From assembly GCA_038893495.1 (NCBI GenBank), contig JAWARJ010000001.1, positions 310,001 to 374,000 of the forward strand: DNA of 64,000 bases, in the 5' to 3' direction. The notes under the pieces are model-generated. The model saw only the letters and a list, made by a program, of their open reading frames with translations. It made no database searches and was not told the origin of the DNA. Position 1 is the stretch's first letter, and each line of letters starts with the position of its first letter. The stretch is from Thermoproteus sp. (GTDB taxonomy: Archaea > Thermoproteota > Thermoprotei > Thermoproteales > Thermoproteaceae). Position numbers and translations under genes: made by a program. Of the stretch, positions 1-64,000 are shown piece by piece.

Positions 1-149
1 TCGGAAGGCCTCAACAAGGGCTTCGGTATGGAGGTAGGCGTAATGACTATATATTCGCCGACCCTAGCGCTTATATTTCCGCTAAGGAGGGTGGTCTGAC
101 CTCTAAGGTAGAGGAGCCTGTAGTACTCTACTATCTCCTCCTCTATCAC
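1..149 (-). CDS. Class II aldolase/adducin family protein, N-terminal part (cut by window edge)
   Basis: Reading leftward from a GTG at 147-149 gives about 49 codons that run off the window. The peptide starts VIEEEIVEYYRLLYLRG and continues with TTLLSGNISARVG, which resembles the N-terminus of the class II aldolase/adducin family (metal-dependent sugar-phosphate aldolases such as fuculose-phosphate aldolase); the S-G-N-x-S stretch is the typical phosphate-binding loop. The GTG overlaps the TGA of the preceding reductase gene as GTGA, so the two are probably co-transcribed and translationally coupled. Substrate cannot be judged from this fragment. Confidence 0.6.
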   Translation of the reverse strand, partial: MIEEEIVEYYRLLYLRGQTTLLSGNISARVGEYIVITPTSIPKPLLRPS

Positions 150-1507
150 GTCGGCATCGGGCCGAGGCCTATTTTACGCCTATATTCGCTATATACCTCC
201 AACACCTTTTCGTGCCACCTCTCCAGCCCCTCAGGTGACTTGGGATAGTCTAGGTATAAATCGCCGATCCTCTTGGCGTACTGCATGGCGTTATAGAGCT
301 TCATGAGGAGGCCGGGCCTAGTGGCGAACTGTAGCGCTATCCTCATCTTGTCCACCACCGACAGAGTGACGCCGTGGGACGATATGTCGAGGACGTCCTC
401 TTCCGTCAATAATTTCCTAGAGAGGCCGAAGTTGAGGTCGTCGTTATCTAGAGTCTGGAGCATGAGCCTTATTACGTCTAACTGGGCCTGCCTATGGCCC
501 CACTCATTCATATAGTCCACGTTGTATGACCAAAGCGTATTGACGTCGAATCTGCCAGCCGAGAAGGCCCTCTCGATGGTCTTGGCGGCCAGCTCGCCGG
601 TCAGCAGGGCCTGGCCTATGCCGCCGCCGTGTAGCGGATTGACCGCCGCCGCGGCGTCGCCCACCGCCAATATGCCGTTGCCTACTAGCGACTTTAGGGG
701 CCTCCTCGTGGGTATGAAGCCGCCGCCCATATGGACCTTTTCCTTTATCTTATAGCGGGGCTCTAGGTACTTCTTGTAGTTGGCGTTGGGGTTTATCTTG
801 AGCACTCCCCATATCCCTAAACCCACGTTGACGAAACTTGAAGAATATGGGAAGGCCCACCAATATCCCCCTGGAGATATAGTCTGATCTAAATATATCT
901 TTATGTAGTTGGGATTTTCTATGGAGTCCTCTATGTAGAAGACCTCCCTATATGCATGAGATACGTCCTCGGGGTGGAGTCTCTCTGATATGGGCCACGT
1001 GTCGGGGAGCTTCGTCCTGATCACGCCGACGGAGCCTGACGCATCGACCACCACCTTAGCTCTAAACTCCTTATGGACGCCCTGTCTGTTGTCGGTGGCC
1101 TTCACGCCGACCACATAGCCCCCCTCCAATATGGGAGCGACTGCGGTATGGCCCTCGTAGAAGGTAGCGCCGGCGTTTACGGCCTCCTTAACGAGCCATT
1201 TGCCCCAATTGAAACGGTCCAACATATACCCCTCGCCCGCTATTATGTATTTTGTCTTCATGTCGGGGCTGAAGAGCTCCACCCCCTTTATGTCGTTGAC
1301 AAATATCTTGGGGTTCGGAGTGAGGAATCGGGACATCCTGTCGACGTGGTGTTTGCCCAAGGCGTCGCCGCACGTCTTAACGCCCACCTTCTCGCCGCTC
1401 TTTGAGTCCATGAGGGCCACTTTGAAGCCCCTTTTGGCGAGGTTGTAGGCGGTATACGCGCCGGCCGTGCCGGCGCCTACTACCACCACGTCGTACGATT
1501 CTGACAT
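146..1507 (-). CDS. Geranylgeranyl reductase family FAD-dependent oxidoreductase
   Basis: A 453-residue flavoprotein of the geranylgeranyl reductase family. In archaea these enzymes saturate the isoprenoid chains of membrane ether lipids (digeranylgeranylglycerophospholipid reductase). The N-terminus carries the dinucleotide-binding motif VVVVGAGTAGAYTAYNLAKRG at about residues 7-27 (Gly-x-Gly-x-x-Gly type). The second FAD motif, VGDAAAAVNPLHGGGIG, lies near residue 285. Length fits the family. Start ATG at 1507 has a TATA-like gcttaaaagg about 26 nt upstream, consistent with a leaderless transcript. A menaquinone- or chlorophyll-type prenyl reductase cannot be excluded, but membrane-lipid saturation is the natural role in this organism. 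Confidence 0.85.
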   Translation of the reverse strand: MSESYDVVVVGAGTAGAYTAYNLAKRGFKVALMDSKSGEKVGVKTCGDALGKHHVDRMSRFLTPNPKIFVNDIKGVELFSPDMKTKYIIAGEGYMLDRFNWGKWLVKEAVNAGATFYEGHTAVAPILEGGYVVGVKATDNRQGVHKEFRAKVVVDASGSVGVIRTKLPDTWPISERLHPEDVSHAYREVFYIEDSIENPNYIKIYLDQTISPGGYWWAFPYSSSFVNVGLGIWGVLKINPNANYKKYLEPRYKIKEKVHMGGGFIPTRRPLKSLVGNGILAVGDAAAAVNPLHGGGIGQALLTGELAAKTIERAFSAGRFDVNTLWSYNVDYMNEWGHRQAQLDVIRLMLQTLDNDDLNFGLSRKLLTEEDVLDISSHGVTLSVVDKMRIALQFATRPGLLMKLYNAMQYAKRIGDLYLDYPKSPEGLERWHEKVLEVYSEYRRKIGLGPMPT

Positions 1508-1528
1508 GCCCCCACACCGCCTTCTCCT

Positions 1529-1538
1529 TTTAAGCCTT
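1529..1538 (-). promoter_or_regulatory. TATA box of the geranylgeranyl reductase gene
   Basis: The minus strand reads gcttaaaagg, centred about 26 nt before the ATG at 1507. No room is left for a Shine-Dalgarno leader, so the transcript is probably leaderless. Confidence 0.5.
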
Positions 1539-1569
1539 TCTACACGGCGTCAAGGGGAATACCTAAATC

Positions 1570-1581
1570 CAATATTAATAA
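1570..1581 (+). promoter_or_regulatory. TATA box of hjc
   Basis: The sequence caatattaataa is centred about 23 nt upstream of the ATG at 1598, the spacing seen throughout this window for leaderless genes. An earlier ATG at 1581 is followed by an in-frame TGA after six codons and is not used. Confidence 0.5.
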
Positions 1582-1597
1582 TGGAACTCTACATCTC

Positions 1598-2005
1598 ATG
1601 ACAAGCCCTAAGGTCAAAGGCGCCACTAAAGAGAGAAACTTAGCGAATTTGTTGTGGGAGAAGGGATGTGCAGTGCTGAGGGGTTGTTCTTCAGGCGGCG
1701 GCGCGAGGAAGCGTTTTGTCCCCGACCTGGTGGCCATATGCGCCGGGAGGGTGTTAGTTATGGAGCTGAAATATAGGGCCAAGAGGGCCACCATTAGGGT
1801 GGAGAGGGAAAAAATAGAGGGGCTTCTGGACTTCGCCGTGAGGTCGGGCGGGAGGGCGTATGTCTTGGCCAAATTTGGAAGGGGGCCTTGGAAGGTATTT
1901 GAAGTCGTCGAGCCGAGCGATTTCTCCATAAACGGCGAGCTTTACGACAGGGCACCTGAACTCGACCACCTGCTAGCCTCCATCTTCAACAAACAATTAA
2001 TATAG
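1598..2005 (+). CDS. hjc: Archaeal Holliday junction resolvase Hjc
   Basis: A 135-residue protein of the archaeal Hjc endonuclease family, which cuts four-way DNA junctions symmetrically during recombination and fork repair. Visible catalytic elements are an early Glu (GATKERNLANLL), an Asp in RFVPDLVAI and the E-x-K signature in VMELKYRAKR, the restriction-endonuclease-like active site. A flexible Gly/Ser-rich loop (CSSGGGARKR) lies between the first Glu and the catalytic Asp, as in known Hjc proteins. The gene is followed 13 nt later by a small gene of unknown function on the same strand, and then by an MBL-fold hydrolase. Confidence 0.9.
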   Translation: MTSPKVKGATKERNLANLLWEKGCAVLRGCSSGGGARKRFVPDLVAICAGRVLVMELKYRAKRATIRVEREKIEGLLDFAVRSGGRAYVLAKFGRGPWKVFEVVEPSDFSINGELYDRAPELDHLLASIFNKQLI

Positions 2006-2018
2006 GGACTTTAGAGAC

Positions 2019-2261
2019 GTGGATGAGACCGTAAACGCCCTGTTGGAGTTAATTAAGGCTAGAGCCAAAGAGCCTTTGAAGTACGCCAAAGCGATTTACG
2101 ACCCCAAAGAGAAGACGTACCGCCTAAAGATAGTCCTCTTGAGGCCCATGCCCTTTTCGGCCTTGAGGGAGCTGGTAAGCGCGGCGGAGTCCAAGGGGTT
2201 TCAGGTCTACATATATGCCCCCCACGCCAGAGCGATTAGGTTGGACTTAAAACGGGGGTAA
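2019..2261 (+). CDS. Small conserved-looking protein of unknown function downstream of hjc
   Basis: An 80-residue reading frame starting at a GTG 13 nt after hjc. It has no membrane segment or metal-binding motif. It reads as an alpha/beta protein (helical start VNALLELIKARAKEPL, strand YRLKIVLLRPMPF, helix ALRELVSAAESKG, strand FQVYIYAP) with a basic end LDLKRG. Close spacing to hjc suggests co-transcription. No family is recognised and a function should not be assigned; the composition and codon use match the neighbouring genes, so it is probably real. Confidence 0.6.
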   Translation: MDETVNALLELIKARAKEPLKYAKAIYDPKEKTYRLKIVLLRPMPFSALRELVSAAESKGFQVYIYAPHARAIRLDLKRG

Positions 2262-2290
2262 AGGATATATAGGAAAGACCTGGAGGCGTC

Positions 2291-2971
2291 ATGCAGATAA
2301 AGTGGTTCGGCCATTCCTTCTTCCTAATAGAGGTCGGGTCCCTAAAGGTGCTAATAGACCCGTGGGTCACCAACCCCATGTCACCCACTACAGTTGACGA
2401 AGTGACGAGGCTGGGACCTAAATACATACTGGTCACCCACGACCATCTGGACCATTTGGGGGAGTCCGTAGATCTGGCTAAAAAGTCCGGCGCGCCCATA
2501 GTGGGGACCTTCGAGCTCTCTCTGGAGGTCGCCGAGAAGGGAGTCCCCGAGGCGCAGACAATAGGCATGAATATAGGCGGGACCACCAAGTTGGGCGACG
2601 GCGTGGAGGTCTACATGACTCCAGCACTACATACGGCCAATAGGGGCGCCCCCACCGGCTTCGTGATATCCACGCCGGAGGGGAATATATATCACGCGGG
2701 AGATACAGGGGTATTCGGGGACATGGAGCTGATAGGCAAAATGTTCGATATAGACGTGGCCCTACTCCCCATAGGCGGCTTCTACACTATGGGGCCCCGC
2801 GAGGCTACTTGGGCGGTCCAACTCCTTAGGCCCAAGGCGGTGGTGCCCATGCACTACAATACGTTCCCAGTAATCAAACAGGACCCCGAGGACTTTAAAT
2901 CGCGCGTAGAGGCCATATCTAACGTCAAGGTCTACGTAATGAAGCCCGGAGAGACGTTAAGGACGCCGTAG
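2291..2971 (+). CDS. UPF0173-type metal-dependent hydrolase (metallo-beta-lactamase fold)
   Basis: A 226-residue single-domain metallo-beta-lactamase-fold protein of the UPF0173 type. The metal-binding motif THDHLDHLG (H-x-H-x-D-H) lies near residue 50, a further ligand in ALHTANRG near residue 115, the bridging Asp in HAGDTG near residue 140, and the last His in PMHYNTFP near residue 192. These would bind two zinc ions. Physiological substrates of this family are not established. The ATG at 2291 follows the upstream small gene by 29 nt, so it may be the last gene of the hjc transcript. Confidence 0.85.
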   Translation: MQIKWFGHSFFLIEVGSLKVLIDPWVTNPMSPTTVDEVTRLGPKYILVTHDHLDHLGESVDLAKKSGAPIVGTFELSLEVAEKGVPEAQTIGMNIGGTTKLGDGVEVYMTPALHTANRGAPTGFVISTPEGNIYHAGDTGVFGDMELIGKMFDIDVALLPIGGFYTMGPREATWAVQLLRPKAVVPMHYNTFPVIKQDPEDFKSRVEAISNVKVYVMKPGETLRTP

Positions 2972-3238
2972 CCGCCGTAGATCTTAACCTTGACGGGGCC
3001 TCGCGTTTTGTATAGCCTCGGAGCGTAAATCCAACTCTCTCAGCTTTTATGAAGACGTCGTTCTCGTCGTTTATGCCCGGGCGCCACTCCTCTTCGCCCG
3101 AAGTATGGGATGTATGAGGGGTCGTCGTGGCAGTAGGAGGCTTATAGAGGCGACTTGTCTAACAATTAAAAGCAAAAGCAGGAGGGCGCTGGACGAGCTT
3201 AAGAGGGGGCCCGGCCGATATGCAACTCCAAGCCGAAC
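2972..3238. other. Intergenic segment with a possible gene relic on the minus strand
   Basis: 267 bases between two converging genes. No start-to-stop gene was found. On the minus strand, about 3035-3140, an open frame reads SGEEEWRPGINDENDV followed by FIKAERVGFTLRGYTKREAP, which has protein-like composition, but it lacks a usable start codon and is flanked upstream by stops. It may be a decayed gene end or chance. No tRNA or repeat was seen. Confidence 0.3.
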
Positions 3239-3727
3239 TCACAAAATCTCGATTTCCCTATAGGCATCGCAGAGCAGTAGCTCCACTACGTCGCATTTAT
3301 TACATCGACCGCACTTGAGGCGTCCTCCAGCTATCTCCTCGACCCATTTGGGGTCGAAGGCGTTTACGTCTAGAAATATGCCCTCAACCAGCCTCTCGTC
3401 GAGAAGTCTCAATTCGGCCTTATTCCTCACTATGTAGTATCCCCTAACGCCATCTCCAGGCCTCAAAAGTGGGGCGACTCTCCTCCTGGCGACCTTTAGG
3501 CCGTCCACCAGCACCATGACGTCGGGCCTCATCTCCTCGACGAGCCTCACCAAAACCTTATTGCGGGTCCTTAACGCCACGGCCCTGTAGGCGGTCCTCA
3601 AGGCTTTGGTCAGACAGGCCAGATCCTCCCCGACGTAGGGGATTACGTTAGGCGCAGAGACCTCGCAGAGGGGGACCAGTAGGGGTAGCTCCGTTCTAAT
3701 CAGCCTGTCGGCATAAAGGCCGATCAC
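3239..3727 (-). CDS. Uncharacterised protein with C-terminal CxxCxxC motif, coupled to TBP
   Basis: A 162-residue protein starting at GTG (3725-3727), which overlaps the TGA of the TBP gene as GTGA, so translation is probably coupled. The C-terminal region contains LKCGRCNKCDVVELLLC, a cluster of four cysteines that could bind zinc or an Fe-S centre. The middle region has repeated hydrophobic strand-like stretches (VMVLVDGLK, IFLDVNAF) suggesting a barrel or Rossmann-like fold. No known family is recognised. Linkage to the general transcription factor suggests, but does not show, a housekeeping role. Confidence 0.65.
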   Translation of the reverse strand: MIGLYADRLIRTELPLLVPLCEVSAPNVIPYVGEDLACLTKALRTAYRAVALRTRNKVLVRLVEEMRPDVMVLVDGLKVARRRVAPLLRPGDGVRGYYIVRNKAELRLLDERLVEGIFLDVNAFDPKWVEEIAGGRLKCGRCNKCDVVELLLCDAYREIEIL

Positions 3728-4353
3728 TCCTCTTCAAGCTCCTCCCCAATTTCCTCTTCTCCTTCCTCCTCACCGCCTCCTGCCTCTTCTATATACAGGA
3801 CCCCTATTTCCTTCAACTTGTCGTAGAGCTGTTGGACCGCCACAGCTACGTCCTTTTCGGACTTGGCGCCGGTACAGACTATCTTGCCGCTACCGAATAT
3901 GAGCATTACAACTCTGGGGTTCATCATCCTGTATATGAGGCCGGGGAACTGCTCTGGCTCGTACATGGCGTTTTCCAGCAGTAGCGCCGCCTGCTCTAAA
4001 TCGACCTCTGCGTTGAGGCTACCGGAGGCCACTATGTTCTGGACCTGCACCTCCGGGTTGAGCGGCACGTTCGCTCCGTGGTCGTTAAGCAGTCGGACCA
4101 ACGCATGGACTGCGTTTTTCAAGTCATTTTCGTTCTTGGCGCCGGTACAGACCATCTTCCCCGTCCTAAATATCAAGGCGGAGATGCGGGGCTTAGTCAG
4201 ACGTAAAATAAGGCCAGGGAATTGATCTGGGTTATATTCGGCCACGGGCAACCTCTCGGCTAGTTGCTCCAAATCAAGCTCTACGCCTAGATTCACAGTG
4301 GCCACGATGTTCTCTATCTTGTGGGTAGGGCCGTGGCGTTTAGAAGGTTCCAT
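3724..4353 (-). CDS. tbp: TATA-box-binding protein (TBP)
   Basis: A 209-residue archaeal TBP, the factor that recognises the promoter TATA element and recruits TFB and RNA polymerase. The two direct repeats of the saddle fold are evident: NIVATVNLGVELDLEQLAERL...FPGLILRLTKPRISALIF...GKMVCTGAK and NIVASGSLNAEVDLEQAALLL...FPGLIYRMMNPRVVMLIFGSGKIVCTGAK, each about 90 residues. The C-terminus is a strongly acidic tail of about 20 residues (EEEGEEEIGEELEEE), common in archaeal TBPs. An A/T element (atttaaatag) lies about 23 nt before the ATG. Divergent from eS25. Confidence 0.97.
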   Translation of the reverse strand: MEPSKRHGPTHKIENIVATVNLGVELDLEQLAERLPVAEYNPDQFPGLILRLTKPRISALIFRTGKMVCTGAKNENDLKNAVHALVRLLNDHGANVPLNPEVQVQNIVASGSLNAEVDLEQAALLLENAMYEPEQFPGLIYRMMNPRVVMLIFGSGKIVCTGAKSEKDVAVAVQQLYDKLKEIGVLYIEEAGGGEEEGEEEIGEELEEE

Positions 4354-4370
4354 AATATCCTTTTTAAACC

Positions 4371-4381
4371 CTATTTAAATA
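4371..4381 (-). promoter_or_regulatory. TATA box of tbp
   Basis: The minus strand reads gtatttaaata, centred about 23 nt upstream of the TBP start codon. A second A/T stretch (tttaaaaagg) lies closer to the start and could also contribute. Confidence 0.45.
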
Positions 4382-4442
4382 CATGGGCTTGAAGAAATAA
4401 AAGCGACGTGACCTGCGGCATGTTTACTTCTGGGGCGAAACG

Positions 4443-4453
4443 AGTTTAAATAT
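4443..4453 (+). promoter_or_regulatory. TATA box of eS25 gene
   Basis: The sequence gtttaaatatg is centred about 24 nt upstream of the ATG at 4472; leaderless arrangement. Confidence 0.5.
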
Positions 4454-4471
4454 GAGGCCTTTATTAGACCT

Positions 4472-4813
4472 ATGGGCGGCAAGAAGAGGCCAACTTTAAG
4501 CCAGCTGGCCAAAAAAGCCGAGAAGGCGCAACAACAGCAACAACAAGCTCAAGCTAAGGGCAAGAAGAAAGAGGAGGGCGCGGCTAAAAAGGCCGGCGCG
4601 CAGTCGGCCTTCGACAAGTTGGTCGAGGCGCTCTCTAAAGAGATACAATCGGTCCAAGCCATCACGGCTTACGACGTGGCGAGCAAATACGGGGTCAAGA
4701 TGACCATGGCCATAAAGGCGTTGCGCTCCCTAAAGGAGAAGGGAGACCTAGTGTTGGTCTCCAAGGGCCATCGGACCGAGATCTACGTCCCAGCGCGGCG
4801 GGCGGCCAGCTAG
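4472..4813 (+). CDS. rps25e: Small ribosomal subunit protein eS25
   Basis: A 113-residue protein of the archaeal/eukaryotic ribosomal protein S25e family. The first 45 residues are a low-complexity basic tail rich in Lys, Gln and Ala (GGKKRPTLSQLAKKAEKAQQ...), and the remainder is a winged-helix fold (ITAYDVASKYGVKMTMAIKALRSLKEKGDLVLVSKGHRTEIY), as expected for eS25. The 3' end overlaps the convergent gene at 4810 by four bases. Confidence 0.9.
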   Translation: MGGKKRPTLSQLAKKAEKAQQQQQQAQAKGKKKEEGAAKKAGAQSAFDKLVEALSKEIQSVQAITAYDVASKYGVKMTMAIKALRSLKEKGDLVLVSKGHRTEIYVPARRAAS

Positions 4814-5520
4814 AGCTTAGTCTCCCTTTTTACGTCTATCCTCTTCTTTAGGTTCACCACTCCCAACTCGTGTAGCTCAACTATCTCATATCCCCTCAAG
4901 ACGTTAAGGGCCCTCTTAATCAAATCGGGATCGGCTTTGGTCGACCTCTTGATATCTTCCAGAAATCTCAAGATGCCCACGCTGGGATAGCTGGACAGAT
5001 AGGACAGCATGGCTTCTAGAACCCTACGGGTTTCGGCCTGGCTTATGCCTAGAGCCTCCGCAGTCCTCTCGACAAGCTTCGAGAAGTCGAGGTCTTCAAG
5101 CCGCGCCTCACCTCTCGGCCCTTCTTGTTTTTCCTCTCGCCGTTCTGACCCCCTAGGCGCTTCTCTAGGCTCCTGTTTCTTTTTGGCCTCTTTCTGCGGG
5201 ACTACCTCCGAGGGGGGCGCGGAGGCCTCTACGGCAGGCGCGCTGGCCTTTTTGGCCGGCTCTACGGCCGGCTTCTTGGGCCTTTCTTGAGGAGCCTTCT
5301 GGGGGCGTCCGCCTTTGGCGATATCCAATAGGCTCAGCTGGCCCTTCGCGGTCCCCTTTTTGCTCTCAATTCTGGCGGCTCCTGAGTATAGCTTGAGCCT
5401 AGCCTGCCCTATAATTACCTCGGGGCCGTCGGCCTCGCAACCCTGTTTGGCGCAGAGTATAGAGGCTCCCAGGACGCCTAAAAGCTCACTGTTCTTTAAG
5501 TCCGCTTTCTTGCTCAACAT
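4810..5520 (-). CDS. Uncharacterised protein with low-complexity linker and C-terminal winged-helix-like region
   Basis: A 236-residue protein in three parts. Residues 1-75 are a small globular region with GASILCAKQGCEADGPEVIIGQ. Residues 75-145 are a Pro/Ala/Lys/Glu-rich linker, probably disordered. Residues 145-236 are helical and end in a winged-helix-like wing (LIKRALNVLRGYEIVELHELGVVNLKKRIDV). The ATG at 5518-5520 lies inside the preceding winged-helix gene (35 nt overlap), and a possible TATA (ggaaaaatagcc) is centred about 22 nt upstream. It could be a transcription- or chromatin-associated protein; no family is recognised. Confidence 0.65.
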   Translation of the reverse strand: MLSKKADLKNSELLGVLGASILCAKQGCEADGPEVIIGQARLKLYSGAARIESKKGTAKGQLSLLDIAKGGRPQKAPQERPKKPAVEPAKKASAPAVEASAPPSEVVPQKEAKKKQEPREAPRGSERREEKQEGPRGEARLEDLDFSKLVERTAEALGISQAETRRVLEAMLSYLSSYPSVGILRFLEDIKRSTKADPDLIKRALNVLRGYEIVELHELGVVNLKKRIDVKRETKL

Positions 5521-5725
5521 TTAGACGCCAGTAGGCTATTTTTCCGCGCCTCACCTCCCTTATGGCCCCCTCCTTCTCTAACATCTTCAAGACGTAGAAG
5601 ATCTGGCTGTGGCTCATGCCGGTGAGCCTCATTATGGCGCTTGTGGTGAGCTCTCCGTGTTTCTTCAAGAGGTCTAATATCTGGTCTTTCCTCTGTAGCA
5701 CTTTGTCTGTCTGGCGGCGAGGCAT
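5486..5725 (-). CDS. Small winged-helix DNA-binding protein
   Basis: A 79-residue winged-helix protein (MarR/ArsR-like fold), probably a transcription regulator. The helix-turn-helix is clear: ILDLLKKHGELTTSAIMRLTGMSHSQIFYVLKMLEKEGAI, followed by a wing REVRRGKIAYWRLN. The ATG at 5725 (MPRRQTDK) is preferred over the ATG at 5734 because the TATA-like ctttaaaatcc is centred 26 nt upstream of 5725 but only 17 nt from 5734. Its 3' end overlaps the next gene, so both are likely expressed together. Confidence 0.75.
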   Translation of the reverse strand: MPRRQTDKVLQRKDQILDLLKKHGELTTSAIMRLTGMSHSQIFYVLKMLEKEGAIREVRRGKIAYWRLNVEQESGLKEQ

Positions 5726-5782
5726 ATACCACATACCGCACGGATTTTAAAGTGGAGGACCCCTAAAAAAGGTATTATTCTA

Positions 5783-6832
5783 CTATTCGAAGAGTTTTAT
5801 CATCTTTCTATTCTTCAGGTAGGTGGCGTAGTCCACATATATCTTGTCTGCTATCATGTCGTCCACTTTGGGCACGTCGGCCTTCTGCCTTTCAACCACG
5901 ACGTCTGTAACGTTGAGCACAAAGGCGTTGGAACCCGCGCCAGAGCCGAAAGTCACGAGTAATATCTTATCGCCGGGCTTCGCCTGCTCTAAGACCCTCG
6001 CGAGGCCCATCAACGCCGACGCGTTATAGGTATTCCCTATATGAGTCACCACTACGCCTGGCTTCACCTTATCGGCGGGGAACCCCAAAATCGAGGCGGC
6101 TCTCATGGGGAACCTCCCGTTGGGCTGGTGGAATACAGCATAGGCGAAGTCGGACACCTTATAGCCGTATTTCTCCATGACACCCTTAGCCGCGCCTACC
6201 ACGTGCCTAAAATAGGCCGGCTCGCCTGTAAAGCCCTCTCCATGCATGGGGTAGGGAGAGCCTTCTCTGCGCCAGAAGTCAGGCGTGTCGGAATTGTAAG
6301 TATATATCGCCTCGAATTCGGCCGCAACTCCATCTCTGCCGATTATATACGCCACGCCTCCGCTACTCGCCGAATAGTCTAAATGCTCGCCGGGCTCTCC
6401 CTGCGACGTGTCGGTACCTACGGCGAGCCCGTATTCTATCCTGCCGGAGTCCACAAGGCCCGCTATGGCCACTATGCCGTCGGAGGCGGCCTTACAGGCG
6501 AACTCCATATCTACCGCAAAGACGTTGTTGGGCAGGCCGAGGGCGTCTATCAGTATAGACGATATGGGCTTCACCGCGTAGGGCTTCGACTCTGTGCCCG
6601 AATAGACGGCCCCTATCCTCTTGGGGTCTATCCCGCCCCTCCTGAGGGCCCTCCTGGCGGCCTCTGTGGCTATAGTCACTGCGTCTTCGTCGTACCCCTC
6701 AACGCTCTTCTCATATACCAGATACATGTCGATTATCCTCTGTGGATCGTCGCCCCACGTGGCCGCTATGTCCTCGGTCCTTATCCTATATTTGGGTATA
6801 TATGCCCCCCAAGAGACTATGCCGGTCCTCAT
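5783..6832 (-). CDS. hmgcs: Hydroxymethylglutaryl-CoA synthase, archaeal type
   Basis: A 349-residue archaeal HMG-CoA synthase, which condenses acetoacetyl-CoA with acetyl-CoA in the mevalonate pathway for archaeal lipids. The catalytic Cys lies in [12 protein letters not shown] near residue 110 and the catalytic His in [11 protein letters not shown] near residue 240; a Gly-rich end ([13 protein letters not shown]) closes the fold. The ATG overlaps the stop of the DUF35 gene as ATGA. In other archaea this enzyme forms a complex with a thiolase and a DUF35 protein, and the same three genes are adjacent here in the order thiolase, DUF35, HMGCS. Confidence 0.93.
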
Positions 6833-7227
6833 GGCCTAGGCCTGAACTTGTAGCCGTACATCACCAGCCCATATTTCCCGTCCACCACGACGCGCCTGAA
6901 GACCACCTCGACCTTCTGACCCGCCTTGAGCTTCTCGGGCACCGCGTCCACAATTTGTCCCAATACCTTGACGGGGCCCAGCTTGACGAGCCCGATTATT
7001 AGGGGCTTTTGCTTTAAGAAGTCAGTGGGGACCGACCTCAATACGGTGAATTCGACTAGCTCCCCCTCGTGGGGCAGTTGGTATTCTTCGAGCTCCGTGG
7101 AGCCACACTTGGGGCATTTGACCACCGGCGGGTAGTACACCTCGCCGCATTTTTTACAGCGCCTTGCGGCGAGCCTGTAGTAGCTAGGTATGTTGCGCCA
7201 ATACAGAGGCACCGACTCGTGTTCCAT
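6829..7227 (-). CDS. DUF35 zinc-ribbon/OB-fold protein of the thiolase-HMGCS complex
   Basis: A 132-residue protein with an N-terminal rubredoxin-like zinc ribbon ([20 protein letters not shown], two CxxC pairs, residues about 20-42) followed by an OB-fold ([14 protein letters not shown]...[20 protein letters not shown]). DUF35 proteins bind acyl-CoA and bridge thiolase to HMG-CoA synthase in archaea, allowing intermediate transfer. A TATA-like aatattaatg lies about 23 nt before the ATG, so this gene and HMGCS may also be transcribed separately from the thiolase gene. Confidence 0.88.
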
Positions 7228-7245
7228 AGCCCTTAACTCTTTCTC

Positions 7246-7254
7246 ATTAATATT
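7246..7254 (-). promoter_or_regulatory. Internal TATA box before DUF35-HMGCS
   Basis: The minus strand reads aaatattaa in the 32-nt gap after the thiolase gene, centred about 23 nt before the DUF35 start. It suggests an additional promoter inside the cluster. Confidence 0.4.
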
Positions 7255-7259
7255 TTTTG

Positions 7260-8372
7260 TTATAACCCCAACACGACAACAGTCGAAGATTTGTCGACGC
7301 CGCCCATGGAGTGCACTACGCCTATAGAGCCGTCTACCCTCTTGAAGGGAGATCTGCCCAGTAGTTGCCAGACGACTTCGACGGTCTGATACACGCCGGT
7401 GGCGCCCATTACGTTGCCTCTGCTCTTAAGCCCGCCGCTGAGGTTTACGTTTATGTTGGCGCCAGCCCTTAGGGACGCCAACAGCTGGCCTCTAGGAGCT
7501 AGGCCCAGCGCCTCTGTCGCCAACACGCCCAATATGGAATAGGAGTCGTGGACCTCCGCCGTCGCGACGTCGCGCGGAGTCACGCCGGCCATCCTATAGG
7601 CCCTCTCAGCTGCCTCTTTGGCTGAATACAACACGTCGTAGTCCTGTCGGCCGTTGAAGGGCACAGCGCTTGTGGCAGTCCACATACCTAAGATCTTCAC
7701 CAAGCCCTTTTTGTTGCACAACACGGCGGCCGCCGCGCCGTCGGCCATGGGACCCACGTCATAAAGCCTTAGGGGGTCGCTGACGAGTTCGCTGTCCAGG
7801 ACGTCTTCGAGCTTGGCTTGTTTCCTCATATATGCATAAGTATTTGAATAGCCATATTTATGCATCAATATGGGCCATTGGGCTAGATCTTCATATTTAT
7901 ATTCATATTTGTTTAGATATATCTTGGCCATTATTGCGGCTTGGGCCACTGGAGTCACGCCGAAGTACCTCTCGTAAACTGTATCGGTCGCCGTGGAGTA
8001 TATGTCTTGCTGTTGGTTAGACAACACGTCGTTGGGCTTATCGACGCCCACGACGGCGACGCAGTTGTACATACCAGACCTTATGGCCATGGCGGCAGTC
8101 ATGAGGGCGGCCCCGCCGGAACCGTCGGCGTTCTCTATCCTATATGTAGCTATCTTGTCGAGGCCGAGCCTAGAGGCTATATAGGTCCCCAATAGTTGTT
8201 GTTTATCCGCCTGCTCCGCCGTGGCGGACGCCACAAATAAAGCCTCTATTTCTGGATACCCGGCGTCTTTTAGCGCTTCTTCTAGCACCCGAGCCGCCAT
8301 CTCGTCGGCGTTAAGGCCGTAGTGGCGGCCTGTTTGCATCATGGACGTGCCGTTTATCCATACGTCTTGCAT
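7260..8372 (-). CDS. Thiolase-family protein (SCP2-like) of the HMGCS cluster with altered active-site residues
   Basis: A 370-residue thiolase-fold protein beside DUF35 and HMG-CoA synthase, the position of the acetyl-CoA acetyltransferase that supplies acetoacetyl-CoA. Family features are the end motif NLSGGLKSRG-x-x-x-GATGV and the AEVHDSYS motif near residue 275. However, the stretch that normally carries the nucleophilic Cys (ENACASGG type) reads RIENADGSGGAAL, with Asp at the Cys position, and the usual GHP-x-GATG reads GNVMGATG, with Asn for His. It may be a structural partner or use altered chemistry. A TATA-like ttttaatatattg lies 22-24 nt upstream of the ATG. Confidence 0.85.
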   Translation of the reverse strand: MQDVWINGTSMMQTGRHYGLNADEMAARVLEEALKDAGYPEIEALFVASATAEQADKQQLLGTYIASRLGLDKIATYRIENADGSGGAALMTAAMAIRSGMYNCVAVVGVDKPNDVLSNQQQDIYSTATDTVYERYFGVTPVAQAAIMAKIYLNKYEYKYEDLAQWPILMHKYGYSNTYAYMRKQAKLEDVLDSELVSDPLRLYDVGPMADGAAAAVLCNKKGLVKILGMWTATSAVPFNGRQDYDVLYSAKEAAERAYRMAGVTPRDVATAEVHDSYSILGVLATEALGLAPRGQLLASLRAGANINVNLSGGLKSRGNVMGATGVYQTVEVVWQLLGRSPFKRVDGSIGVVHSMGGVDKSSTVVVLGL

Positions 8373-8407
8373 CGAAAACCTAATAAGACAATATATTAAA
8401 ACGTTTA
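8373..8407. promoter_or_regulatory. Shared divergent promoter of thiolase and HMG-CoA reductase genes
   Basis: Only 35 bases separate two divergent start codons. The plus-strand element cctaataag lies about 25 nt before the HMGR ATG at 8408, and the minus-strand element ttttaatatattg lies about 23 nt before the thiolase ATG at 8372. The two TATA regions lie side by side, so the two transcription complexes probably interfere with each other, linking the two arms of the mevalonate pathway. Confidence 0.5.
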
Positions 8408-9622
8408 ATGGAGGATATAATCGAGGCCCTAGAGGCAGGTAAGCTGAAGCTCCACGAGCTCGACAGGGCCCTGGGCGATTCGAATAAGGCCGCAGAACAT
8501 AGGAGGAGGTTCTTGGAGAAGAAGTTGGGCATCAAACTCGAGGCCATAGGTTCCACCGTCATAGACTTCAACAAGGCGGTGGGAAGGAATATAGAGAACC
8601 CCATAGGCGCGGCGCAGATACCCATCGGCATAGCCGGGCCGTTGTTAATAGAGGGCATGTACGCCAAAGGGCTTTTCTACATACCTTTAGCTACTACAGA
8701 AGGCGCGCTCGTGGCTTCGATCAACAGGGGCGCGAAGATAGTTACGGAGTCCGGCGGCGTCCGTGCGCGCGTATTGAAAGACGGTATGGCGAGGGCTCCC
8801 CTCTTCAGACTGCCTTCGTTAATAGACGCTGTGGACTTCGTCGAATGGGTCAGAGCGCACTTTGATGATCTGAAGAAGGCCGCCGAATCCACGACTAGAC
8901 ATGGAAAGCTGAAGGAGGTACAGCCGTTTGTAGTGGGTAATAACGTCTGGTTGCGTTTTGTCTTCGAGACGGGAGACGCCATGGGCATGAACATGGCCAC
9001 AATAGCGTCGGAGGCCGCCGCTAGATATATAGAGGAGAACTACCCCAAGGCCCGGCTCGTGGCGCTGAGCGGAAACATGTGCGTCGACAAGAAGCCGAAC
9101 GCAGTTAACTTCCTAATGGGGAGGGGCAAGACCGTCGTGGCGGAGGCCTTAATAAAAAGAGAGGCGCTGTCGAGACTTGGCGTCACGCCGGAGGCGGTAC
9201 ACGACGTCAATATGAGGAAGAACCTCCTGGGCTCCGCCTTGGCTCACTCCTACGGCTTCAACGCCCACTTCGCTAATATAATCACTGCCATCTTCATAGC
9301 GACCGGGCAGGACGTGGCGCAAGTAGTGGAGTCCAGTATGGGCATAACTTGGACGGAGCCCAGAGAGGAGGGCCTATACATATCGGTGTTCCTCCCCAGC
9401 TTAGAGGTGGGCACAGTCGGCGGGGGCACTTGGCTGCCCACACAGAGGGAGGCGCTCTCCATACTGGGCGTGGCGGGCTCCGGAGATCCTCCGGGCACAA
9501 ATGCCCTCAAGTTCGCCGAGATAGTAGCCTCGGCCGTACTGGCTGGAGAGTTGAATTTAATATTGGCTCTAGCCAGAAACGAGTTGGCCAAGGCCCATCA
9601 AGCCCTCGGGCGCTCTAAGTGA
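8408..9622 (+). CDS. hmgA: 3-hydroxy-3-methylglutaryl-CoA reductase
   Basis: A 404-residue class I-type HMG-CoA reductase, making mevalonate for archaeal isoprenoid lipids. Recognisable motifs are [17 protein letters not shown] (residues about 60-77), the catalytic Glu in [15 protein letters not shown], the dinucleotide-binding DAMGMNMAT near residue 190, the catalytic Lys region [11 protein letters not shown], and the C-terminal [12 protein letters not shown]. Length matches archaeal enzymes. It is transcribed divergently from the thiolase-DUF35-HMGCS genes. Its 3' end overlaps the convergent gene at 9615 by eight bases. Confidence 0.97.
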
Positions 9623-10025
9623 TGACTTGAGCTATCTTGTGGGAAAACTGCCTTATTTTGGGTATTACGTTTTCTATATGCCATAGGGGATTTACGAAGA
9701 CGATAAGCCAGCCCTTCTTGTTGGGCAACTCGAAAATACCGACTTTATAGTTCATATATTTCACCATCACGTATTGGAAGTCGCCGAGGCTTTCGTCTTG
9801 GTTCTGCCTAATTATGTTGACCAGCTCTATGAGGTTGGACACCTGCCTCAAGGTCTTTGCCGTCAACGTGTTGGGGAGGTGGTGTATTACCGGAACTCCT
9901 CGCGAGTCCAATATCGTGACTCCTTGTATCACTTCGCCTATAACTTCTGTAAGGAGGATTTTCTTGAGGTCTGTAGACATTGTGGTCTTTGTGTCGTTCT
10001 TATGTGGCGAAACGTAAATGACCAT
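9615..10025 (-). CDS. Uncharacterised protein, possibly Roadblock/LC7-like
   Basis: A 136-residue soluble alpha/beta protein. The pattern [29 protein letters not shown] resembles the start of a Roadblock/LC7 (longin-like) fold, where a helix leads into a strand containing a D-x-x-G-x-P turn; this is a weak match and the function is unknown. Two starts are possible, ATG at 10025 and ATG at 9980. The longer form is preferred because the minus-strand ctttattaatctt region (10045-10057) is centred 26 nt upstream of 10025. Confidence 0.6.
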
Positions 10026-10044
10026 TATGCTTCTCTACGCGGCT

Positions 10045-10057
10045 CTTTATTAATCTT
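10045..10057 (-). promoter_or_regulatory. TATA box of the gene at 9615-10025
   Basis: The minus strand reads aagattaataaag, centred 26 nt before the ATG at 10025. It decides the longer start. Confidence 0.5.
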
Positions 10058-10090
10058 TCTCCCCCACGTAATATTCGAGTGGGAGGAGTG

Positions 10091-10100
10091 CGTTTAAATC
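10091..10100 (+). promoter_or_regulatory. TATA box of the DNA polymerase B gene
   Basis: The sequence cgtttaaatc is centred about 23 nt upstream of the GTG at 10119, supporting that GTG as a leaderless start. Confidence 0.5.
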
Positions 10101-10118
10101 TCCAAGTCCTCGATAACT

Positions 10119-12701
10119 GTGTCCTACGAGGAGGAAGAGGTTATTGAGGAGGAAGAAATTCGCGAATATGAGGGAGAGGAGGTAGCAGAGTTTAAAATAA
10201 AGGGCGTAATCTCGTCGTCCATACCCCCCTCCATAGTCCTCTCGGTCACATACGACGGCGCCGAAGGCAAGGCGTTAGTGAAGCTCTACGACCCGGCGGG
10301 CGACGTAGTCTATTATTGGTACGACAACACGGGGCATAGGCCCTATTTGGTGACAGACCTACCTCCAGAGGTCGTTGCGGAGAAGTACCCCGAGGTTTTG
10401 AAGCATCAGGGGTTCAGCCATATGGAAGCCGTCGAGAAGTACGACGCGCTTTCGGATAGGAAAGTAGTTATGACTAAAGTATACGCAAAGGACCCGCTCT
10501 CTATAGGCGGCAGTAGGAAGTCTATAAGGGATCTACTGCCCAAGACTTGGGAGTCTAGAATAAAATACCACCACAGCTACCTCTTCGACAAGGGGATAGT
10601 GCCCGGCATGTGGTACAAGAGCGAAGGAAACGGGCTGGCTCCAGTTGAAGTGGAGATACCGCCAGAGGTCGCCAAAAGCCTCTCTAAGATCTTTTCATCC
10701 GACGACGAGAGGGCCGAGGCCGTCAATTGGATTCCTCTCTTCCAGGCCCCCATACCCCACATAAAGAGGGTCGCCATAGACATAGAGGTCTTTACGCCTC
10801 AAGAGAACAAAGTGCCGAACCCAAAAGACGCCACCTACGAGATAGTATCGGTCGCGCTGGTCGGCAGCGACGGACTGCGTAGAGTCCTACTGCTCAAAAG
10901 GCCGGGCGTCGAGATGGACCCCGAGGCATTTTCAGATCTGGACTTCGAGGTGATGTTTTTCGACAGCGAGTACGACCTAATAGCCGAAGTCTTCAAGACC
11001 ATAGTCCAATATCCCCTCGTAGTCTCCTTTAATGGAGACAATTTCGACCTGCCCTATCTATACAACAGGGCTTTGGCGCTCGGCTTCAAGAAGGAGGAGA
11101 TCCCCATAGTCGCCAGGAGGGATTACGTCACGGTGGCCCCCGGCATACATATAGACCTCTATAAGTTCTTCGCCATAAAGGCCATAGAGGTCTACGCCTT
11201 CGGCGGAGTCTATAGAGGCGAGCGGGGCCTCGACGCCATAGCCTCCGCTGTGTTGGGAGTCGGAAAGGTGGAGAGACAGGGCGTCGTGTCCTCCATGCCG
11301 CCAGACGAGCTGGCTGAATACAACTTCCGCGACGCCTTCATTACGCTCTACTTCACCCTCTACAACAACGAGCTCGTGATGAGGCTTATGGTGTTGTTGT
11401 CCAGAATAGCCAAAATGCCGCTTGAAGACCTCACTAGGTCTCAAGTATCGGCGTGGATAAGAAACATGTTGTATTACGAACATAGGAGGAGGGGCTGGCT
11501 CATACCCAATAAGGAGGACATAATAAAGTCCAGGGGCGAGGCCTACACCAAGGCCATAATAAAGGGCAAGAAGTACGCGGGGGCTGTGGTCCTAGACCCT
11601 CCCGCCGGCGTGTTTTTCAACATATACGTCTTGGACTTCGCGTCGTTGTACCCCTCCGTCATAAGCAGATGGAACCTCTCCTACGAGACGGTCAATTGTC
11701 AAAACAAAGAAGGCGCCGAGAGGCCCATAGCGGAGCTCCCCCATTGGATCTGTAAGGGGAGGAGGGGCATAACGAGCCTGTTGGTGGGCATCCTTAGAGA
11801 CCTCAGAGTTCATGTATACAAGAGGCTCGCCAAAAACGCGCAGACGCAACAGGAAAAGGCCCTATACGATGTGGTCCAAAGCGCTATGAAGGTATTCATA
11901 AACGCCTCCTATGGCGTCTTCGGCGCCGAGACGTTTCCGCTCTACTGCCCGCCTGTGGCGGAGCTGACCACGGCGCTGGCTAGATATGTAATGACCAGCG
12001 CGGTCTTGAAGGCCGTGGAGCTGGGCATGGAGCCCATATACGGCGATACGGACAGCCTATTCCTGCTGAGCGCCTCCGACGAGAAGATCAAAGGCCTTAT
12101 GGACTACACAACCCAATTGGGGATAGACATAGAGCTAGATAAGATATACAAATTTGTCCTCTTCAGCGGCCGCAAGAAGAACTACCTAGGCGTGACTACA
12201 GACGGCGGCGTGGTCATCAAAGGGCTCGTCGGAAAGAAGAGAAACGCGCCGGTCTTCATCAAGGAGCTCATGGACGACGTGGTCGAAAGGCTGAAGGCCG
12301 TGGGCACTCTCGACGACATATTCAAGGTGCGGGAGGAGGTGTCGGCGTTGGTTAAGGACTACGAGGCGAAGCTACGCGAGAAGAGGATAACGTTGGACAA
12401 ATTGGCCATAAAGACGTCGCTCAATAAGGACCTAGACGAGTACACCAAAAACAAGCCGCAACATGTAAAGGCCGCCGAGCTTTTAAGCAAGGCCGCCGGC
12501 ATCAAGCTGGGCAGAGGCGACGTGATAACTTACGTGAAGACGAGGGACCCGTTGGGCGTAAAGCCGGTACAACTGGCGAGGATAGACGAAATAGACGATA
12601 GGAAGTATATAGAGCTGATGGCGACCACTATAGAGCAAGTGTTGGAGGCTCTGGGCTTCACTATGGAGGAGCTAAGAGGAGTGGGGAAACTGGTCGGCTG
12701 A
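10119..12701 (+). CDS. polB: Family B DNA polymerase (PolB1/Dpo1 type)
   Basis: An 860-residue replicative family B DNA polymerase. All signatures are intact: exonuclease motifs AIDIEVFTP (ExoI), SFNGDNFDLPYLYNR (ExoII) and YNFRDAFITLYF (ExoIII), then polymerase motifs DFASLYPSVISRWNLSYET (A), KVFINASYGVFGAE (B) and YGDTDSLFLLS (C). So it should have both polymerase and proofreading activity. The N-terminus has a Glu-rich tail of about 25 residues followed by the uracil-recognition-type region (WYDNTGHRPYLVTDLPPE), which resembles crenarchaeal PolB1 (Sulfolobus Dpo1) more than shorter polymerases. Start GTG at 10119 is set by the TATA box. Confidence 0.96.
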   Translation: MSYEEEEVIEEEEIREYEGEEVAEFKIKGVISSSIPPSIVLSVTYDGAEGKALVKLYDPAGDVVYYWYDNTGHRPYLVTDLPPEVVAEKYPEVLKHQGFSHMEAVEKYDALSDRKVVMTKVYAKDPLSIGGSRKSIRDLLPKTWESRIKYHHSYLFDKGIVPGMWYKSEGNGLAPVEVEIPPEVAKSLSKIFSSDDERAEAVNWIPLFQAPIPHIKRVAIDIEVFTPQENKVPNPKDATYEIVSVALVGSDGLRRVLLLKRPGVEMDPEAFSDLDFEVMFFDSEYDLIAEVFKTIVQYPLVVSFNGDNFDLPYLYNRALALGFKKEEIPIVARRDYVTVAPGIHIDLYKFFAIKAIEVYAFGGVYRGERGLDAIASAVLGVGKVERQGVVSSMPPDELAEYNFRDAFITLYFTLYNNELVMRLMVLLSRIAKMPLEDLTRSQVSAWIRNMLYYEHRRRGWLIPNKEDIIKSRGEAYTKAIIKGKKYAGAVVLDPPAGVFFNIYVLDFASLYPSVISRWNLSYETVNCQNKEGAERPIAELPHWICKGRRGITSLLVGILRDLRVHVYKRLAKNAQTQQEKALYDVVQSAMKVFINASYGVFGAETFPLYCPPVAELTTALARYVMTSAVLKAVELGMEPIYGDTDSLFLLSASDEKIKGLMDYTTQLGIDIELDKIYKFVLFSGRKKNYLGVTTDGGVVIKGLVGKKRNAPVFIKELMDDVVERLKAVGTLDDIFKVREEVSALVKDYEAKLREKRITLDKLAIKTSLNKDLDEYTKNKPQHVKAAELLSKAAGIKLGRGDVITYVKTRDPLGVKPVQLARIDEIDDRKYIELMATTIEQVLEALGFTMEELRGVGKLVG

Positions 12702-12702
12702 T

Positions 12703-13116
12703 TTACTCTAGATCTTCGGGCTCTGCGAATTCTTGTAGCACCGAATTCAATATCTGCTCGTCGGAGGCGTCGTCGATGTGGGGCGCCACGACGACCGCGT
12801 CGTCTATCTTCATGTTGTCGCCAGCCCACGTGCTGTTGTAGACCACCTCAAATACGGGCACAGTCACCTCTATCTTGTCGCCGACCCTCTTGGGCGAAAA
12901 CTCTCTAATTTTCTCTAGGAGCTCCTTAGTTATGGGGGCTGGATAGCTCAAAGTCACGAAGTCTCTCAAAATTATGAAGTCCGACATGGCGGGATTCCAT
13001 TTATTCAGCCACTGGGCCCCCTCCTTCTTGACGGCCTCCATGACCTTATCGCCGACTATCTTCTTCTCGATGACCTTGCCGTTAGATATCCTAGCGACTA
13101 GGCTCATGTGGGACAT
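12703..13116 (-). CDS. Uncharacterised protein, about 137 residues
   Basis: A soluble protein convergent with the polymerase gene. Recognisable order: N-terminal strands (LVARISNGKVIEKKIVGD), a helical middle (VMEAVKKEGAQWLNKW), a strand-rich part (TLSYPAPITKELLEKIREFSP) and an acidic C-terminus (EFAEPEDLE). The ATG at 13116 (MSHMSLVAR) or the in-frame ATG at 13107 are likely starts; an A/T-rich element (ctttatttttata, 13124-13137) is better spaced for 13107. A further upstream ATG at 13206 would overlap the CDP-alcohol transferase gene by 68 nt and is less likely. No family recognised. Confidence 0.65.
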   Translation of the reverse strand: MSHMSLVARISNGKVIEKKIVGDKVMEAVKKEGAQWLNKWNPAMSDFIILRDFVTLSYPAPITKELLEKIREFSPKRVGDKIEVTVPVFEVVYNSTWAGDNMKIDDAVVVAPHIDDASDEQILNSVLQEFAEPEDLE

Positions 13117-13138
13117 TGTTGGGGTATAAAAATAAAGT

Positions 13139-13693
13139 TCAACGCTTAAGCGCGGAGTAGGCCGCCAGAAACCTATACGCCGCAGCGACGTTGACCAACA
13201 CGGCATATACGTACAGAGCCCACACGAGGGCCGGCCTAAAGACGTACTGGCCGACCAACGAGGCCAGGAATAGGTATATCACCCTCTCTCCCCTCTCCAT
13301 AAAGCCCACGCCCCTCATGGAGAGGCCGAGTGACTCAGCGCGGGCCCTCACGTAGCTTATCAAAAATGTCCCTATGAGCGACGAGTATATCAACAGGGGA
13401 GGCGCCTCCCTATAAAAATAGAGCAAGATCAAGGCGTCCGTGTATCTATCTAGCGTCGAGTCCAAAAGGGCGCCCGACCTTCCGGCGGTCCCCCTAGCCC
13501 TCGCGACAGCCCCATCGAGGACGTCTAACACGCCCACTAGGGCTATGAATATCCAAGCTGGAGCGCCGCGCCAAGTGAAAAAGACGCCTAAGAGGGCCAT
13601 CAAGAGCGATATGGCGGTCACCACGTCGGCTGGCAGAGGTATGTAGGACCCCAGTCTGTCCAAGTTTACGTATTTCCTCAATTTCTCTATCAT
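13139..13693 (-). CDS. CDP-alcohol phosphatidyltransferase family membrane enzyme
   Basis: A 184-residue integral membrane enzyme that joins a CDP-linked lipid and an alcohol head group. The family signature D-G-x2-A-R-x8-G-x3-D-x3-D is present as DGAVARARGTAGRSGALLD followed by STLD, near residues 58-80. Several hydrophobic helices (VVTAISLLMALLGVFFTW, WIFIALVGVLDVL, ALILLYFY, LIYSSLIGTFLISYV) surround it. In archaea such enzymes make archaetidylinositol phosphate, archaetidylserine or related polar lipids; the acceptor cannot be read from sequence. A TATA-like gtttattaatag is centred about 26 nt before the ATG. Confidence 0.9.
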   Translation of the reverse strand: MIEKLRKYVNLDRLGSYIPLPADVVTAISLLMALLGVFFTWRGAPAWIFIALVGVLDVLDGAVARARGTAGRSGALLDSTLDRYTDALILLYFYREAPPLLIYSSLIGTFLISYVRARAESLGLSMRGVGFMERGERVIYLFLASLVGQYVFRPALVWALYVYAVLVNVAAAYRFLAAYSALKR

Positions 13694-13713
13694 GGAGGCG
13701 CTTGAAGCGAGCT

Positions 13714-13746
13714 ATTAATAAACCTCTGGCGTAAAGCTTTATAAAG
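13714..13746. promoter_or_regulatory. Divergent promoters of CDP-alcohol transferase and eS26
   Basis: The minus-strand element gtttattaatag (13714-13725) serves the transferase ATG at 13693. The plus-strand element gctttataaagg (13735-13746) serves the eS26 ATG at 13768. Both spacings are about 26-27 nt. Confidence 0.5.
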
Positions 13747-13767
13747 GCGTCGAGTTCTGAAGGCTGT

Positions 13768-14058
13768 ATGCCAAAAAAGAGGAAAAATCGAGGTAGACAT
13801 AAGGGCGATAAAGGCCACGAGCCCACATTACATTGCGACAACTGCGGCAAGTTGATACCTAGATCTAAGGCCGTGAGGGTCACTATACCCTACAGCCCCG
13901 TCCCGCCTGACCTAGCCAGAGAGCTGGAGAAACAAGGCGCCATAATACCCAAATATTACATCACAAGGACGTACTGTATAAACTGCGCCATATTCTTCGG
14001 CTTGATAAAAGTAAGGCCTAGAGAGGAGAGGAAGAAGAAGGCGCCTCTCGCCGCTTGA
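13768..14058 (+). CDS. rps26e: Small ribosomal subunit protein eS26
   Basis: A 96-residue eS26 protein. A very basic N-terminus (PKKRKNRGRHKGDKGHEP) leads into a zinc-ribbon core with LHCDNCGKLIPRSKAVRV and a second Cys pair in YCINCAIFFG. eS26 sits at the mRNA exit channel of the small subunit. The stop TGA overlaps a TTG start of the following gene (TTGA), so the two are probably coupled. Confidence 0.93.
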   Translation: MPKKRKNRGRHKGDKGHEPTLHCDNCGKLIPRSKAVRVTIPYSPVPPDLARELEKQGAIIPKYYITRTYCINCAIFFGLIKVRPREERKKKAPLAA

Positions 14059-14528
14059 ACTTCTTAATTAAGTCAGACACTGCCTGTTGGAAAGATTTCC
14101 CGCCTCAACCCCTAGTGAGGGGGAGGGCCGACGTCCTGCTGGACTTCGCTCTGGAGGCCCTCAGGGCCGGGGCTACTAGGGTATATATAGCGTTCTGCGA
14201 CGACGTGGTGGTAGAAATCGAGCGTAGCTCGGCGAAAAACTCTAAGGAGCTGGCCCGCGAGCTGTTGGGCGCGAAGAGGTTCAAGGCATCGCTCAAAGAG
14301 GTGGTGGCCAGCTGGAGGGGGCCGGTGTATTATCTCCACGAGTCGGGAATAGACATAGATAGAGTCGAAATACCCAAAGACGCGCTGATAGTAGTGGGCG
14401 ACCAAGACGGGCTCTCTAGAGAGGACGAGGAGTTCCTACGGGGGAGGGCCGTGTGGGTCTCCATAGGCCCCCTCCCATATCTCAGTTGGTTCTGTGCGCC
14501 TTATGTGATCAAAAGGGCCAGACGTTAA
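14055..14528 (+). CDS. SPOUT-type RNA methyltransferase, TrmY-like
   Basis: A 157-residue protein that looks like a SPOUT-class methyltransferase of the TrmY kind (tRNA pseudouridine-54 N1-methyltransferase). The C-terminal knot region shows the family pattern: [19 protein letters not shown] followed by [20 protein letters not shown], matching the G-D-x-x-G...E-E and S-x-G-x-x-x-Y-L/S-x-x-x-C arrangement. It starts at TTG overlapping the eS26 stop, and its 3' end overlaps the convergent proS gene by four bases. Shorter than typical TrmY (about 195), so another SPOUT subfamily is possible. Confidence 0.6.
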
Positions 14529-15988
14529 TAACGCTCCGAGATCCTCAACCAGTAGTTGGCCCTCTTGTCGGGACAGGCGAGGTCCCTCATGTCGCTTCCG
14601 CCTATATCGGCCGGCGCATCTAGCGGCGTGCCTAAGGCGTCCGCTTGGGTCAACTCGGCTATTTTAAGCCCACAGTCGTTGTCGCCGCTCCACGGGACCT
14701 CTACGACCTTGCCCTCGCCTAGCGCCTTCTTCGCCGCGTCGAGTGAGTCGGCCTTGACCACAGAGGAGCGTAGTCTCTCCCAGGCGCTCCGCCTGAGGTT
14801 CTCCTCGACTTCGCTCAACAGCCTCTTCACGGCGTCTTCCAACTCCCCCAAAGGCACTGAGTACTTCTCTAAGGTGTCCCTCCTGGCCACGACTACGGAG
14901 CTCTGCTCTAGATCCCTCTTGCCCAGCTCGATCCTCAAAGGAACGCCTTTTAGCTCCCAGTAGTAGAACTTCCAGCCGGGTGTCTTGTCGTCCCTATCGT
15001 CTATGTGGACTCTGACGCCGATGGCCTTAAGCCTCTCGGCGACGCTGGCGGCCGCCTCCAATACGGCCTTCCTCTCCTCGCCGTATATTATCGGCACTAT
15101 CACCACTTGGATCGGCGCTATGGACGGCGGCAAGGTGGTCCCCGCGTTATCGCCGTGGATTATCAACATGGCCGCTATGCTCCTCTCGGAGATGCCGTAG
15201 GAAGTCGTATGGACGTACTCGTGGGTCCCGTCGGGCTTTAGGTAGGTGACCTCGAAGACCTTAGAGAAGTTAGTGCCGAGGTAGTGGACAGTGCCTATCT
15301 GGAGGGTCCTACCGTCGGGCAACACAGTGTCGAAAGCTATGGTGTAGACAGCCCCGGCGAACTTGTCCCACTCGGGTCTCTGCGAGATCAAATAGGGTAT
15401 ACACATCTTATCGAAAATCTTCTTGTAGATATCCACGGCAAGTCTCACCTGCCTCTCTGCGTCCTCCCTATCCGCATGCGCCGTATGGGCCTCCTTGAAC
15501 ATAGAGATCTCCCTCACCCTTATCATGGGATTCGTCATTTTGGTCTCGGCCCTAAAGACGCTAACTATTTGGTACACCGCCAGGGGCAAGTCCTTGTAGT
15601 CTTGAATCCACAACTTGAACATGGGCATCATGGCCGTCTCGGAGGTGGGGCGCAATATCAAGCGCTCGCCCCCCTCCCCTCCCTTGGAGACCCAAAACAC
15701 CTCAGACTCGAAGCCCCTTATGTGTTGAGACTCCTTGCTGAAGAACTCGTAGGGTATAAAGACGGGGAAGAGCACCTCCTGATGGCCCGTAGAGTCGTGG
15801 AGCTCGCGTATTATCGCCTCGACGTTGCGCCTAATCTTCATGCCGTAGGGCCTCCAGACGAAGGCGCCCTTCACGGGATACCTAATGTCGTAGATTTCGG
15901 CCTCCCTCAAGAGCCAATGGAACCACTCCATCAAGTTGCCGCGCAGTTTATCTCTAGGATGCGGCCTCGCCTCCCTAATGAGGCGCAT
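14525..15988 (-). CDS. proS: Prolyl-tRNA synthetase, archaeal/eukaryotic type
   Basis: A 487-residue class II aminoacyl-tRNA synthetase charging tRNA-Pro. Motif 2 and binding residues are visible in [12 protein letters not shown] and [37 protein letters not shown] and the C-terminal anticodon-binding domain ([21 protein letters not shown]) follow; the C-terminal archaeal-type domain ends in LRISERY. The frame extends upstream to a TTG at 16072, but the ATG at 15988 ([11 protein letters not shown]) is chosen because the TATA element taaagtttatattac is centred 25 nt upstream of it and lies inside the longer form. Confidence 0.95.
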
Positions 15989-16005
15989 GTTGCCCTTCGA
16001 CGGGA

Positions 16006-16019
16006 GTAATATAAACTTT
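16006..16019 (-). promoter_or_regulatory. TATA box of proS
   Basis: The minus strand reads aaagtttatattac, centred 25 nt before the ATG at 15988. It decides the proS start and argues against the upstream TTG. Confidence 0.55.
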
Positions 16020-16072
16020 AGGGCGCCGATAGGCCCAAAGGGTCCGCTCAGCACTTTAACGACTTCTATCAA

Positions 16073-16281
16073 GCCCCGTGACGGTTATTCAGAGCCCTCC
16101 TCACGGCTTCCCTATGGAGCGGCATTTGCCGATGTCTGACTCCGGGCTCTCTCGGCGAAGACCAGTCCGCCAGAGGCCAGATCTCTAGGTCAGCGCCTCA
16201 ACCGCCTCTTCCGCTTGGCTGGGAGCTACGACTCTGCGGGCTCACCTGCCGACGGGGCGCCTGCCCCTTGCGAGCTCGACG
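16073..16281. other. Intergenic segment rich in inverted repeats, possible structured RNA
   Basis: About 209 GC-rich bases between trmI and proS without a convincing protein frame. Several inverted repeats are visible on the plus strand: ccgtga at 16077 with tcacgg at 16101; agagccc near 16092 with gggctct near 16144, enclosing cggca-tt-tgccg; and ggggc-gcct-gcccc near 16255. These could fold as stems of a non-coding RNA or of a long leader or 3' region. It has no tRNA features. RNase P RNA and SRP RNA consensus motifs were looked for by eye but not recognised. Confidence 0.35.
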
Positions 16282-17049
16282 CTATCTTGGTCTGGGCGGC
16301 GCTCTGCCCCATATTATGAAACCCGTGAAGGAGACGGTGCGCGTCTCGGGCCTCATCTCGCCGGGCTCGGGCTTCCACGGCCTCACCGACAGCTCGACCA
16401 TATTCACGTCGAGGACGCCGAGGGCGCGGAGAGCGGCCAGAGCCTTCTGGGCGTGTTCTATAGTGGTGCTAAATATGACCACAACGCCGCCGGGTCTCAA
16501 CGAGCTCAACGCAGAGCCGAGGGCGTCCCAAGGAGCGCCCATGTCCAACACAACCACGTCGACCCTAGCCCTCCCGAAGCCGGACTTCGTCACGTCGGTC
16601 ACAACCATATCCACGACCCCGTCGAGGCCCAGAGCCTTTATGTTGCTCCAGGCCACCTCGGCGAAGTCGGCCCTCAGCTCGAAGCTCAAGACCTGCCCGC
16701 CGGGCCCCACGCGCCAAGCCAGAATCGACGCTAGGAGGCCCGAGCCGGCTCCCGCCTCGGCGACTCTGGAGCCAGGCCCCACGCCGGCCACCAAGGCTAT
16801 GAATTCGGCGTCTGGCGGATATACCACCTGCGTCGCGTGTTTCAGCCGCGGCGCTATGTCGTAAAGCGTCGGCTTCAGGACATAGAACTTGTGGCCGAGC
16901 GACGTATAGACGACATCGCCGTATTCAGCGGAGTCCAGCGCCGAGGGCTCTATGGGGCCCCGGATGGTCTCCACTCTACGCCCCACGTGCCTTACCACGA
17001 GCTTATAGCCGTCCTCCGCCACCAACAGCGCCCAGTCGCCACGCCTCAT
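16282..17049 (-). CDS. trmI: tRNA (adenine(57/58)-N1)-methyltransferase TrmI
   Basis: A 255-residue SAM-dependent methyltransferase of the TrmI family, which methylates adenine in the T loop of tRNA and supports heat stability. The N-terminal beta-barrel region (DWALLVAEDGYKLVVRHVG...) is followed by the Rossmann core with motif I SRVAEAGAGSGLLASILA, an acidic residue after the next strand (VLSFELRADFAEVA) and motif IV VDVVVLDMGAPWDAL. A TATA-like gctttaatggg is centred about 23 nt before the ATG, inside the 3' end of the upstream gene. Confidence 0.92.
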   Translation of the reverse strand: MRRGDWALLVAEDGYKLVVRHVGRRVETIRGPIEPSALDSAEYGDVVYTSLGHKFYVLKPTLYDIAPRLKHATQVVYPPDAEFIALVAGVGPGSRVAEAGAGSGLLASILAWRVGPGGQVLSFELRADFAEVAWSNIKALGLDGVVDMVVTDVTKSGFGRARVDVVVLDMGAPWDALGSALSSLRPGGVVVIFSTTIEHAQKALAALRALGVLDVNMVELSVRPWKPEPGEMRPETRTVSFTGFIIWGRAPPRPR

Positions 17050-17070
17050 CGTGGAAAAATAGGCCGCCCA

Positions 17071-17649
17071 TTAAAGCCTTCTGGCCCTCTCCAGTAGGAA
17101 CTCTAAGAACCTCTCAAAGGTCGGCTCTACTCCATCGAACAGGACCAGTGCGTTCCAGGCGGCCACGATAGATTTGTACTCCTCCATCTCCGCCTCTCTG
17201 GCTAAAGCCGCCTCGGCCTCCCTGGAGAGCTCGTAGACGGGGCCCCTCCCCACGCCTGGGCAGAAGGTCCTGGCCTCCTCCAATAGCTCGAACCTAACTA
17301 CTCTGTCGGGCACATATACGTAGGGATAGAAGCGGCAGGTGAGAGGCCTCACGTCGTATATAGAACAGACGAACCTCCCTCCTTGGAGCTTTACGAAAAA
17401 GCAGAAGCCGTCTACCCTCTTCCTCAACGCTAAATAGTGTTCGCGCCTCTCCGAGAGGTAGAAAGCGGGGAGCCCCCAGTCGCCCACGGCGTCCTTGGGC
17501 ACGGCCGCCGCGAACTTCTGCGGGGGGAGGCCGGTCTTTTCGTAGATCCTGGCCAGATCCTTGTGAGTGAGGGGGACCCAGTAGAGCCTACAGCATTCGC
17601 CGCAGAGGAGGCATTTAAACCTCAGGCGGGGGCCTATCCACTCGGGCAC
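17071..17649 (-). CDS. YkgJ-type cysteine cluster protein (putative metal/Fe-S binding)
   Basis: A 192-residue protein of the YkgJ (zinc- or iron-chelating) family. The characteristic cysteines occur in RFKCLLCGECCRLYWVPL near the N-terminus and in GFCFFVKLQGGRFVCSIYD and RPLTCRFYPYVY in the middle. The physiological role of the family is poorly defined. The start is taken as GTG at 17647-17649, directly overlapping the TAG stop of the ABC ATPase gene (TAGTG). An alternative ATG at 17727 would add 26 residues containing two extra cysteines and overlap the ATPase gene by 79 nt. Confidence 0.75.
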   Translation of the reverse strand: MPEWIGPRLRFKCLLCGECCRLYWVPLTHKDLARIYEKTGLPPQKFAAAVPKDAVGDWGLPAFYLSERREHYLALRKRVDGFCFFVKLQGGRFVCSIYDVRPLTCRFYPYVYVPDRVVRFELLEEARTFCPGVGRGPVYELSREAEAALAREAEMEEYKSIVAAWNALVLFDGVEPTFERFLEFLLERARRL

Positions 17650-18671
17650 TACCTCTTTACGTATAGCCAACAGGCAGTGTAGACACCGGGCCTTACTTCC
17701 ACCATGGGCGGCTCTTCCCTCTTGCATATATCCATGGCGAAGGGACAGCGGGGGTGGAAGCGGCAGCCGGGCGGCGGGTTGGCTAAATTCGGCGGCTCGC
17801 CTGGCGCGACCTTCCTGGGCTTAAGCCTGTTCTTGGGGTCGGGGTCCGGTATGGCCTCTATCAACGCCTGCGTGTAGGGGTGGGCGGGCTCCCTGATGAT
17901 CGATCTGAACGGGCCGTACTCCACCAGCTTTCCGGCGTACATTATGGCTATATTGTCGCTGAAGTACTTAGCGGTGGACACGTCGTGGGTTATATAGAGG
18001 AAGGCGGCGTTGTGCCGCTTCTGGACATCCTTGAGCAGATTCAGTATCTCGACCCTCACCGATACGTCGAGCATCGAGACCGGCTCGTCGGCGACTACGA
18101 ACTCGGGGTTAAGGATTATAGCCCTAGCGATCGCCACGCGTTGTCTCTGTCCTCCTGAGAGCATGTGGGGGTATTTGTTTATGAAGTCCTCTGGAGGCGT
18201 CAGCTTTACCTCCTCAAGCGCCTTGTAGACCCTTTCCATTCTTTCGCTTTTAGGCACTCCGTGTATTATAAGGGGCTCCTCCAATATGAAGCCTATGCTG
18301 TGGTAGGGATGGAGGCTGGAGTAGGGGTCTTGGAATATTATGGAGACTCTCCTCCTAAACCACTTACGTAGTTCCGACTCCTCGGCGTCTGTTATGTCCC
18401 TCCCCTCGAATAGAAGCCTCCCGCCGGTGGGCTTCAAGAGCCTTATTAGCGTCCTCCCTAGAGTCGTTTTGCCGCTACCCGATTCGCCTACTACCGCCAG
18501 AGTCTCACCCTTGGCGACGCTCAAACTGATATCGTCCACCGCCTTTACGTAAATCGGCTTTGAGAAAAGTCCCCTTTTCACGCTGTACCAAAGCCTAAGC
18601 CTATGCGCCACCACCAAGGAGTCTTCGCGCACCCAAGGCGTTTCCGACAGCTCTAGAGCCTTGGAGGCCAT
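17649..18671 (-). CDS. Dpp/Opp-type ABC transporter ATPase (second subunit, DppF-like)
   Basis: A 340-residue ATP-binding subunit of an oligopeptide/oligosaccharide importer. Walker A is GESGSGKTT, the signature LSGGQRQRVAIARAI, and Walker B FVVADEPVSMLD. The C-terminal oligopeptide-transporter extension includes the Cys-containing GCRFHPRCPFAMDICKREEPP motif thought to hold an Fe-S cluster. It is the last transporter gene in the operon; the stop overlaps the start of a YkgJ-type gene. It pairs with the DppD-like ATPase four bases upstream. Confidence 0.95.
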   Translation of the reverse strand: MASKALELSETPWVREDSLVVAHRLRLWYSVKRGLFSKPIYVKAVDDISLSVAKGETLAVVGESGSGKTTLGRTLIRLLKPTGGRLLFEGRDITDAEESELRKWFRRRVSIIFQDPYSSLHPYHSIGFILEEPLIIHGVPKSERMERVYKALEEVKLTPPEDFINKYPHMLSGGQRQRVAIARAIILNPEFVVADEPVSMLDVSVRVEILNLLKDVQKRHNAAFLYITHDVSTAKYFSDNIAIMYAGKLVEYGPFRSIIREPAHPYTQALIEAIPDPDPKNRLKPRKVAPGEPPNLANPPPGCRFHPRCPFAMDICKREEPPMVEVRPGVYTACWLYVKR

Positions 18672-18675
18672 GGCA

Positions 18676-19680
18676 CTACGAACTGCCCACTTTATATTGA
18701 TAGAGCCAGCATGCGGCCAGATGGCGCCTGGCGGTCCACGGCTTCAGCTCGAAGGACGGCGGCTCCCTATCGTCGCAAAGGCCCTTTAAGCTCTTGTCGT
18801 TGGCGAAATAGGGACAGCGGGGGTGGAAACGACAGCCCTTCGGCGGGTCTATTAGGCTCGGCACCTCGCCCGGTATGTACGACAGCTCCTTGTCGGTCCT
18901 CAAGGTGGGCATGCTCGACATAAGGCCCTGCGTGTAGGGATGGGCCGGCGCGGCGTATATGTCATCGGAGCTCCCTATCTCCACGAGCTTCCCCGCATAC
19001 ATCACGGCCACGGCGTCGGCGAGCTCGCTGGCGAGGGCCAAATCGTGGGTGATGAAGATGTACGACAGCTTCAGCCTGGCCTTCAACTCCTTCAAGAGGT
19101 TCATTATGTTGGCTTGCGTCATCACATCAAGCGCTGAGGTGGGCTCGTCGAGTATTAGGAGTTTGGGCCTCGCCATTATGGCCATGGCGATAACCACACG
19201 TTGCTTCATGCCGCCCGACAGCTGGTGGGGATAGCGGTTCACCACGTCCCTCGGAAGGCCTACGCTCTCAAGGGAGTCTTGCGCCAAGCGGAGCGCCTCG
19301 GCCTTAGGCATCCCCTGAAGCACAAAGGGCTCTATCATCTGCTCCCCTATCGTTATTACGGGATTCAGGGCATTCATAGAGGCTTGAGGCACCATGGCAA
19401 CCTTACGCCATCTGACCTCCCTCCTAAAGCGGTCCTCCGGCATATGGAGTATCTCCTCCCCCTCAAGGTAGACCTCCCCATCGACCAGCGAGACGTTCCT
19501 CTCCCACACCCTAGTGATGACTTTAGCCAATGTCGACTTGCCGCTACCCGTCTCGCCCACCACGGCCAGCGTCTCGCCTTCATTTAGGTCAAAAGACACA
19601 CCGTCGAGAGCCTTAAGTATCCCCTTAGTCGTCTGGTAGTAGAGCCTTACGTTTCTCACCTCTAGGAGCGCCATAGTCAC
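18676..19680 (-). CDS. Dpp/Opp-type ABC transporter ATPase (first subunit, DppD-like)
   Basis: A 334-residue ATP-binding subunit. Walker A is GETGSGKST, signature LSGGMKQRVVIAMAI, Walker B LLILDEPTSALD. The C-terminal extension carries GCRFHPRCPYFANDKSLKGLCDDREPP, the Cys-rich motif of this class. The start overlaps the stop of the DppC-like permease gene by four bases (19677-19680), and the stop is four bases before the next ATPase, so the operon is tightly coupled. Confidence 0.95.
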   Translation of the reverse strand: MTMALLEVRNVRLYYQTTKGILKALDGVSFDLNEGETLAVVGETGSGKSTLAKVITRVWERNVSLVDGEVYLEGEEILHMPEDRFRREVRWRKVAMVPQASMNALNPVITIGEQMIEPFVLQGMPKAEALRLAQDSLESVGLPRDVVNRYPHQLSGGMKQRVVIAMAIMARPKLLILDEPTSALDVMTQANIMNLLKELKARLKLSYIFITHDLALASELADAVAVMYAGKLVEIGSSDDIYAAPAHPYTQGLMSSMPTLRTDKELSYIPGEVPSLIDPPKGCRFHPRCPYFANDKSLKGLCDDREPPSFELKPWTARRHLAACWLYQYKVGSS

Positions 19681-21080
19681 GCGTGTCTAAGCCTCGGGTT
19701 CACCACGGGCTCTAGGCCCATGGCCACAAATATAAACGTAACTGCCACGAAGGTTATCAGAAGCCCAGGCGGCACTACCCACCACCAGTAGCCCGACGTC
19801 AAGGCGCCGAACTCGTTGGCGTAAGCTAATATGTTGCCCCACGTGGGCAGTTCGGCTCCGGCCAGGTTGAAGAAGTTTATTGCAGATAGGGTCAGTATGC
19901 CGCCCGGCACGTTGACCACAAAGAGGTATAGAGTGTAGGGCATGACCATGGGCAAGATGTGGTTTCTAAGAATCCAAGCTCTGCTCGCCCCGGCGGCCAT
20001 CGCCGATTCGATAAATTGAGACGTCTTTATCTGCATGACCATAGCTCTAACCACACGCGCCGAGCCTCCCCACGAGACCGCCGCCAGGAAGACTATGGCG
20101 TCCCATATGTTCCACTGGAACATCACCGAGAAGACTATCAAAAGCGGGAACGCCGGTAACAATATGAAGAAGTCGGTGACCCTAGTCAGAATCTCGTCTA
20201 CAAGTCCGCCATAGAACGCAGCGACGACGCCTATCAGTATAGCCAACACCACCACTATGGCGGCCGTTATTAAGCCCACGGCGAGGTCTATGGGGAAGCC
20301 AGCCAGGAGGCCCAGCCAGAGGTCGTGGCCCAGGAAGTCGGTGCCCATGAGGCCGAAGACCTCGCCCTCCAGCACTACAGAAAGGTCCTTTTTACCTATT
20401 GTCGTGGATGAACTAAATGTATATATAGTTAGCGTGAATTTATATATGCCGTTCAACGGGACGAGCTTGCCGTTTTGTACGGTATAGAATATATAGGGTA
20501 TAGCCGAGGAGCCTGCGGGGACCGCATTGGGGAGGCCGAAATTCGTCTGGTAGAACGCATCTACCTGGGAGATCAACTGCGGCGTGAGGCCCAGGCCTAT
20601 GAACTGGCTGTTCACGGCGATGGGGCCGAGCTGGATGGTCTTCCCGTCGGGTCTCGTCACCGTCAAGTAGGCCACCGACGTGGCGTTGTACACGTTGGGG
20701 TTCCTCACTATTAAGTACAGGTTCCTCCACGGTGTGGAGTACGTGTAGTCCACATTGAAGGTAACTATCGCATATCCGACGCCTCCGCTAGATCCGCCCG
20801 TGAAGTTGAAGTTTGTAATCGCCAGCTGGGGGGCATAGGCGTTGCCAGTAAACGCGTTGATCCACGCGGGCGGGGCGTATTTGGGGTTTACCTGCCAGTA
20901 GGAGGGGGTATTCCAAAGGGCGCCGAAGTTGGGGGGAAGCGCCACTAGGGCGTAAATGGAGAAGGCCACCATTATGGCGAAGAAGGCAAATGCGACTTTG
21001 CCCGTGACCGACGAGATGAAGCCTCGCCATATCTCGCCCGGCGTCATCCCGAGTATTCTAAATTCCCGCCTGGCCGCCAT
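19677..21080 (-). CDS. Dpp/Opp-type ABC transporter permease (DppC-like) with large extracytoplasmic insert
   Basis: A 467-residue membrane permease. After an N-terminal membrane helix (VAFAFFAIMVAFSIYALVAL) there is an outside domain of about 200 residues, far longer than in bacterial DppC, then the transport core with five helices and the EAA loop ESAMAAGASRAWILRNHILP. The ATG at 21080 (MAARREFRI) lies three bases after the stop of the DppB-like gene; the frame stays open further upstream but that part is only the shadow of the neighbouring gene. The large insert is common in archaeal members. Confidence 0.9.
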   Translation of the reverse strand: MAARREFRILGMTPGEIWRGFISSVTGKVAFAFFAIMVAFSIYALVALPPNFGALWNTPSYWQVNPKYAPPAWINAFTGNAYAPQLAITNFNFTGGSSGGVGYAIVTFNVDYTYSTPWRNLYLIVRNPNVYNATSVAYLTVTRPDGKTIQLGPIAVNSQFIGLGLTPQLISQVDAFYQTNFGLPNAVPAGSSAIPYIFYTVQNGKLVPLNGIYKFTLTIYTFSSSTTIGKKDLSVVLEGEVFGLMGTDFLGHDLWLGLLAGFPIDLAVGLITAAIVVVLAILIGVVAAFYGGLVDEILTRVTDFFILLPAFPLLIVFSVMFQWNIWDAIVFLAAVSWGGSARVVRAMVMQIKTSQFIESAMAAGASRAWILRNHILPMVMPYTLYLFVVNVPGGILTLSAINFFNLAGAELPTWGNILAYANEFGALTSGYWWWVVPPGLLITFVAVTFIFVAMGLEPVVNPRLRHA

Positions 21081-21082
21081 GG

Positions 21083-22189
21083 CTACTCCGACCTGATCCT
21101 CGGGTCCAAGACTATATAGAGCACCTCCAACACCAACACGAGCGCTATGTAGAGGAGCGTCGAGGCGTAGGTGAGCGCCACGATGACCGGCATGTCTGGA
21201 GTCGGGGCGAAGATCGCGAGGTTGTAGACGTAGCCGAGGCCCCACCAGCGGAAGACCGCCTCGGTTATGATAAAGCCGCCGAATATTATGAAGGGCAGCG
21301 AGAGGAGTATGCTGGTCATTATGGCGGGGGCGGCCGGCCTAAGGATGTAGCGGCTGGTGATCCTTCCGTCCGGCAGCCCCTTTATCTTGGCGAAGGTGAC
21401 GAAGTCCTCCTGGGCAGTGTTTAGAGTAACGGTCCTCGCGAAGTAGGCCCAGCCGCCTACGTTTACTATCAGCACGGTGGCGAGGGGGAGCGCGAAGTGC
21501 CATAGGAGGTCTGCAAGCGCGTTGGGGTTGGTCAAGACCGACAGGGGCGAGGTGAACCACATCGAGTAGTACTGGGGGCTCAAGATGCCCCCCGACGGGA
21601 AGTAGATGGGTGACTTGACCGTCTGGAGGTAAAAACTGAAGACCAAGAGGAGCAATATCCCTACCCACCACTGCGGCAGTCCGTTCGAGACAGCTCCGTA
21701 GTACATAACTGCCCTATCCCTCTTGCTCCCATATCTCAAAGCCGACCGGAGCCCTATCTGTATCCCTATGAACGCGCTGAGGAGTATGCCAAAGGTATCC
21801 AGAAGCACGGTGCCCGGCAGAGCCGACGTGATTATGTCGGCGACCCTCCCAGAGGCGATGCCGTATATGTCGGGGAAATAGGAATAGCCCCAGTTGAATA
21901 TAAGCATGTTGTACATTATATAAAAGACTCTGATGTACATAGGCTTATCGAGACCATACGCCTTGGTGAGCTGGTCTACAAGCGTGTTGTAAAGCTCTTG
22001 TATTTGCGCCGGCGTGTAGTGGCCACTTTTGGCCAACTGTGACACCAAAGCTCTTGCCTCCAGCTGAATTTGTGTCTCTAACAGCTTTGCCGCAGGTCCC
22101 GAAAGGGCGTAGGAAATTACGAAAAGCACGACGAATAATAACACGACTAGATTAGCCGCTCTAATCCCCAAGGTTCTAAATAGACCCAT
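21083..22189 (-). CDS. Dpp/Opp-type ABC transporter permease (DppB-like)
   Basis: A 368-residue integral membrane permease. The N-terminal helix AANLVVLLFVVLFVISYAL leads into a domain with YGLDKPMYIRVFYIMYNML, typical of DppB, and a transport core with the EAA-type sequence TFAKIKGLPDGRITSRYILRPAAP. It sits between the binding-protein gene and the DppC-like gene; 41 bases separate it from the binding protein stop. It should form the import channel with the DppC-like protein. Confidence 0.93.
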   Translation of the reverse strand: MGLFRTLGIRAANLVVLLFVVLFVISYALSGPAAKLLETQIQLEARALVSQLAKSGHYTPAQIQELYNTLVDQLTKAYGLDKPMYIRVFYIMYNMLIFNWGYSYFPDIYGIASGRVADIITSALPGTVLLDTFGILLSAFIGIQIGLRSALRYGSKRDRAVMYYGAVSNGLPQWWVGILLLLVFSFYLQTVKSPIYFPSGGILSPQYYSMWFTSPLSVLTNPNALADLLWHFALPLATVLIVNVGGWAYFARTVTLNTAQEDFVTFAKIKGLPDGRITSRYILRPAAPAIMTSILLSLPFIIFGGFIITEAVFRWWGLGYVYNLAIFAPTPDMPVIVALTYASTLLYIALVLVLEVLYIVLDPRIRSE

Positions 22190-22230
22190 AGAAAATATAT
22201 AGGAAAAAAGAGGTATTTATTTTATCCGGC

Positions 22231-24894
22231 TTAACGCCGTCTGATCGCCAATACGGCCACCACAATTATTAGTATTATCACAACCGCCACGAGCGCCCAG
22301 ACCCAGCCGGGCACGGCGGATACAGTCGTCGTGACTGCAGACGTTACGGTCGTAGCCGACGTGACTGTCGTAGCTGTGGAGACTGTGGTCGTAGCTACGC
22401 TAGTGGTGCTCGTGGTCACAGTGACTGCGCCCACTGCGGCCAGAGTGGCGGAGTAAGTAGTGGGTACGGTCACCCTATCGGTGTACAACATCATGTTCAA
22501 CGTGTATACTCCAGGTGTCGACACGGCGCTGGCCGGCACCGTGAAGCTAAGCTGGCCCGGCACGTTGGAGGTGACAGTCCCGCTGTAGACCACCTGCCCC
22601 TGCGGGTTGGTGATGTAGACGTAGGCCCTCGGTAGGCCTACTCCCTGCACGGTGACGGTTATGGTGTTGGCTTGCCCTACTATCAACGTGGTCGGCGAGA
22701 CAGAGACCACAGAGGCTAGCGGGTTGGGAGGCACTGACGGGACTGCGCCGTATATCTTGCTATACCAGTAGGTGTAGTTGAAGGGATAGCCGCTCCAGAG
22801 GATGAAGACCGCCGACTGCGGCGTCGTGGAGACTATGGACTTGAGGATGTAGGGGCCGTTGCTTATGAAGAGATGGCCGTACTGGTTATAGAAGCTCAAG
22901 GCGGCTTGGTAGGCTTGCACCGCCTGGCTGGAGTTGAGCATACAGCCGACGCCGGGGACGCAGGCCCAAGATCCGTTGTCCCATATGGAGCCGGTGGAGG
23001 CCCACTGGCTCAAATAGCCGGCTAGTATCTTGGCGCTATCGGGGGCGGTCAAGTCCACTTGAGGGACGCTCATGGACCTCGACTCGGGTCTGGTTAGCGC
23101 CAGCTTGCCGTCCTTCATGGCTTGGAACATAGCCGCATATACCTCCCAGGGGACCGACCAGGTGTAGTACGGAGCGTAGTAGGAGCCCACTATATTGGGG
23201 TCTGGGAACCAATAGCTTGAATAGACCACGACGGTGCCGTTGGGGAAGAACTGCACGCCGAGTATAGTGCTAACGCTGGGCTGTAGGGCGCCTTGTAAGT
23301 CGCCTATATATTTGGCGTTAGCTCCTAGGTCGGGAGCGCCTTGGGCCAAATCGAAGATGAAGTACCAATACATCATGACGTCGGCCATAGTGATGGGCTG
23401 ACCGTCCTGCCAATTGGTGCCCAGCCAAGTCCCATTGTAGTAGTACCTAATCACCGCCTTGGCCATATGGCCCGGCCCCACCTGCACCCACTTGCCTAAG
23501 GTCGCATTCCAAACCACGGCGTTAGGCGGCACGGGGTATATAGCCGAGCCGTTGGGGCTTAACTGGACCGACCAAGCGCCGCGATAGGGTATGGGCTCGC
23601 CTGAGAACGGGTCATAGGCCATGAACGGGTCGAACAGCCAGCCCAGCACATCGTCAGCAGTATATGAATCCATAGATATATACCAGCCGAGCGGGCTCCA
23701 CGGGAACTGCTTCACGTGGAGCATGCCGACAGTTAGGCTGTTTTTGCCCGGCACGTAGGCGAACTTAACGCCGTAGGGGGTCTCTAAACCCAATACCGAG
23801 GGCATGTAGTTCTTCAAGTTGTTCACTACGGGATAGGCTGCGGCCCTAGCCACTTGCCACACCCTAACGGCCTCGGCGAAACAGTCAGATAGAGCTATCT
23901 GAGACAGCTGTTCGAACTGCTGGAGGCTAGTGAAGTTGCCAGATGAGACTATTTGAGTTACGTTGTCTATCGTCGCGTTCATGTACTGCCAGAAGCCCGG
24001 CTCGCCCCAGCCGGGCATGTTGCCCGACCATGAGGCGCAGAAGCTCGCGCCAGCGCCGGTGTCCCAAGGAGTCGGCGTTATGGACCAAGCCTCTGTGTAT
24101 ATCTGCCACTGCATGTCGGCGGGGTTAGAGCCGTAGACCGTGCTGAGGGCGTCCGTCAGGGTGCCGTAGATCGGCTTGATGGTGAAGCCCAGCGCCTGTA
24201 GGGCCTCCGAGAACATCAAGCCCATCTGGTAGCGGTACGGGTCGTCGTTCCTAATGAAGAAGATTATGGTCACGGGCTGCGGGGTCGTGGAGTTCGGTGG
24301 CACGTAGTACCACTTGCCGTTGACCCAAAGGATTCTGCCGTGCCAGACGGGGTCTGTCTGGTTTATCTGCTTGAATAGGGCCCATATGGAGGCGTTAACG
24401 TACGTCGGGTCGTAGTGTATGTTGAACTGCGATATGTAGGGCACTATGAGCACGTAACTGTTGAGGGCGAACGGGCCCGGCCACATCAACATGGGCGTGC
24501 CGAGGCCGTGGAATACTTGTTGCACTATGGCGCTCCTGTCCACTAAGTAGTTCATCAGGAAGCGGAACTGCCTATAGGCAAAGGGATTGAAAGTCTTGTT
24601 GCTTGGGTAGGGATTGAACAGTAGGTCGTAAGCCGATATCATGCCGGGGCTCACAAGCGTCAAGTTGGGGTTCTGTTGGAGCTGGACCACGACGTTAACA
24701 GGCAGGGCCCACGGGTTTAGATGTAGGTCTATCTTGCCGCTTTGGAAGTAAAGCGGCACTTGGTCGTTGGGCACCTCGGTGACCGTTACTGTCTGAGGCA
24801 TAGGGGTAGCGGTCTGGGCGACTGCTAGGTACGCGGAGAGAACCAACACGGCAGCCACCACGGCCGCCAGTAGGACTGTTTTTCTCGATGTCAT
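22231..24894 (-). CDS. ABC transporter substrate-binding protein (SBP_bac_5 family) with permuted domain order
   Basis: An 887-residue membrane-anchored binding protein. An N-terminal signal/anchor (VLLAAVVAAVLVLSAYLAVA) and a C-terminal Thr/Val-rich stalk plus helix (WVWALVAVVIILIIVVAVLA) ending RRR are typical of archaeal extracellular binding proteins. Family landmarks are in unusual order: the part that normally lies late (LYFQSGKIDLHL, then FRFLMNYLVDRSAIV) is at residues about 50-125, while the normally early part (LFDPFMAYDPFSGEPIPYRG, then WQDGQPITMADVMMYW, then NGPYILKS) follows at about 410-690. This looks like a circular permutation. The ligand may be a peptide or oligosaccharide. 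Confidence 0.88.
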   Translation of the reverse strand: MTSRKTVLLAAVVAAVLVLSAYLAVAQTATPMPQTVTVTEVPNDQVPLYFQSGKIDLHLNPWALPVNVVVQLQQNPNLTLVSPGMISAYDLLFNPYPSNKTFNPFAYRQFRFLMNYLVDRSAIVQQVFHGLGTPMLMWPGPFALNSYVLIVPYISQFNIHYDPTYVNASIWALFKQINQTDPVWHGRILWVNGKWYYVPPNSTTPQPVTIIFFIRNDDPYRYQMGLMFSEALQALGFTIKPIYGTLTDALSTVYGSNPADMQWQIYTEAWSITPTPWDTGAGASFCASWSGNMPGWGEPGFWQYMNATIDNVTQIVSSGNFTSLQQFEQLSQIALSDCFAEAVRVWQVARAAAYPVVNNLKNYMPSVLGLETPYGVKFAYVPGKNSLTVGMLHVKQFPWSPLGWYISMDSYTADDVLGWLFDPFMAYDPFSGEPIPYRGAWSVQLSPNGSAIYPVPPNAVVWNATLGKWVQVGPGHMAKAVIRYYYNGTWLGTNWQDGQPITMADVMMYWYFIFDLAQGAPDLGANAKYIGDLQGALQPSVSTILGVQFFPNGTVVVYSSYWFPDPNIVGSYYAPYYTWSVPWEVYAAMFQAMKDGKLALTRPESRSMSVPQVDLTAPDSAKILAGYLSQWASTGSIWDNGSWACVPGVGCMLNSSQAVQAYQAALSFYNQYGHLFISNGPYILKSIVSTTPQSAVFILWSGYPFNYTYWYSKIYGAVPSVPPNPLASVVSVSPTTLIVGQANTITVTVQGVGLPRAYVYITNPQGQVVYSGTVTSNVPGQLSFTVPASAVSTPGVYTLNMMLYTDRVTVPTTYSATLAAVGAVTVTTSTTSVATTTVSTATTVTSATTVTSAVTTTVSAVPGWVWALVAVVIILIIVVAVLAIRRR

Positions 24895-25415
24895 GACCTA
24901 TAATCCTTTGAGGTATTTAACATTTCCTCGTTAGTCCTCAAGGGAGTCCTCCTAGTTTTATATGCAATCTGAAATAGATATCCAACTATGAGGAATGCCA
25001 ACATGAGTAAGAAGAGAATTACCATTATTATGGTTAATATTTTATTGAGTAGTGGAATTTTTATACTTTTAATCACAATATAAACATTCTCTATAGATTT
25101 ATTTATATATACATAATTAGCAAAAGAGAAGTTGTAGACCGCGGCGGCCTGTGGCCCTACCGCCAGTGAGACGTTGTTGAGAAAATTCACGCCGTATATC
25201 GACTCGCCTATCGAAAGGGGCACTTCGACTGGCGCGACGCTGGTATTGTTGAGATATATGAGGAGGAGAGTCCCTCCGACAGAGATGTTCATAGGTCTCA
25301 CGGGCCCTGTATAGTAGATGGAGGTGGAGTAGGGATTTAAGATCAAATAGAGCGCAGTCAAGGCCGCCAGCGCCCCGAATATATAGGCTAGCCTCAAAAG
25401 CCCTTTTGGCGACAC
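24891..25415 (-). CDS. Small two-helix membrane protein leading the ABC operon
   Basis: A protein of about 174 residues with an N-terminal helix (LRLAYIFGALAALTALYLIL), an extracytoplasmic domain with several N-x-S/T sites, and a second helix near residue 140 (ILTIIMVILFLLMLAFLIVGYLF). Its stop overlaps the binding protein start by four bases, so it belongs to the transporter operon. The GTG at 25415 is preferred as start because the TATA box (25435-25440) is centred 23 nt upstream; a TTG at 25424 would be too close. No family recognised; perhaps a transporter accessory or anchor. Confidence 0.7.
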   Translation of the reverse strand: MSPKGLLRLAYIFGALAALTALYLILNPYSTSIYYTGPVRPMNISVGGTLLLIYLNNTSVAPVEVPLSIGESIYGVNFLNNVSLAVGPQAAAVYNFSFANYVYINKSIENVYIVIKSIKIPLLNKILTIIMVILFLLMLAFLIVGYLFQIAYKTRRTPLRTNEEMLNTSKDYRS

Positions 25416-25434
25416 AAACGCCAAGAGGCGCGAC

Positions 25435-25442
25435 TATAAAGG
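25435..25442 (-). promoter_or_regulatory. TATA box of the first Dpp-type operon
   Basis: The minus strand reads gcctttatagtcg with TTTATA at 25435-25440, centred 23 nt before the GTG at 25415. The operon probably runs to about 17071. Confidence 0.45.
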
Positions 25443-25462
25443 CTTTTAGGCCTGCGGAGGAG

Positions 25463-25556
25463 TGGACCGGCCGGGATTTGAACCCGGGATCTCCCGCGCG
25501 CCAAGCATGTGCGGGCCTTCTAGGCCCTGGGCATCCTTCCGCTAGACTACCGGCCC
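25463..25556 (-). tRNA. tRNA-Ala (anticodon GGC) with a 22-nt intron at position 29/30
   Basis: The minus strand folds as a full cloverleaf: acceptor GGGCCGG with CCGGTCC (G3-U70, the alanine identity pair), D arm GTCT/GGAT, T arm CCGGG-TTCAAAT-CCCGG, discriminator A, no encoded CCA. The anticodon stem only forms (CCCGC with GCGGG, loop TTGGCGC, anticodon GGC) if 25507-25528 is removed. This 22-nt insert lies between positions 29 and 30, contains its own GGGCC/GGCCC hairpin, and fits the non-canonical intron positions of Thermoproteales tRNAs cut by the bulge-helix-bulge endonuclease. The mature length would be 72 nt. Confidence 0.88.
25507..25528 (-). other. tRNA-Ala intron
   Basis: 22-nt non-canonical intron in the anticodon stem. 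Its internal stem GGGCC-tagaa-GGCCC would form the central hairpin of a bulge-helix-bulge splicing motif. Confidence 0.75.
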
Positions 25557-25577
25557 CGCCTATACTAAGACAAGCCG

Positions 25578-25586
25578 TATATAAAC
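25578..25586 (-). promoter_or_regulatory. TATA box of tRNA-Ala
   Basis: The minus strand reads gtttatata, centred about 26 nt before the tRNA 5' end at 25556. Confidence 0.5.
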
Positions 25587-25798
25587 TTAACGCCGACAGT
25601 TAGGAGCATTTTGCCATGTCGCGTGAGCGGCGGGCCACATCCGGCTTCGCGCCCTTAAGGTCGAAGAGGTAGGGGCGTAAGGCATCGCCGTCCGGCCGAC
25701 TTTAGCTCTCCTCTCTATTTAGCGAGTATTCCACTGTAGCGAGAAGCCTATAGTCCCTGTAGAGCTTCTGCCCGTCGCTTAAAAAGAGGCCTTCTTTA

Positions 25799-25810
25799 AG
25801 CTTATAAACT
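25799..25810 (+). promoter_or_regulatory. TATA box of the PaREP1-like fragment
   Basis: The sequence agcttataaact is centred about 24 nt before the GTG at 25828. Confidence 0.45.
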
Positions 25811-25827
25811 GAGGGGGCGATTCTTCC

Positions 25828-25992
25828 GTGGAGGGCCTAATTGCGGAGACTAGGCGGAGGGGGATAGACGTGGAGTACGTGATTATCTCGGCCTTGTCTA
25901 AGGCCATGGGCGCGGATCCCGCCGAGGCGGCCAAGGCCCATGTGGAGCTGGCGGCCCGCCTGTTGGGGAACGGCGGAGGGAAATCGACGTAA
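25828..25992 (+). CDS. Short PaREP1-like protein (N-terminal part of the family only)
   Basis: A 54-residue frame from a leaderless GTG. The sequence RRRGIDVEYVIISALSKAMG followed by ADPAEAAKAHVELAARLL closely resembles the N-terminal region of PaREP1 family proteins, a multi-copy group of unknown function in Pyrobaculum and relatives. The longer C-terminal helical part of the family is missing: the frame ends in GNGGGKST and a stop. It may be a truncated copy or a mini-gene still carrying a promoter. Assigned from memory of the family pattern. Confidence 0.5.
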   Translation: MEGLIAETRRRGIDVEYVIISALSKAMGADPAEAAKAHVELAARLLGNGGGKST

Positions 25993-26335
25993 CGCATCGC
26001 GGGTCTGCCAGATGTACACGTTCTCCGCCCGGCGCATGTCGCTATTGGACCCGAGCGGAGCTCACGCTGGGAACTTGGCCTCCGCAAGAGGGCGGGGCGC
26101 TAGGAGCCGCTAGGAGCTGTTGAGCGCTTTACGGCGAAAGTATATGCGAGCGCTGGAGGTGATGAGGTCTCTCCGTCGTTACCGCCTCTCGGCTTGGCGT
26201 CGTAGACGTCGGGGTCGAATTGTTCAAAGTTGCGCTCCCGGCCGGTATGGAGGCCGTAGCCGAGGAGGTGAGAAGGTTCATGGCGTGCGGCGAGCCGTCT
26301 CCCCGCGGCCGTGGGGGCTTCTGGAGGGCCGGAGG
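25993..26335. other. Intergenic segment without a confident gene
   Basis: 343 bases. Long open frames here on either strand look like GC-rich chance frames. One plus-strand stretch, about 26175-26337, reads SVVTASRLGVVDVGVELFKV and then PAGMEAVAEEVRRFMACGEP before a TAG; it has protein-like composition but no good start codon, so it could be a gene remnant. No repeats, tRNA or promoter were recognised. Confidence 0.3.
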
Positions 26336-26578
26336 TTAGGCGCCCTCTAGGAGCCTCTGGAGGGAGTCCCGGGCCTTGTCCACATACCATAAGAGCTCTT
26401 CTAGCTCTTCCTTTGAGAGGTCTGCGTTCCACTTCTCGAAGAGCCCCTCTAGGGCCGCCACTAGGTAGTGCGCGGCGGCCCAGTACGGATGGTGCTCGGC
26501 GACGCCGGACAAAAGGGAGTCGAGCTCTCTGGTCCTCTTCAAGAGGGCTGAGGAGACGTCGCCCGAAAAATCGCTCAT
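26336..26578 (-). CDS. Small helical protein of unknown function, coupled to eS30
   Basis: An 80-residue acidic, helical protein. The ATG overlaps the TGA of the eS30 gene as ATGA, indicating an operon and translational coupling. The sequence contains [20 protein letters not shown] and [20 protein letters not shown], suggesting a small helical bundle (HEPN-like in general look, but without a clear R-x4-H motif). No family is assigned. Long frames on the opposite strand at the same place are shadows. Confidence 0.65.
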
Positions 26579-26742
26579 TCTGCCTCTGCCGTCTGTGTTG
26601 CGGACGCCGCGTAGACTATCCTCCTCCTGTAGTTCCTGGAGTTCCTCCTCCTGGGCGTCAAGTTCTTTTTGGGCTTCGGCGGTATTTTAGGCGTCTGCGA
26701 CCTGACCTTTCCGGCCTTTGTGAGGCTTCCGTGTGACGGCAT
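26575..26742 (-). CDS. rps30e: Small ribosomal subunit protein eS30
   Basis: A 55-residue very basic protein, short enough to be missed by ORF length cut-offs. It reads [20 protein letters not shown] followed by [20 protein letters not shown] and RIVYAAS, the characteristic eS30 pattern (HGSL-x-KAGKV-x-x-QTPK near the N-terminus and R-x-x-N-Y-x-RR). The TATA-like gcttaaatag (26761-26770) is centred 24 nt before the ATG. It is the first gene of a two-gene operon. Confidence 0.92.
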
Positions 26743-26760
26743 ATGCCTACGTACGTCCGG

Positions 26761-26770
26761 CTATTTAAGC
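26761..26770 (-). promoter_or_regulatory. TATA box of eS30 gene
   Basis: The minus strand reads gcttaaatag, centred 24 nt before the ATG at 26742. Confidence 0.5.
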
Positions 26771-26818
26771 TTGGCGCCTCTAACGTAACCAATATATACC
26801 ACATAGATATTTTAACCC

Positions 26819-27163
26819 ATGAGGATTTATCTGGCCGCAGCCCTAACGGTCGCAATATATCTGCTATATTTCATAAGGCCGACTGACGTATACTCAGCAG
26901 TTGCGATAATTGGCCTCTCGCTGGCGGCGGGCTTCGGCCTCGTTGCCTCTCTGATCCCTGTGGCGGGCCCCGTCGCGTACGCCGAAATACTTGCGGCCGC
27001 CCAGGCCTTCTTCGGGCTGGCGCTACCGCCGCCCCTCTACCTAGTTCTGACTTGGCTTTCCTTCGCAATGTCCGCCATGTCGGCCGTCTTCCTGGCTATG
27101 TATTTCCTACAGGTCGGCAGGTGGGCCGCCAAAAGGGCCTTTAGGTTCCTCCTCCTTTGGTGA
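26819..27163 (+). CDS. Small membrane protein of unknown function
   Basis: A 114-residue protein with about four hydrophobic helices (LAAALTVAIYLLYFI, AVAIIGLSLAAGFGLVASLI, YAEILAAAQAFFGLAL, PLYLVLTWLSFAMSAMSAVFLAMYFL) and a basic C-terminus (GRWAAKRAFRF) probably inside the cell. A TATA-like aatatatacc is centred about 26 nt upstream of the ATG. It ends directly against the convergent gene at 27164. No family recognised. Confidence 0.65.
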   Translation: MRIYLAAALTVAIYLLYFIRPTDVYSAVAIIGLSLAAGFGLVASLIPVAGPVAYAEILAAAQAFFGLALPPPLYLVLTWLSFAMSAMSAVFLAMYFLQVGRWAAKRAFRFLLLW

Positions 27164-27502
27164 TCAATATTGTTGTTGATAGTAGACGTCGTAGTACTGC
27201 TGGTAGTACGCCTGGACTGCCCGCTCCCTCTTGACTTCTCTGAGCTCCTTGAGCCCGACCTCTAGGAGCTTGCCGCCCGTGAGGCCTAAGGCTAGGAGCA
27301 CCAGCGCCCTTACGGCCGCCACGGCCACTGCGTACGGGTCGGGCATGTCGCCTATTTGTAAGGGTCCCAGTTTGGTGTCAATTGTGAGGGTAGTGGTGGG
27401 TATCTTGCTAATATAGAGCAGGGCGCCAGCTATCACCACAAACGCCACTAGAGCCGCGCCGAGGCCCAACGCAGTATACGCCTCGACGACCTCCGAGTCC
27501 AT
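27164..27502 (-). CDS. Small two-helix membrane protein with Tyr/Gln-rich tail
   Basis: A 112-residue protein with an N-terminal helix (LGAALVAFVVIAGALLYI), a short outside segment (KIPTTTLTIDTKLGPLQIGD), a second helix (AVRALVLLALGL) and a cytoplasmic end beginning GGKLLEVGLKEL. The last 20 residues are rich in Tyr and Gln (YYQQYYDVYYQQQY). Layout and the GGKL-x-(E/D)-x-G-x-K junction resemble the gene at 42041 when that gene is corrected for a frame break, so the two may be paralogues. A TATA-like gatttaaatatc lies 23 nt upstream of the ATG. Confidence 0.65.
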   Translation of the reverse strand: MDSEVVEAYTALGLGAALVAFVVIAGALLYISKIPTTTLTIDTKLGPLQIGDMPDPYAVAVAAVRALVLLALGLTGGKLLEVGLKELREVKRERAVQAYYQQYYDVYYQQQY

Positions 27503-27522
27503 ATGGAGGCGACAGCCGATAT

Positions 27523-28158
27523 TTAAATCTCAACGACCGCCCAGTCCCCTGGAGCCGCCTCGTCGATCCCCCTGGCAGCCAGTCTGGGCCCGCCCCGCGC
27601 CGCCTCGTAGTACCGCCTCTTAGGTATATCTAAAACCCTCACGAGGCCGGCTCCCCTAACCTCGAACAGCCTCGTCAAGGCTACCGCGCGGGCTCCGGGC
27701 TCCAAGGCCCCGCCCTGCAGTATAACTCCGCGCCTCGCCCCGCCTATTTTGGCAAGTCTGGCTATGTAGTCCCGCCTGGGGTCGTCACCCGACACGAAGA
27801 TGGGGCTGTATTTGGGCAGGAGGTCCAACGCCTCTAGGACCAACGCCGAATGTACCCTGGCGAGGGCCTCGACGGGGTCCCTGGGCGCCGAGAAGTAGAG
27901 CCTAGACGCCACGTATTCCGCCGCGGCGTTTTCGGCGAGAGCCACGACGTAGAGCCCAGTCTCGGCGCCGGAGCCCCCAACGACGTTGCCGAAGGCCCAC
28001 CTCGATACCCTCTCCAGCCCCCTCGCCGCGGCCCAAACGCTGTAGTCGTCGAGGAGGAAGGCCTTAACCTTGACCGCCACGTGGCCTTTAGGCACATGTA
28101 GATAGGGCCTCTCCTCTTTGACCCACCGGCCGCCTCTATACAACAGCTCCCACATCAC
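27523..28158 (-). CDS. Protein of unknown function, possibly a degenerate medium-chain dehydrogenase-like fold
   Basis: A 211-residue soluble protein. The first part (WELLYRGGRWVKEERPYLHV, then GHVAVKVKAFLLDDYSVWAA) has the rhythm of the GroES-like N-terminal domain of medium-chain dehydrogenases, with FGNVVGGSG where P-G-H-E-x-x-G-x-V would be, but zinc ligands and a nucleotide-binding Gly motif are absent. So it would be a catalytically dead relative, if related at all. The ATG overlaps the stop of the ferritin-like/VIT1 gene by four bases, indicating co-expression. Confidence 0.55.
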   Translation of the reverse strand: MMWELLYRGGRWVKEERPYLHVPKGHVAVKVKAFLLDDYSVWAAARGLERVSRWAFGNVVGGSGAETGLYVVALAENAAAEYVASRLYFSAPRDPVEALARVHSALVLEALDLLPKYSPIFVSGDDPRRDYIARLAKIGGARRGVILQGGALEPGARAVALTRLFEVRGAGLVRVLDIPKRRYYEAARGGPRLAARGIDEAAPGDWAVVEI

Positions 28159-29048
28159 TTGATGAGGCTCTTAATGCCCAACGCCGCGCTCAAGAGGTCA
28201 CCCATTATGTACGCCAGCGCGGCGACGCCGAGGAGGAGGCCGACGGTCTGGGCGAACTCCCTTAAGAACTCGGCGTCGGTGTAGACGCTCCCCTGGTATG
28301 TGAACATCAAGGCGAGCAGTATGCTCACGAGGAGGGAGGCGGCGAAGGCCAGCACTATATTGTCCACTAGGAAGTACGGGAGGGACATCAGAGAAGCCGC
28401 CACCACGTAGCCCACGCCGGTCACCACAGCAGCGACTGTAGGCGATTTGCCCACTTCGTGCTTAGTCTGTAGGTAGGAGGCGGAGGCCATGGAGATCGCC
28501 GCAGAGACGCCCACCACGAGCCCCACCACGCCTGTAATTAACGTGGAGCTAGTAGTGCCAAGGGCCCCCGCGTGGGTGCCAGTTATCTCGATTATGGCGT
28601 CGGCCATGCCCAACACCAATGCGCTCATGTATTTCACTATAGCCTCGTCCAGCTGCCCTATGAGGTCCTTCTCGTGGCTCATCTCGTCCGCTATGATCTC
28701 CTCGAGGGCCTTTTTGTCCTCGAGGCTCTCCATGAGCTCCGAGGCCTTGCGGTACTTCTCCACCGCATCTTCCTCTCCCCTCTCCAACAGCTTGACCGCG
28801 AAGGTAGCCCCGAAGAGGAGTCTCAAAAAGGCCAAGAGGTAGGGATACAGCCTGGCCCTCAACGTGGGCCTGTAGCCGCCTGCGAATTTGAGCCAAAAGT
28901 CGAAATGCCTTCTCTCGGTCTCGGCGAGCCTCAGGAGCACGTCCTTCCTCGCCTTGTTCCACTCCACTCCGGCCAAAACGGAATAGACCCTATAGTCCGT
29001 ATATTCGTCGTCGGCGAAATCTACAGCAAGTTCTCTAATTGAGTCCAT
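28155..29048 (-). CDS. Ferritin-like domain fused to VIT1/CCC1-type membrane domain (MbfA-like)
   Basis: A 297-residue two-domain protein. Residues 1-145 form a rubrerythrin/ferritin-like four-helix domain with metal-ligand pairs in LAETERRHFDFW and IADEMSHEKDLI (E-x-x-H motifs). Residues 145-297 are a five-helix membrane domain of the VIT1/CCC1 type (ALGTTSSTLITGVVGLVVGV, then SASYLQTKHEVGKSP). The architecture matches MbfA-type proteins, described as iron or manganese exporters that sense metal through the ferritin-like part. A TATA-like cctataataacc lies 24 nt before the ATG. Neighbours include a peroxiredoxin, fitting oxidative or iron stress handling. Confidence 0.85.
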   Translation of the reverse strand: MDSIRELAVDFADDEYTDYRVYSVLAGVEWNKARKDVLLRLAETERRHFDFWLKFAGGYRPTLRARLYPYLLAFLRLLFGATFAVKLLERGEEDAVEKYRKASELMESLEDKKALEEIIADEMSHEKDLIGQLDEAIVKYMSALVLGMADAIIEITGTHAGALGTTSSTLITGVVGLVVGVSAAISMASASYLQTKHEVGKSPTVAAVVTGVGYVVAASLMSLPYFLVDNIVLAFAASLLVSILLALMFTYQGSVYTDAEFLREFAQTVGLLLGVAALAYIMGDLLSAALGIKSLIK

Positions 29049-29072
29049 AAGAGATAGGGAAAAAGAGGGTTA

Positions 29073-29711
29073 TTATAGGCGCTTTGTGCAGAACCACCAG
29101 GTCTTGCACTCGATGCCGGGCTCCTTGAGCCTCTTCTCTGCGTCTGGGTAGTTGTGCGGCGGGGGCACTATGACGGGGTCTCCGGGCCTCCAGTTCGCGG
29201 GCGTGGCGACTCCGTGCTTGTAGGTGGTCTGCACCGCGTCTATTACCCTTATGATCTCGTCGATATTCCTGCCGTTAGTTAACGGGTATAGGGCGAACCA
29301 AGCCAGCTTGAGGTCGGGGTCTATGAGCGCAACCATTCTGACCGTCGTAGTGGTGCCGGGCGGTATGGAGTTGAAGAGGTTGGCCACTTGGAAGTCGGGC
29401 ACGTCGGCGATTATGGGGAACGGTATCTCGACGCCCCACAGCTGTTTGATCTGCCTCTTCCACTCTATGTGGCTTATGTCCGTATCTACGCTCAGGCCCA
29501 ACAGCTCGACGCCCCTCTTCTTGAACTCATCGTACTTCTTGGCGAACTCGATGAACTCCGTGGTGCAGACCGGCGTGAAGTCGCCTGGGTGGCTGAAGAG
29601 CAATAGCCACTTGCCCTTGTAGTCCTTGAAGCACCTCCTCCCCATGTCGGTGTTGAAGCATAGGTCTTCCGGTATTTGCATCCCCAGGTAGGGACCTTTC
29701 ACTTCGACCAT
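29073..29711 (-). CDS. Peroxiredoxin (Prx6-like/archaeal AhpC)
   Basis: A 212-residue thiol peroxidase reducing hydrogen peroxide and organic peroxides. The peroxidatic Cys is in HPGDFTPVCTTEFIEF (P-x-x-x-T/S-x-x-C, residue about 47). A conserved Arg occurs in TVRMVALIDPDLKL. The long C-terminal arm ends in GIECKTWWFCTKRL, with two extra cysteines as in archaeal two-Cys-type Prx6 proteins, where they help resolve the oxidised thiol. TATA-like ctttataaac is centred 24-25 nt before the ATG. Confidence 0.95.
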   Translation of the reverse strand: MVEVKGPYLGMQIPEDLCFNTDMGRRCFKDYKGKWLLLFSHPGDFTPVCTTEFIEFAKKYDEFKKRGVELLGLSVDTDISHIEWKRQIKQLWGVEIPFPIIADVPDFQVANLFNSIPPGTTTTVRMVALIDPDLKLAWFALYPLTNGRNIDEIIRVIDAVQTTYKHGVATPANWRPGDPVIVPPPHNYPDAEKRLKEPGIECKTWWFCTKRL

Positions 29712-29722
29712 ACCAATAGGTT

Positions 29723-31417
29723 TTATTGGCGTTTATAAAGATTTCTTTTCCGAAGTAATTTCGGAATTAACAGCGCCGGCGCCAAGAGGTAGAGACTGAC
29801 GGGAATTTGATATGTGCGGGCCGCGCAGAGCGTCTGGACGCCGTCGATTTTCGCCTCGTAGCGCCCAAGCGGCCCCGCGACAGCCAGCGCCTCCTCCTGG
29901 CCGCAAGACAATACCGCTATCGAGAGCGGGCTGGGGAGACCCAATACGTCGCGGGCAGTTCCATTGTACACCGCTGTATATATGACTGAAACATTCAAAG
30001 GACTCTCCACGACTATAGACGGAGATAAGGCTCCGTTTGCCGCTAGCTCCTCCCCCAAATAGGCCACAGGACCGTAGGCGAAGGAGAAGTCGCCCGCCCT
30101 AATGGCGGCGTCTCTCTCGACCCATATGTCCCTAATGCCGACAGGCGTCCTCAACGAGATTAAGTACTCGGCCCTATACTGAGGCCTCAGAGCCAGCGGT
30201 CTCGACGCCGTGAAGTTGAGGCGAGACGCGACAGGCACATACCTCACGGCGCTCTCTTGGATTTCCGGCAACGACACCGACGTGGGCCCGGCGGCCCATA
30301 GGAAGTACGTGTCGTTAGGGAGGTAGAGCTCCACTAGATATCGCATGGCCCCGCCGCATAGGGCAGACCCGTTAAGGAAATAGACACAAGGCTCCGCGGC
30401 CTTGAGCTGTTCTGCGCGTGGTTGCCCCACGCCGAGGACGCCCGACGGATCGACGTGGGCGACTATGGCCTCCTTGGTGGAGAGGCCGACGCTCCACAGC
30501 GACGGAGGCTCCACGAAGGCCGTGCCGTTCCAGACATATAGCGACAACGAGAGATAGCCGCCTAGGGCCTTCGCGATCGGCGCGTCGGCCCCATAGCCGC
30601 CGATCACCAGCTCTAAGTCCACGGGCAACCCCCTCGCGTTGAATTGAGGCAACACGACGATGCGCGTCGGGCCCGGCAACTCCACGGAGTCCATCAAGTC
30701 GCCGTTGACATAGAACTCCACGGAGCTCCCCGACGCCTTCACCTCGAGGCACGCCGAAGTCAAATTGGGCAGAGGCCTTAGGTAGTAATAGTATTGGTCA
30801 GGCCCCAAGTTGGCTATAGAGCCCAAGCCCCCCACTCTCCTCAATGTGGAGATGAAGGCCGTCATGTTCCACAGGTTGTCGAGGAACTCGAAGCCGCCTT
30901 CGCGATATCTCACCAACGTCTGCGCCCAATAGAGGCCTCCCCCGGCCTCCACGTAGGCGTTGAGCTGGATCGAATATGCCTGTATTCCCCCCAACGGCGT
31001 GTAGCTCTCCGCCGAGAAGTTGGCCAACGAGAAACAGCCCATCGCGGCGCTTCCGCTATAGGGAATTGGGAGCAGAAGGCCGCCGGCCTCCTCTAGGCCG
31101 TAATAGGCGAGCCCGCTCGGCGCAGCGGGGCCCCACGGCGTATTCCTAACGGCGATATTCCCGACGAGCAGGTCCGCGCCGCTACATAGCGTTATATTCA
31201 ACGGGCTCGATGCCGTATACTGCCCGGATCCAGCCATAAATACAGCGGCACCCGCGCCGGGCAGATAGGCGACTGGAGACCCGTCCGCGTTGTACACCAC
31301 CGTCGGCTGTCTCCAGACGACGTAGGCCGTCCCGCCCCCGAACGACCTGCCCGAGTAGGTCACACATTGGGCATAGGCGAATAGGGCTAGGAGCACCAAG
31401 AGGAAAAAAGTCCGCAC
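29723..31417 (-). CDS. Secreted or surface-anchored protein of unknown function
   Basis: A 564-residue protein with a signal peptide (FFLLVLLALFAYAQC) after a GTG start at 31417, a long strand-rich outside region with many N-x-S/T sites, and a C-terminal membrane helix (IPVSLYLLAPALLI) followed by basic residues (KLLRKRNLYKRQ). No catalytic motif is recognised. It lies 26 bases downstream of the second CydA-like gene and may be part of that transcript; it overlaps the peroxiredoxin promoter at its end. It could be a surface-layer associated protein. Confidence 0.7.
   Translation of the reverse strand: MRTFFLLVLLALFAYAQCVTYSGRSFGGGTAYVVWRQPTVVYNADGSPVAYLPGAGAAVFMAGSGQYTASSPLNITLCSGADLLVGNIAVRNTPWGPAAPSGLAYYGLEEAGGLLLPIPYSGSAAMGCFSLANFSAESYTPLGGIQAYSIQLNAYVEAGGGLYWAQTLVRYREGGFEFLDNLWNMTAFISTLRRVGGLGSIANLGPDQYYYYLRPLPNLTSACLEVKASGSSVEFYVNGDLMDSVELPGPTRIVVLPQFNARGLPVDLELVIGGYGADAPIAKALGGYLSLSLYVWNGTAFVEPPSLWSVGLSTKEAIVAHVDPSGVLGVGQPRAEQLKAAEPCVYFLNGSALCGGAMRYLVELYLPNDTYFLWAAGPTSVSLPEIQESAVRYVPVASRLNFTASRPLALRPQYRAEYLISLRTPVGIRDIWVERDAAIRAGDFSFAYGPVAYLGEELAANGALSPSIVVESPLNVSVIYTAVYNGTARDVLGLPSPLSIAVLSCGQEEALAVAGPLGRYEAKIDGVQTLCAARTYQIPVSLYLLAPALLIPKLLRKRNLYKRQ
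29731..29740 (-). promoter_or_regulatory. TATA box of the peroxiredoxin gene
   Basis: The minus strand reads ctttataaac, centred about 24-25 nt before the ATG at 29711; a strong match to the crenarchaeal consensus. Confidence 0.55.
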
Positions 31418-31442
31418 GTGGCGTGGAAAAAAGAGGGGAATT

Positions 31443-32708
31443 TTACTGTTGTTGCTGTTGTTGCGGGGCGCGCCAGCTGAAGACCAGATATATGCCGCCC
31501 AACAGTATCAAGTTGAAGGCTATGAACATGGCCAGCGCTAAGTCCAAAAGCCAGGGCTGCGCCGCTATTAGTTGCACCAACGAGTTTATACTCGGCGTGA
31601 TTAACGCCGATACGGTCAGAGTCTTGGCCACCGTGAGGGCGAAGTTGACGCCGTAGTTCTGTATCAAGTTGGCCGCTATGGGCGGAGAGGGCACTATGGC
31701 GTAAGGCAGGTGGGCAAGTCCGTTAAGGATCTCGGCGCCGTCCATCAGGGCTATGACCGCCACGAAGGCGACCATGGCGAGGCCAGCGTTGGTGGACCTC
31801 AAGGCGGTTGCCAAAAACGCCAGGACTATGACCCCCAGCACTATGTCCAAATAGAACAGCCAGCTAAGGTTCAGGGTGGGTTGATATACGGGCTGGAGGC
31901 TGGCGGGCAGGTAGGAGGGCGGCGAGCCGAAGATAGACCAGGCCACGGTGGGGCTGTATAGGTAGACCTCGTAGAGATACCAGACGCTCGCCAACACGTA
32001 TATCACGCCGAATATTAGGCCCACCTTGGCGCCGAACTCCTTGCCTACCTTGTAGTGCTCCTCCTTGGTCTTTGCATAGCGCCAAGTATATACGGCGGAG
32101 ATCAAAGTGGCCGTGAAGGCTATGGCACCGGCTAGAGTGGCTATCAGCAAGGGCGGATAGGTGGGATTGCCCAACGCTTGGACTAAGTCGACGCCTAGGT
32201 CGAAGCCCACGATGGAGTTGGGGTCGGGCTTCGCGTTGACTCCAAGCGGGTAGTTTATAAAGGCGAAGACCAGCCTGAACATGGCGGGTATCACCGACGT
32301 CACTACTGCGAGGCCATAGCCGACAGCTATGTGGCTCCTCTCGTCTATCTTCCCAAAGGAGCGGTAGTAGTAGCCTATCATCGGCAGGGATATAGCTATG
32401 CCGAACACTATGGCTACTCCCCACACGGGCCACAGGAGGACTCCGGCGGCGTTTGTGAACACCGGCATCAAGCCGGCCAGGAAGACGGTGACTATGGTGC
32501 CGAAGACTCCCCCTATGGCGTAGATGAAAATCAAATAGCGGGAGAGGCTCTTGGCTATCTCGAAATATCTGTCGTCGTTCCTCCTGAGCCCTATGAGCTC
32601 CAGGGTGGGCAGTAGCCACGTGAGGCCCAGTACGGTGTACACCAAGGGCAGATGCACCGCGAAGGCCCAAGCGATCAGCCCGACCGTTATGGTGGTTACG
32701 GCGTCCAT
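31443..32708 (-). CDS. Cytochrome bd-type oxidase, second CydA-like subunit (CydA')
   Basis: A 421-residue membrane protein with about nine helices, distantly like CydA. An N-terminal His (WAFAVHLPLVYTV) aligns with the CydA high-spin haem ligand position, but the acidic residues of helix III of true CydA are missing (FTNAAGVLLWPVWGVAIVFGI), as expected for the paired A' subunit. The last residues are APQQQQQQ. The gene starts two bases after the stop of the CydA gene. Archaeal bd enzymes made of two CydA-like chains (CydAA') are known from Thermoproteales such as Caldivirga. Confidence 0.8.
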   Translation of the reverse strand: MDAVTTITVGLIAWAFAVHLPLVYTVLGLTWLLPTLELIGLRRNDDRYFEIAKSLSRYLIFIYAIGGVFGTIVTVFLAGLMPVFTNAAGVLLWPVWGVAIVFGIAISLPMIGYYYRSFGKIDERSHIAVGYGLAVVTSVIPAMFRLVFAFINYPLGVNAKPDPNSIVGFDLGVDLVQALGNPTYPPLLIATLAGAIAFTATLISAVYTWRYAKTKEEHYKVGKEFGAKVGLIFGVIYVLASVWYLYEVYLYSPTVAWSIFGSPPSYLPASLQPVYQPTLNLSWLFYLDIVLGVIVLAFLATALRSTNAGLAMVAFVAVIALMDGAEILNGLAHLPYAIVPSPPIAANLIQNYGVNFALTVAKTLTVSALITPSINSLVQLIAAQPWLLDLALAMFIAFNLILLGGIYLVFSWRAPQQQQQQ

Positions 32709-32709
32709 A

Positions 32710-34074
32710 TCAATACTCCCCGAGCGCCCTCTTTAGTGCTTTAGGCGGTTTGGCTAGAGCTAAATACACCATATAGCCAGCCAGCACGGGCATGGCCACC
32801 TCGACTATTATTATCAAGGCGGCGAGCAAGGGCGACATCTGCAATGTCGGGTTGACCACCGCCGTATTCACCGGCACGCCGGTTATCTGCGGCGGGCCAT
32901 CGGCGCTAGGCGTCGACTGCACCAATATGAAGGGGTAGCGGCCCGACTCGGCGGAGACAGCTCCGCCTATGGCAGCTAGAGCCGCCAATATGGGTACCAG
33001 ATAGACGCTGGGCTTCAACAACGGCTGGACTATCCGTTTGAACCAGCCGAAGAGGAAGTAGAGCCCTATCCCGGCAGTGAGTATGCCTAACAGTATGCCG
33101 GCGCCTACCATAAAGCCGAGGTAGAACACAGAGACGAACGCGGGCGGCCTGATGTCGGCGGGCCAGGAGTAGTATCCCCAGAACTGCGCGTTGGGGTTGC
33201 CGTAGGCCACGAGGCCGGTCAATGGGTCCGTCCTCAAGCCGGACCAATACATGCCCTCTAACGCGGCGAGCTTCAACGGGTCGTGCTCAAGCACCAACTC
33301 GCCCTGGAAGTGGCCCAAGACGAGCCCCTCTATGGCCGTGAGTATGGCCACCGTGGGCACTACGACTCTAAGCAGTTTGTACTGCCACTCCTTCTTTTCC
33401 TTTAAGTACATGTAGAGCACCACGCCGATGACGCCGGACCAGCTGAGTATGACCGCGGCCAATATGCCATGGAAGATGAAGACGTTGGCGCCCCACCAGA
33501 ATATATTCCAAGCGTCGGTGGGGTTCTGGAAGAACACCAAATAGGTTATTGCGCCGGCCACGTTCTTGCCCTGCGCGGCCAGATTCACTATCTGGAGGCC
33601 CGGCGGGGCCACGCTCAAGGCCGACATAACAGCGAGGATGTTGTAGGCAGAGTAGTATCCGCCAAATGCAGCCAGGATGCCTATTATCCAATGGACCCAC
33701 TGATTGGAGAAGCGGTTCCAGGTAAAGGTGTAGAGGGGCAGGAATATCACCTCGAATAAAAATGCGAAGAGCTCCAGGAAGAAGGGGAGGGCTATAGCTG
33801 TGCCTATTAGCGCTATGAAGTTAGACCATAAAGTGACCAGCCCGAACTCCACGAGGGTTCCAAAGGCCGCGCCTACGCCGAAGAATATGGTAGCAACGAT
33901 ATTGAACTTCCTGGCTAGATTTAACCAGTCTTGGTCGTGATGTCTAAGCCATAAATACTCGGCGATGACTGCGAGGGCTATGGTGCCGAGGAAGGACGAC
34001 GCCAACGCCAAATGCGCCAGCACGCCTATAGCGCTTACCAGTCTGGCCAGATCTATTTCGAATGGGGTGGGCAT
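32710..34074 (-). CDS. cydA: Cytochrome bd-type quinol oxidase subunit I (CydA)
   Basis: A 454-residue CydA-type subunit with about nine helices. Key family positions are visible: His 21 in IGVLAHLALAS (high-spin haem b ligand), FGVGAAFGTLVEFG, and the acidic pair in helix III (LPFFLELFAFLFEVIFLPLY) involved in proton delivery. The long Q-loop of bacterial enzymes is short or absent. It forms an operon with the second CydA-like gene. The enzyme should reduce oxygen with quinol at the cytoplasmic membrane. A TATA element (34091-34103) is centred 23 nt before the ATG. Confidence 0.88.
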   Translation of the reverse strand: MPTPFEIDLARLVSAIGVLAHLALASSFLGTIALAVIAEYLWLRHHDQDWLNLARKFNIVATIFFGVGAAFGTLVEFGLVTLWSNFIALIGTAIALPFFLELFAFLFEVIFLPLYTFTWNRFSNQWVHWIIGILAAFGGYYSAYNILAVMSALSVAPPGLQIVNLAAQGKNVAGAITYLVFFQNPTDAWNIFWWGANVFIFHGILAAVILSWSGVIGVVLYMYLKEKKEWQYKLLRVVVPTVAILTAIEGLVLGHFQGELVLEHDPLKLAALEGMYWSGLRTDPLTGLVAYGNPNAQFWGYYSWPADIRPPAFVSVFYLGFMVGAGILLGILTAGIGLYFLFGWFKRIVQPLLKPSVYLVPILAALAAIGGAVSAESGRYPFILVQSTPSADGPPQITGVPVNTAVVNPTLQMSPLLAALIIIVEVAMPVLAGYMVYLALAKPPKALKRALGEY

Positions 34075-34090
34075 GTATTGTGGAATACAA

Positions 34091-34103
34091 TCCTTAATAA
34101 GTT
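34091..34103 (-). promoter_or_regulatory. TATA box of the cydAA' operon
   Basis: The minus strand reads aacttattaagga, centred about 23 nt before the ATG at 34074. Confidence 0.5.
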
Positions 34104-34142
34104 TTGTTTTTCTTCGTCTTTGACACTAGAAGCGATTTTCAA

Positions 34143-35237
34143 TTATGGGCCCATTCTATATACACGTATTTTTCTTTTGCCTAAAGTCCTGTATGTAGAC
34201 GAGACGAGACCTCTTGTCGATAACGAGGCCAGGGCTTTATACACGCCGCGAAGAGTCGGCCTTCTGCCCAGGGCGTTCCATATCTCGTATGCCGTCATCT
34301 CTCTGCCTTTTAGGAGCTCTAATATCTGCGCCTGTAGTCCCCCGAGGCTTTTGGCCCTCCTCAAATAGGGCCTCCTGACGCCAGTGCCAGTTATGACGGC
34401 CACGGCGCCCTTCTCAGAGGAGGCAGCCACATAGGCCATGGCCGAAAGCGGCTTAGCGTATACCCCCCGCCTTGCCAGCTCCACGGCCGCCCTGACGGCC
34501 TCCTCAGCCTCTACCTCCACAAGCTTGGCCCCCCTTTCGGCGAGCCATAGGGCTATCTTTGAGGGCGGGGCCCCCTTATGTATGGCTAGAAGCAGTTGGG
34601 GCGGAGAGGCGAAGCCCCACTCCTCGAGGTCCCTAAAGCCCTCGTAGACTGCCAGAGCCAATATGCCGCTTTCCAGCGGGAAGGCTACTGCCTCAAGGCG
34701 TTTTGAGCCTTCGTGGAGCTCGTAGGCGAGCGTCTTAATGCCGGCGAGGAAGTAGGGCTCTCCATATTCCAAGTCCGGCCTTGGCGCCTTGCCGAAACGG
34801 ATATCGATCGACGGGAGCAACGCCAACGACAAGAAATCTGTATAGGCCGCCGCCGCGGGGTCTATATATATATCCACTGCCACGCCCTTTGCGGATAGAT
34901 ATGTAGCGATGGAGATGGCGAAGTCCTCTTGGAAGTCTAAAACCGCCCTGTCCCCATTATATGTAGACGCCAATACGGCAGATCCCCTATCCATAATCGA
35001 GCCGGTTGGGTTCTTTGACTCGTCCTTGACAAGGACCCCGCCGACCTTCTTGAGGGGCGTCAGCCCCTCGCCCAACGAGATGCCCCTCTTAACGCCGAGC
35101 GCCGATGAGTAGCGCCATATATTCGGCTCGGACTTGTCGACCTCTAGCTTGCGGGGAGGCTCTGGTATCAATGGGAAGCCGCATTTGGGGCACCTCTTCT
35201 CCAAGCCCCTATAGCCGCACCTAGGGCAACGAAACAT
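34143..35237 (-). CDS. Threonine synthase-like protein lacking the PLP lysine, fused to a winged helix
   Basis: A 364-residue protein in three parts. Residues 1-25 are a zinc ribbon (CPRCGYRGLEKRCPKCG). Residues 40-285 follow the threonine synthase fold: GEGLTPLKKVGGVLVKDESK, NPTGSIMDRG and a late ITGTGVRRP. In true enzymes the second motif is NPTGSFKDRG, whose Lys binds pyridoxal phosphate; here that codon is ATG (Met). Residues 290-364 look like a winged helix (GLQAQILELLKGREMTAYEI, then TLRGVYKALASLSTRGLVSS). It probably is not a PLP enzyme of the usual kind and could be a regulator. It overlaps the epimerase gene by 17 nt. Confidence 0.75.
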   Translation of the reverse strand: MFRCPRCGYRGLEKRCPKCGFPLIPEPPRKLEVDKSEPNIWRYSSALGVKRGISLGEGLTPLKKVGGVLVKDESKNPTGSIMDRGSAVLASTYNGDRAVLDFQEDFAISIATYLSAKGVAVDIYIDPAAAAYTDFLSLALLPSIDIRFGKAPRPDLEYGEPYFLAGIKTLAYELHEGSKRLEAVAFPLESGILALAVYEGFRDLEEWGFASPPQLLLAIHKGAPPSKIALWLAERGAKLVEVEAEEAVRAAVELARRGVYAKPLSAMAYVAASSEKGAVAVITGTGVRRPYLRRAKSLGGLQAQILELLKGREMTAYEIWNALGRRPTLRGVYKALASLSTRGLVSSTYRTLGKRKIRVYRMGP

Positions 35238-36171
35238 CTAGCTCCTTTACCAACTCGGCGGCGGCGCGCTCCACCGTCTCTTTAGACCCAAGGCGGGGTG
35301 TCCAGCCGGCGTACTCCTCTATCTTCTTTATGCTCAACAGCATGACCTTGACGTCGCCGGGCCAGCCCCGCCCGTCGGGGGTAGCGGGCTTGAAGACAAA
35401 TTTGGGCGAGAGGCCCATGGCTCTGGCCACTGCGGCCGCTATGTCTCTCACCGACGCCGCATCTCTATTGCCTATATTTAACGCCAGAAACGGCTTGTCG
35501 TCGCCCATGAACTTACGCCAAGCCGCCAGGGTGGCCTCTACGGCCTCTGAGACGTGTAGATACGATTTGGTCTGAGTTCCGTCGCCCAATATTTCAAGCA
35601 CCTCCGGACTTCTCTTCAGCTTCATTATGAAGTCGTAGATAGCGCCGTGTCTAAGCCTGGGTCCCACTATATTTGCGTACCTCAACGCGAGGCACCTCAC
35701 GCCGTAGAGCCTGCCGTAAGTCCCGCAGAGCGTCTCGCCGGCCGCCTTAGCGGCTCCGTAGACCGATATGGGGGCGATCGGCGCGTCTTCAGGCGTCGGG
35801 AGCTGGGCGGCGTCGCCGTATACGGTAGAGGACGAGGCGAACACCACCACGCCGACTCCCCGCCTCCTGGCCCACTCCAACACGTTGAAGGTCGCCACTA
35901 CGTTCTCGTCGAAATGTACTTTGGGGTCGGTGGTGCTGACTCTGACCTCAGGGTTTGCGGCCAGATGAAAGACCGCATCGGCCTTCTCGAGCCCTTCGCC
36001 CCACGTCGGGTCCTTTAAGTCTCTGACCGCCAAGCGAGCTTGCGGATTTATATGTTCCCTCCTGCCCGTGGATAGGTTATCTACGACCACCACCTCATGT
36101 CCCATCTCGACCAGCCTATCGACAAGGTGAGAACCTATAAAGCCCGCGCCCCCCGTGACTATCACCTTCAT
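35221..36171 (-). CDS. NAD-dependent sugar-nucleotide epimerase/dehydratase (UDP-glucose 4-epimerase type)
   Basis: A 316-residue extended short-chain dehydrogenase. The NAD motif GGAGFIGSH is at residues 7-15, the catalytic Ser/Thr in FASSSTVYGD, and the Y-x-x-x-K pair in SVYGAAKAAGE. The length and DLKDPTWGEGLEKADAVFHLAA pattern fit archaeal UDP-glucose or UDP-GlcNAc 4-epimerases. Located beside a polysaccharide flippase, it likely makes nucleotide sugars for surface glycans or protein N-glycosylation. A TATA-like aaaaataaatag is centred about 26 nt upstream of the ATG. Confidence 0.9.
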   Translation of the reverse strand: MKVIVTGGAGFIGSHLVDRLVEMGHEVVVVDNLSTGRREHINPQARLAVRDLKDPTWGEGLEKADAVFHLAANPEVRVSTTDPKVHFDENVVATFNVLEWARRRGVGVVVFASSSTVYGDAAQLPTPEDAPIAPISVYGAAKAAGETLCGTYGRLYGVRCLALRYANIVGPRLRHGAIYDFIMKLKRSPEVLEILGDGTQTKSYLHVSEAVEATLAAWRKFMGDDKPFLALNIGNRDAASVRDIAAAVARAMGLSPKFVFKPATPDGRGWPGDVKVMLLSIKKIEEYAGWTPRLGSKETVERAAAELVKELDVSLP

Positions 36172-36193
36172 ATGGGGTATATGTCACCGCTAT

Positions 36194-37711
36194 TTATTTT
36201 TCACTTAGTTTATTTAAGATGGACAATAAGTTCTTCAAGACCGCCGTGAGGAGGACCCTGAAGTTTCTAGACATGGCCGCGGAGAGGCCCACGTAGACCG
36301 ACGCAGTTATCAATAGGGCCAGGATCACCTCGGCGATTGACGTAAAGACCGACGGGACTAGAGGCAGGACCAGCGTTTTAGATATGAAGTAGAGCGCTAC
36401 CGAGGTGGCCAGTAGGGGCGGCACATAGTCCTCGACGAAGGTGCCCCAGTCCACTAGCCGTACGGACTTCCTATCGGTGACGACTAGCCTGAAGGCAAGC
36501 GCGGCGGCGTTAGCAAGAGCAGAGGCCGACACTACGCCGGTGATCGCGTAGTACTCGTCGCCTAGACGTTCAGCCAAGAGCATTAGGGGCACTATGGAGC
36601 CTAGGTACACCGCGGTGAAGACCAGCTCGGCCAGGTGGGCGTACAGCACCAGCGTGCCTAAATATGACCTGGCCCTTATCTCGCCGTTCTGTAGGTCCGT
36701 CTTGTCTACTCCCTGCATGGCGTTGGCGAGGAAGAAGTTGAGGTTGCCCAATATATTAGCTGCAGACCAGATGGCAAGGGGGATGAGGAGCGGAGCGAGG
36801 TACTGGGGCTGGCCAGGCCTCAAGAAGTTGACGTAGTACGGCTCGAAGAAGATATAGGACAGCGATATGATCGTGCTGAGCGACATCACCATCAACAAGT
36901 CCTTATAGACGCCGCCAGATCTGCCCTCCAGCAGCTCGCCGTATGTTATATTGGAGAGGAGGGAGGAGAAGGTATAGGGCTTGGACAACATGAAGAAGAT
37001 ATACCAAAGCCCCACCTGCTCCATGGCCCCCAGAAGCCCTATGATCGCGGCGTCCAAGGACCTAAAGGAGTTTATGGCGTAGCCCATAAGGGGCACCCAA
37101 GCTGCGTTTATCAGCTCGCGCATATAACGCTTGAAGTCTGCTTTTACCTGAAACGCGGCGGCGCGATAGAGCCCGTAGAGCGCAGGCGCGGCCGTTATCG
37201 CCGCCGAACTCCAAAGCACGGCCTCTACCGACCACCTCGCCGCGTATATGGCCCCTATGGCGACTAGCTTGACGGCCGCCTGTAGTAAATTCAACGCCAC
37301 AAAACGCCGCCTATCTCTGACCATCAATATGGAGGAAGCTATAGACGAGAGATATGTGGTGAACTCCACCACTAAAGCCACGGCAGCCACTAGCGGGCCC
37401 CGCGGCCCCAGCTCGCCCCAAATGGCGGCCAGATAGGCGATAGTGAGCCCCGCCGAGGCGGAAAAGAACAACGTGACGGCCCCCACGGCGGCCCTCAAGT
37501 CCAGCCCCCCATCCCTTGCGGTTATTCTAGGAAACGCAAAGCCCGCTATGGCGTTGGGGAGGAGGGAAAAGGCGGTGGAGGCGTTGAGTAGAGTCACCAA
37601 GCCCAAGTCCTCTATGGGCAACTTCCGCGTTATTGCTATATTATAGAGGAGACTTATAGTTAGCGTAAACAAAGAGGTCAACGCGCCTAGCAACCTAACG
37701 CGTCTAGCCAC
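36194..37711 (-). CDS. Polysaccharide flippase-type membrane protein (Wzx/MATE superfamily)
   Basis: A 505-residue multi-spanning membrane protein with about 12-14 helices and the overall pattern of Wzx-like O-antigen or lipid-linked oligosaccharide flippases (N-terminal LLGALTSLFTLTISLLYNIA; GLVTLLNASTAFSLLPNAIAG). Such proteins move lipid-linked sugars across the membrane. Starts at GTG (37711) with TATA-like ttatttttaacc about 22 nt upstream. The gene stands just upstream of the epimerase gene on the same strand, forming a small glycan group. Confidence 0.82.
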   Translation of the reverse strand: MARRVRLLGALTSLFTLTISLLYNIAITRKLPIEDLGLVTLLNASTAFSLLPNAIAGFAFPRITARDGGLDLRAAVGAVTLFFSASAGLTIAYLAAIWGELGPRGPLVAAVALVVEFTTYLSSIASSILMVRDRRRFVALNLLQAAVKLVAIGAIYAARWSVEAVLWSSAAITAAPALYGLYRAAAFQVKADFKRYMRELINAAWVPLMGYAINSFRSLDAAIIGLLGAMEQVGLWYIFFMLSKPYTFSSLLSNITYGELLEGRSGGVYKDLLMVMSLSTIISLSYIFFEPYYVNFLRPGQPQYLAPLLIPLAIWSAANILGNLNFFLANAMQGVDKTDLQNGEIRARSYLGTLVLYAHLAELVFTAVYLGSIVPLMLLAERLGDEYYAITGVVSASALANAAALAFRLVVTDRKSVRLVDWGTFVEDYVPPLLATSVALYFISKTLVLPLVPSVFTSIAEVILALLITASVYVGLSAAMSRNFRVLLTAVLKNLLSILNKLSEK

Positions 37712-37737
37712 GCCGTATGGGCCGAGGTTAAAAATAA

Positions 37738-39369
37738 TTATTTCTTTAAGGCCCTAAGTAGCTCTTCGCGGAGGCCCATTTTGCCCGGGCGGAAGATCCT
37801 TCTGTCCATCTCCTCGAGCTCCCCAACGGCCGGCTTAAAGCCCATACGGGCCAATATGTCCCTCTCGACGTCGACGCCGGGGGCTATTTCGACCAAGACG
37901 AGCCCGCCGGGCGTCAGCCTGAATACCGCTCGTTCCGTCACGTAGAGCACCTCTTTGCCCTCCTCTATCGCGTACTTCCCACTGAAGACTATCTTATATA
38001 CCGACGGGACGAACTTGACGATATTTCCATCTTGTTTTATTTTCAGGGTTCCGTCAGACACCTCTAGGGCCCTCTTGCCGGCGGTGAACTCCCCCGCGAA
38101 GTAAACTCTCGGAGAGCCTATAGCTATTACGGGGAAGCCGCCGGGCCCCGTCATGCGGCCCGGTATGAAGGCAGGATTCACGTTGCCCCTTTCGTCTACC
38201 TCCAAGAACCCCAAGGAGGTCGCGTCTATGGCTCCGCCCTCGTAGAGCAAGAACTGGTCGGGCATAGGTATCACCGCGTAGTGCCCCAACACCGCGCCGA
38301 AGTCCGCGCCGGTCAGCGCGTATCCGCCCCACTGTCCCGACTCGACGGTTATATGTATGAACTCCTCTATGTCTTCCTCCCTAATGACGTCGGCGGCGAC
38401 TGCCGGTATGCCTATGCCTAAATTTATGATAACAGGTCTGCCCAGCTTTTCCACGAGCCTCGCTAGCTCTAGGACGACTCTCCTGGCGATTACTTTATCT
38501 ACATCTAAGGGTCTGGGCTCGTAGGACACTCTATAGGGCGAGTCGCCGCTGATTATGGGGTTGTAATCGAAGCTATAGGTCTGCCAGTGGAAGCGCTCCA
38601 CCTCGTTGCCCCTCCGCGAGACCACGACGAAATCCACTAGAGGGCCGGGCACGAATACGGACTTGGGGTGGAGCTCGCCTGCCGCCGCCATTCTGATCAC
38701 CTGCGCTATGACGAGCCCGCTGGGGTGGGCCTTGACGGCTTGGACTATAGCCAAGACGGACCCGTATATGGCTTCCCGCTCCATGCTCAAATTGCCCATC
38801 TCGTCGGCGGTGGTAGCCCTAATTAACGCCACATCGGGCTTCGGCGCTTTGTACAACAAATACTCCCTGCTGTCCACCTCGACGACTTCTACTTCGACAG
38901 TCCTCCTGCGCCTAGCCAGATCGTTCAACATGCCGCCGTCTTGTCTCGGATCTATGAAGGTGCCAAGGCCTACTCTCGACAAGACGCCGGGAGCTCCAGC
39001 AGCTACATCTCTAAGCCACCTCGTCACGATCCCTATAGGCCAGGTGTAGCCCTCCACTAAATTACGAGCAACTGCGGCCTGGAGTGAGGGGGCCCATCCG
39101 TAAAAGGGCAGTAAGAAGCCCCTTACGAGTCTCTGGTCTGGATTCTTTATTATATACTGCCCCAATTTGTCCAGCCCGAAGCCCGGAACAGCCGGCAGGG
39201 CATCAGATATTATGAAGACGTCTCTTGGCCTTCCTGTCTCCATATGGTATCTCAAGAGGGCCTCTATCAAGTAGAAAGGTGCCGTCGCCGCGTTGAAGCC
39301 AGATATGGCTACTACCGATCCATCTTTAATTTTCTCGAAGGCGTGGCGTGGACTTACGCACTTACTCAC
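37738..39369 (-). CDS. Acyl-CoA:carboxylate CoA-transferase, family I (propionate CoA-transferase/YdiF type)
   Basis: A 543-residue fused alpha-beta CoA-transferase of family I, moving CoA between short-chain carboxylates (acetate, propionate, acetoacetate). The N-terminal half starts KIKDGSVVAISGFNAATAPF, the C-terminal half has VIINLGIGIPAVAADV and the catalytic Glu in HITVESGQWGG near residue 345. Substrates cannot be defined. The GTG start at 39369 lies 26 nt after a TATA-like attaaatatatatg. Next to it upstream are two family III CoA-transferase genes, so the region may handle CoA esters of dicarboxylic or branched acids. Confidence 0.9.
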   Translation of the reverse strand: MSKCVSPRHAFEKIKDGSVVAISGFNAATAPFYLIEALLRYHMETGRPRDVFIISDALPAVPGFGLDKLGQYIIKNPDQRLVRGFLLPFYGWAPSLQAAVARNLVEGYTWPIGIVTRWLRDVAAGAPGVLSRVGLGTFIDPRQDGGMLNDLARRRRTVEVEVVEVDSREYLLYKAPKPDVALIRATTADEMGNLSMEREAIYGSVLAIVQAVKAHPSGLVIAQVIRMAAAGELHPKSVFVPGPLVDFVVVSRRGNEVERFHWQTYSFDYNPIISGDSPYRVSYEPRPLDVDKVIARRVVLELARLVEKLGRPVIINLGIGIPAVAADVIREEDIEEFIHITVESGQWGGYALTGADFGAVLGHYAVIPMPDQFLLYEGGAIDATSLGFLEVDERGNVNPAFIPGRMTGPGGFPVIAIGSPRVYFAGEFTAGKRALEVSDGTLKIKQDGNIVKFVPSVYKIVFSGKYAIEEGKEVLYVTERAVFRLTPGGLVLVEIAPGVDVERDILARMGFKPAVGELEEMDRRIFRPGKMGLREELLRALKK

Positions 39370-39387
39370 GGGAGGAATCCTACATTA

Positions 39388-39401
39388 TCATATATATTTA
39401 A
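39388..39401 (-). promoter_or_regulatory. TATA box of the family I CoA-transferase gene
   Basis: The minus strand reads attaaatatatatg in an A/T-rich spacer, centred about 26 nt before the GTG at 39369. Confidence 0.5.
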
Positions 39402-39465
39402 TCTCGTTTCTATATATAAAATATTTCGACTATATAAATATTTTATTTCTTGAAAATGTGGAATA

Positions 39466-40623
39466 TCAACATTTAAGTTTAGCCCGGCCGGGAGTCTCTG
39501 ACATCATGAAGGGGCTACCGGGCACCAACACCTTCTTGCCGCCGCAGTCTAGCTCCATCAAGGCACCTCTTATGCGCCAATGTTCTTGAGAGGCCACCCA
39601 TTCTATAGACTTTACTATAGCTATCGGCGGCCTTCCCTTCTCCCTACTGGCCCTTACGAGGTCCTCCCCTCTGAATTTAGCGACCTCAGCGAAGACCTCG
39701 GCCTCCAGCTCCCTAAGTCTACTTGGGTCTCTCTCCCAAAGGCTTAATGCCTCCTTCCACTTCTCGGCTAGGTCGGGCCGGCCTATTATCTCGAAGAACG
39801 CCTCGACTTCCGGCCATATGACTGTGGCCAGCGCCACGAAGCCGTCTTTCGCCCTCGCCGTGGTGTAAGTCACCAATAAGTTCGCGTCTATCGTGGAGGA
39901 CCTCCTCCTAGGCCCTCCTAACACGAAGGAGGCGCCGATCTGATAGGGGTGGTCTAGAGATAACACCTCGTTTATGGCCACATCTATAAACTGACCTCTC
40001 CCGCTCCTCATGCGCTCCCAATACGCCGCAAGGGCCGCCAAGGCGCCCGCCGCCCCCGCGAAGGCCCACGCCAGCCATATGCCCGCCCTTATGGGGTAGG
40101 AGTAGGGCTCCGGAAGCGAGGGGTTGCCCAACATGGCCATATAGCCGTTATAAGCCTGGCCCGTCAAGTCGGAGTCCGGCATCTCGGCATATTCTTCCGC
40201 CTTACTGCCGTAGTGCCCAAATTGGGATATGGCCACGTAGATGAGCTTGGGGTACCTCTCAGAGAGTTGTGGATAGCCCATCCCCATGGAGTATAACCTC
40301 CCAGGCCCCAGCCCGTCGATTAGTATGTCGATTTCCGCCAGAAGGCTCTTGGCCTGGTCCAACGACACCTCCTTCTTCCCCCTGCCCTCGAGGAAATAGG
40401 GTATGCCGACGCGCCCTATTGTCACCCCGTGGGGAGTTATCTTCTTGGCGTCTTCGTCGGGGACTGTGTAGACCTCTGCGCCCAATTCTGACAACAGGGA
40501 GCCGGCTATCCTACAGCCGAAATTAGTACCGCATATCTCTAAGACCTTCACGCCTTGTAAGGCCTCGGGCTTGGTCTCTCTGGCGCCGAACAGCTCCATT
40601 AACGCCCTATCGCGATCCATCAT
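39466..40623 (-). CDS. Family III CoA-transferase (CaiB/BaiF), subunit 2
   Basis: A 385-residue protein of the CaiB/BaiF family, transferring CoA between organic acids. The N-terminal Rossmann half starts LQGVKVLEICGTNFGCRIAG, and the expected catalytic Asp lies in PDSDLTGQAYNGYMAML near residue 150. The ATG at 40623 overlaps the TGA of the upstream CaiB/BaiF gene (ATGATG around the stop); longer frames start inside the neighbour and are not used. Two adjacent different CaiB/BaiF chains suggest a heteromeric enzyme, as for BbsEF of benzylsuccinate metabolism. Confidence 0.85.
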   Translation of the reverse strand: MMDRDRALMELFGARETKPEALQGVKVLEICGTNFGCRIAGSLLSELGAEVYTVPDEDAKKITPHGVTIGRVGIPYFLEGRGKKEVSLDQAKSLLAEIDILIDGLGPGRLYSMGMGYPQLSERYPKLIYVAISQFGHYGSKAEEYAEMPDSDLTGQAYNGYMAMLGNPSLPEPYSYPIRAGIWLAWAFAGAAGALAALAAYWERMRSGRGQFIDVAINEVLSLDHPYQIGASFVLGGPRRRSSTIDANLLVTYTTARAKDGFVALATVIWPEVEAFFEIIGRPDLAEKWKEALSLWERDPSRLRELEAEVFAEVAKFRGEDLVRASREKGRPPIAIVKSIEWVASQEHWRIRGALMELDCGGKKVLVPGSPFMMSETPGRAKLKC

Positions 40624-41951
40624 ATCTCCACCTCGTCTTTTTCTCCCATGTAGACCGGGTCCTCTTCGGCCTTCCAGCCGGGAGGCGGCATGTTGCCCAG
40701 CTGTCCGTCCCAATATCCCACCACGCCCTCCCTTTCAAGCCTCTCTACTTCCGCCTTAGAGAGGCCTAGCTTATGTAGGAGCACCAGCCTGTTGTGATAG
40801 CCCACAGGCCGCGCCACCCACCTCACCACCAGTGGCGTTCTGCTCATTTTGACTATAGGCCCAGGCACGACTATCTCGCCGTAGAGTCTATCCTTTATTT
40901 TAAGTATAGAGCCCCTCTCGGCCCTCCAGGGGTCGTCCAAGACCTCTTTGTCGTTCAATACGGGCTGTATGGGGACTCCGGCCTTCTTGCCGAAGTCCAA
41001 CAGCTCGTCTAGTCTTTTCGACGAGGCCCAACTCCGCACGATCTCGTATTTCTTCCAGAGGGACTCCGGATCTCTGGTGTCCCTCAAGCCTCTGAGGCCC
41101 GGCACTGCCTCGGCCAACACGTCGTATTGTCTCTCCGTCATGGCCGCCAGAGCGACGAACTTCCCATCAGCAGTCTTGAAGACTCCAGAGACATAGGCGC
41201 TTGGATCTATAAAGCCGCTTCTCTTGAGTCTAGAGCCAGTTATAGACATATAGGTGAAGTGGTACATAAATCTCTGCATGCTGGCCGCTTGGGACAAATC
41301 GATGTACTGCCCCCTCCCGGTCCTCTCCCTATAAATCAAAGCCGCTAATATGGCGGACACCGCCATTGTGGACGGCAACCAGTCGCCTGGATAGTCGGGC
41401 AACCTATAGGCCTCATTGACTCCATCCTCCCAGCCCGTTATGTCTATCACGCCGGACTCCGCCTGCCCTATAATGTCGTAGCTTGGGAGTCTCGACAGCG
41501 GGCCCCAGTTGCCGTACCCGCTGGCGCTGACGTAAATAAGCTTGGGGTTGACCTCCCTCAGTTGTAGATAGCCGAAACCATATTTGTCGAGAGTCCCCGG
41601 CTCCATGTTCTCTATAAACACGTCGGCCCCCTTCACGAGCTCCAATACTAGCTTCCTCCCCTCTTCCTTCCTGTAGTCTATCCCGACGAAGTACTTATTG
41701 GAGTTGAGGTAGAGGTAGTCTATTCTCATCCCCTTGTAGAACCCCTTGCCGCCCCACATCGACGGGTATTTCCACCTGTCGCCTCTAGGCGGCGGCTCTA
41801 TTTTTACGACCTCGGCGCCCAGCTGGGCGAGGAGCCTCGGAATGTTGGGCCCCAATATGTAGTGGGCGAACTCCACCACTCTTATCCCCTTCAAGGGAGG
41901 GTCACCTTTAGCGCTTGATATAATATTCTCTATTATCTTGAAGTAACTCAT
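40620..41951 (-). CDS. Family III CoA-transferase (CaiB/BaiF), subunit 1
   Basis: A 443-residue CaiB/BaiF-type CoA-transferase. It begins LKGIRVVEFAHYILGPNIPR, has the nucleotide-binding LGAEVVKIEPPPRGDRWK, and the catalytic Asp region LPSYDIIGQAESGVIDITGW near residue 185. The C-terminal part has VVRWVARPVGYHNRLVL where a P-x-x-G-x-H-x-x-x-V pattern is typical. It leads a two-gene operon with a second CaiB/BaiF gene. A TATA-like ctttaaaataaaag is centred 25 nt before the ATG. Confidence 0.88.
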   Translation of the reverse strand: MSYFKIIENIISSAKGDPPLKGIRVVEFAHYILGPNIPRLLAQLGAEVVKIEPPPRGDRWKYPSMWGGKGFYKGMRIDYLYLNSNKYFVGIDYRKEEGRKLVLELVKGADVFIENMEPGTLDKYGFGYLQLREVNPKLIYVSASGYGNWGPLSRLPSYDIIGQAESGVIDITGWEDGVNEAYRLPDYPGDWLPSTMAVSAILAALIYRERTGRGQYIDLSQAASMQRFMYHFTYMSITGSRLKRSGFIDPSAYVSGVFKTADGKFVALAAMTERQYDVLAEAVPGLRGLRDTRDPESLWKKYEIVRSWASSKRLDELLDFGKKAGVPIQPVLNDKEVLDDPWRAERGSILKIKDRLYGEIVVPGPIVKMSRTPLVVRWVARPVGYHNRLVLLHKLGLSKAEVERLEREGVVGYWDGQLGNMPPPGWKAEEDPVYMGEKDEVEI

Positions 41952-42040
41952 ATAACCTCGAAAATCCTTTTATTTTAAAGTATCGCTATATATATTGATA
42001 GATAGGCAAAAGCCCTTATATAGCCTCTAATTTTCTCACT

Positions 42041-42333
42041 ATGGCCTCTAGGGCTTTGGGATACACCCTATTGGCTGTAGGCATCGTATTGATATTAGGG
42101 GCCGTGTATCTAGTCTACGCCTCGCTGGTGGGGTACATCCAGCCCCCTAAGATATTTTCATTCGGCGACGTCATAGTCTACTACGGCTCTACCCAAATCA
42201 AGGTCCTAGACGGCTCACAATTGAGCAAAATAGCCGACCTGTCCTTTTGGGCCCTCCTAGCGGCCTTCGTGGCCTCTGCAGGGGAAAACTTGGCGACTTG
42301 GGGGTAAAGCTGATAGTCGGCGCCGAGAAGTGA
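42041..42333 (+). CDS. Small two-helix membrane protein with an apparent frame break near the 3' end
   Basis: The ATG frame gives 88 residues ending ENLATWG (stop at 42305-42307). One helix lies near the N-terminus (LLAVGIVLILGAVYLVYASL) and one near residue 72 (FWALLAAFVASAG). From a GGGG run at 42281-42284, the -1 frame continues as GKLGDLGVKLIVGAEK and a stop at 42331-42333. This fits better: it resembles GGKLLEVGLKEL in the membrane gene at 27164. So either one G is missing, or slippage occurs, or the short form is real. TATA-like cccttatatag about 22 nt upstream. Confidence 0.6.
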
Positions 42334-42335
42334 AT

Positions 42336-42347
42336 ACTTATATATGC
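42336..42347 (+). promoter_or_regulatory. TATA box of leuC
   Basis: The sequence acttatatatgc is centred about 23 nt upstream of the ATG at 42364. Confidence 0.5.
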
Positions 42348-42363
42348 TAAATAGGGCCATGGC

Positions 42364-43611
42364 ATGGCTACATGGTCTGAATACGTATTCGCCAAGAAGC
42401 TCGGGAGGTCGCCGTCCCCCGGCGAAATAGTCGAGATAGTCCCCGACCTAGTGGCCTTCCACGACCTGACGGGATACCACGTGCTGGAGATGATGGAGAA
42501 GATGGGCGGAGTGGAGGTGTTCGACAAGAACAAGCTGGTCGTCGCATTTGACCACCTGGCCCCGGCCCCCACGGTCAGAGCCGCCGAGATACAGGTCTAC
42601 ATCCGCCGCCATGTGCGCTCCATAGGCCTCAAGAACTTCCACGACGTTGGGGAGGGCATTATGCACCAGCTGATACTCGAGAGGTACGCGCTCCCGGCGC
42701 AGTTCGTCTTCGGCGCCGACTCCCACACCAATATGGCCGGAGCCGTGGGCGCCTTCGCACAAGGCATGGGGGCCACCGACATAGCCGCCATGTTGAAGTT
42801 GGGGAGGACTTGGCTGGTCGTGCCGCAGCCCATGAAGGTGGAGATAAGGGGTGAGGCCCCCTTGGCGGTCACGGGAAAGGACGTAGTGCTCCACCTGCTT
42901 TCTGTGTACAAGGCCGAGGGCCTAAACGGCTACTCGGTGGACGTCTACGTCGAGAAGCCTTCGGCGTTTCCCATGGACTACAGAGCCACTGTGGCCAACA
43001 TGTCGACGGAGCTAGGCGCAGACGCCCTTATGTTCGTGCCCGACTCCGAGACCTCGGCGTTCTTAGAGAAGACGAGAGGCGCCGCACCTAAAGTCGACTT
43101 CAAGCCCGCCGGCGGTAAGTACACCGACGAGTACACAGTGGAACTGAACAAATTAGAGCCCCTCGTGGCGGCGCCCCATAGCCCTGACAACGTGAAGCCC
43201 GTGAGGGAGGTCGAAGGCGTCGAGGTGGACCAGGTCTTCATTGGAAGTTGTACCAATGGCCGCCTCAGCGACATAGAGGCCGCCGCCAAGATCCTCAAGA
43301 GAGGGAGGACAAAGGCGAGATGCATAGCAGTCCCCGCCTCCTATGCGGTATTCAGACAGGCTCTGGAGGCTGGCTATATAGACATATTGACTAAAGCCGG
43401 TTGCGTCGTGACTTACGGCACCTGCGGGCCCTGTATAGGAGGCCACTTCGGCGTGTTGGGGCCCGGCGAGGTGGCCGTCTCTACGAGCAACAGGAACTTC
43501 GTCGGGAGGATGGGCGCCAACGACTCTAAGGTCTACCTTGCCAACGCCTATACGGCGGCCGCCGCCGCGCTAGAGGGGCGTATAGTCGACCCAAGGAAGT
43601 ATCTAACATAG
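42364..43611 (+). CDS. leuC: 3-isopropylmalate dehydratase large subunit (or homoaconitase-type)
   Basis: A 415-residue aconitase-family large subunit. The 4Fe-4S cysteines are in [12 protein letters not shown] and [14 protein letters not shown]; the substrate-binding [20 protein letters not shown] is present. The length matches archaeal LeuC-type proteins, which act in leucine synthesis (isopropylmalate isomerase) or in homoaconitate conversion for lysine. The partner small subunit is probably leuD at 58500, 15 kb away. Its 3' end overlaps the convergent cyclase gene by nine bases. Confidence 0.92.
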
Positions 43612-44292
43612 AGCCAACACCCTGGCCGGTCCCCCCTCTCCGCCTCTTATTTTTATTGGGGCATAGACAAAAAGGGCCTCGCTGCCACATTCCTTTATCA
43701 CTAGGTCCAGATTCGTGAGGTTCTCTATGACGATTATACCGGCGGACAACAGCTTGTAGTGGACATATACCACATCCTCCTTAGAGGCCCGCGGGGGATA
43801 TGGATAACCCTCGACTCCTGCATAACCAGCTACAGACATCCCCTCGACCCCCACGACGGCGACACCAACTTCGGCCAAATAGTCAGCAGAGCTCCTATCT
43901 AGATACGGCCAGTCGTATAGGAACTCCTCCGTGCCGTATTTAGACGAAAAGCCGGTGTATATCATCACGGCGCTTCCCCGCCTAATCTTTTCTGAATACC
44001 TCATCAAATCGCCCGCAGTTATGGCCTCGCCTGGCCTCTTGAAGCTGAAATCCAAGACGTATCCCCTAGCCACGAACCTCTCGGCTGGTATCTTCTCTAT
44101 GGTGTCTCCGCCCGGCACGAAGTGCGCTGGCGCGTCTATATGGGTGCCCGTGTGGGAGCCCATCTCGAGCCTAGAGAGCGTGACCTCGCCGTACCTCCTG
44201 GCCATGCTCACGTATTCGTGCCTGTAGGGGGGATCGCCGGGGTATATCTGCATCCCGTTGTGTAGCTCCCTCGATAGGTCTATGACCTTCAT
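43603..44292 (-). CDS. Cyclase-family metal-dependent hydrolase (kynurenine formamidase-like)
   Basis: A 229-residue protein of the cyclase/arylformamidase family. The metal-binding signature H-x-G-T-H-x-D-x-P-x-H is intact as [18 protein letters not shown] near residues 48-65. The N-terminus, [18 protein letters not shown], is typical. Family members hydrolyse N-formylkynurenine or cyclic amides and lactones; the substrate here is unknown. A TATA-like gtttttaagg is centred 25 nt before the ATG. It lies between leuC and leuA, which need not imply a role in leucine synthesis. Confidence 0.85.
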
Positions 44293-44318
44293 GTACGCTA
44301 TGGGGCCGGCCTTAAAAA

Positions 44319-45463
44319 CTATATCGCCGCGATCGCCCTTGAGTACTCCTGTAGGAACTGCTTCAAGACCGCCTCGTCTACGGGCTTCTTCCGCCCGGCG
44401 TACTCCTTTATCCGCTTCAGGACGTAATCCACAAGTCTCGGGTCAGGCTCGACCCCCATCTGCTTCAAGGCCCACTCCACCGAGTGTCTCCCCGAGTGCT
44501 TGCCGAGGACTATCCTTCTCCTATTCCCCACAGCCTCCGGCATCATGGGCTCGTAGGTGAAGGGGTTGTTCAGGACGCCGTGTACATGTATGCCAGACTC
44601 GTGGCTGAAGGCGTTGTCGCCCACCACGGCCTTGTTGGGCTGTAGCTGTATTCCGAACAACGACGCAACGAGCCTGGAGGTGCTGTAGAGCCGCTCCAGC
44701 CTCACCCCGACCTTATAGCCCAACAGGAAGTGCGCGGCGGCCGCCACCTCCTCGAGGGCCGCGTTTCCGCCCCTCTCGCCGAAGCCGTTGACCGTAACTT
44801 GCGCCACGTCGGCGCCAGCCTCCAATGCGGCTATGGTGTTGGCCACCGCCATCCCGAAGTCGTCGTGGCAGTGCACGTGCATGGGCACCGGCGGGAGCCT
44901 TGCCTTTAGGTGTTCCACTAGGTACTTCATACGGCTGGGCGTCATGACGCCGACGGTGTCGGGCACGTTTATCTCGTCCGCGCCCGCCTCTATGGCCGTC
45001 TTAAAGGCCTGCGTTAAGAACTCCAAGTCGCTCCTCGTGGCGTCCTCGGCGCTGAAGAGCACCCTTACCCCTCTGGACTTGGCGTACTCTACAGACTCAG
45101 CGATTCTCCTTAAGACCTCCTCTCTAGTCATGCGTAATTTGTACTTCATATGGACGTCGCTAGTGGCTATAAAGACGTGGACCATATCGACACCCGAATC
45201 GACAGCCGCATCTATATCCGCCCTATTGGCGCGCGCTAGGCTGACCACCTCGGCGTATGTGACGTCCCGTGCTATTTTAGCTACAGCCTCGGCCTCCTCC
45301 GGCGAGACCGCCGCAAATCCCGCCTCTATGTAGTCGACTCTCAACTCGTCTAGGGCTAAGCCGATTTTGACCTTGTCCTCGACCGTTAGAGAAACGCCGG
45401 GCATCTGTTCACCGTCGCGTAGAGTGGTGTCAAAGATCTTTACTGGACGAGCCCCGAATCCAT
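44319..45463 (-). CDS. leuA: 2-isopropylmalate synthase-like enzyme; promoter-positioned ATG is in the wrong frame
   Basis: An HMGL-type acetyltransferase that joins acetyl-CoA to a 2-oxo acid. The enzyme frame reads [20 protein letters not shown] near its N-terminus, then [15 protein letters not shown] and [16 protein letters not shown]. It lacks a long C-terminal allosteric domain. The first ATG within the enzyme frame (45404) would delete DTTLRDGE, which is catalytic. The promoter-positioned ATG at 45463 reads MDSGLVQ then TAA, but a -1 shift on GGGG (45452-45455) gives [12 protein letters not shown] and a complete enzyme. The same arrangement occurs at ilvB and hcs. Confidence 0.88.
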
Positions 45464-45464
45464 A
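45452..45464 (-). promoter_or_regulatory. Putative recoding element at the 5' end of leuA (TATGGATTCGGGG)
   Basis: The minus strand has T-ATG-GAT-TCG-GGG followed by CTC. The ATG frame stops after seven codons (MDSGLVQ). The enzyme frame is -1 to it. A P-site Gly codon GGG could slip back one base and still pair with GGG. The same 13-base element is found at ilvB and at hcs. Confidence 0.6.
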
Positions 45465-45480
45465 TGTGCGAGAAGTAGAC

Positions 45481-45490
45481 TATATATAAG
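45481..45490 (-). promoter_or_regulatory. TATA box of leuA
   Basis: The minus strand reads cttatatata, centred 23 nt before the ATG at 45463, so the transcript probably begins at or next to that ATG. Confidence 0.55.
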
Positions 45491-45508
45491 TTTTCCGACC
45501 TATTTAGA

Positions 45509-46450
45509 TCAGCCGTATAGGTGACACGCGACTACATGTCCCTTTTCCGCCTCAATGGCCTTAGGCCTCACGTTCCTACAGGTCTCGGTGGCGTAGGGGC
45601 AACGGTCGGCGAAGGGACAGCCCCTATAGGTCTGCGAGAACTCTATGGTCACAGACGTAATTCTGGTACTCCACCTCTCTTTGAGCTTAGGCACTGACGA
45701 TAACAACATCTGCGTGTAGGGATGTAGCGGCTTGTTGAACACGTCCGACACGGTGCCGTATTCCACCATCATGCCTTTGTACAACACCGCTATTTTGTCG
45801 CCTATATACGACGCCAAGCCCATATCGTGAGTTATGAAGAGTATCGTCATGCCCATCTTCTCCCTAATTTCATGTAGCAAATTCAAGACAGACACGCGGA
45901 GGGACGCGTCTATCATCGAGACGGGCTCATCCGCCAACAACACCCGAGGTTGTATCAAAAGAGCGCGCGCTATCGAGATCCTCTGTAGCTGACCTCCCGA
46001 GAATTGGTGGGGATATCTCCCCAGCACATCTCTGGGGTTGAGGCCGACAAATCTCAAAGTCTCCTCAATTACCTTCTGCCTTTCTGATTCTGGGAGCTCC
46101 GGCTTGAGGCGCTCTAGAGTCTTATTGAGGATCCTCTCAACCCTATAGAAGGGGTTAAAGGAGGAATATGGGTCTTGTAGCACCGCCTGTACTTCCTTCC
46201 AGTAGTCCAACGGCCTCCAGGCTCTTAAGTCCCTGCCCCTATATATCACCTTGCCAGCAGTCGGCTCTAGTATTTTCATCATGATCTTAAGGAGGGTAGA
46301 CTTGCCGCTACCAGACTCGCCGACTATAGAGAGGACTTCGCCCTCCTCTACGTCGAAATTAACGTCGCTGAGGGCATATATCTTCGTCGTCCTGAAGAAG
46401 CCCGATGTGAATATCTTGGTCAAACCCTCGACTTCGTATAGGACGCTCAT
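45509..46450 (-). CDS. Dpp/Opp-type ABC transporter ATPase (DppF-like) of the glycan locus
   Basis: A 313-residue ATP-binding subunit. Walker A GESGSGKST, signature FSGGQLQRISIARAL, Walker B VLLADEPVSMID. The C-terminal Cys motif is GCPFADRCPYATETCRNVRP. The start overlaps the stop of the other ATPase gene by four bases. Together with the upstream genes it forms an importer of the dipeptide/oligosaccharide class; the neighbouring beta-glycosidase and glucanase suggest beta-glucan oligosaccharides as substrate. Confidence 0.94.
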   Translation of the reverse strand: MSVLYEVEGLTKIFTSGFFRTTKIYALSDVNFDVEEGEVLSIVGESGSGKSTLLKIMMKILEPTAGKVIYRGRDLRAWRPLDYWKEVQAVLQDPYSSFNPFYRVERILNKTLERLKPELPESERQKVIEETLRFVGLNPRDVLGRYPHQFSGGQLQRISIARALLIQPRVLLADEPVSMIDASLRVSVLNLLHEIREKMGMTILFITHDMGLASYIGDKIAVLYKGMMVEYGTVSDVFNKPLHPYTQMLLSSVPKLKERWSTRITSVTIEFSQTYRGCPFADRCPYATETCRNVRPKAIEAEKGHVVACHLYG

Positions 46451-47445
46451 GGCTTCACCTCAGAGGTCTTCTTTTCGACATATAGCCAACATTTAACTTT
46501 GACTTTGCCTGTATTGACTTCAGGCGGATCGTGATCTTTACATATATCCATTCTGTATTTACATCTAGAGTAGAAACGACACCCTTTAGGCGGATTCAAC
46601 AAGTCGGGAGGCTCGCCTGTAAGGCCCTCCAGTTTGACCCTTTTGATGTTCATGCCCGGCTCCACTATCGACGACATGAGCCCCCGCGTGTAGGGATGTA
46701 GGGGCTCCATGGCGATAGCCTCCGCGGGGCCCATCTCGACGATCTGCCCAGCGTACATTACGGCCATATGTGTGGCTATTTGGTAGGCAGTCGCTATGTC
46801 GTGAGTGATGAATATCAACGACTTTATCGCCCCCTCCTTCAAGAGGTCTTGTAGGTATTGTATCACAAGTCTCTGGACCACTACATCTAACGCCGAAGTG
46901 GGTTCGTCTGCCACTAAGACCTCAGGATCCAGAATAGTACTGAGCAATATGGCGACGCGTTGTCTCATGCCGCCCGACAGCTCTACTGGGTATCTATCAA
47001 GGACCCACTTGGGCAGTCCTATCTGTAGCGCCCTCTCCTGGGCCTTTCGTATAATGTCCTCAGGATGGAACTTCACAGAGTCGAGATGGGAATTCACTAA
47101 GTCCTCTATGAGCCTCTTAATTCTAGCCGTGGGGTTCAGCGCGTCCATGGCGAATTGAGGGATTAGAGAAAGCCCAACGCCTCTAATAGCTCTCAGCTCT
47201 TCAGGCGACATGGCGTATATATCCTTCCCCTTGAAGAGTACAGAGCCCTTTACCCTCAGAGGGGGCTTGACCAGCCCCGTCAAGGCCACGCCTAACGTAG
47301 ACTTGCCGCTACCAGACTCGCCGACCACGCCCAAGGCCACGCCGGCCTCGACATCGAAATCCACGCCGTCTACCGCCCTCACGTCTCCATAACGCGTCTT
47401 ATAGTACGCCCTCAATTCTCTAGCCGACAACATATCACTCCTCAC
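46447..47445 (-). CDS. Dpp/Opp-type ABC transporter ATPase (DppD-like) of the glycan locus
   Basis: A 332-residue ATP-binding subunit. Walker A GESGSGKST, signature LSGGMRQRVAILLST, Walker B VLVADEPTSALD, and the C-terminal motif GCRFYSRCKYRMDICKDHDPP. The ATG lies inside the last codons of the permease gene (11-nt overlap), so the operon is tightly packed. Confidence 0.94.
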   Translation of the reverse strand: MRSDMLSARELRAYYKTRYGDVRAVDGVDFDVEAGVALGVVGESGSGKSTLGVALTGLVKPPLRVKGSVLFKGKDIYAMSPEELRAIRGVGLSLIPQFAMDALNPTARIKRLIEDLVNSHLDSVKFHPEDIIRKAQERALQIGLPKWVLDRYPVELSGGMRQRVAILLSTILDPEVLVADEPTSALDVVVQRLVIQYLQDLLKEGAIKSLIFITHDIATAYQIATHMAVMYAGQIVEMGPAEAIAMEPLHPYTRGLMSSIVEPGMNIKRVKLEGLTGEPPDLLNPPKGCRFYSRCKYRMDICKDHDPPEVNTGKVKVKCWLYVEKKTSEVKP

Positions 47446-48295
47446 GTAGACGCGGATTGAACGCCTTGTCCATAGCCATCGCTATCATGGAGAAAGCCAT
47501 AGTCAACAACATGACTATAAGGCCAGGAGGCAAGAACCACCACCAAGCTCCATATGCAGGAGCGCTGAACTGTACGGCCCAGTACAGCATGTAGCCCAAC
47601 GTCATGGTCTTATAGGGCATAAAGCCCAAGACCTCCAAGCCGACGTCGGCGACTACGGCACCGCTGAATTGCAACACGAAGACGAGGAAGACGTATGCCA
47701 ACATCTGCGGGAGTACCTCTGTAAATGCGATTTCTAATGGCTTCTCGCCGCTTATTTTAGCCACAAGTATGAAGTCCCGCGCCTTTATGCTCATGGCTAT
47801 CGCCCTGATAGCCCTAGCCGACCAAGGCCAGGCAAACGCCCCGATCAATATGCCCATAGTGGTTACTGTTATCCATTCCCGCGGCAGGTATATGGCCACC
47901 ATCAATATGATTATGACATTGGGTATTGTGAGGAATGTATTGGTCAAGAAGTTGGTCACCACGTCGACCTTCCCCCCTAGATATCCCCCTATGAGGCCCA
48001 ACGCCATCCCTATGGCAGTCGCCAGGAGCCCCGCTATTACGGCTATATGGAGGCTATTCCCCAAGCCGTAGACCAACTGCGCATATACGCTCCTCCCAAA
48101 TGCGTCTGAACCCAACCATAAATTCCAATCGGGCGGCTGGTAGGGCCCCGTAACTGTGTCAAAAGGACCGTATTTAGTCGTGAAGGGCCCCACAACCGCC
48201 AAGACCACAAGCGCTATCACTATAGATAGGCCCGCCTTGAAGTAATTCTCCTTGAGGAGACTTGCAAATAGGTCTTTATATAGGGGGAGGCTCAT
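47435..48295 (-). CDS. Dpp/Opp-type ABC transporter permease (DppC-like) of the glycan locus
   Basis: A 286-residue membrane permease of normal DppC length, unlike the one in the first operon. It has an N-terminal helix (LSIVIALVVLAVVGPF), the motif LWLGSDAFGRSVYAQLVYG typical of DppC, and an EAA loop (FILVAKISGEKPLEIAFTEVLP). Its start overlaps the stop of the DppB-like gene by four bases. Confidence 0.93.
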   Translation of the reverse strand: MSLPLYKDLFASLLKENYFKAGLSIVIALVVLAVVGPFTTKYGPFDTVTGPYQPPDWNLWLGSDAFGRSVYAQLVYGLGNSLHIAVIAGLLATAIGMALGLIGGYLGGKVDVVTNFLTNTFLTIPNVIIILMVAIYLPREWITVTTMGILIGAFAWPWSARAIRAIAMSIKARDFILVAKISGEKPLEIAFTEVLPQMLAYVFLVFVLQFSGAVVADVGLEVLGFMPYKTMTLGYMLYWAVQFSAPAYGAWWWFLPPGLIVMLLTMAFSMIAMAMDKAFNPRLREE

Positions 48296-49323
48296 GCCGA
48301 CACCGAGGCCCTAATTCTCGGATCAATTATAGTGTAGACCACCTCTATTATGAAGTTCGCTATGAGCACCATAGTCACCACGAAGAAGAATATGCCCTGC
48401 ATCAAGAAGTAATCGTAGTTATAGATGGCGTTTCCCAAAATCATCCCTATGCCCGGATATTGGAATGTGAACTCCAATACGGCGTTTCCTGCCACTATAT
48501 ATCCCAGATTTATCGCAAGGCCAGTTATCTGGGGAAGTATTGCGTTGTGGTAGGTATACCTCCTAAGCACGCCCCTCGTGAGGCCCAGAGCCTCCCCATA
48601 TACGGCGTAGTTGCTCCTCACCTCGTTCAACATGTTCTGCCTCATACCTATAGCCCATCCCCCTAGCGAAACCGCAAAGAGAGACAAGAAGGGCAGAGCC
48701 ATATGCCATAAGAGGTCGCTGATATAGCTCCAAGTTAACGACGGCAGTTTAGAATACGGCGTCCCAGTTGGAGGGAAGATATGTAGGTACGACGCGAAGA
48801 CCATCATCAGCAACAGAGCAAACCAGAAATACGGCGCGTTATTTAGGGCATATAGGGCCGGCAGAGATACTTTATCCGTCTTGCTACCCCTCTTATCGAA
48901 ACCCAAATATGCGCCCAGCTTATTCCCTACATACCACGAAAGCACCACAGCCGGCACCAATAGGATTATATCATAAGGCAGAACCCTCAAGATTATATCC
49001 GAGACGGGCGTGCCGAGTAGCCATATAGACACGCCGAAGTTCAAGTGGAGGGCATTCCATATGAACAGAAGGTACTGCATATAAAGCGGCTTATCTACGC
49101 CAAACATCACCTCCAGCCGATGGGCTAGCTCCTGTATAGCTTGAGAAGTCACGACGATCCCCCCGCCACCGCTACTACTGGCAGTACTAATCAGCCTCTG
49201 TATCATAAGCTTCACGGGGTCTATGGGCAACAAATGAGGCAGAATAAACGCTAGACTCACAGCTACATACCAAGTTATTAAATACTCGACGGCCCTCCTC
49301 CCTATATACTTCCAAATAGACAT
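48292..49323 (-). CDS. Dpp/Opp-type ABC transporter permease (DppB-like) of the glycan locus
   Basis: A 343-residue membrane permease: N-terminal helix (AVEYLITWYVAVSLAFILPHLL), a short outside domain with a Ser/Gly-rich stretch (STASSSGGGG), the FGVDKPLYMQYLLFIWNAL motif, and a core with VYGEALGLTRGVLRRYTYHN as the cytoplasmic loop. The ATG at 49323 (MSIWKYIGRRAVEY) is used; the frame continues upstream into the 3' end of the binding protein gene but that part has no membrane-protein character. Confidence 0.92.
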   Translation of the reverse strand: MSIWKYIGRRAVEYLITWYVAVSLAFILPHLLPIDPVKLMIQRLISTASSSGGGGIVVTSQAIQELAHRLEVMFGVDKPLYMQYLLFIWNALHLNFGVSIWLLGTPVSDIILRVLPYDIILLVPAVVLSWYVGNKLGAYLGFDKRGSKTDKVSLPALYALNNAPYFWFALLLMMVFASYLHIFPPTGTPYSKLPSLTWSYISDLLWHMALPFLSLFAVSLGGWAIGMRQNMLNEVRSNYAVYGEALGLTRGVLRRYTYHNAILPQITGLAINLGYIVAGNAVLEFTFQYPGIGMILGNAIYNYDYFLMQGIFFFVVTMVLIANFIIEVVYTIIDPRIRASVSA

Positions 49324-49361
49324 AAAAATAATATAGAAAAAATATTTAAAAACTTTTGGGT

Positions 49362-51878
49362 TTACCGCCTTCTTAGAGCTAGAACCGCTACTACTATTAT
49401 CACTATTATGAGGAGCGCCACTACACCCCAGACCCACGTCGGCACCGCCGACACGACGGAAGTGACAGTGGACACAACGGGCACAGTCGACACGGTCGTG
49501 TAGGTCGTGCCGGACACCACAGTGGTCACCGTGGTGGTAGTGTAGGTGGTAGCCGTAGTCACTGTGGTGACCGAGGGCGCGCTGACTCTAGGCTTGAGGT
49601 GTAGCACAATTAACACGTTGTCGGGCGGGTTCCATGAAGCGGGTAGCACCGGGGCGGGGTTGTTCTGGTTGGGCCAGCCGACCCAGTAGGTGTCGTCGTA
49701 GGCATACCAATAGGCGTGTCTATACAGCGGTATGAAGGGCGGACACGACAAGAAGTCTTGGATCAACACCGAGTAGTACTTCTGCATGGTCTGGTAGTCG
49801 GTCAGCGGAGTCATGGATATCTGTAGGAACGTGGGATATGCGTTAGACATGTACCACCTGCCCCAATTAGCCCAAGTGGCCGTGCCTATGGGGACTGTGG
49901 TGCCTCCAGGGCCGGTCGGGAACATCCACTCCTGGAACCACGGATAGGGCGTGAAGCCAGTCCAGGGACCTAGCACTTCGAAGGTGGCCGAGAAGGTCCC
50001 TTGTTGCATCTGGGTCACCAACGCGCTGTATTGCGGATAACTGGCCGTGGCCTTTATGCCGAACTTCTCTAACTGGTCTGCTAACATCTGGGCTGCCTGC
50101 ATGTAGTCGGTCCACCCGTAGGGCACCATTATGGTCAAGCTCAACACGGTCCCGTTGGGGGCGTGCCAATACCCGTCGGAGCCCTTATAGAAGCCCAAGC
50201 TTTGGAGCAACTGGGCCGCCCCACTCGGATTGTACGGAGAGCCGGTATTCGGATTCCAAGAAACGCCGTAATATTCCTGTAGGTACTGGTTAACTGCGGT
50301 CCAGTTTATGAAGCGGCCCCAAGAATCTTGGAACACAGTGCCCGTCAGACATAATGGGTCGAGACAGACGGGCTCGTATCCAAACTCGGCTACTTGGCTC
50401 AACGGCGTCGCGTTTATTACCATCCAGAGGGCCCTCCTGACGGCGCACATATTCCAGGGATAGGTATAGTTTGCTATCGCCAAATCGACGTCGGGATACT
50501 GCAGGAAGTACGGCGGGCTTGATAGGTACGTCTTCTGGTAGTTCTGGACGTTAGGCACGAAGAAGCTGTTCCAATCGAGCCCGTGTTGTTGTATAAAGGT
50601 CATGACCAATGCATTAGACGTCACGTACATGTCCACGAAGTACTTAGGCACGTTATTGGGGTTTATGCCGAAGACCTTCCAACCCCACCAATTGTCCCAC
50701 CTCATGAATACGGCCCTAATGTCGTCGTAGAAGAGGCCCTCATACGGCCCGCTACCGACGGGGTTGGGGTTCTGCCAAGTCAGCGGACTGCTGACGTTGT
50801 ACCATATGTGCTCGGGCAGTATGGGGAGGTAGTGAAGTATGGTGTTGTACCAAGCCTCGCCGCTGGCCGTGCCGTTTATCTCGAATATGGCCACAGTGTC
50901 GTTATAGGGGACTACACGTATTAGGTTGCCGGAGGTGGAGGGGCCCCATATCCAAGAGTCGCCCAGCTCTGGGTGCTGTAGCTGTAGGTACAGAGTAAAG
51001 GCTATGTCCCTACTGGTTATGGGCTGGCCGTCCTGCCAATACTCGCCGGGCCACAATGAGACCACGACGAAAGTCCTCTGCATGGTTATATTTAGAGGCA
51101 ACGTCGTGGTGGTCACTCCGGTGAGATTCATCACAATGAACTTAGAGCCTACTACATTATACGGCGCGGTGAATACAGGCGTCGTGGTCTGAGGCAATAC
51201 AGTTATGTTGAACACGTCGCCCGGAGCGTAGTAGCCCAACAGCGTGTATTGGTTAGAAACGCTCAACGTAGTGGGATAGACGACAGTCACGTTGAAGAAG
51301 ACAGGATACGCCGAGCTTATCTGGATAGTCTTCTGGGTCGATGAGCCCACAACGGCGGTGATGTTGACTACAGTCACAGTAACCTTGCCCCTATAGGTTA
51401 TCCCTAGGAACATCGGCTCTCCTCCAACGATATTGCCGAAGTAGATATAGCTAGGCCACGACACGTAGGGAACTTGAGAAAGGTCTAGGGTAGTTGTATA
51501 GGTCTGTATATTGGTGGCGTTAACTGTGATGGTCGCCGTAGAGCCGCTTACAGATACCGATATGGGCACATAGGCTGAGTAGGTCGCATACTGGAAGCCA
51601 TACCATCTGCCTAGAGCCGGCAACAATATACCCTTGTAGGGGTCCCAGAAGAATAATGGCCAGTAGACCAGTCCGAATACCGGATACGCCGCGCCACTAC
51701 CCCAGAGCTGAGCTAACGGGTTCCAGTTGGTCGGCGTGTACCACATATTGCCTCCGACGTATAGAGTTTCGTTCCTGGGTAGCGATATTGCGGTAGTGGT
51801 TTGAGCATACATCTGAGCCGCCAGAAGTAGCGCAAACATTACTAGAACCAGCCCAAAGAATCTGGGGTTTTCTAGCAT
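49362..51878 (-). CDS. ABC transporter substrate-binding protein (SBP_bac_5), probable cello-oligosaccharide binding
   Basis: An 838-residue anchored binding protein. Signal sequence FFGLVLVMFALLLAAQMYAQ, then family landmarks in the usual order: LVYWPLFFWDPYKGILLPAL, later EYWQDGQPITSRDIAFTLYL, then CAVRRALWMVINATPLSQVA; a Thr/Val-rich stalk and C-terminal helix (WVWGVVALLIIVIIVVAVLAL) ending RRR. The extra length over bacterial members comes from inserts. The ATG at 51878 is chosen because of the A/T element about 26 nt upstream. Divergent from the GH1-GH12 genes, so beta-glucan oligosaccharides are the likely ligands. Confidence 0.9.
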   Translation of the reverse strand: MLENPRFFGLVLVMFALLLAAQMYAQTTTAISLPRNETLYVGGNMWYTPTNWNPLAQLWGSGAAYPVFGLVYWPLFFWDPYKGILLPALGRWYGFQYATYSAYVPISVSVSGSTATITVNATNIQTYTTTLDLSQVPYVSWPSYIYFGNIVGGEPMFLGITYRGKVTVTVVNITAVVGSSTQKTIQISSAYPVFFNVTVVYPTTLSVSNQYTLLGYYAPGDVFNITVLPQTTTPVFTAPYNVVGSKFIVMNLTGVTTTTLPLNITMQRTFVVVSLWPGEYWQDGQPITSRDIAFTLYLQLQHPELGDSWIWGPSTSGNLIRVVPYNDTVAIFEINGTASGEAWYNTILHYLPILPEHIWYNVSSPLTWQNPNPVGSGPYEGLFYDDIRAVFMRWDNWWGWKVFGINPNNVPKYFVDMYVTSNALVMTFIQQHGLDWNSFFVPNVQNYQKTYLSSPPYFLQYPDVDLAIANYTYPWNMCAVRRALWMVINATPLSQVAEFGYEPVCLDPLCLTGTVFQDSWGRFINWTAVNQYLQEYYGVSWNPNTGSPYNPSGAAQLLQSLGFYKGSDGYWHAPNGTVLSLTIMVPYGWTDYMQAAQMLADQLEKFGIKATASYPQYSALVTQMQQGTFSATFEVLGPWTGFTPYPWFQEWMFPTGPGGTTVPIGTATWANWGRWYMSNAYPTFLQISMTPLTDYQTMQKYYSVLIQDFLSCPPFIPLYRHAYWYAYDDTYWVGWPNQNNPAPVLPASWNPPDNVLIVLHLKPRVSAPSVTTVTTATTYTTTTVTTVVSGTTYTTVSTVPVVSTVTSVVSAVPTWVWGVVALLIIVIIVVAVLALRRR

Positions 51879-51931
51879 ATGATAATGAAATATCTTGGTT
51901 AAAAATATTATTTCTAATATTGGTAAAATGA

Positions 51932-51942
51932 ATTGTAGATAT
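51932..51942 (+). repeat. Inverted repeat arm 1 (attgtagatat)
   Basis: An exact inverted copy is at 52050-52060. The two arms sit in the spacer between the transporter operon and the GH1-GH12 operon, about 55-70 bp from each start codon. Confidence 0.5.
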
Positions 51943-52049
51943 ATATAAAGAAAATTTTTTATTATCAATAGATATCCATGGTTATATTACATATTAAATA
52001 TCTTTAATCTAAATATATATGAATATAATTACAAGTTAAGTGATATGAG

Positions 52050-52060
52050 ATATCTACAAT
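52050..52060 (-). repeat. Inverted repeat arm 2 (atatctacaat on the plus strand)
   Basis: Exact reverse complement of 51932-51942. Possible binding site for a dimeric or looping regulator of the beta-glucan genes. Confidence 0.5.
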
Positions 52061-52102
52061 AAGAACCTTGAGTTCAGATCTATAATAACATCTGTAGTGA
52101 TG

Positions 52103-52110
52103 TTTATATT
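52103..52110 (+). promoter_or_regulatory. TATA box of the GH1-GH12 operon
   Basis: The sequence tttatatt is centred about 23-24 nt before the ATG at 52130. Confidence 0.5.
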
Positions 52111-52129
52111 ATGTACCGATTTCTGATTC

Positions 52130-53614
52130 ATGAAGCAATTCCCCAAGGGCTTCAAGTGGGGGTGGTCCGGCGCCGGCTTCCAGTTCGAAATGGGGCTTCC
52201 AGGCTCTGAGGACCCCAACACCGACTGGTACGTATGGGTCCACGACCCCGAGAACATAGCGGCTGGCCTGGTCAGCGGCGACTTCCCAGAGAACGGCGTG
52301 GCCTACTGGCACCTCTACAAGCAATTTCACGACGAGACGATAAGGATGGGGCTTAACACTATTCGTTTCAACACGGAGTGGTCTAGGATATTCCCCAAGC
52401 CTACCTTCGACGTGAAAGTCAGTTACGAAATCAGAGGGGGCCGCGTGGTTTCAATAGACATCACGGAGAGGGCCTTGGAGGAGCTGGACCGCCTCGCCAA
52501 CAAGGAGGCCGTCCAACACTATAGGGAGATGTTCTCCGACATAAAGACTAGGGGCCTCCACCTCATCTTGAACCTCTACCACTGGCCTATGCCCCTATGG
52601 GTTCACGACCCCATAAAGGTCAGGCGGGGAGACCTCTCCGGCGACAACATAGGGTGGGCCTCCGAGAGGACTGTAGTGGAATTCGCCAAATACGCGGCAT
52701 ATATTGCGTGGAAGTTCGGCGATATCGCGGACGAATTCTCTACATTCAACGAGCCCAACGTGACGTATGGTCTCGGCTATATTTCCGTCAAGGCGGGTTT
52801 TCCGCCAGGCTATTTGAGCTTCCAATACGCCAGGAGGGCCGCCTTAAACCTAATTACCGCACACGCCCGCGCCTACGACGCCATTAGGCTCACATCCAAG
52901 AAGCCAGTGGGCATAATCTACGCCGCAACTCCCGTCTATCCGCTCACCGAGGCCGACAGACAGGCCGCCGAGAAGGCCGCCTTCGACGGCCTTTGGTTCT
53001 TCTTGGACGCAGTGGCCAAGGGCATCTTGGACGGGGCGGTACAAGACGACCTAAAGGGGAGGCTGGACTGGCTGGGGATAAACTACTACAGCAGGAACGT
53101 AGTGACGCGTAGGGGCGAGGGATATGCCGGGGTGCCTGGCTACGGCTTCGCCTGCGAGCCTGACTCCATAAGCAGAGATGGGAGGCCCACTAGCGACTTC
53201 GGCTGGGAGATATATCCGGAGGGTCTCTACGATATATTGACGCAAGTCTGGAGGAGGTACGGATTGCCTCTATACGTCACCGAAAACGGGATAGCGGATC
53301 AATACGATAGGTGGAGGTCGTACTATCTGGTTTCCCACATCTCTCAACTGCACCGCGCGTTGCAAGACGGGGTGGATGTAAGGGGCTATTTGCACTGGTC
53401 CCTGACGGACAACTACGAGTGGGCTTCTGGCTTCTCCAAGAAGTTCGGGCTGATCTATGTCGACCTCGCAACTAAGCGCCACTATTGGAGGCCGAGCGCC
53501 TACGTTTATCGGGAGATAGCGAGAGCCAACGGGATACCTGAAGAGCTGGAGTTCCTGGAGAGAATACCGACGGCGGTTCCCGAAGTCCAGAGGGCCCTCA
53601 GGACGATACTTTAA
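52130..53614 (+). CDS. Family 1 glycoside hydrolase, beta-glycosidase (LacS-like)
   Basis: A 494-residue intracellular GH1 enzyme, close in type to Sulfolobus LacS, which cleaves beta-glucosides and beta-galactosides. The acid/base Glu is in [15 protein letters not shown] near residue 207 and the nucleophile Glu in [13 protein letters not shown] near residue 386. The N-terminus [19 protein letters not shown] is characteristic of archaeal members. No signal peptide. The stop TAA overlaps the ATG of the GH12 gene (TAATG). The product would degrade imported cellobiose or cello-oligosaccharides to glucose. Confidence 0.96.
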
Positions 53615-54480
53615 TGGCGGCGCGGCCCCTATTTGCGGTACTGTTGGCCATAGCCTTTTTGGCTTTGGCCTATTGGCGGTCCGGCGGGACGCGTATATAT
53701 GTCGCCAACACCACGACGGATATGGGCTGTGTAGAGCTCAAATGGCCCGACCAATCGCCGGCACAGGCGGGAAAGTTTATCGCACAGATAAATATGTGGA
53801 ATTTGAGAAACGCGTCCGGCTCGGCCGTGCTGAGATATTGCAACGGGACTTTCAGCTACGTACAAGATCTGACCGACATAGTCGAGATAAACGCCAAGTC
53901 TTGGGTTGCTGGGTATCCCGAGGTCTGGTTCGGCTATAAGCCCTGGGCGAAGCTCTCCTCGCCAGGGTCCCCGCTGCCCATGAAGGTGGCCGACCTGCTG
54001 AGTTCTAACTTGACTATTTACGTCAACTACGACGTGGAGGTGCGAGACCCCTCATTGCCTTTAGACTTTGCCTTCGACATATGGGTCACCAAATCTCTAG
54101 GCGAGACCAGCGTGGGGCCTGGAGAACAGGAAATAATGATTTGGCTCTACCATCAACAGCTACGCCCGGCGGGACAGCAAATAGGCGAGGTTGTCCTGCC
54201 CGTAGTTTTAAACGGCAAGCCCATCGAGGCGACCTTCCAAGTCTATAGACAGCCCTCCATGCCTTGGGAATATTTGGCGTTTGTATTGACGCCGTCCCAA
54301 AGGTCCGGCGCTATCTCGTTTAAGCTCGCCGACTTCATCAAAGCCGCCGCCAAGTTCACTACGTTGAACAACTACAGCGACATGTGGGTCGACGACGTGG
54401 AGTTGGGATCAGAATTCGGAAGCCCCAACACAAAGAACGCGGCGTTTAGCTGGACTCTATATATAGACTATAGCGGCTAG
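53614..54480 (+). CDS. Secreted family 12 glycoside hydrolase (endo-beta-glucanase)
   Basis: A 288-residue protein with a signal sequence (LFAVLLAIAFLALAYW) and a mature domain resembling GH12 endoglucanases of Sulfolobus. Landmarks are GYPEVWFGYKPWAKL, the nucleophile Glu region GEQEIMIWLYHQ near residue 168, and a second Glu in DDVELGSEFGSP near residue 262 as acid/base. Such enzymes cut cellulose or mixed beta-glucans outside the cell at high temperature. It is coupled to the intracellular GH1 gene, and the divergent importer would bring in the released oligosaccharides. Confidence 0.85.
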   Translation: MAARPLFAVLLAIAFLALAYWRSGGTRIYVANTTTDMGCVELKWPDQSPAQAGKFIAQINMWNLRNASGSAVLRYCNGTFSYVQDLTDIVEINAKSWVAGYPEVWFGYKPWAKLSSPGSPLPMKVADLLSSNLTIYVNYDVEVRDPSLPLDFAFDIWVTKSLGETSVGPGEQEIMIWLYHQQLRPAGQQIGEVVLPVVLNGKPIEATFQVYRQPSMPWEYLAFVLTPSQRSGAISFKLADFIKAAAKFTTLNNYSDMWVDDVELGSEFGSPNTKNAAFSWTLYIDYSG

Positions 54481-55364
54481 TATACTGGCGTGAGCCAACG
54501 GGAATATTTCTCTTCCTTGCCCGTGACCACGCGCCTATAGGCCTCCGCTATCTTTTGGGTTATAGGCCCCTTCCCCAAGGGCCTCCCGTCTATCTCTATT
54601 ATGGGGGTCACCTCGGCCGCCGTGCCCACGAAAAAGGCCTCCTCGGCCGTATAGAGCTCCTCCCTAGTTATGCTCTTCTCCAGGAGCGGTATGCCCAAAT
54701 CGCCCGCTAGCGCGATCACCGTGTCCCTCGTTATGCCCTCAAGTATTCCGTCCTCTACGGGCGGAGTCATCAAGATGCCCCTACGGACTATGAAGATGTT
54801 CTCGCCTGAGCCCTCCACCACTTTGCCTTCGGCGTTAAGCATAATGGCCTCGTCGTAGCCTCTAGCCCTTGCCTCCACCGCCGCCATGATCGAATTGAGG
54901 TATATGCCAGTCGCCTTGGCCATGACGGGCATCATGGAGGTGTGGACCCTCCTCCAGCTCACCACGGCGGCCCTCACCCCCTCCACCTTTAGGTACTTGC
55001 CGAAGGGTATTGCGGCCACCGCCACGGCGGCCTGTAGCCCCCTCACGTCCAGACTTATTTGGGGCTTCGCTATGAAGGCGACGGGCCTTATGTAGAGGTC
55101 CTCCTTGAATCCGTTTGCCCTTATGACCTCCACCACGGCCTTGGAGAGCTCCTCGGCGGTGTAGGGCACATCCAGCCCGATTATCCTCGCCGACCTCAAA
55201 AGCCTCTCCATGTGGTCAGCCAGCCTGAAGACGTAGAGGTTCTCGCCGTTCCAATAGGCCCTAATGCCCTCGAAGACCCCAAAGCCGTAGTTGAGGCTGG
55301 GCGATAGGACCGAGACCTTGGCTTCTCCCTCCTCTACGAGCTTCCCGTCGAGCCAGATCTTCAT
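54477..55364 (-). CDS. ilvE: Branched-chain amino acid aminotransferase
   Basis: A 295-residue fold-type IV PLP aminotransferase, the last step of valine, leucine and isoleucine synthesis. Features: [20 protein letters not shown] start, [16 protein letters not shown], the PLP Lys in [35 protein letters not shown], and [15 protein letters not shown]. The ATG at 55364 overlaps the ilvC TGA as ATGA; a longer frame starts inside ilvC and is not used. Last gene of an ilvB-ilvH-ilvC-ilvE operon; 3' end overlaps the convergent GH12 gene by four bases. Confidence 0.95.
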
Positions 55365-56344
55365 CTCCCGAACATCAACCGCCTTATCTCCTCTCCCACC
55401 TTCTCCGCCTGATGGTTCTTGACCTCCTCCAACATCTGTTTTAACCTCGGCGCCCCCCGCGAGTACTCTTCGACCCACTCCTTGGCGAAAGAGCCGTCTC
55501 TCACTCTGGCTGCGGCCTCCTTCATCCTCTGCTTCACCGAGTCGTCAATGATCTTAGGCCCCACCGTGAGGCCTCCGTACCTCGCGGTCTCGCTGACGCC
55601 GGTCAACATGCCGTAGAAGCCCCTCTGCCATATCAAGTCCATTATGAGCTTAGCCTCGTTTATGGCTTCGAAGTAGGCCACTTCGGGCTGGTAGCCCAGC
55701 TCTACGAGGACCTCGAAGCCCTTCTTCAAGAGCTCCAAGAGGCCTCCCACCAACACGTTCTGCTCCCCTATCAAGTCAGTTTCGGTCTCCTCCTTGAAGG
55801 TGGTCTCTATCACGCCAGCCCTAGTGGAGCCTATGCCTTTGGCGAGAGCCAAGGCGTACTCCATAGCCCTCCCCGAATAGTTCTGATATACCGCCACGAG
55901 GGCCGGCACGCCCCTGCCCACGAGGAACTCCTCCCTCACAAGCCTGCCGGGGCTCTTGGGCGCCACCATCACCACGTCGACGTTGGGCGGAGGCTTTATG
56001 AGGCCGAAGTGGACGTTAAAGCCGTGGGCGAAGTCCACCACCATGCCGGGCTTGAGGTTAGGCTCTATCTGCTCCTTCCACACCTTTGGTTGCTCCATGT
56101 CGGGCAACAACACCATAATCACGTCGGCCCTCTTGACCGCATCGCCGACCTCCAAGACCTCGAAGCCCTCGGCCTTCGCCTGATCCCAAGACTTGCCCCT
56201 CCTGACGCCCACTATCACGTTGAGGCCCGAGTCCCTTAAGTTCAAGGCCTGCGCCCTGCCCTGTATGCCGTACCCCAAAACGGCTATGGTCTTGCCTTTG
56301 AGCGGCTCGAGGGAGGCGTCCTTGTCGGTATATATCTTCGCCAT
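55361..56344 (-). CDS. ilvC: Ketol-acid reductoisomerase
   Basis: A 327-residue class I ketol-acid reductoisomerase that converts acetolactate or acetohydroxybutyrate to dihydroxy acids in branched-chain amino acid synthesis. The NAD(P)H motif is [19 protein letters not shown] (residues 23-41), followed by [18 protein letters not shown] and the metal-binding [14 protein letters not shown] with Asp and Glu. It lies 27 nt after ilvH and overlaps ilvE. The [13 protein letters not shown] is in frame and normal. Confidence 0.97.
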
Positions 56345-56371
56345 GGCCCTAAATAGGCTCTATTTTTAACA

Positions 56372-56635
56372 TTACCTTTTCTCGCGGACGGTGACCATTA
56401 TCGCGGGCGCCGCCTGCGCCTTGTTTATCTCTAACACCTCGGGCAGTTTATCCAGCTTGGCCACCAACCAATTTATCTCGTCAATGGGCCCCTCTACGTC
56501 TAGCGTTATGTGGTATATGGAATCCCTGGCCTCTACCTCCATCCTCCTCACGGACACCTTCGCCCTCCTCACAATACTCACAACTCTCCCCACGTAGTCC
56601 ATGGACTGAGGTATCTTCAAGTTAATGGCGCTCAT
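56372..56635 (-). CDS. ilvH: Acetolactate synthase small (regulatory) subunit
   Basis: An 87-residue ACT-domain protein, the regulatory subunit that binds branched-chain amino acids and controls acetolactate synthase. It contains a single ACT domain (DYVGRVVSIVRRAKVSVRRM, then ISHITLDVEGPIDEINWLV-like pattern) and lacks the C-terminal domain of bacterial IlvH, so it is short. The start overlaps the end of ilvB by 14 bases. Confidence 0.88.
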   Translation of the reverse strand: MSAINLKIPQSMDYVGRVVSIVRRAKVSVRRMEVEARDSIYHITLDVEGPIDEINWLVAKLDKLPEVLEINKAQAAPAIMVTVREKR

Positions 56636-58396
56636 ATCTCAACGAGACGTCCTCCATGCCCTTGGGCAAGATGGCTTGGGTTAGCCAGTCGCCCGGCTTG
56701 ACCCAAGGCAACACGATGTCCTTATCTTCGTCTATGGTCACGTCTATTATTATGGGCTCGTTGTTCCTGACGGCCCAGGCAACGGCCCTCTCCAGCTCGT
56801 CGTAGGTGGAGGGCCTTATCCCCTCTATGCCGTAGGCCTCTCCTATCTTCAAGAAGTCGGGATTCTTCGTGAAGCGTGTAGCTATCTGCCTATTTCCGTA
56901 CATGTAGACCTGCCACTGTTTCACTAACTGCAGGGAGGCGTTGTCGAATATGATCTCCACGAAGGGCAGGTCGTACTCCCTCACCAAGGCCAAGTTGTTA
57001 AAGGTCATTTGGAACGACCCGTCCCCGTCTATACACACCACAGGCCTCGAGCGGTCCGCCAGCTTGGCGCCCAGTGAGGCGGGTATGCCGAAGCCCATAG
57101 TGCCCAGCCCAGCCGACGTGATGAAGGTGCCAGGCTCGTATACGTCCCACCATATCTCGGACCACATCTGGTGCCCGCCCACGCCAGTAACAGTCACGGC
57201 GCTGGGCGGCGTCGCCCTCCTCACGGCCTTCAACACCTTCCAGGGGGCGAAGTACTTGAACTCGCCGGCGGCCTTCTCCATGGCCTCTTCGTACCTCCTC
57301 CTTATCTCGTATAGCCAGGCCAGGAACTTGGGGCTCCTCGCCGCGGCGGCTGGGAGCAGGTCCAAGATCTCCCTTAGGGCCTCCTTGGCGTCGGCCACTA
57401 TGCCCACAGTGGGCTTTACGTTCTTGCCTATCTCGCTCCTATCTATATCTATATGTATCACCTTCATCTCGCCCGACTTTATCATCTCCTGCAACTCCTT
57501 GAATCTGCCCCAAGTCCTATCGCTGAACCTAGTGCCTATGGCTATCACCACGTCGGCGTTGGCCAAAGCCGCGTCGGCCTCCGCCCTCCCGTGCATGCCG
57601 GCGGGGCCCATGTAGAGCGGGTGGTTGTGGGGCACCGCGGCCTTGCCGGGCAGAGTCGAGACTATAGGCGCGTTCAGCCTCTCCGCCAGCTCCACCGCCT
57701 CCTTAGAGGCTCCCGACCAGAGCACCCCTCCGCCTACCAACACCACAGGCCTCTCGGCCTCCAACATCATCTTCACGGCCTTCGCCACGTCCTCCTCTCT
57801 GGGCTTCGGCGGTATGAACTTAGACACGTTTATCTGTATCCGAGCCTCCCCCTGAGGGGTCATCGTTTGTAGGTCCCTCGGCAGATCGACCAAAGTGGGG
57901 CCGGGCCTCCCCAGCCTCGATATCTCGTAGGCTATCTTGACGGCAGCTGTGGCCTCCTCTGGCCTCCTCACCTGATACACCCATTTAGTTATCGGCGTGG
58001 CGACGCCGAGTATGTCGGTCTCTTGGAATCCGTCCCTCCCGAAGACCCAAGTGGCCACCTGGCCCGTTATGGCAGTCACCGGCACCGAGTCCATATAGGC
58101 GTCCGTCAGCCCTGTGACTAGATTAGTCGCGCCGGGGCCGCTCGTGGCGGCGACCACGGCCGGCCTCCCGGCCACCCTCGCGTAGCCCTCGGCGGCGTGC
58201 ACCGCCCCTTGCTCGTGTCGGAACATGATTACCTCTATGTCGTCGACGAAATAGGCCGCGTCGAATAGCGCCATTATGGAGCCGCCCGTTATGCCCAGAA
58301 TATGCCTTACCTTTAGCTCTCTTAATGTGTCTATTATTTTGTCGACGACCCTATTGGGGCGATCCCCTCGAGCCCCGATTTGACCCCCGAATCCAT
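56622..58396 (-). CDS. ilvB: Acetolactate synthase large subunit; promoter-positioned ATG is in the wrong frame
   Basis: A thiamine-diphosphate enzyme, the first committed step of valine, leucine and isoleucine synthesis. The enzyme frame has RHILGITGGSIMALFDAAYF, the catalytic Glu region FRHEQGAVHAAEGYAR, SGPGATNLVTG, and the ThDP motif GDGSFQMTFNN near the C-terminus. The first in-frame ATG (58274) would delete the N-terminal strand and GGSI loop. The ATG at 58396, placed 22-25 nt after a TATA box, reads a 20-codon peptide to TAA. The enzyme frame is -1 to it; a shift on GGGGG (58384-58388) or on GGGG (58373-58376) would join them. leuA and hcs show the same pattern. Confidence 0.92.
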
Positions 58397-58397
58397 A
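58384..58397 (-). promoter_or_regulatory. Putative recoding element at the 5' end of ilvB (TATGGATTCGGGGG)
   Basis: The minus strand has T-ATG-GAT-TCG-GGG-G. The ATG frame runs 20 codons to a double stop (TAATAG). The enzyme frame is -1. A second TCGGGGCTCG segment eleven bases on repeats the leuA sequence around its G-run, so either run could be the slip site. Confidence 0.6.
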
Positions 58398-58410
58398 TCG
58401 GCACTATTTA

Positions 58411-58427
58411 ACCTATATTTAAAGATT
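58411..58427 (-). promoter_or_regulatory. TATA box of the ilvB-ilvH-ilvC-ilvE operon
   Basis: The minus strand reads aatctttaaatataggt, centred about 22-25 nt before the ATG at 58396. Confidence 0.5.
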
Positions 58428-58499
58428 GGCCCTCTAAATATATAGACGCCGCCCCGCCGTTGTGGCGGAATGCTTAAAAACTATATAGATGGCCGACGT

Positions 58500-58994
58500 A
58501 TGGAGATTAGGGGGAGGGCCTTGGTCTACGGCGACAAGATAGACACCGACGTCATAATTCCCGCCCGCTATCTGGTCTATACGGATCCCGCCGTGTTGGG
58601 CCAACACGCCATGGAGCCCATAGACCCCGAATTCCCCAAGAAGGCTAAGGGCGCCATCCTGGTCGCCGGGAGGGCCTTCGGCATGGGCAGTAGCCGCGAA
58701 CAGGCGGCGTCCGCGCTCAAAGGCGCGGGGATTCAGGCGGTAGTCGCCGAGTCTTTCGCCAGGATATTCTTCAGGAACGCGGTGAACGTAGGCCTGCCCG
58801 TACTGCAAGTCCCCGGCGTCAGGAGCAAGGTGAGGGAGGGCGACGAGCTCGTCGTCAAGCTCGACGCAGGCGAGGTGGTGAACCTCTCCACGGGGGAGGT
58901 CCTCAGGGGGAAGCCCCTCTCGGGCCTAGTCCTAGAGATAATTAAGGCCGGAGGTCTCGTTGAATACCTCAAGGCGGCGCAAAAACGCGCGTAG
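58500..58994 (+). CDS. leuD: 3-isopropylmalate dehydratase small subunit
   Basis: A 164-residue small subunit of an aconitase-family dehydratase, partner of the LeuC-type large subunit. The start MEIRGRALVYGDKIDTDVII and the substrate loop GRAFGMGSSREQAASALKGA are characteristic. The ATG at 58500 is preferred over an in-frame ATG at 58470 because the family begins there and the A/T element ttaaaaac (58474-58481) is about 23 nt upstream. Divergent from ilvB with a 103-bp spacer. Confidence 0.93.
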   Translation: MEIRGRALVYGDKIDTDVIIPARYLVYTDPAVLGQHAMEPIDPEFPKKAKGAILVAGRAFGMGSSREQAASALKGAGIQAVVAESFARIFFRNAVNVGLPVLQVPGVRSKVREGDELVVKLDAGEVVNLSTGEVLRGKPLSGLVLEIIKAGGLVEYLKAAQKRA

Positions 58995-59066
58995 GGGACT
59001 ATATAGCTCCCCTTAAAAATATAAAAATAGTTGGATTTGACTATATAGAAATATAGAGCGCTGTCT

Positions 59067-60818
59067 TCACGTCCAAGCCCCGTTCAGCGAGGTCAGCTCT
59101 GTGTCCACGTAGCTACACGATATACCAACCACATTGGGAGGCCCCTGTATTATTGGTTGCAGAACGTTCCCTATTCGTTGCAAAGAGCCGACCACGGCCA
59201 CGTATATCTGAGGCGACGTGCCCAAGTAGGTAAGGCCGCTGGCGCCCCAGGCGTAGCTGTTGGAGCTGGGACTGGGCGGCCACGAGGTGCCGACGCCGGA
59301 AGAGCCCCATATGTTGTAGCCCTGGGAGGCACAGTAGATTCCATCGTTGCTTATGGAATAGTAGAGCGGCCAGTAGCCGACACTATAGTAGTTCGGCCCC
59401 ATTTCGAGCTCAACCGCGAAGTTCGTGTTGTAGTTGAAGAAGGAAGAAGACGTGTCGTCAGTCTCGAAGGCCATAGAGGGATAGAGGGGGGGACTGGTGA
59501 AGCTCAAAGAGCCTATCGTGCCGCTTACGCTCGACAAGGGCACGTATTCCGTCACGCTGCTGGCTGTGTTATTCGCTATTCTCCTCCAGATGTTTGTGAT
59601 ATTATATACTCTCTGAGTGAAGCCGCTACCGGGCGTTACCGTCATCTCGCTGTTGGAGCTGAGAGATTCGGTCGCTGTCGCCATTGGGTATTGGTTGTTG
59701 CCCACATACCCATCTATATATATGTCGTAGGAGTTGGAAGAGGGCTGGCTTATCGATATGCAGAACTCGGGGCCCAAGCCGAGCCAGTCGGCGGGAGAGG
59801 TGAGGGTCATATTGCCGTCCCAAAGCAGTGCAAAGCCGTAATTTGGATCGATGAACCACACGTTATATACCAACTCGGGCGGCCATATCTGAGCCACGCC
59901 CTGTACGAACACGGCCACCGGGTTCGAGCTGTAGTCTTTGCCGCCCTGCCACACAGAAAACACCGCCCCAGCGTAGTCTTTGGGCGAGTCTAGGACTATG
60001 TCGCTACCGTTGGCGGGATATACGTAGCCACATATCTCGTTGGCGCTACTGACCTCCGCAAACGCCGACAGAGCCCACGTGGGGTCGGGCAATAGCTGTG
60101 TTGTCTGGAATATTTGTTGTGTCAACTCTGTGAAATTATATATGGGGGGAAGGCTACGTGGGCGGCCTCCCATTTTTGCCAGCGTTGCGCCCATGTCTCT
60201 AATGAGCGAGTCGAAGTATTGAGCCGCCTGCTCCGGCGTCTCGAAGAGGTGCCATTGGAGTAGCTCCGACACTGCGGTGCCTGTGGCGTTTAGCTCTCTC
60301 GTGTAGTTGCCCCTTATGAGGGCCGGCGGGACTTCGACCCAAGTACCATTGACAAACAGCTCCACCACCTGCGTCCTAACCTCAATAGTCACATTGCAGA
60401 GGCCGCTAGGCCAGTACACACGGCGGCCGGGCAACAGTTTGGCTATCCAGCTACGGGCCGACGCGGTGTCGTTCCCAAAAGACACAGTGAGGCTGGCGAT
60501 ATGCCAAGCCAGCCTCCTCGACGCAGAGCGGGCCACCTCGCCAAGAGGCCCCACAATGGTGTAGTTCTTGGGCAACCTATAGGTATAGACGAGAGTCAAA
60601 GATTCCTCACAGAAAAGGAGAGGGCCAATTGGAGGCGGGCCCCCGTAATTAAAAGGCACATCTACGTAATTAAAGTTGATGTTGGACCAGTTGACGTACT
60701 GGTTGACATTCTGTTGGGCTGTGTTTTGGGCTGTGGGGGCCGGCTTGTAGAGGAGGACGACGGCTATAGCCGCGGCGAGGACAGCCGCCACGAGGACGGG
60801 CCATTTGTTACTCCACAT
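59067..60818 (-). CDS. N-terminally anchored surface protein of unknown function
   Basis: A 583-residue protein with one membrane helix near the N-terminus (WPVLVAAVLAAAIAVVLLY) and a long extracytoplasmic part rich in Asn, Ser, Tyr and Trp with many N-x-S/T sites, as in archaeal surface glycoproteins. No enzyme motif is recognised. The TATA element aaaggtatatatatagg (60833-60849) is centred 24 nt before the ATG. It separates the ilv-leuD group from homocitrate synthase and has no obvious link to amino acid synthesis. Confidence 0.75.
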   Translation of the reverse strand: MWSNKWPVLVAAVLAAAIAVVLLYKPAPTAQNTAQQNVNQYVNWSNINFNYVDVPFNYGGPPPIGPLLFCEESLTLVYTYRLPKNYTIVGPLGEVARSASRRLAWHIASLTVSFGNDTASARSWIAKLLPGRRVYWPSGLCNVTIEVRTQVVELFVNGTWVEVPPALIRGNYTRELNATGTAVSELLQWHLFETPEQAAQYFDSLIRDMGATLAKMGGRPRSLPPIYNFTELTQQIFQTTQLLPDPTWALSAFAEVSSANEICGYVYPANGSDIVLDSPKDYAGAVFSVWQGGKDYSSNPVAVFVQGVAQIWPPELVYNVWFIDPNYGFALLWDGNMTLTSPADWLGLGPEFCISISQPSSNSYDIYIDGYVGNNQYPMATATESLSSNSEMTVTPGSGFTQRVYNITNIWRRIANNTASSVTEYVPLSSVSGTIGSLSFTSPPLYPSMAFETDDTSSSFFNYNTNFAVELEMGPNYYSVGYWPLYYSISNDGIYCASQGYNIWGSSGVGTSWPPSPSSNSYAWGASGLTYLGTSPQIYVAVVGSLQRIGNVLQPIIQGPPNVVGISCSYVDTELTSLNGAWT

Positions 60819-60915
60819 ATATCGAAGAAAGGCCTATATATATACCTTTCGCCTCCATGTCGCCTACGGGCTTGAGGCCTTCTAGGGGCGCGTTATGTCT
60901 CGTTTAGTTTGTAGA

Positions 60916-60923
60916 CTTAAATA
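60916..60923 (+). promoter_or_regulatory. TATA box of homocitrate synthase gene
   Basis: The sequence cttaaata is centred about 23-24 nt before the ATG at 60943, indicating transcription start at or next to that ATG. Confidence 0.55.
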
Positions 60924-60941
60924 CCCGAATAGTTTTGCTGC

Positions 60942-60954
60942 TATGAATTCGGGG
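60942..60954 (+). promoter_or_regulatory. Putative recoding element at the 5' end of homocitrate synthase (TATGAATTCGGGG)
   Basis: T-ATG-AAT-TCG-GGG followed by AAA. The ATG frame encodes MNSGKA and stops at TAA. The enzyme frame is -1 relative to it, and GGG could slip back one base onto GGG. Same element as at leuA and ilvB, with A for G at one position. Confidence 0.6.
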
Positions 60955-62354
60955 AAAGCGTAAAGATTCTGGATTCGACCTTGAGGGAGGGCGAACAGAC
61001 GCCGGGCGTCGTCTTCTCTGAGGAGTGGCGTGTCAGGATCGCCAAGGCGCTGTCGGATGCGGGGGTCCATATGATCGAGGTGGGGGATCCCAACGTGGCT
61101 CCCGACATAAAGTCGGCCATAAAGAGGATAGTGTCTCTGAAGAAGGCCGGCGATATCTCCAGCGAGATAGTGGTGCACAGCAGGGCCGTGAAGCAAGACC
61201 TGGAGACCGCCGCCTCGTTGGAGCCGGATAGGGTGGCCGTCTTCTATGGGGTGAGCGATATACATCTGAGGCATAAGCACAGGAAGACGAGGGAGGAGGC
61301 GCTCCAGATTATCGCCGAGATGGTGTCGTTGGTGAAATCGCACGGCGTTAAGGTTAGGTTCACCGCTGAGGACGCCTCGAGGGCGGACCTCGACTATTTG
61401 ATCCAGGTGGTGAAGACCGCGCGGGAGGCCGGCGCGGACCGCGTAAGCATAGCGGACACCGTAGGCGTCTTCACGCCCGATAGGGCCAGGGAGGTATTCT
61501 CGAAGGTGAAGTCTGCGGTGCCCGACGTGGGGCTCGACATACACGCCCATAACGACTTCGGGATGGCCGTCGCCAACAGCCTCGCGGCGACTGAGGGCGG
61601 GGCCGACGTGGTCCACGTCACGGTCAACGGGCTCGGCGAGAGGGCCGGCATAACGCCGCTACAGGCCTTCGCCGCGGCTTATTACTACCACAAAGGCGTC
61701 AAGCTCGTGGACTTGACCAAATTGCCCTACCTCGCGTCGTTGGTGGAGGCCGCCAGCGGCATAACGCAAATGCCTACGTTCCCCATAACGGGCGACAACG
61801 TCTTTACCCACAAGGCCGGCGTGCATCAAGCCGGCGTCTTGGCCAGCCCCGAGACCTACGAGCCCATCCCGCCGGAGGTTGTGGGGCGCACTAGGGACTT
61901 CTCCCTCGATAAATACAGCGGCCGCAAGGCCATACAGTACAGACTGGAGCGCATGGGCATAACGGTCCCCCAGGAGGTGTTAGATAGGCTCGTCGAGGAG
62001 GTCAAGAACAGCAACGCCAGAAGGCTTAGAGACGAAGACCTCCTGGAGATCTTGGAGAAGATAACTAAGACGGCCTATAGGGCGAAGGTCAATAGGCATA
62101 TAGAGGCCTTCGTCTGGCTGAAAGTGGCCAACAACGTCTACACGACATCTGTGGCCAGGAGGGTGGCGGCGTTGAAGAACGTAGTGGCTGTGTCTGAGGT
62201 GACCGGCGAGTACGACATAGTGGCCAAAGTCGTCGCCGAGAACGCCGAGGAGCTAAACGCCGTTATTGAGAGCATACGCGAGATGAGGGGGGTCGCGTCG
62301 ACTCTGACCAGCATAGTCCTAAAGGAGATACCGACCGACGGAGTTAAGGTATAA
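60943..62354 (+). CDS. lysS: Homocitrate synthase-like enzyme with C-terminal RAM domain; promoter-positioned ATG is in the wrong frame
   Basis: An HMGL-type synthase, probably homocitrate synthase of lysine synthesis through aminoadipate. The frame has [38 protein letters not shown] and GLGERAGITPLQAFAA. The last 85 residues form a RAM/Lrp-ligand-binding domain (VASEVTGEYDIVAKV-like pattern), known in crenarchaeal homocitrate synthases as the feedback site. The only in-frame start near the N-terminus is a TTG at 60981 inside the conserved S-T-L-R-E-G-E motif, too late. The promoter-positioned ATG (60943) needs a -1 shift on GGGG to give M-N-S-G-E-S-V-K-I-L-D. The 3' end overlaps the convergent vapC by 11 nt. 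Confidence 0.88.
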
Positions 62355-62814
62355 CCTTCAGCCAGCCTATCTTTTTGAAGTCCTCGTCGAATGTGGCTAT
62401 CGTCTCTATCCCGTAGAACCTACAAGTGGCCGCAATAAGGGCGTCATTGGGCAAAAGGCCGAAGCGCTTGGCCAGCTCGCCGGCCTCTTTGATTATCTCC
62501 TCGTTTTCTGGGAGGTAGCGGAGCCCGCGGCTCCTCTCCAGCGCCTCGAAGAAGTCCCTCACTAGGTCGTACATCTCGACTAGGGCTGGGTTCCTCCTAT
62601 CGAGCTCCCTCTTGAGGGAGTAGAGGCTGTACTTGCCGAAGAGCGCCGCGTATCTGGCCTTGAGCAGGGTGAAGGTCAGCTCGCTGTACACCACGCTGTT
62701 TATTGCAAATTCAAACCCGCCCTCCACCACCTCGCGGGCCTTCTGGTCTCCGGCCAGATAGCCCAGAGCAACGCTAGTGTCCAGAAAGACCGCTCCTCTC
62801 GGCGAGGTACTCAT
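62344..62814 (-). CDS. vapC: VapC-like PIN-domain toxin (pair 1)
   Basis: A 156-residue PIN-domain ribonuclease. Acidic metal ligands are seen in VFLDTSVALGYL (Asp), NSVVYSELTFTLLK (Glu), LLPNDALIAATCRFYG (Asp) and ATFDEDFKKIGWL (Asp). The ATG region overlaps the 3' end of the antitoxin gene by 41 nt. Its last codons share a 46-nt identical tract with the second vapC gene (62356-62401 and 63017-63062). Confidence 0.88.
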   Translation of the reverse strand: MSTSPRGAVFLDTSVALGYLAGDQKAREVVEGGFEFAINSVVYSELTFTLLKARYAALFGKYSLYSLKRELDRRNPALVEMYDLVRDFFEALERSRGLRYLPENEEIIKEAGELAKRFGLLPNDALIAATCRFYGIETIATFDEDFKKIGWLKVIP

Positions 62815-62974
62815 AGTAGTCCTCCTCGTCGGGCTCTACGCCCTTGACGATGCCGAAGAACCTCTTGACGTCAAGACGTCTTACTACCACCATCACTTCT
62901 TCTCCTTCTTTTAGGTCGAGAGGCTCTAGAGGCTTTAAGACGCCCCCCTCATACCTAGCCCTAACCACAACCAT
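62774..62974 (-). CDS. vapB: VapB-like antitoxin, DUF104/AF2212 type (pair 1)
   Basis: A 66-residue antitoxin of the AF2212-like (DUF104) family: VVVRARYEGGVLKPLEPLDL followed by KEGEEVMVVVRR, then an acidic end DEEDYYEYLAERSGL that should block the PIN toxin. The first 28 residues are identical to the second antitoxin. A/T element ggaattttaatcgg is centred 24 nt before the ATG. Confidence 0.85.
   Translation of the reverse strand: MVVVRARYEGGVLKPLEPLDLKEGEEVMVVVRRLDVKRFFGIVKGVEPDEEDYYEYLAERSGLSGH
62888..62973. repeat. 86-nt identical tract, copy 1 (antitoxin 5' region)
   Basis: Identical base for base to 63534-63619. It covers the start of the first antitoxin gene. It points to recent duplication or gene conversion between the two toxin-antitoxin pairs. 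Confidence 0.85.
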
Positions 62975-63004
62975 GCAGATATACGACTCCCCGATTAAAA
63001 TTCC

Positions 63005-63436
63005 TTATGGTACCGTCTTCAGCCAGCCTATCTTTTTGAAGTCCTCGTCGAATGTGGCTATCATGTCGATGCCGTAGTGCCTACAGGTGGCGGCGATGAG
63101 GGCGTCGTTGGGCAAAAGGCCGAAACGCCCCATTATGTCCGCCACTTCGTGCGCGTCGGCGTCTGTCGGCAATACCTCGAAGCCCTCCAGGAGGGGCACC
63201 ACGTCGCGCTCCAGGAGGGAGCCCAGAGCGGGGCCCTCCCTGGAGATGTACCTCCTCAATTCATGTTTCGGGAGGCCGGTCGCCAAGCGCAGATAGCCGT
63301 AGAAGACCTCGCTGATCACCACGTCGTTTATGTATCCCGTCCAGTCGCCGTCTAGAGCCCTCTCGACGAGCCCCCTCGCGTCGTCAGACCCATATAGGTA
63401 CTTTATCAACACGTTAGAGTCAAAGAACACCTTCAT
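63005..63436 (-). CDS. vapC: VapC-like PIN-domain toxin (pair 2)
   Basis: A 143-residue PIN-domain ribonuclease: VFFDSNVLIKYLYG (Asp), NDVVISEVFYGYLRL (Glu), LLPNDALIAATCRHYG (Asp) and ATFDEDFKKIGWL (Asp). It overlaps its antitoxin gene by 17 nt. Its body differs clearly from the first toxin, but the C-terminus is nearly identical, suggesting partial gene conversion. Confidence 0.88.
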   Translation of the reverse strand: MKVFFDSNVLIKYLYGSDDARGLVERALDGDWTGYINDVVISEVFYGYLRLATGLPKHELRRYISREGPALGSLLERDVVPLLEGFEVLPTDADAHEVADIMGRFGLLPNDALIAATCRHYGIDMIATFDEDFKKIGWLKTVP

Positions 63437-63620
63437 CTTCGATTTCCCTTATGACTTCATTTAGCTCCTCCTCGTCTACACGCCTCCTTCTCTTCACTAC
63501 GCCGAACAGCCGCCTCGCGTCGCTCACCACTATCACCATCACTTCTTCTCCTTCTTTTAGGTCGAGAGGCTCTAGAGGCTTTAAGACGCCCCCCTCATAC
63601 CTAGCCCTAACCACAACCAC
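63420..63620 (-). CDS. vapB: VapB-like antitoxin, DUF104/AF2212 type (pair 2)
   Basis: A 66-residue antitoxin. The first 28 residues equal those of pair 1, then the sequence differs (VSDARRLFGVVKRRRRVDEE) and ends in an acidic stretch EELNEVIREIEDEGVL. The start is GTG at 63620, at the same place as the ATG of pair 1, and a TATA-like ttttatatcg is centred 24 nt upstream. Confidence 0.85.
   Translation of the reverse strand: MVVVRARYEGGVLKPLEPLDLKEGEEVMVIVVSDARRLFGVVKRRRRVDEEELNEVIREIEDEGVL
63534..63619. repeat. 86-nt identical tract, copy 2 (antitoxin 5' region)
   Basis: Identical to 62888-62973. Confidence 0.85.
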
Positions 63621-63637
63621 ATAGCCGCCAGCGCCGC

Positions 63638-63656
63638 GATATAAAAGCCTTTATTT
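63638..63656. promoter_or_regulatory. Divergent promoter between vapBC pair 2 and the DUF6884-like gene
   Basis: The plus strand contains cgatataaaagcctttattt. On the minus strand this supplies a TATA 24 nt before the antitoxin GTG at 63620, and on the plus strand an A/T element (ctttattt) about 22 nt before the GTG at 63675. Confidence 0.45.
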
Positions 63657-63674
63657 GAGGGCGCCTCTAGGCCT

Positions 63675-64000
63675 GTGCCGGTCGTCTCTTGGGGCGAAAT
63701 AACGCCGGAGGAATTAAGGCGTAGGCGGAAGGAAGGCCCCCTCCTCGTCGTGTCCCACTGCGCCAAGTCGAAGAACGTGGACTGGGCCGCCGTGGGCGAG
63801 GCGTTGAGGAGGGCGGGCCTTCCCACGCCTGGCTTCGACTTAGAGCTGGAGGGCGCCTATAGGGAGGCCCTCCGCGACTTCGTGAAGCCGGCCGCCGAGA
63901 TGTACGGAGGGTCCTTCAAGGCCGTGAAGGCTCTCGTCGAGAGCCTACGGAGGTGTCTAGACGTCGACCTCTACATCGTGAGCGCCAGATACGGCTTGAT
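63675..64000 (+). CDS. DUF6884-like protein, N-terminal part (cut by window edge)
   Basis: Open from a GTG at 63675 to the window end, about 108 codons. The sequence has LLVVSHCAKSKNVDWAAV near residue 23, YREALRDFVKPAAEMYGGSF in the middle and VDLYIVSARYGL at the end. The combination of a S-C-x-K-S-K start and S-A-R-Y-G-L is the pattern of DUF6884 and related YaaA-like proteins; in this copy the first Cys is preceded by His (SHCAKSK). The function of such proteins is unclear; some lie in defence or phage-related settings. Confidence 0.6.
   Translation, partial: MPVVSWGEITPEELRRRRKEGPLLVVSHCAKSKNVDWAAVGEALRRAGLPTPGFDLELEGAYREALRDFVKPAAEMYGGSFKAVKALVESLRRCLDVDLYIVSARYGL

Follow-up and report, generated by a model that had tools for sequence, protein, structure and literature searches.

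A lysine-less relative of threonine synthase with a winged helix as a probable regulator of vitamin B6 supply in Thermoproteus and related archaea

The window analyzed here, a 64-kb stretch of a Thermoproteus genome, encodes a protein which very probably regulates vitamin B6 (PLP) supply at the level of transcription and would be an archaeal counterpart of bacterial PdxR. It belongs to a conserved family of archaeal proteins in which a threonine synthase-like domain without the PLP lysine is fused to a winged helix. Comparative data make it rather likely that this family is phylum-wide and serves as the archaeal vitamin B6 switch, with one branch annotated as threonine synthase, and that its regulons reveal uncharacterized B6 genes, namely those for a permease of amino-acid type, for a pyridoxamine-pyruvate-transaminase-like enzyme, and for an ECF S component (PF07155) paired with an AIRS/HypE/ThiL-like kinase. 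A first, sequence-only reading had described the protein as a former enzyme turned regulator, a view which is now strongly supported by the comparative evidence from lysine loss, winged helix, operator, targets and linkage.

The regulator gene lies at positions 34143–35237, as the sequence-only reading had placed it. It is read from the minus strand (35237..34143) and encodes 364 aa; the other window features described below are on the minus strand as well. Translation of the plus strand meets many stops. Translation, a Pfam PALP match (7.2e-21) and the orthologs define three parts. The N-terminal zinc ribbon (residues 4–20, 35178–35228; CPRC..CPKC), absent from the earlier description, has the form CxxC-CxxC, and its Cys4, Cys7, Cys16 and Cys19 are invariant in 19 orthologs. 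It is followed by a fold-type-II PLP-enzyme (threonine-synthase-like) domain, the proposed ligand sensor (residues ~40–288, 34374–35120; pLDDT 90), and by a C-terminal winged helix-turn-helix (residues 300–362, 34152–34340). In the AlphaFold model, built with 19 orthologs (pLDDT 90.3, pTM 0.77), the latter consists of helices 300–309, 316–322 and 329–341 and strands 345–352 and 355–362. Foldseek matches of the whole model are headed exclusively by threonine synthases (first 6nmx, E 2.6e-16), and the tail folded alone retrieves PadR regulators and TFE. The winged helix suspected from the letters is thus borne out by its H-H-H-E-E order, a pLDDT of about 90 and these Foldseek matches. PadR regulators provide the nearest fold of this domain; however, the Pfam PadR score is 15.8 against a cut-off of 27 bits and no PadR dimerization part is seen.

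The same domain order recurs in other Thermoproteales, where the sequence-only reading had proposed to look for it: three-part orthologs are found in all six Thermoproteus genomes as well as in Vulcanisaeta, Caldivirga and Thermocladium. Pyrobaculum has no three-part ortholog. Further family members occur in Desulfurococcales, Sulfolobales, Acidilobaceae and Fervidicoccus assemblies. Longer relatives of 443–547 aa with NPTGSFMDR or NPSGSFADR (L307–L315) come from Nitrososphaerales, Caldarchaeum and Methanomethylicota assemblies, and some of them adjoin ECF S and AIRS-like genes. Four Vulcanisaeta assemblies carry frameshifted regulator copies (L020, L024, L025, L028), probably reflecting sequencing errors in drafts. 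One Thermoproteus assembly (G003, locus L099) has a regulator with Ala in place of the lysine and lacks pdxS, the permease and any exact operator, a case that tells against the B6 reading given below. The window-type proteins form a single clade (SH-aLRT 100), and one clade of all lysine-less proteins is not rejected by a tree test (p-AU 0.144). The winged helices of window-type and Arg-type proteins, the latter named for the residue at the lysine position, are homologous (hhalign 98.4%).

Loss of the PLP lysine runs through the entire fused family. Among 82 aligned proteins, lysine is present at this column in 26/26 unfused threonine synthases and absent from 56/56 winged-helix-fused proteins, of which 22 are window-type (Met in 12, Ala in 4, Tyr in 4, Ser in 2), 28 are Arg-type (all Arg) and six are others (Leu in 2, Arg in 1, Thr in 3). 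The ATG codon read at this position in the motif NPTGSIMDRG is confirmed as residue 82 (34992–34994), and since relatives conserve the lysine loss, Met82 is neither chance nor a sequencing error. The neighboring Asp-Arg is retained in all window-type relatives, and the GEGxTP and NPTGS..DR motifs persist in the window protein. A new aldimine-forming lysine nearby, which the sequence-only reading had considered, is not evident from the alignment. The domain has two invariant lysines, K71 and K168, and both are shared with canonical threonine synthases (26/26 and 25/26). As they are equally conserved there, they are not new replacements specific to this family, although either might conceivably reach PLP in the window protein.

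The pocket is also altered elsewhere. The change in the PLP loops noticed earlier is real, but the segment then taken as the phosphate loop, DFQEDFAIS, aligns with the S/T-x-G-N loop, which in established threonine synthase structures contacts the PLP ring and the substrate carboxylate. Here, FQEDFAIS (residues 102–109, 34911–34934) replaces that loop, and its Asn has become Asp (Asp105) in 21/22 window-type proteins. The actual phosphate loop (residues 188–192, 34662–34676) has changed from the GNAGN type of threonine synthases to E-[RS]-G and reads PLESG in the window protein (187–191). By alignment, the Arg-type pocket retains the Asn along with a phosphate loop rich in Gly, so that the window-type pocket is the more degenerate of the two.

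The predicted targets were identified by a class-wide comparison of pdxS upstream regions. A perfect palindrome, TTRAACGTTYAA, lies 32–48 bp before pdxS (PLP synthase) in genomes with the regulator and is present in every readable one of them that has pdxS. It precedes pdxS in ten genomes, nine with a detected regulator, as opposed to 0/17 pdxS-containing genomes of groups without the regulator (Fisher 1.2e-7, for genomes which are not independent). The tenth genome (G033) is an 84% complete assembly, and the site is likewise present without a detected regulator in the 87% complete assembly G031; both cases count against the proposed link. The pdxS promoter of G001 is masked, hence unreadable and outside this count. 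In Thermoproteales, the palindrome ends 32–37 bp before the pdxS start, directly upstream of a TATA-like element, with a nominal 45 bp in G057, where pdxS lies directly downstream of the regulator across a 45-bp gap. In a leaderless archaeal promoter, this is where the BRE lies. Exact TTRAACGTTYAA sites are rare, numbering two in the 2.0-Mb genome of the window and zero in seven Pyrobaculum-side genomes. Some exact sites fall within genes and look fortuitous. The background of the 16-mer pattern with two mismatches is too high for defining regulons. At the regulator's own gene in Thermoproteales no operator was found, and best matches with mostly 3–5 mismatches speak against autoregulation at this promoter.

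In many distant genomes, the regulator, the operator, pdxS and pdxT adjoin one another. The only exact site of G193 precedes a pdxS-pdxT-regulator operon, and the gene order in G238 is regulator-operator-pdxS-pdxT. Thirteen independently fetched loci have pdxST next to the regulator and a pdxS start that can be read; the site was found 41–48 bp upstream in all 13, with no mismatch in 8, at most one in 11 and at most two in 13. Shuffled upstream regions yield a site with at most one mismatch in 0.2% of cases each; a binomial figure for the 13 loci overstates the case because the loci are related to each other.

The second exact site in Thermoproteus precedes an amino-acid-type permease (PF00324), and TTRAACGTTYAA is found before the same permease in Thermoproteus, Vulcanisaeta, Caldivirga and Thermocladium, mostly 32–37 bp from the start. 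T. uzoniensis lacks pdxS, yet the site precedes its permease; G314 also lacks pdxS, and its sole exact site precedes the permease ortholog. Another gene downstream of the site encodes a class-V aminotransferase; among NCBIfam families it matches pyridoxamine-pyruvate transaminase best (6e-78), though below the cut-off of that family. Loci with pyridoxamine-pyruvate-transaminase-like and permease-like genes under the operator were seen in Vulcanisaeta, Thermocladium and Caldivirga (L190:4077-5231 (+), L191, L201). In G055, again without pdxS, the site precedes the gene of an ECF S component (PF07155), with a kinase-like gene of the AIRS family next in line. PF07155 covers the B6-vitamer carriers PdxU and HmpT (PMC9997740). 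An AIRS/HypE/ThiL-like gene repeatedly adjoins the ECF S component (L119:3190-4215 (-), L185:2385-3389 (-), L310, L314), and in the inferred B6 regulon this gene is a candidate pyridoxal kinase.

Sequence, predicted fold and comparative genomics support three elements of the mechanism: the regulator derives from threonine synthase, has lost the Schiff-base lysine and carries a winged helix; the TTRAACGTTYAA palindrome adjoins the TATA/BRE region of pdxS(-pdxT) and the permease and, in some genomes, that of the transaminase-like gene or the ECF S component; and operator and regulator co-occur and are often physically linked. In the proposed mechanism, the winged helices of a dimer would bind the palindrome. 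With no lysine left to trap the ligand, the old PLP pocket would bind PLP (or a different B6 vitamer) reversibly, and the bound state would signal B6 sufficiency and turn off B6 synthesis and uptake. Repression, with PLP acting as the co-repressor, is the most likely sign of control. Activation by the ligand-free protein, by analogy with bacterial PdxR, appears nearly as likely given the position of the site immediately before TATA, and an operator abutting TATA/BRE would suit either blocking or recruitment of TFB/TBP. Bacterial PdxR activates pdxST without PLP (PMC5320631), and activation is therefore conceivable for the archaeal regulator as well.

It is plausible that the ligand is phosphorylated, PLP being the best candidate. 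For the Arg-type proteins, which retain the Asn and the Gly-rich phosphate loop, non-covalent PLP binding is easy to imagine, while the Asn to Asp change and the E-[RS]-G loop make the ligand less certain in the window type, where PLP itself may not bind given the more degenerate pocket. The protein could regulate B6 genes while sensing an amino acid, the aldimine of PLP with an amino acid, or pyridoxal or pyridoxamine. This alternative, improbable but not negligible, would accommodate a window-type pocket devoid of lysine, Asn and phosphate loop, as well as a predicted target permease from an amino-acid transporter family. However, every assignable target concerns B6 supply, and the ligand sensed by bacterial PdxR is PLP (PMC5320631).

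The likeness to the MocR-type PdxR, which the preferred reading of a B6 regulator invokes, lies in the fusion of a PLP-enzyme fold to a winged helix and, by comparative genomics only, in a predicted operator at PLP biosynthesis and transport genes. PdxR joins a GntR-like winged helix to a fold-type-I aminotransferase-like domain, and its regulon includes pdxST and B6 transport (PMC5320631). In contrast, the archaeal sensor is of fold type II (threonine synthase) and lacks the lysine, and its winged helix is C-terminal and PadR-like; a Pfam scan of the window protein gave no aminotransferase or GntR match, and its architecture is not that of a MocR. An enzyme domain with an HTH is also the design of ThiR. 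Control of their own vitamin by such a combination likens the archaeal regulators ThiR and RbkR, the latter called a bifunctional regulator and enzyme (PMC8305020), to the window protein, but their enzyme folds are unrelated, their vitamins are B1 and B2, respectively, rather than B6, and no ThiN or riboflavin-kinase domain was matched by Pfam in the window protein. MocR factors have been reported absent from archaea (PMC5320631), and B6 transporters have been described as largely unidentified in prokaryotes (PMC9997740). If the proposed function is true, the family fills the archaeal gap left by absent MocR-type B6 regulators, points at concrete B6 transporter candidates, and shows that transcription factors arose from PLP enzymes twice independently, here from fold type II and not fold type I. 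A search of the open-licence literature found no description of a B6 regulator that is archaeal or built on threonine synthase.

In the Arg-type sister family, the regulator lies directly upstream of an ECF S component (PF07155) in 18/20 loci, most of which carry a different palindrome, TAGTATAGTTRYAACTATACTA or TTAAAGTWTWAACTTTAA, before this component. pdxS is absent from 31/36 genomes with an Arg-type regulator. The Arg-type motif precedes pdxS in four of the five genomes that have it (21–27 bits vs. ≤13 in 16 controls), and in the fifth, G238, pdxS has the window-type operator beside a window-type regulator. Immediately upstream of the Arg-type regulator/ECF genes, Staphylothermus carries genes for an Lrp/AsnC regulator and, divergently, a glutamine synthetase (L115:3120-4463 (-), 4532-5041 (+)).

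One group of Arg-type genes (family f24) is divergent from canonical thrC at 58–86 bp (L124, L127, L079), an arrangement which may be a duplication remnant or indicate cross-regulation. Together with the origin of the domain from threonine synthase, it could favor a regulator of threonine/homoserine metabolism whose domain still has O-phosphohomoserine, threonine or an amino acid as ligand and whose targets are thrC and its relatives. This reading is nevertheless quite improbable: the common f24 palindrome is found before the downstream ECF S gene and not clearly in the thrC gap, and the sites of window-type genomes are at pdxS, permease, transaminase and ECF genes. In window-type genomes, the lack of TTRAACGTTYAA at thrC speaks against threonine-pathway regulation.

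It is even less credible that the protein is an active or altered PLP enzyme merely carrying a DNA-binding domain, despite the persistence of the GEGxTP and NPTGS..DR motifs and the fact that NCBIfam calls the Arg-type relatives threonine synthase. Like ThrC, the window protein has a fold-type-II PALP domain and several common motifs, but it differs in Met82, the altered S/T-x-G-N and GNAGN loops and the added winged helix, and judging by these sequence features it is not a functional threonine synthase. Further evidence against an enzyme comes from the several different replacements of the lysine, retained in 0/56 fused proteins, and from the rest of the window genome, which encodes two intact threonine synthases with the SFKDRG motif, one of them sharing an operon with asd and aspartokinase, so that threonine synthesis has no need of the regulator protein. 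The name of the curated family (NF004170/PRK05638; Staphylothermus and relatives) is itself a probable misannotation of the Arg type, as all members examined here are unable to form the usual internal aldimine. The S. marinus Arg-type protein scores 699 bits against a cut-off of 421, and L065 (1492-2802 +) and its relatives L066–L094 also lie above the cut-off although they have Arg in place of the PLP lysine and end in a winged helix. The window protein shares with this family the domain order, the lost lysine (Arg there), a homologous winged helix and a B6-type context; it differs in its score (115.6 bits vs. the cut-off of 421), its more degenerate pocket and its different operator.

Control of surface sugar genes, as proposed by the sequence-only reading, is the least credible option and, for the local epimerase/flippase cluster, is contradicted by the absence of any exact TTRAACGTTYAA operator from the 64-kb window (the best match upstream of epimerase or flippase has four mismatches, and no regulatory link to the epimerase emerged), by the loss of the epimerase neighbor in T. 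tenax, G003 and all other genera, and by sites at B6-type genes elsewhere. What favors it is the 17-nt overlap (35221–35237) with the upstream NAD-dependent epimerase ORF (35221–36171, same strand), which is exact, and the synteny in part of the genus, where regulator and epimerase are probably co-transcribed.
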